From: Candidatus Cloacimonadota bacterium
GTDB lineage: Bacteria; Cloacimonadota; Cloacimonadia; Cloacimonadales; TCS61
Direction: 5' to 3'
NCBI GenBank assembly: GCA_030596265.1
Contig: JAUVKM010000123.1
Coordinates: 1-6,593 of the forward strand
Length of the DNA: 6,593 nt
Shown here: in pieces, positions 1 through 6,593 of the stretch
Layout: every line of letters begins with the position of its first letter
Position numbering within the stretch: position 1 is the first letter of the stretch
Made by a program: the position numbers and the translations under genes
The notes under the pieces: generated by a model
Databases searched by the model: none
What the model was told of the DNA's origin: nothing
What the model saw: the letters and a program-made list of their open reading frames with translations, nothing else

Positions 1-64
1 GAAAGACAATCTTTTCTTCATTTTGCAGAATCTTGATAAAATAAAAATAATAGGAGGTCAATAA
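1..64 (+). other. possible 3' end of an upstream gene, frame unresolved
   Basis: The first 64 bases may contain the tail of a gene that starts outside the window. All three + frames are open from base 1 for a short way. One ends at TGA 34-36, followed at once by TAA; one ends at TAA 42-44; one runs to TAA 62-64, one base before the TTG start of the phosphorylase. The last would give a tail ending in KIIGGQ with the next gene's ribosome binding site inside it, as in translationally coupled operon genes. There is too little sequence to choose a frame or name a product. Confidence 0.25.
52..58 (+). promoter_or_regulatory. strong Shine-Dalgarno that decides the TTG start
   Basis: AGGAGGT lies 7 bases upstream of TTG at 66-68 and is a near-perfect anti-16S complement. 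No in-frame ATG exists near this position; the next in-frame Met is residue 38, well inside the conserved N-terminal helical domain. The strong site compensates for the weak TTG start and fixes the start of the phosphorylase. Confidence 0.85.
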
Positions 65-65
65 A

Positions 66-1367
66 TTGAATCCAGTAGAATTAATTATAAAGAAGAAAAC
101 AGGAAAAGAGTTAACTCAAAAGGAATTGGAATATTTTATTAATTCCTACATTAATAATGAAATCCCAGAGTACCAGATGTCTGCAATGCTGATGGCGATC
201 TATTTTAAAAGTATGAAGATCAAAGAGATCCAGACCTTAGCAAAAGTATATATTGAATCCGGCAAGCAGATCACGTTTCCTAAATCTGATAAAACAGTAG
301 ATAAACATTCAACCGGTGGTGTTGGAGATAAAATAACCCTTATGCTGGCACCAATTGTTGCAGCTTGTGGTGGGAAGATCCCGATGATATCCGGTCGTGG
401 ATTAGGTCATACGGGCGGAACTTTAGATAAACTTGAAGCTATCCCCGGCTTTAGGACAGATTTTAACGACACAGAATTCAAAGAGATAATTGAGAAAGTT
501 GGATTTTGCATCATTAGCCAGTCAGAAGAACTGGTTCCTGCCGACAGAAGGATCTATGCATTAAGAGACGTTACCGGAACTGTGGAAAGTCTGCCATTAA
601 TTACTGCCAGTATCATGAGCAAAAAAATTGCTGAAGGCGCGCAAAATCTTGTAATCGATCTTAAGATCGGTACAGGTGCATTTATAAAAGATCTTAAAAC
701 CGGCAAGGAACTTGCCAACCTTCTTATAAAAACCGGTGAAAAATTCGGGCAGAGAGTTTCTGTTGTATTTTCTAATATGAATTCCCCACTCGGTGGATAT
801 ATCGGTAATGCTTTGGAAATTAAGGAAACTATTGAATACCTGAGGGGTAAAGATATTCCAGATATCGATATTTTAACAAAAGCTTTAGCTGTTGAAATGT
901 TATTACTCTCCGATGTTGCTGCCACAGAAGAAAAAGCCATGACAATGATAGAAGATGTGATTAAAAATGGTAAGGCTCTTGAATGTTTTAGAGATTCCAT
1001 AGCTGCTCAAGGTGGAAACCCAAATGTTTGCGATGATGTTTCTCTGTTACCTCAAGCTAAATATAAGATCCCAATTATTTCACAAAGTTCAGGATGGATA
1101 AATTCTATTAATTCCCAACAGATCGGTTATGCCTTAATTGAAATTGGAGCGGGCAGGAAAACTCTCGATTCCAAATTAGATTACTCTTCAGGAGCATATC
1201 TAACCAAGAAAATTGGTGATAAGATTAGTGAAGATGAAACTATTGGTCATGTATTCTGCAATAAAAGAAAAGAGGGAGAAAACATCATCAATAAGATACT
1301 GAATAGTTATAAGCTGATTAATGAAGAAGTTCAAAAGGAAAAGATGATTCTCGAAGTATTGAAATAG
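66..1367 (+). CDS. pdp: pyrimidine-nucleoside phosphorylase (thymidine phosphorylase)
   Basis: This enzyme reversibly splits thymidine, and in the Pdp subgroup also uridine, with phosphate to give the free base and (deoxy)ribose-1-phosphate. It is cytosolic and works in pyrimidine salvage. The 433-aa length equals Bacillus Pdp and is slightly shorter than E. coli DeoA. Residues 1-70 form the alpha domain. KHSTGGVGDK at 80-89 is the phosphate-binding loop. SGRGLGHTGGTLDKLE at 109-124 is the family signature. YALRDVTGTV (164-173) and ITASIMSKK (179-187) supply R167, S182 and K186, which align with E. coli R171, S186 and K190, the base-binding residues. The C-terminal PYNP domain covers about 345-420, with AGRKTLDSKLD. 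No key residue is missing. It starts at TTG behind a strong ribosome binding site. The call to family is secure; Pdp versus DeoA substrate range is inferred from overall similarity, and deoA is an acceptable synonym. Base composition is visibly less AT-rich than in the genes downstream. Confidence 0.96.
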   Translation: MNPVELIIKKKTGKELTQKELEYFINSYINNEIPEYQMSAMLMAIYFKSMKIKEIQTLAKVYIESGKQITFPKSDKTVDKHSTGGVGDKITLMLAPIVAACGGKIPMISGRGLGHTGGTLDKLEAIPGFRTDFNDTEFKEIIEKVGFCIISQSEELVPADRRIYALRDVTGTVESLPLITASIMSKKIAEGAQNLVIDLKIGTGAFIKDLKTGKELANLLIKTGEKFGQRVSVVFSNMNSPLGGYIGNALEIKETIEYLRGKDIPDIDILTKALAVEMLLLSDVAATEEKAMTMIEDVIKNGKALECFRDSIAAQGGNPNVCDDVSLLPQAKYKIPIISQSSGWINSINSQQIGYALIEIGAGRKTLDSKLDYSSGAYLTKKIGDKISEDETIGHVFCNKRKEGENIINKILNSYKLINEEVQKEKMILEVLK

Positions 1368-1424
1368 TTTTCTGACGAATGAGTAAGTTAGAAATTGAAA
1401 GATCTAAATGAGATATCCGCGACA

Positions 1425-1466
1425 TTTGTCGTATATAACACCAAATCAGGGGGTGTTCGCGACAAA
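1425..1466. repeat. interrupted inverted repeat (hairpin) downstream of the phosphorylase
   Basis: TTTGTCG (1425-1431) is the reverse complement of CGACAAA (1460-1466). Inside it AACACC (1437-1442) is the reverse complement of GGTGTT (1452-1457) around a 9-base loop. A third small dyad, CGACA-TT-TGTCG (1420-1431), competes with the outer stem, and CGCGACA occurs twice as a direct repeat (1418-1424 and 1458-1464). There is no T-tract after the stem, so it is not a standard intrinsic terminator, though it could still protect or end the phosphorylase transcript. TAACA at 1436-1440 inside it also resembles the start of the attC-like sites further right. Role unresolved. Confidence 0.55.
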
Positions 1467-1485
1467 ATTGACGGGGACACACACA

Positions 1486-1495
1486 TTACAGGCAT
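1486..1495. repeat. left end of cassette A (R'-like core site)
   Basis: TTACAGGCAT, preceded by ACA, is the perfect reverse complement of 4419-4428. With the left end of unit B it shares ACATTAnnGGCA. Canonical integron core sites read GTTRRRY; here the leading G is A at both left ends. Confidence 0.55.
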
Positions 1496-1523
1496 TTGTT
1501 TAAAACAGTAAGAGAAAAAAAAC

Positions 1524-1528
1524 GAGGA
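1524..1528 (+). promoter_or_regulatory. ribosome binding site of the nuclease-like gene
   Basis: GAGGA ends 7 bases before ATG 1536-1538. The start codon lies 41 bases inside the proposed cassette boundary, the short leader usual for cassette genes. No convincing promoter is visible between 1368 and 1535, so the gene may depend on transcription from outside. Confidence 0.6.
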
Positions 1529-1535
1529 AAGCAAA

Positions 1536-2195
1536 ATGAATAGTAAAGATATTCTGAATATTATCATAGAAATTGCCGAAACCATTAAATACAAAGATTC
1601 GATGCTCAACGAAAGATATTTACATCATATGTTCACTTCACTTCTACAAAAAAAACAGAATCTATTAAACTTAACATCTTTAACATCAGAAGACACAATT
1701 TTACATCCTGAATGGCCAACATACAAAAAACAATCAAAAATAAGATGTGGTAGATATAAAAAAGAAAACAACAAATATATACTACATGAATCAGGAACAG
1801 CTGGTTTTGTTGATTTTGCTTTAGGTAATTACAATGAACCCGAAATTGGTATTGAATTTACATTTAAATCCAGTTGGTCAAAAGAAGAAATCACTTATGA
1901 TTTTGTTAAGTTATTAGATAAAAATAATCCTTTTCGTATATCAATCTCATTTAACATTATTTTCAGGAAAAACCAATTAGTAAATAATAACTGGTTACTA
2001 AACTTAAAAAAAGCAATGAATAATTCTTATTTAGAAGCTATGAACAGACTTGAAAATAATATTTGTGATAATAATCGAAGTATCTTCTTTATCATATCTG
2101 AAATTGATAAAACAAACGAAAGACATCATTGGTATTATTCAAAACAAAATCGAAAATTTGTTGATGGATTACCAAAAATTGAATCTAAAGAATAA
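1536..2195 (+). CDS. hypothetical protein resembling a PD-(D/E)XK nuclease
   Basis: A 219-aa soluble protein with no signal peptide or membrane segment; I do not recognise a named family. The central part looks like a PD-(D/E)XK (restriction-endonuclease-like) core. A glycine-led strand GFVDFALG (90-97) carries D93, a following strand IGIEFTFK (104-111) carries E107 and K111, and then comes a charged helix EEITYDFVKLLD (117-128). The E-to-K spacing is E-F-T-F-K rather than the usual E-x-K, so the match is imperfect and activity is uncertain. The N-terminal 50 residues are predicted helical; residues 130-200 alternate hydrophobic strands and Asn-rich stretches. This is the most AT-rich gene of the window by eye, which suggests a foreign origin. 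It sits 33 bases upstream of the secreted propeller gene and probably shares its transcript. The gene is real on length, ribosome binding site and spacing; the nuclease role is a weak inference. Confidence 0.75.
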   Translation: MNSKDILNIIIEIAETIKYKDSMLNERYLHHMFTSLLQKKQNLLNLTSLTSEDTILHPEWPTYKKQSKIRCGRYKKENNKYILHESGTAGFVDFALGNYNEPEIGIEFTFKSSWSKEEITYDFVKLLDKNNPFRISISFNIIFRKNQLVNNNWLLNLKKAMNNSYLEAMNRLENNICDNNRSIFFIISEIDKTNERHHWYYSKQNRKFVDGLPKIESKE

Positions 2196-2214
2196 ATTTT
2201 ATATATTAAGTTTT

Positions 2215-2221
2215 AAAGGGG
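2215..2221 (+). promoter_or_regulatory. ribosome binding site of the Asp-box protein gene
   Basis: AAAGGGG lies 7 bases before ATG 2229-2231 in the 33-base gap after the nuclease-like gene. The spacing matches the other genes of the window and supports this start, which also places the signal peptide at the very N-terminus. Confidence 0.6.
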
Positions 2222-2228
2222 TTTTAAA

Positions 2229-4415
2229 ATGAAAAAATTAATTCTATTCTTATTATGTTCATTATTTTTTATTCAAGTAATTCTTGCAGACTGGGAGCAA
2301 GAAAATGCGCCGCAAAAAGGAAATGTAGAAAAAGTTGTTATTAATAGGATTGACAGTGACATTTTTTATGTAGTCTCATATTCTAAGATATATAAAACTG
2401 TTGATAGTGGAAATAATTGGTATATAATTTTAGAGAACAATAATGTTAACGAATTATTTGCACTTGCACCAAGTAACCAAGACATACTATACTCAAAGGA
2501 ATGGAAAAGTATTGATGGAGGAGAAAGTTGGTTTCAAATCCCTCCAATTCCAGGTATTTTGTATGGTATAAATAACCAAATTGCTATTAATCCAACAAAT
2601 CCAGATATCGTTTTCTCAGCCTATTATTCTGGAATTTATAAAACAATTGATGGAGGAGAATCATGGAATTTAATACAAGATATTGATTCAGAATGGACTG
2701 CTTATGATGATTTAACACCAACAATATTATATTCAATAGGAGATTACGAAGTATATAAATCTGTCGACAGTGGTAATTCATGGGATGAAGTATACTCTGC
2801 AAGCTCTCCGTATTTTTTTGGTAACTTGGTTATCAATGATCATGATTTATATTGTTTAATGGGTGTTTATGCAAATGTAAATATGATAGCAAAATCTACT
2901 GATGAAGGTAATAGTTGGACGATGTTGAGTATAAATTCTATTTATGAGATTAATAACATTAAAAATTTCATCATTGTAGATGATATTATTTATGCAGCAA
3001 CTGATAAGGGATTATATTCATCAAATGATGATGGTTTGACTTGGTTAAGATCTTCAGCTGATTATGATTATTTAGAATCAGTTGATGTATCTAACAAAAT
3101 ACTGACTGGTAGTAGAAATACTGGTGTATCAGTGTCATCCCTCACAGCAGATGATTGGATAAACATTGGAATTGAACCTTTATCACATACTTATTCTAGA
3201 ATAAATACGTCAAGCAATGGAGTAACATTATGCAATGATAATGATGGTATTTATAAATTTTTGCCCGATATTCAAAATTGGCGTACAATAATACCACCAA
3301 TTGGTTCTTATTATTCCCAAATTGCATTAAGTTTTTCCCAACAAAATACTAATAAGGTATTTGTAATACTCAAAGACAAATTATTTAGTAGTGAAAACTC
3401 TGGTGATGATTGGGAATTTATTGCAGAATTGCCAAGTGATATCTCTTCAAATATTATATCGATTTCTCCTGATGACTCAAAGATATTTTTAAAATCCAGT
3501 ACATCATTATTAAGAACACTAAATGGTGGAACTAGTTGGTCTACAAGATCAATCCCTGGCTCTAATCTTTATGACATACATTATTCAGATGATAATGTTC
3601 TATATATTTTGGATGATACTGGTTTTTATTATTCCATAAATGAAGGAAATACTTGGATTTCATTGGATACTAATTTTCCCCCAGAAGGTTCGATATCTGG
3701 AAATGATATATTTTTTGATGTAAATGACAATGATAACCTATTTTGTAGTATTTATATAACAGGTCCTAATGGTTATCAAGTTTATGAAAAATCAAGTGGG
3801 AATTTTGAATGGTCTTTATTATACACTGGTATTATTAATAATCAAGACCCATTAATTACAGATAATATTGTATCTGATCCGAATAACTCTGATTTATATG
3901 GTGCGGGTTGTATATTAAATGATCAATGGGTATATGAATATTGGTTATTTCATTCAACAAATAATGGAGCTTCTTGGGAAAAATGTACAGATTATTTTAA
4001 TTTCTATAGTTATTCAAATTATACATTTTCGAATTATGATCCTTATAAAATGTGGTATATTGATGAAAATAGTGATTTCTGGTTAGGTGATGTACAAAAT
4101 ATGACAGGAACTAGTATAATTCCTAATTCAATTGTTTCTAATTATAATGTTACAATATATCCAAATCCATTTAACCCATCCACTTCAATATCTTTCTCTA
4201 CATTAGCAAAGAGCAAAATCGAATTAACAATATACAATATAAAAGGGCAAAGAGTGAAATCATTGTTAAACACCACTCTTGATTCTGGTGTTCATTCTGT
4301 AGTCTGGAATGGTGATGATAATCTTGGGAACCTTGTAAGCTCTGGTGTATATTTGTACAAACTGAATATCAATGGAAAAACTAAAGTCATTAGAAAAGGT
4401 TTATTAGCGAAATAA
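2229..4415 (+). CDS. secreted Asp-box (BNR) repeat protein with T9SS-type sorting tail
   Basis: A 728-aa exported protein. Residues 1-20 are a Sec signal peptide (MKK, then a hydrophobic run ending ILA, cleavage before DW). Ten Asp-box motifs of the S/T-x-D-x-G-x-S/T-W type follow, at about 57, 94, 139, 178, 223, 265, 388, 430, 469 and 576, e.g. SIDGGESW and STDEGNSW. Spacing is about 40-45 residues in the first six, as expected for beta-propeller blades of the sortilin/YCF48/BNR kind; the gap at 273-387 probably hides degenerate blades. From about 640, YPNPFNPSTS and a FlgD-like Ig fold with YNIKGQRVKSL, WNGDD and SGVYLYKL make a type IX secretion sorting tail ending KGLLAK. The protein is probably delivered to the outer surface or secreted. 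BNR motifs alone do not mean sialidase, and no sialidase catalytic Arg/Tyr set is evident. Ligand or substrate is unknown. It is the second gene of proposed cassette A. Confidence 0.9.
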   Translation: MKKLILFLLCSLFFIQVILADWEQENAPQKGNVEKVVINRIDSDIFYVVSYSKIYKTVDSGNNWYIILENNNVNELFALAPSNQDILYSKEWKSIDGGESWFQIPPIPGILYGINNQIAINPTNPDIVFSAYYSGIYKTIDGGESWNLIQDIDSEWTAYDDLTPTILYSIGDYEVYKSVDSGNSWDEVYSASSPYFFGNLVINDHDLYCLMGVYANVNMIAKSTDEGNSWTMLSINSIYEINNIKNFIIVDDIIYAATDKGLYSSNDDGLTWLRSSADYDYLESVDVSNKILTGSRNTGVSVSSLTADDWINIGIEPLSHTYSRINTSSNGVTLCNDNDGIYKFLPDIQNWRTIIPPIGSYYSQIALSFSQQNTNKVFVILKDKLFSSENSGDDWEFIAELPSDISSNIISISPDDSKIFLKSSTSLLRTLNGGTSWSTRSIPGSNLYDIHYSDDNVLYILDDTGFYYSINEGNTWISLDTNFPPEGSISGNDIFFDVNDNDNLFCSIYITGPNGYQVYEKSSGNFEWSLLYTGIINNQDPLITDNIVSDPNNSDLYGAGCILNDQWVYEYWLFHSTNNGASWEKCTDYFNFYSYSNYTFSNYDPYKMWYIDENSDFWLGDVQNMTGTSIIPNSIVSNYNVTIYPNPFNPSTSISFSTLAKSKIELTIYNIKGQRVKSLLNTTLDSGVHSVVWNGDDNLGNLVSSGVYLYKLNINGKTKVIRKGLLAK

Positions 4416-4418
4416 AAT

Positions 4419-4498
4419 ATGCCTGTAACAAACAGCTCCACTCTCAGATTGAAAGAAGAGCAAGAAGAGCGTGGCAGCTGCCAAACATTAGTGGCAAC
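4419..4498. other. attC-like recombination site between the two cassettes
   Basis: R''-like TGCC-tg-TAAC (4420-4429) faces R'-like ATTA-gt-GGCA (4487-4496). TGCC pairs with GGCA and TAA with TTA; the two central bases mismatch because the halves belong to different cassettes. Inside, CAGCT-CCAC-t-CTC (4433-4445) pairs with GAG-c-GTGG-c-AGCTG (4467-4480), leaving C4475 as a single bulged base, which recalls the extrahelical bases of attC sites. The loop contains a 9-base tandem repeat, AAGAAGAGC twice (4453-4470). The length of about 80 bp lies within the known attC range (about 57-141). Deviations: ATT in place of GTT at the core, and the bulge is on the 3' arm of the + strand. Confidence 0.5.
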
Positions 4499-4515
4499 AT
4501 AGTGTATTAAAAAAT

Positions 4516-4521
4516 GGAGGA
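4516..4521 (+). promoter_or_regulatory. ribosome binding site that favours the second ATG
   Basis: GGAGGA lies upstream of two consecutive in-frame ATG codons at 4525 and 4528. The gap from the last G of GGAGG is only 4 bases to the first ATG but 7 to the second; the other genes here use 7-9. The start at 4528 (MKTLLMS) is therefore preferred. Confidence 0.65.
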
Positions 4522-4527
4522 AAAATG

Positions 4528-6051
4528 ATGAAAACACTTTTGATGTCAGTATTAATATTACTTATTTCATCAGGTTTATTTTCTGATTGGAATGAGGTTC
4601 AAAAGATTTTTGCTTCTGATGGAAATGATCATGAATGGTTTGGGCAGTCGGTATCAATTTCTGGAGGTAATATTTTAATCGGAGCATATTCAGATTTTAA
4701 TCCTAACATTAATGATGGTTCAGCATATATATTTCACAAAGAGGAAGATATTTGGACCGAAGAAACAAAGTTAATAGCAAGTAATTACAGCGATACATTA
4801 AAGTATTTTGGGACTTCAGTTTCTTTAGATGAGAACTATGCTTTAATAGGAGCATTAGGAAATGGAAATGCTTCAGGTACAGCTTATGTATTTCATCGAA
4901 ATGGAACTGATTGGATAGAAGAAGAAATGTTATTTGCTGATGATGGAGAGCCGCAAGATTATTTTGGCTACTCGGTCTCTATTGATGGAAATTTTGCTGT
5001 AATCGGTGCATTTAGAGATGATGATATGGGCTTTGATTCTGGTGCTGCTTATATCTTCAACCGAATGGCTAACAATTGGATTCAAGAAACCAAGTTAGTT
5101 CCATTTGATGGTGCAGAAGAAGATTTCTTTGGTAATGTAGTATATATTTGGGAAGATTACATTGTTGTCGGTTCACCACATGATGATGATAATGGGGAAA
5201 ATTCTGGTTCAGCTTATGTTTATCACAAAGAAGAAGATTCTTGGATATTACAATCTAAAATTACAGCAAGCGATGGTGAACCGCAAAATGGGTTTGGTCG
5301 AGCAGTTTCAATCTATAATGATCATTTAGCAGTAGGTTCATGGTGTAATAATAGTGGTAGTTCAGGTGGAGATCTTGCAGGTTCTGTATACATTTTTAAA
5401 AGATATGGTGATGTTTGGCTTGAAGAAGAAAAACTTACAGCATTTGATGCAAATGATAATGATTGGTTTGGTCGAGCAGTATCAATAAATGAAGATTATG
5501 TTGTGATTGGAGCAGAAGGAGATGATGACATTGGTTCTTGTTCAGGTTCTGTATATTGTTATCAAAAAGTAGATGACACTTGGAATTTCTTAACAAAATT
5601 AACAGCTAGTGATGGTGCTGAATATGACAGGTTTGGAGGGTCAGTTTCAATTTTTGAAGATAACATAGTAGTTGGTGCATACGCAGATGACGTTTACGAA
5701 TACGGTTCTGGTTCTTGTTACATTTTTCAAAACGATGGTTTAGGATTAGAAGAATATAATGTTCAACCTTCAAATAATCTATTTGTCTCAAACTACCCTA
5801 ATCCATTCAATCCTTCAACAACAATAGAATTCTCAATCATTTATTCTTCAACAATTGAACTTGCAATTTTCAATCTTAAAGGTCAGAAAATTAAAACTTT
5901 AGCTTACAATGAATTTGAAAAAGGGGTACATTCTGTAATCTGGAATGGTGATGATGAATTCAATAAACCTGTAGGTTCAGGCGTTTATCTGTATAATTTA
6001 AAAGTAAATGGCAAAACTGAAGCAATGAAAAAATGCTTGCTTTTAAAATAG
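4528..6051 (+). CDS. secreted seven-bladed FG-GAP beta-propeller protein with T9SS-type sorting tail
   Basis: A 507-aa exported protein (508 aa if the ATG at 4525 is used; residue numbers below count from that longer form). A signal peptide covers 1-20, a hydrophobic run ending GLFS before DW. Seven tandem repeats of about 55 residues follow, each of the form W-x-E-x-x-K-L-x-A-S-D-G ... F-G-x-S-V-S-I ... I-G-A-x-x-D-D-D ... S-G-S-A-Y-I-F. They start at W22, W77, W130, W185, W240, W298 and W353, with FG pairs at 39, 95, 147, 202, 257, 315 and 370. Seven copies make one closed integrin-alpha-like FG-GAP propeller. Acidic DDD clusters in several blades might bind metal, but no clean DxDxDG loop is present. 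From 423, NYPNPFNPSTT and a FlgD-like Ig domain with WNGDD and SGVYLYNL form a type IX sorting tail very close to that of the preceding secreted protein. It probably acts at the cell surface in binding or adhesion; the ligand is unknown. It is the only gene of proposed cassette B. Confidence 0.9.
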   Translation: MKTLLMSVLILLISSGLFSDWNEVQKIFASDGNDHEWFGQSVSISGGNILIGAYSDFNPNINDGSAYIFHKEEDIWTEETKLIASNYSDTLKYFGTSVSLDENYALIGALGNGNASGTAYVFHRNGTDWIEEEMLFADDGEPQDYFGYSVSIDGNFAVIGAFRDDDMGFDSGAAYIFNRMANNWIQETKLVPFDGAEEDFFGNVVYIWEDYIVVGSPHDDDNGENSGSAYVYHKEEDSWILQSKITASDGEPQNGFGRAVSIYNDHLAVGSWCNNSGSSGGDLAGSVYIFKRYGDVWLEEEKLTAFDANDNDWFGRAVSINEDYVVIGAEGDDDIGSCSGSVYCYQKVDDTWNFLTKLTASDGAEYDRFGGSVSIFEDNIVVGAYADDVYEYGSGSCYIFQNDGLGLEEYNVQPSNNLFVSNYPNPFNPSTTIEFSIIYSSTIELAIFNLKGQKIKTLAYNEFEKGVHSVIWNGDDEFNKPVGSGVYLYNLKVNGKTEAMKKCLLLK

Positions 6052-6055
6052 AAAA

Positions 6056-6071
6056 GTTGCCACTAACAAAC
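6056..6071. repeat. right end of cassette B (R''-like box)
   Basis: GTTGCCACTAA is the perfect reverse complement of 4488-4498, and the following CAAAC completes the TAACAAAC shared with the end of cassette A. The sequence after it (6072 onward) does not show the strong inner stem seen at 4433-4480, so this last site looks truncated, degraded or of another shape. Confidence 0.5.
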
Positions 6072-6207
6072 GTGCCTGTGGTTCTTAAGTAATGTGAAAT
6101 TTGAGATGAGGAATTAAAAATTAATTAGTACATAAATTTATTTATTAGAGTGCTTTTCTTTCCAAATTATAACCATTCCGCAGCTAAATTAATACAGCCC
6201 AAAAACC

Positions 6208-6235
6208 TTGACACTCATACCTTTGAAAATAACTT
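6208..6235 (+). promoter_or_regulatory. possible promoter of rpmF-plsX
   Basis: The 260-base gap 6052-6311 holds no gene. TTGACA at 6208-6213 is a perfect sigma70 -35 box, with TAACTT at 6230-6235 (16-base spacing) as a poor -10. Alternatively TACCTTTG at 6218-6225 fits the Bacteroidota -7 element TAnnTTTG exactly, but no TTG lies at the expected distance upstream. Either would give a leader of roughly 70-85 bases before rpmF. A promoter is expected here because rpmF is a housekeeping gene now separated from upstream genes. Confidence 0.35.
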
Positions 6236-6311
6236 GGTTTTTTAGATTAGGTTAATGACTTAATGTGTTGAATTAAAAGAAGTTAAAAAATATTAAATAA
6301 GGATGTGAAGA

Positions 6312-6491
6312 ATGGCAGTACCAAAAAGAAAAACTTCAAAATCTCGTAGAGATAAAAGAAGAACTCATTATAAAGCAACTGCACCAACTACAGCAGTTTG
6401 CTCAAATTGTGGTGAGCTATGCAGACCTCATAATGTTTGTGCAAAATGCGGTCATTATAACGGCAAGAAAGTACTAGAAGTTAAAGAATAA
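6312..6491 (+). CDS. rpmF: 50S ribosomal protein L32
   Basis: A 59-aa protein of the large ribosomal subunit. The basic N-terminus [17 protein letters not shown] is the hallmark of bacterial L32. A zinc ribbon follows, with C30-S-N-C33 and C43-A-K-C46; all four cysteines are present, so this is the zinc-binding form. Length is normal for the family. A ribosome binding site, AAGGA at 6299-6303, precedes ATG 6312 by 8 bases. It is followed after 19 bases by plsX, the widely conserved rpmF-plsX order that links translation and phospholipid genes. The gene that often precedes rpmF (yceD, DUF177) is absent; the putative cassette array lies there instead. Confidence 0.97.
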
Positions 6492-6510
6492 TCTTAAAAG
6501 TTTTAATTAT

Positions 6511-6593
6511 ATGCATATAGCTATTGATGCCTTTGGCAGTGATAATGCACCTTTCCCTGAAGTGGAAGGTGCAATTATTGCAATTAAGGAAGG
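6511..6593 (+). CDS. plsX: phosphate acyltransferase PlsX, 5' part only
   Basis: PlsX makes acyl-phosphate from acyl-ACP for the PlsY step of phosphatidic acid synthesis; it is a peripheral membrane enzyme. Only the first 27 codons and two bases of the next are in the window. They read MHIAIDAFGSDNAP and then EVEGAIIAIKE, matching the PlsX N-terminus (usual form: IAxDAMGGDxAP followed by a VEGA helix). Two substitutions, F and S for M and G, fall in that motif. The position directly after rpmF on the same strand strongly supports the call. No strong ribosome binding site is visible in the 19-base gap, so translation may be coupled to rpmF. The gene runs off the right edge. Confidence 0.93.
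   Translation, partial: MHIAIDAFGSDNAPFPEVEGAIIAIKE

Follow-up and report, generated by a model that had tools for sequence, protein, structure and literature searches.

A probable start of an integron-type cassette array in Cloacimonadota and its proposed link to tyrosine recombinases without the IntI-specific insert

Introduction

The window studied here, i.e., the whole stretch of 6,593 nucleotides that was analysed, contains two neighbouring units, each with ends that match one another but not those of its neighbour, which raises the question of whether they are integron cassettes and which recombinase moves them. The original prediction described a divergent integron-type array with no integrase in view and left three options: a CALIN, the distal part of an array, or an unknown system using similar folded sites. 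We consider it likely that the window holds the start of an array, namely an attI-like site followed by two cassettes (unit A with two genes, and unit B) between a nucleoside-phosphorylase gene and rpmF, and that the cognate enzyme is probably a recombinase lacking the additional IntI domain (patch), referred to here as patchless, and not IntI.

Organisation of the locus

All features lie on the + strand. The left chromosomal flank, outside the array, is formed by a pyrimidine-nucleoside phosphorylase gene (66..1367; Pfam PF00591/PF02885/PF07831), whose protein has an 84% identical counterpart in Ca. Tenebribacter mawsonii (L001). It is followed by E-R-S-K-stop at 1397..1411, presumably the last codons and stop of a lost recombinase gene, and by an attI-like landing site of type 1 (1412..1485), which was recognised by its similarity to DNA of genome G078. 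Positions 1396-1490 of the window are 98% identical to G078:C13:1737-1831, a segment that takes in the last part of a recombinase ORF (622-1752) together with the DNA beyond it, and within this stretch the putative relic corresponds to E-I-S-K-stop at the end of the G078 ORF. In relatives, an attI-like site lies beside an integrase gene; the window has the site but lacks the gene.

Unit A, the first cassette (1486..4487), extends from TTACAGGCAT to the end of its own attC-like site. It contains an ORF of 219 aa (1536..2195), for which searches of Pfam, NCBIfam and PADLOC gave no family at the chosen thresholds, and an ORF of 728 aa (2229..4415) with Sortilin-Vps10-like repeats and a C-terminal sorting domain (PF15902, PF13860, PF18962). 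The complete attC-like site (4419..4498) consists of R'' (4419-4429), L'' (4433-4441), L' (4471-4480, with an unpaired C at 4475) and R', which starts at 4488. Unit B, the second cassette (4488..6076), extends from TTAGTGGCAAC to a truncated attC-like site and encodes a protein of 508 aa (4525..6051) with FG-GAP repeats (PF14312, E 1.5e-113), whose C-terminus gives weak matches to the sorting domains FlgD_ig, CHU_C and Por_Secre_tail, all below the cut-offs. PADLOC gave no match among the three cargo proteins.

In the right chromosomal flank (6197..6491), homology to L001 resumes at 6197 with 84% identity across 115 bp and ends just before rpmF (6312-6491), which was identified by Ribosomal_L32p. 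The two flanking genes are separated by about 140-220 bp in L001, L002 and L004; an allele of the locus without one of the cassettes was not found among the genomes compared.

Cassette ends and the attC-like site family

Read directly from the sequence, the ends of unit A, TTACAGGCAT (1486-1495) and ATGCCTGTAA (4419-4428), are complementary in 10/10 positions and those of unit B, TTAGTGGCAAC (4488-4498) and GTTGCCACTAA (6056-6066), in 11/11, and both right ends continue with CAAAC. The self-matched, covarying ends of the original prediction were therefore found in both units. Its spacing of exactly four bases between stop codon and right end applies to unit B, whereas unit A has three bases, and the right end of unit B has the matched R'' but no complete site, since this half site (6056..6076; 11.6 bits with the covariance model R1) comprises only R'' and the start of L''.

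The matching of ends was also examined across the site family, the window included, starting from 87 model matches (38 + 8 + 5 + 36). By manual selection 79 of these were entered; the eight excluded were weak or half matches, one equally weak match (27.4 bits) was retained, and the removal of two sites without TAAC and four with less than 200 bases upstream left 73 sites. An exact upstream partner end, defined as a 10-mer at most 6 kb away that is the exact reverse complement of the site's own 10-mer ending in TAA, was present for 20/73 sites, including unit A of the window, as opposed to 1-3/73 when the end sequences were permuted among the sites (eight permutations); with one mismatch allowed, the values were 35/73 and 9-17. 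Pairing of R' with its own R'', a characteristic of integron cassettes, is thus observed in the family.

The alignment of the attC-like family comprises 17 sites with 12 pairs. Paired cells account for 90.7%, compared to 82.6% in shuffles and 22-48% with slid partners, and 20 cells are changed on both sides (9.3 in shuffles, with 0/500 shuffles as high). Counted by pair, changes on both sides occur in 5, a number that does not exceed that of shuffles (4.4). The sites form an imperfect palindrome R''-L''-L'-R' with an extrahelical base, as integron attC sites do, and the bulged C is conserved in 17/17. In classic attC sites the extrahelical base is located in L'', whereas here it lies in L'. 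The site of the window matches model R1 at 4420-4494 with 84.2 bits (E 3e-22), being one of the 17 sites from which R1 was built, and on its own folds hardly better than shuffles (z -0.7).

At E <= 0.5, model R1 finds 33 places in the closest genome (G001, Ca. Tenebribacter mawsonii), 15 of which were used to build it. It matches 49/124 Cloacimonadota genomes and 1/50 other genomes, the latter being those of loci L008-L057, some of whose records are titled only 'bacterium' with no phylum given. A search for GACGGGGACACACACATTA with up to 3 mismatches gave no hit in the two genomes G001 and G002 (0/2). Four stretches of viral contigs fit a pattern of 17 fixed bases, and because model R1 finds none of them, they were taken as chance.

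Landing sites and the recombinase genes upstream of them

The attI-like site of the window has matches at E <= 1e-5 in 20/124 genomes and a fold z of -4.1 on the + strand and -2.7 on the - strand. Comparison of 36 type 1 copies, for which TT was sought so that columns 0 and +1 are uninformative, showed a recognisable recombinase C-terminus just upstream in only 7/36 and none in 29/36; landing sites without a gene are therefore common. An exact partner end downstream was found in only 6/36 copies within the sequence stretches examined. Integrons cross over at G|TT; here the joint reads A|TTA at attC-like and type 1 sites, and at type 2 sites G|TTA in a fraction of 0.91 of 33 copies, which were kept only with TTA and A at -3, making those columns uninformative. 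The copies are dispersed, and a single genome may have as many as 7 of type 1 or 10 of type 2; G001 contains 6 type 2 copies, and neither a type 1 copy nor a HARP-type recombinase was found in it. P0256 (72% identical) comes from Ca. Tenebribacter burtonii.

An attI-like site clearly follows 16 of 18 distinct HARP-type or int2-type recombinase genes whose 3' end is readable; the exceptions are L239, where it follows loosely, and L235, which has none. These genes were counted by eye from 30 loci of which five repeat a platform already counted; also left out were L236 with a cut gene, L243 with a broken gene and L238 with no recognised ORF, and the four P0001-like genes were counted apart. P0001 (277 aa, G001) was the first candidate recombinase and was rejected, as no attI-like site of either type lies behind it or behind its three likes (L217-L220); it belongs to a separate clade (97/97). 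L218 and L219 have another short motif in common, ending in ACG|TT.

Two platforms with the same gene, in G096 and G098, stay collinear as far as the A of |TTA, beyond which they carry different cassettes, and between G096 and G075 homology stops at the same base. Homology thus ends at the joint in 2/6 platform comparisons; in the other four it ends 12 bases past the joint (L250), before it (L253, L297) or at the contig end (L252). Contigs ending exactly at |TTA occur in G068 (two), G095 and G001. In the window, the corresponding crossover would lie between 1485 and 1486.

An insert present in six IntI is absent from seven aligned patchless recombinases, including P0001 with no such site beside it. 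The aligned recombinases beside attI-like sites do not have the additional domain of IntI, and TIGR02249 gives 239.4 and 216.8 bits with a cut-off of 265. The N-terminus of 37/60 family members matches PF07443 (HARP), weakly (E up to 0.5, best 8.3e-5), and P0328, P0334 and P0359 carry a precomputed PF07443 annotation. The L259 protein is unmatched by PF07443 and scores above the NF040815 (XerA-type) cut-off, with the L247 pair below it. In a Foldseek search with the AF2 model of the L259 recombinase (pLDDT 82.5, pTM 0.56), IntI4 2a3v was the top row, and in a second structure comparison covering residues 82-361, XerA and 2a3v lead. A PDB sequence search with the part N-terminal to this range gave nothing below E 0.19. 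In 9/9 tandem pairs, the active-site His and Arg are replaced in the partner, which has thus lost catalytic residues but itself looks selected.

Probable cognate recombinase and alternative explanations

The interpretation as an integron-type cassette array is supported by the folded site family, the matched ends, the attI-like site, and the two platforms that differ after |TTA. With an attI-like site immediately to the left of unit A, the window is unlikely to be the distal part of an array. CALINs comprise at least two complete attC sites without an integrase; the window has one complete attC-like site (4420-4494) and one half site, so that within the window this label does not apply, although a CALIN of a classic integron retains some probability. 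The best fit is the third option, that of an unknown system with similar folded sites, given that the IntI-specific insert is lacking in the aligned recombinases beside the landing sites. The most likely cognate enzyme is a tyrosine recombinase without this insert, often with a HARP-like N-terminus; it is linkage that suggests the patchless enzymes belong to the array.

The main alternative, which we regard as unlikely, is an ordinary integron or CALIN in which a classic IntI from another locus, often absent from the MAGs, moves the cassettes, the patchless recombinases being neighbours with another role. IntI proper, for which the original prediction proposed a search, occurs above the curated cut-off in 7/124 genomes of the phylum, plus a fragment below the cut-off in G072, and could act in trans. 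One Cloacimonadota IntI can be aligned with VchIntIA 2a3v over its full length, and in G098 an IntI remnant is directly followed by an R1-type half site. The classic attC plan of the sites and the many attI-like copies with no recognisable recombinase upstream are also in line with this explanation. However, an R1-type site directly adjoins IntI in only 1 of the 8 IntI contigs searched, with two at about 5-6 kb and none in 5, several contigs being short, and attI-like sites lie directly 3' of patchless genes, where two platforms differ in their cassettes. The association of R1 sites with IntI is also weak (6/8 IntI genomes vs 43/116 others, p 0.057) compared to that with attI-like sites (29/31 vs 20/93) or patchless recombinases (20/22 vs 29/102), in tests that ignore kinship and for which the 22 recombinase genomes were picked by hand. 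In 12/49 site-bearing genomes, neither an attI-like site nor a patchless recombinase nor IntI was found.

It is highly improbable that a transposon-like element with inverted repeats or a repeat family (REP, terminator) accounts for the ends, as the repetitive, structured sites and the dispersed attI-like copies might suggest, since the ends are alike within a unit and unlike between units, the two neighbouring units share one site as their joint, two platforms diverge from |TTA on, no transposase was present among the five window ORFs scanned, and Rfam gave no window match up to E 1.

For the array served by a patchless recombinase, the following course can be proposed. The recombinase gene, whose end in relatives lies a few bases upstream of the attI-like site, would here have been lost down to a few codons. 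A free cassette would be a circle, whose attC-like site would fold as a single strand via R''/R' and L''/L', with the conserved bulged base setting the strand. The patchless recombinase, which we infer to perform the reaction on this single-stranded site, would join the folded site to attI, with the joint at A|TTA or, for type 2, at G|TTA, and new cassettes would therefore enter directly after attI. A broader proposal, which we put forward tentatively and with somewhat less than even confidence, is a second kind of integron with HARP-type recombinases without a patch, attI directly behind the gene and several landing sites in a genome, together with a disarmed type 2 partner and recognition of the folded strand by HARP. 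In the type 2 form, the conserved but disarmed paralogue would work with the active enzyme and hard-wire the one-strand exchange that in classic integrons comes through the attC fold, and the HARP domain would replace the patch in recognising the folded single strand.

Comparison with known systems and significance

Insertions of integron cassettes at attG sites, reportedly described by Loot et al. in 2024, also place cassettes outside a complete integron, but here a conserved attI-like site forms the left joint instead of an arbitrary chromosomal one. The recombinases share with XerA, XerC and XerD a core without the insert and differ from them in the adjoining attI-like site and cassettes, the HARP-like N-terminus of many relatives, and the tandem partner with lost catalytic residues. 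In Treponema-type integrons, the integrase is transcribed toward attI and the cassettes point in the same direction (PMC3607928). The platforms described here resemble them in the gene orientation, the cassette direction and the attC plan R''-L''-L'-R', whereas the missing IntI insert of the aligned recombinases, the several attI-like copies per genome and the attC joint A|TTA are different. Archaeal integrons have attI immediately downstream of intI, and most of their arrays are seen as CALINs in MAGs; the same source names the IntI-specific additional domain as a defining characteristic, necessary for integron recombination (PMC9668308). The attI position is the same here, but the archaeal IntI keep the domain that the patchless recombinases lack. 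The literature search found no paper combining Cloacimon*, integron and attC, and the list of integron phyla in a 2021 review does not include Cloacimonadota (PMC8618304). NCBI already labels some Cloacimonadota proteins (P0139, P0144 and P0200) as 'integron integrase'.

If the proposed assignment is true, a widespread system with attI-like sites, folded attC-like sites and exchangeable cassettes would demonstrate a second way to recombine single-stranded sites, without the IntI-specific domain, the role of the patch would become testable, and surveys relying on IntI models would miss such platforms. A disarmed partner recombinase under selection would in addition offer a means of studying how exchange is restricted to one strand.

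The proposed array and its chromosomal setting

The ends by which the original prediction delimited two cassettes, at 1486 and 4419 for unit A and at 4488 and 6056 for unit B, were recovered at these positions and are fully complementary (10/10 and 11/11, respectively); the gap of four bases that it described between stop codon and right end applies to B, while in A it is three bases. Besides a nucleoside-phosphorylase gene and rpmF, three cargo ORFs are present in the window. The closest genome found via the phosphorylase protein is that of Candidatus Tenebribacter mawsonii (phylum Cloacimonadota; locus L001, 84% identity). The spacing between phosphorylase and rpmF is about 140 bp in L001, about 220 bp in L002 and about 170 bp in L004, and in the other four of the seven Cloacimonadota loci compared no rpmF-like start was found on the same strand. 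The right-side homology of the window with L001 resumes at 6197, and therefore the window contains approximately 4.8 kb of extra sequence.

Matched ends were also evaluated for 73 sites by searching up to 6 kb upstream of each for the reverse complement of the 10-mer whose last bases are TAA. An exact partner was present for 20 sites, compared with 1-3 in eight permutations, and a partner with one mismatch for 35, compared with 9-17; many of the sites lie close to contig ends, where no partner can be seen.

A family of attC-like sites

The joint between A and B (4420-4494) was found again in the T. mawsonii genome (G001), and an alignment of 17 sites was compiled from the window, G001 (15) and G002 (1). 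The structure evaluated, as specified by us, pairs R'' with R' in a short helix and L'' with L' over 9 pairs, leaving one C unpaired. Paired cells made up 90.7%; shuffles reached 82.6% and slid partners 22-48%, the latter control being given more weight because related sequences may beat shuffles without any structure. Cells altered on both sides (20 vs. 9.3 in shuffles) and the covariation score (0.262 vs. 0.129) were not equalled in any of 500 shuffles, and the number of pairs with a change on both sides, five, showed no excess over shuffles (4.4; 248/500).

At E <= 0.5, the covariance model of these sites gave 33 matches in G001 (32 at E <= 2e-5), two in G002 and none in G003-G005; at E <= 0.001, it matched 49 of 124 Cloacimonadota genomes vs. 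one of 50 other genomes. This sole control match is one attC-like site at L400:1501-1625 in G137, a record titled Candidatus Marinimicrobia. Single-strand folding gave z-scores of -3.5 for L138 (bottom strand), in which R' and R'' are matched, -2.9 for L100, -1.0 for L137 and -0.7 for the window site, whose weak fold in the integrated state is not decisive since its halves come from different cassettes. Directly after attC, 14 of the 79 listed sites carry ATTA..CCGCTTCGC, in most cases as a hairpin whose ends, TTAATCAACAT..ATGTTGATTAA or a variant of these, match each other (L145, L128:7033, L182, L127:5427, L286:2098, L288, L292, L301:11431, L303, L302, L140). This stretch may be the end of an array or a mini-cassette.

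Putative landing sites and the probable point of exchange

The sequence left of unit A was found again left of other first cassettes. Window positions 1396-1490 share 98% identity with G078:C13:1737-1831, which begins within the final codons of a 376-aa recombinase ORF (622-1752). Matches to this attI-like site, referred to as type 1, occur in 20 of 124 genomes with up to seven per genome. Among 36 distinct copies in the loci compared, base -1 is A in 0.92; past TTA, conservation at +3 to +5 is only 0.31-0.42 and that at +6 to +10 is again higher (0.64-0.75), since a GCAAT-like stretch opens many cassettes. A recombinase C-terminus can be recognised immediately upstream of seven copies, and six have an exact partner end downstream, within an often short stretch of available sequence. 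The type 2 site comes after tandem recombinase genes and is likewise matched, with as many as ten matches per genome and many of them partial, in 20 of 124 genomes.

In the window, the recombinase gene is reduced to a few codons, and several attI-like copies of G101 also lack an intact one. In a G101 platform (L297:4170-4671) that follows the same gene as L247 does, both recombinase genes are deleted except for the last codons, and part of the attI-like site and one cassette are retained; the window may have arisen in the same way. At L218 and L219, two genes resembling P0001, a 277-aa recombinase of G001, are followed by a common short motif ending in ACG|TT, which may represent a landing site of a third type. 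P0001 itself adjoins a PIN / DUF6364 toxin-antitoxin-like pair that is encoded on the minus strand (L126:5092-5905), bounded by TTATGGG and CCCATAA, and inserted into what by eye resembles a response-regulator gene.

The platforms of G096 (L247) and G098 (L248) are preceded by the same 632-aa gene. They match in three collinear pieces (74-76%) that stop at L247:4586, the A of |TTA, past which only two non-collinear cargo pieces of about 265 bp still match; the match between L247 and G075 (L251) also stops there. The remaining four comparisons did not end at this joint: the L250 match extends 12 bases past it, that of L253 stops about 30 bases short, that of L252 ends at the contig end, and in L297 both genes are largely missing, as is part of the site. 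Four contigs (G068:C75, G068:C89, G095:C65, G001:C336) terminate exactly at |TTA, as would be expected if cassettes differ from cell to cell.

The recombinase

Two enzymes were considered, a tyrosine recombinase without the IntI-specific insert ("patchless") and IntI, and linkage in the sequences points to the former as the likelier one. The attC-like sites occur in 29 of 31 genomes with an attI-like site vs. 20 of 93 others (p 5e-13) and in 20 of 22 genomes with a patchless recombinase vs. 29 of 102 others (p 6e-8); for IntI, the numbers are six of eight genomes, a fragment included, vs. 43 of 116 (p 0.057), all three p-values being too small because the genomes are related. In the eight IntI contigs, a half site of this family directly adjoins IntI in one (G098), a site lies about 5-6 kb away in two (G115, G111), and none was found in five. 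At L277:1-1053, the contig ends in such a half site, which directly follows frameshifted pieces of IntI; this IntI looks as though it were itself cassette cargo. At L278:8444-9481 and L281:59-1024, in two genomes, IntI lies upstream of the same neighbour gene, by eye rsmI, with no array adjoining.

Seven of 124 genomes have an IntI above the curated cut-off, G072 has a fragment that falls short of it, and the two active attI-linked enzymes that were scored did not reach it. The G115 IntI aligns to 2a3v including the insert; in an alignment of six IntI with seven patchless proteins, the latter lack this insert. An 82-row tree, for which the tool warned of long branches, one of them joining near IntI, places the 18 IntI in one group (87/94), the nine int1 in another (100/100) and the ten int2 in a third (100/83), int1 and int2 being the first and second genes of the tandem pairs. 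With E values of up to 0.5 (best 8.3e-5), PF07443 (HARP) matched 37 of the 60 relatives searched and did not match the L259 protein; these matches are no more than suggestive of a HARP domain in the recombinases.

Nine tandem pairs from eight genomes were compared. In int1, His-II is replaced by Ser/Thr and Arg-II by Lys in all nine and Arg-I is replaced in eight, and all three residues are kept in int2 and the single genes. The dN/dS values of int1 (0.06-0.13; five comparisons, six of the nine genes) and int2 (similar, 0.05-0.11) are rough because dS is near saturation in several.

Relation to integrons

The original observation is real, and the integron reading was right in the kind of action; membership in the integrons proper fails on the enzyme, so far as linkage in the sequences assigns it. 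No open-licence PMC paper was found joining Cloacimonadota, integron and attC, or HARP domain and tyrosine recombinase; among the matches listed, no title or abstract start describes such a system, and the word "integron" is absent from the main text of PMC8542988. Several cassette proteins (window 2229-4415 and 4525-6051; L247, L248) have a C-terminal sorting-type domain with a ..KK.LLLK-like tail. These arrays may diversify proteins that are secreted or exposed at the surface.
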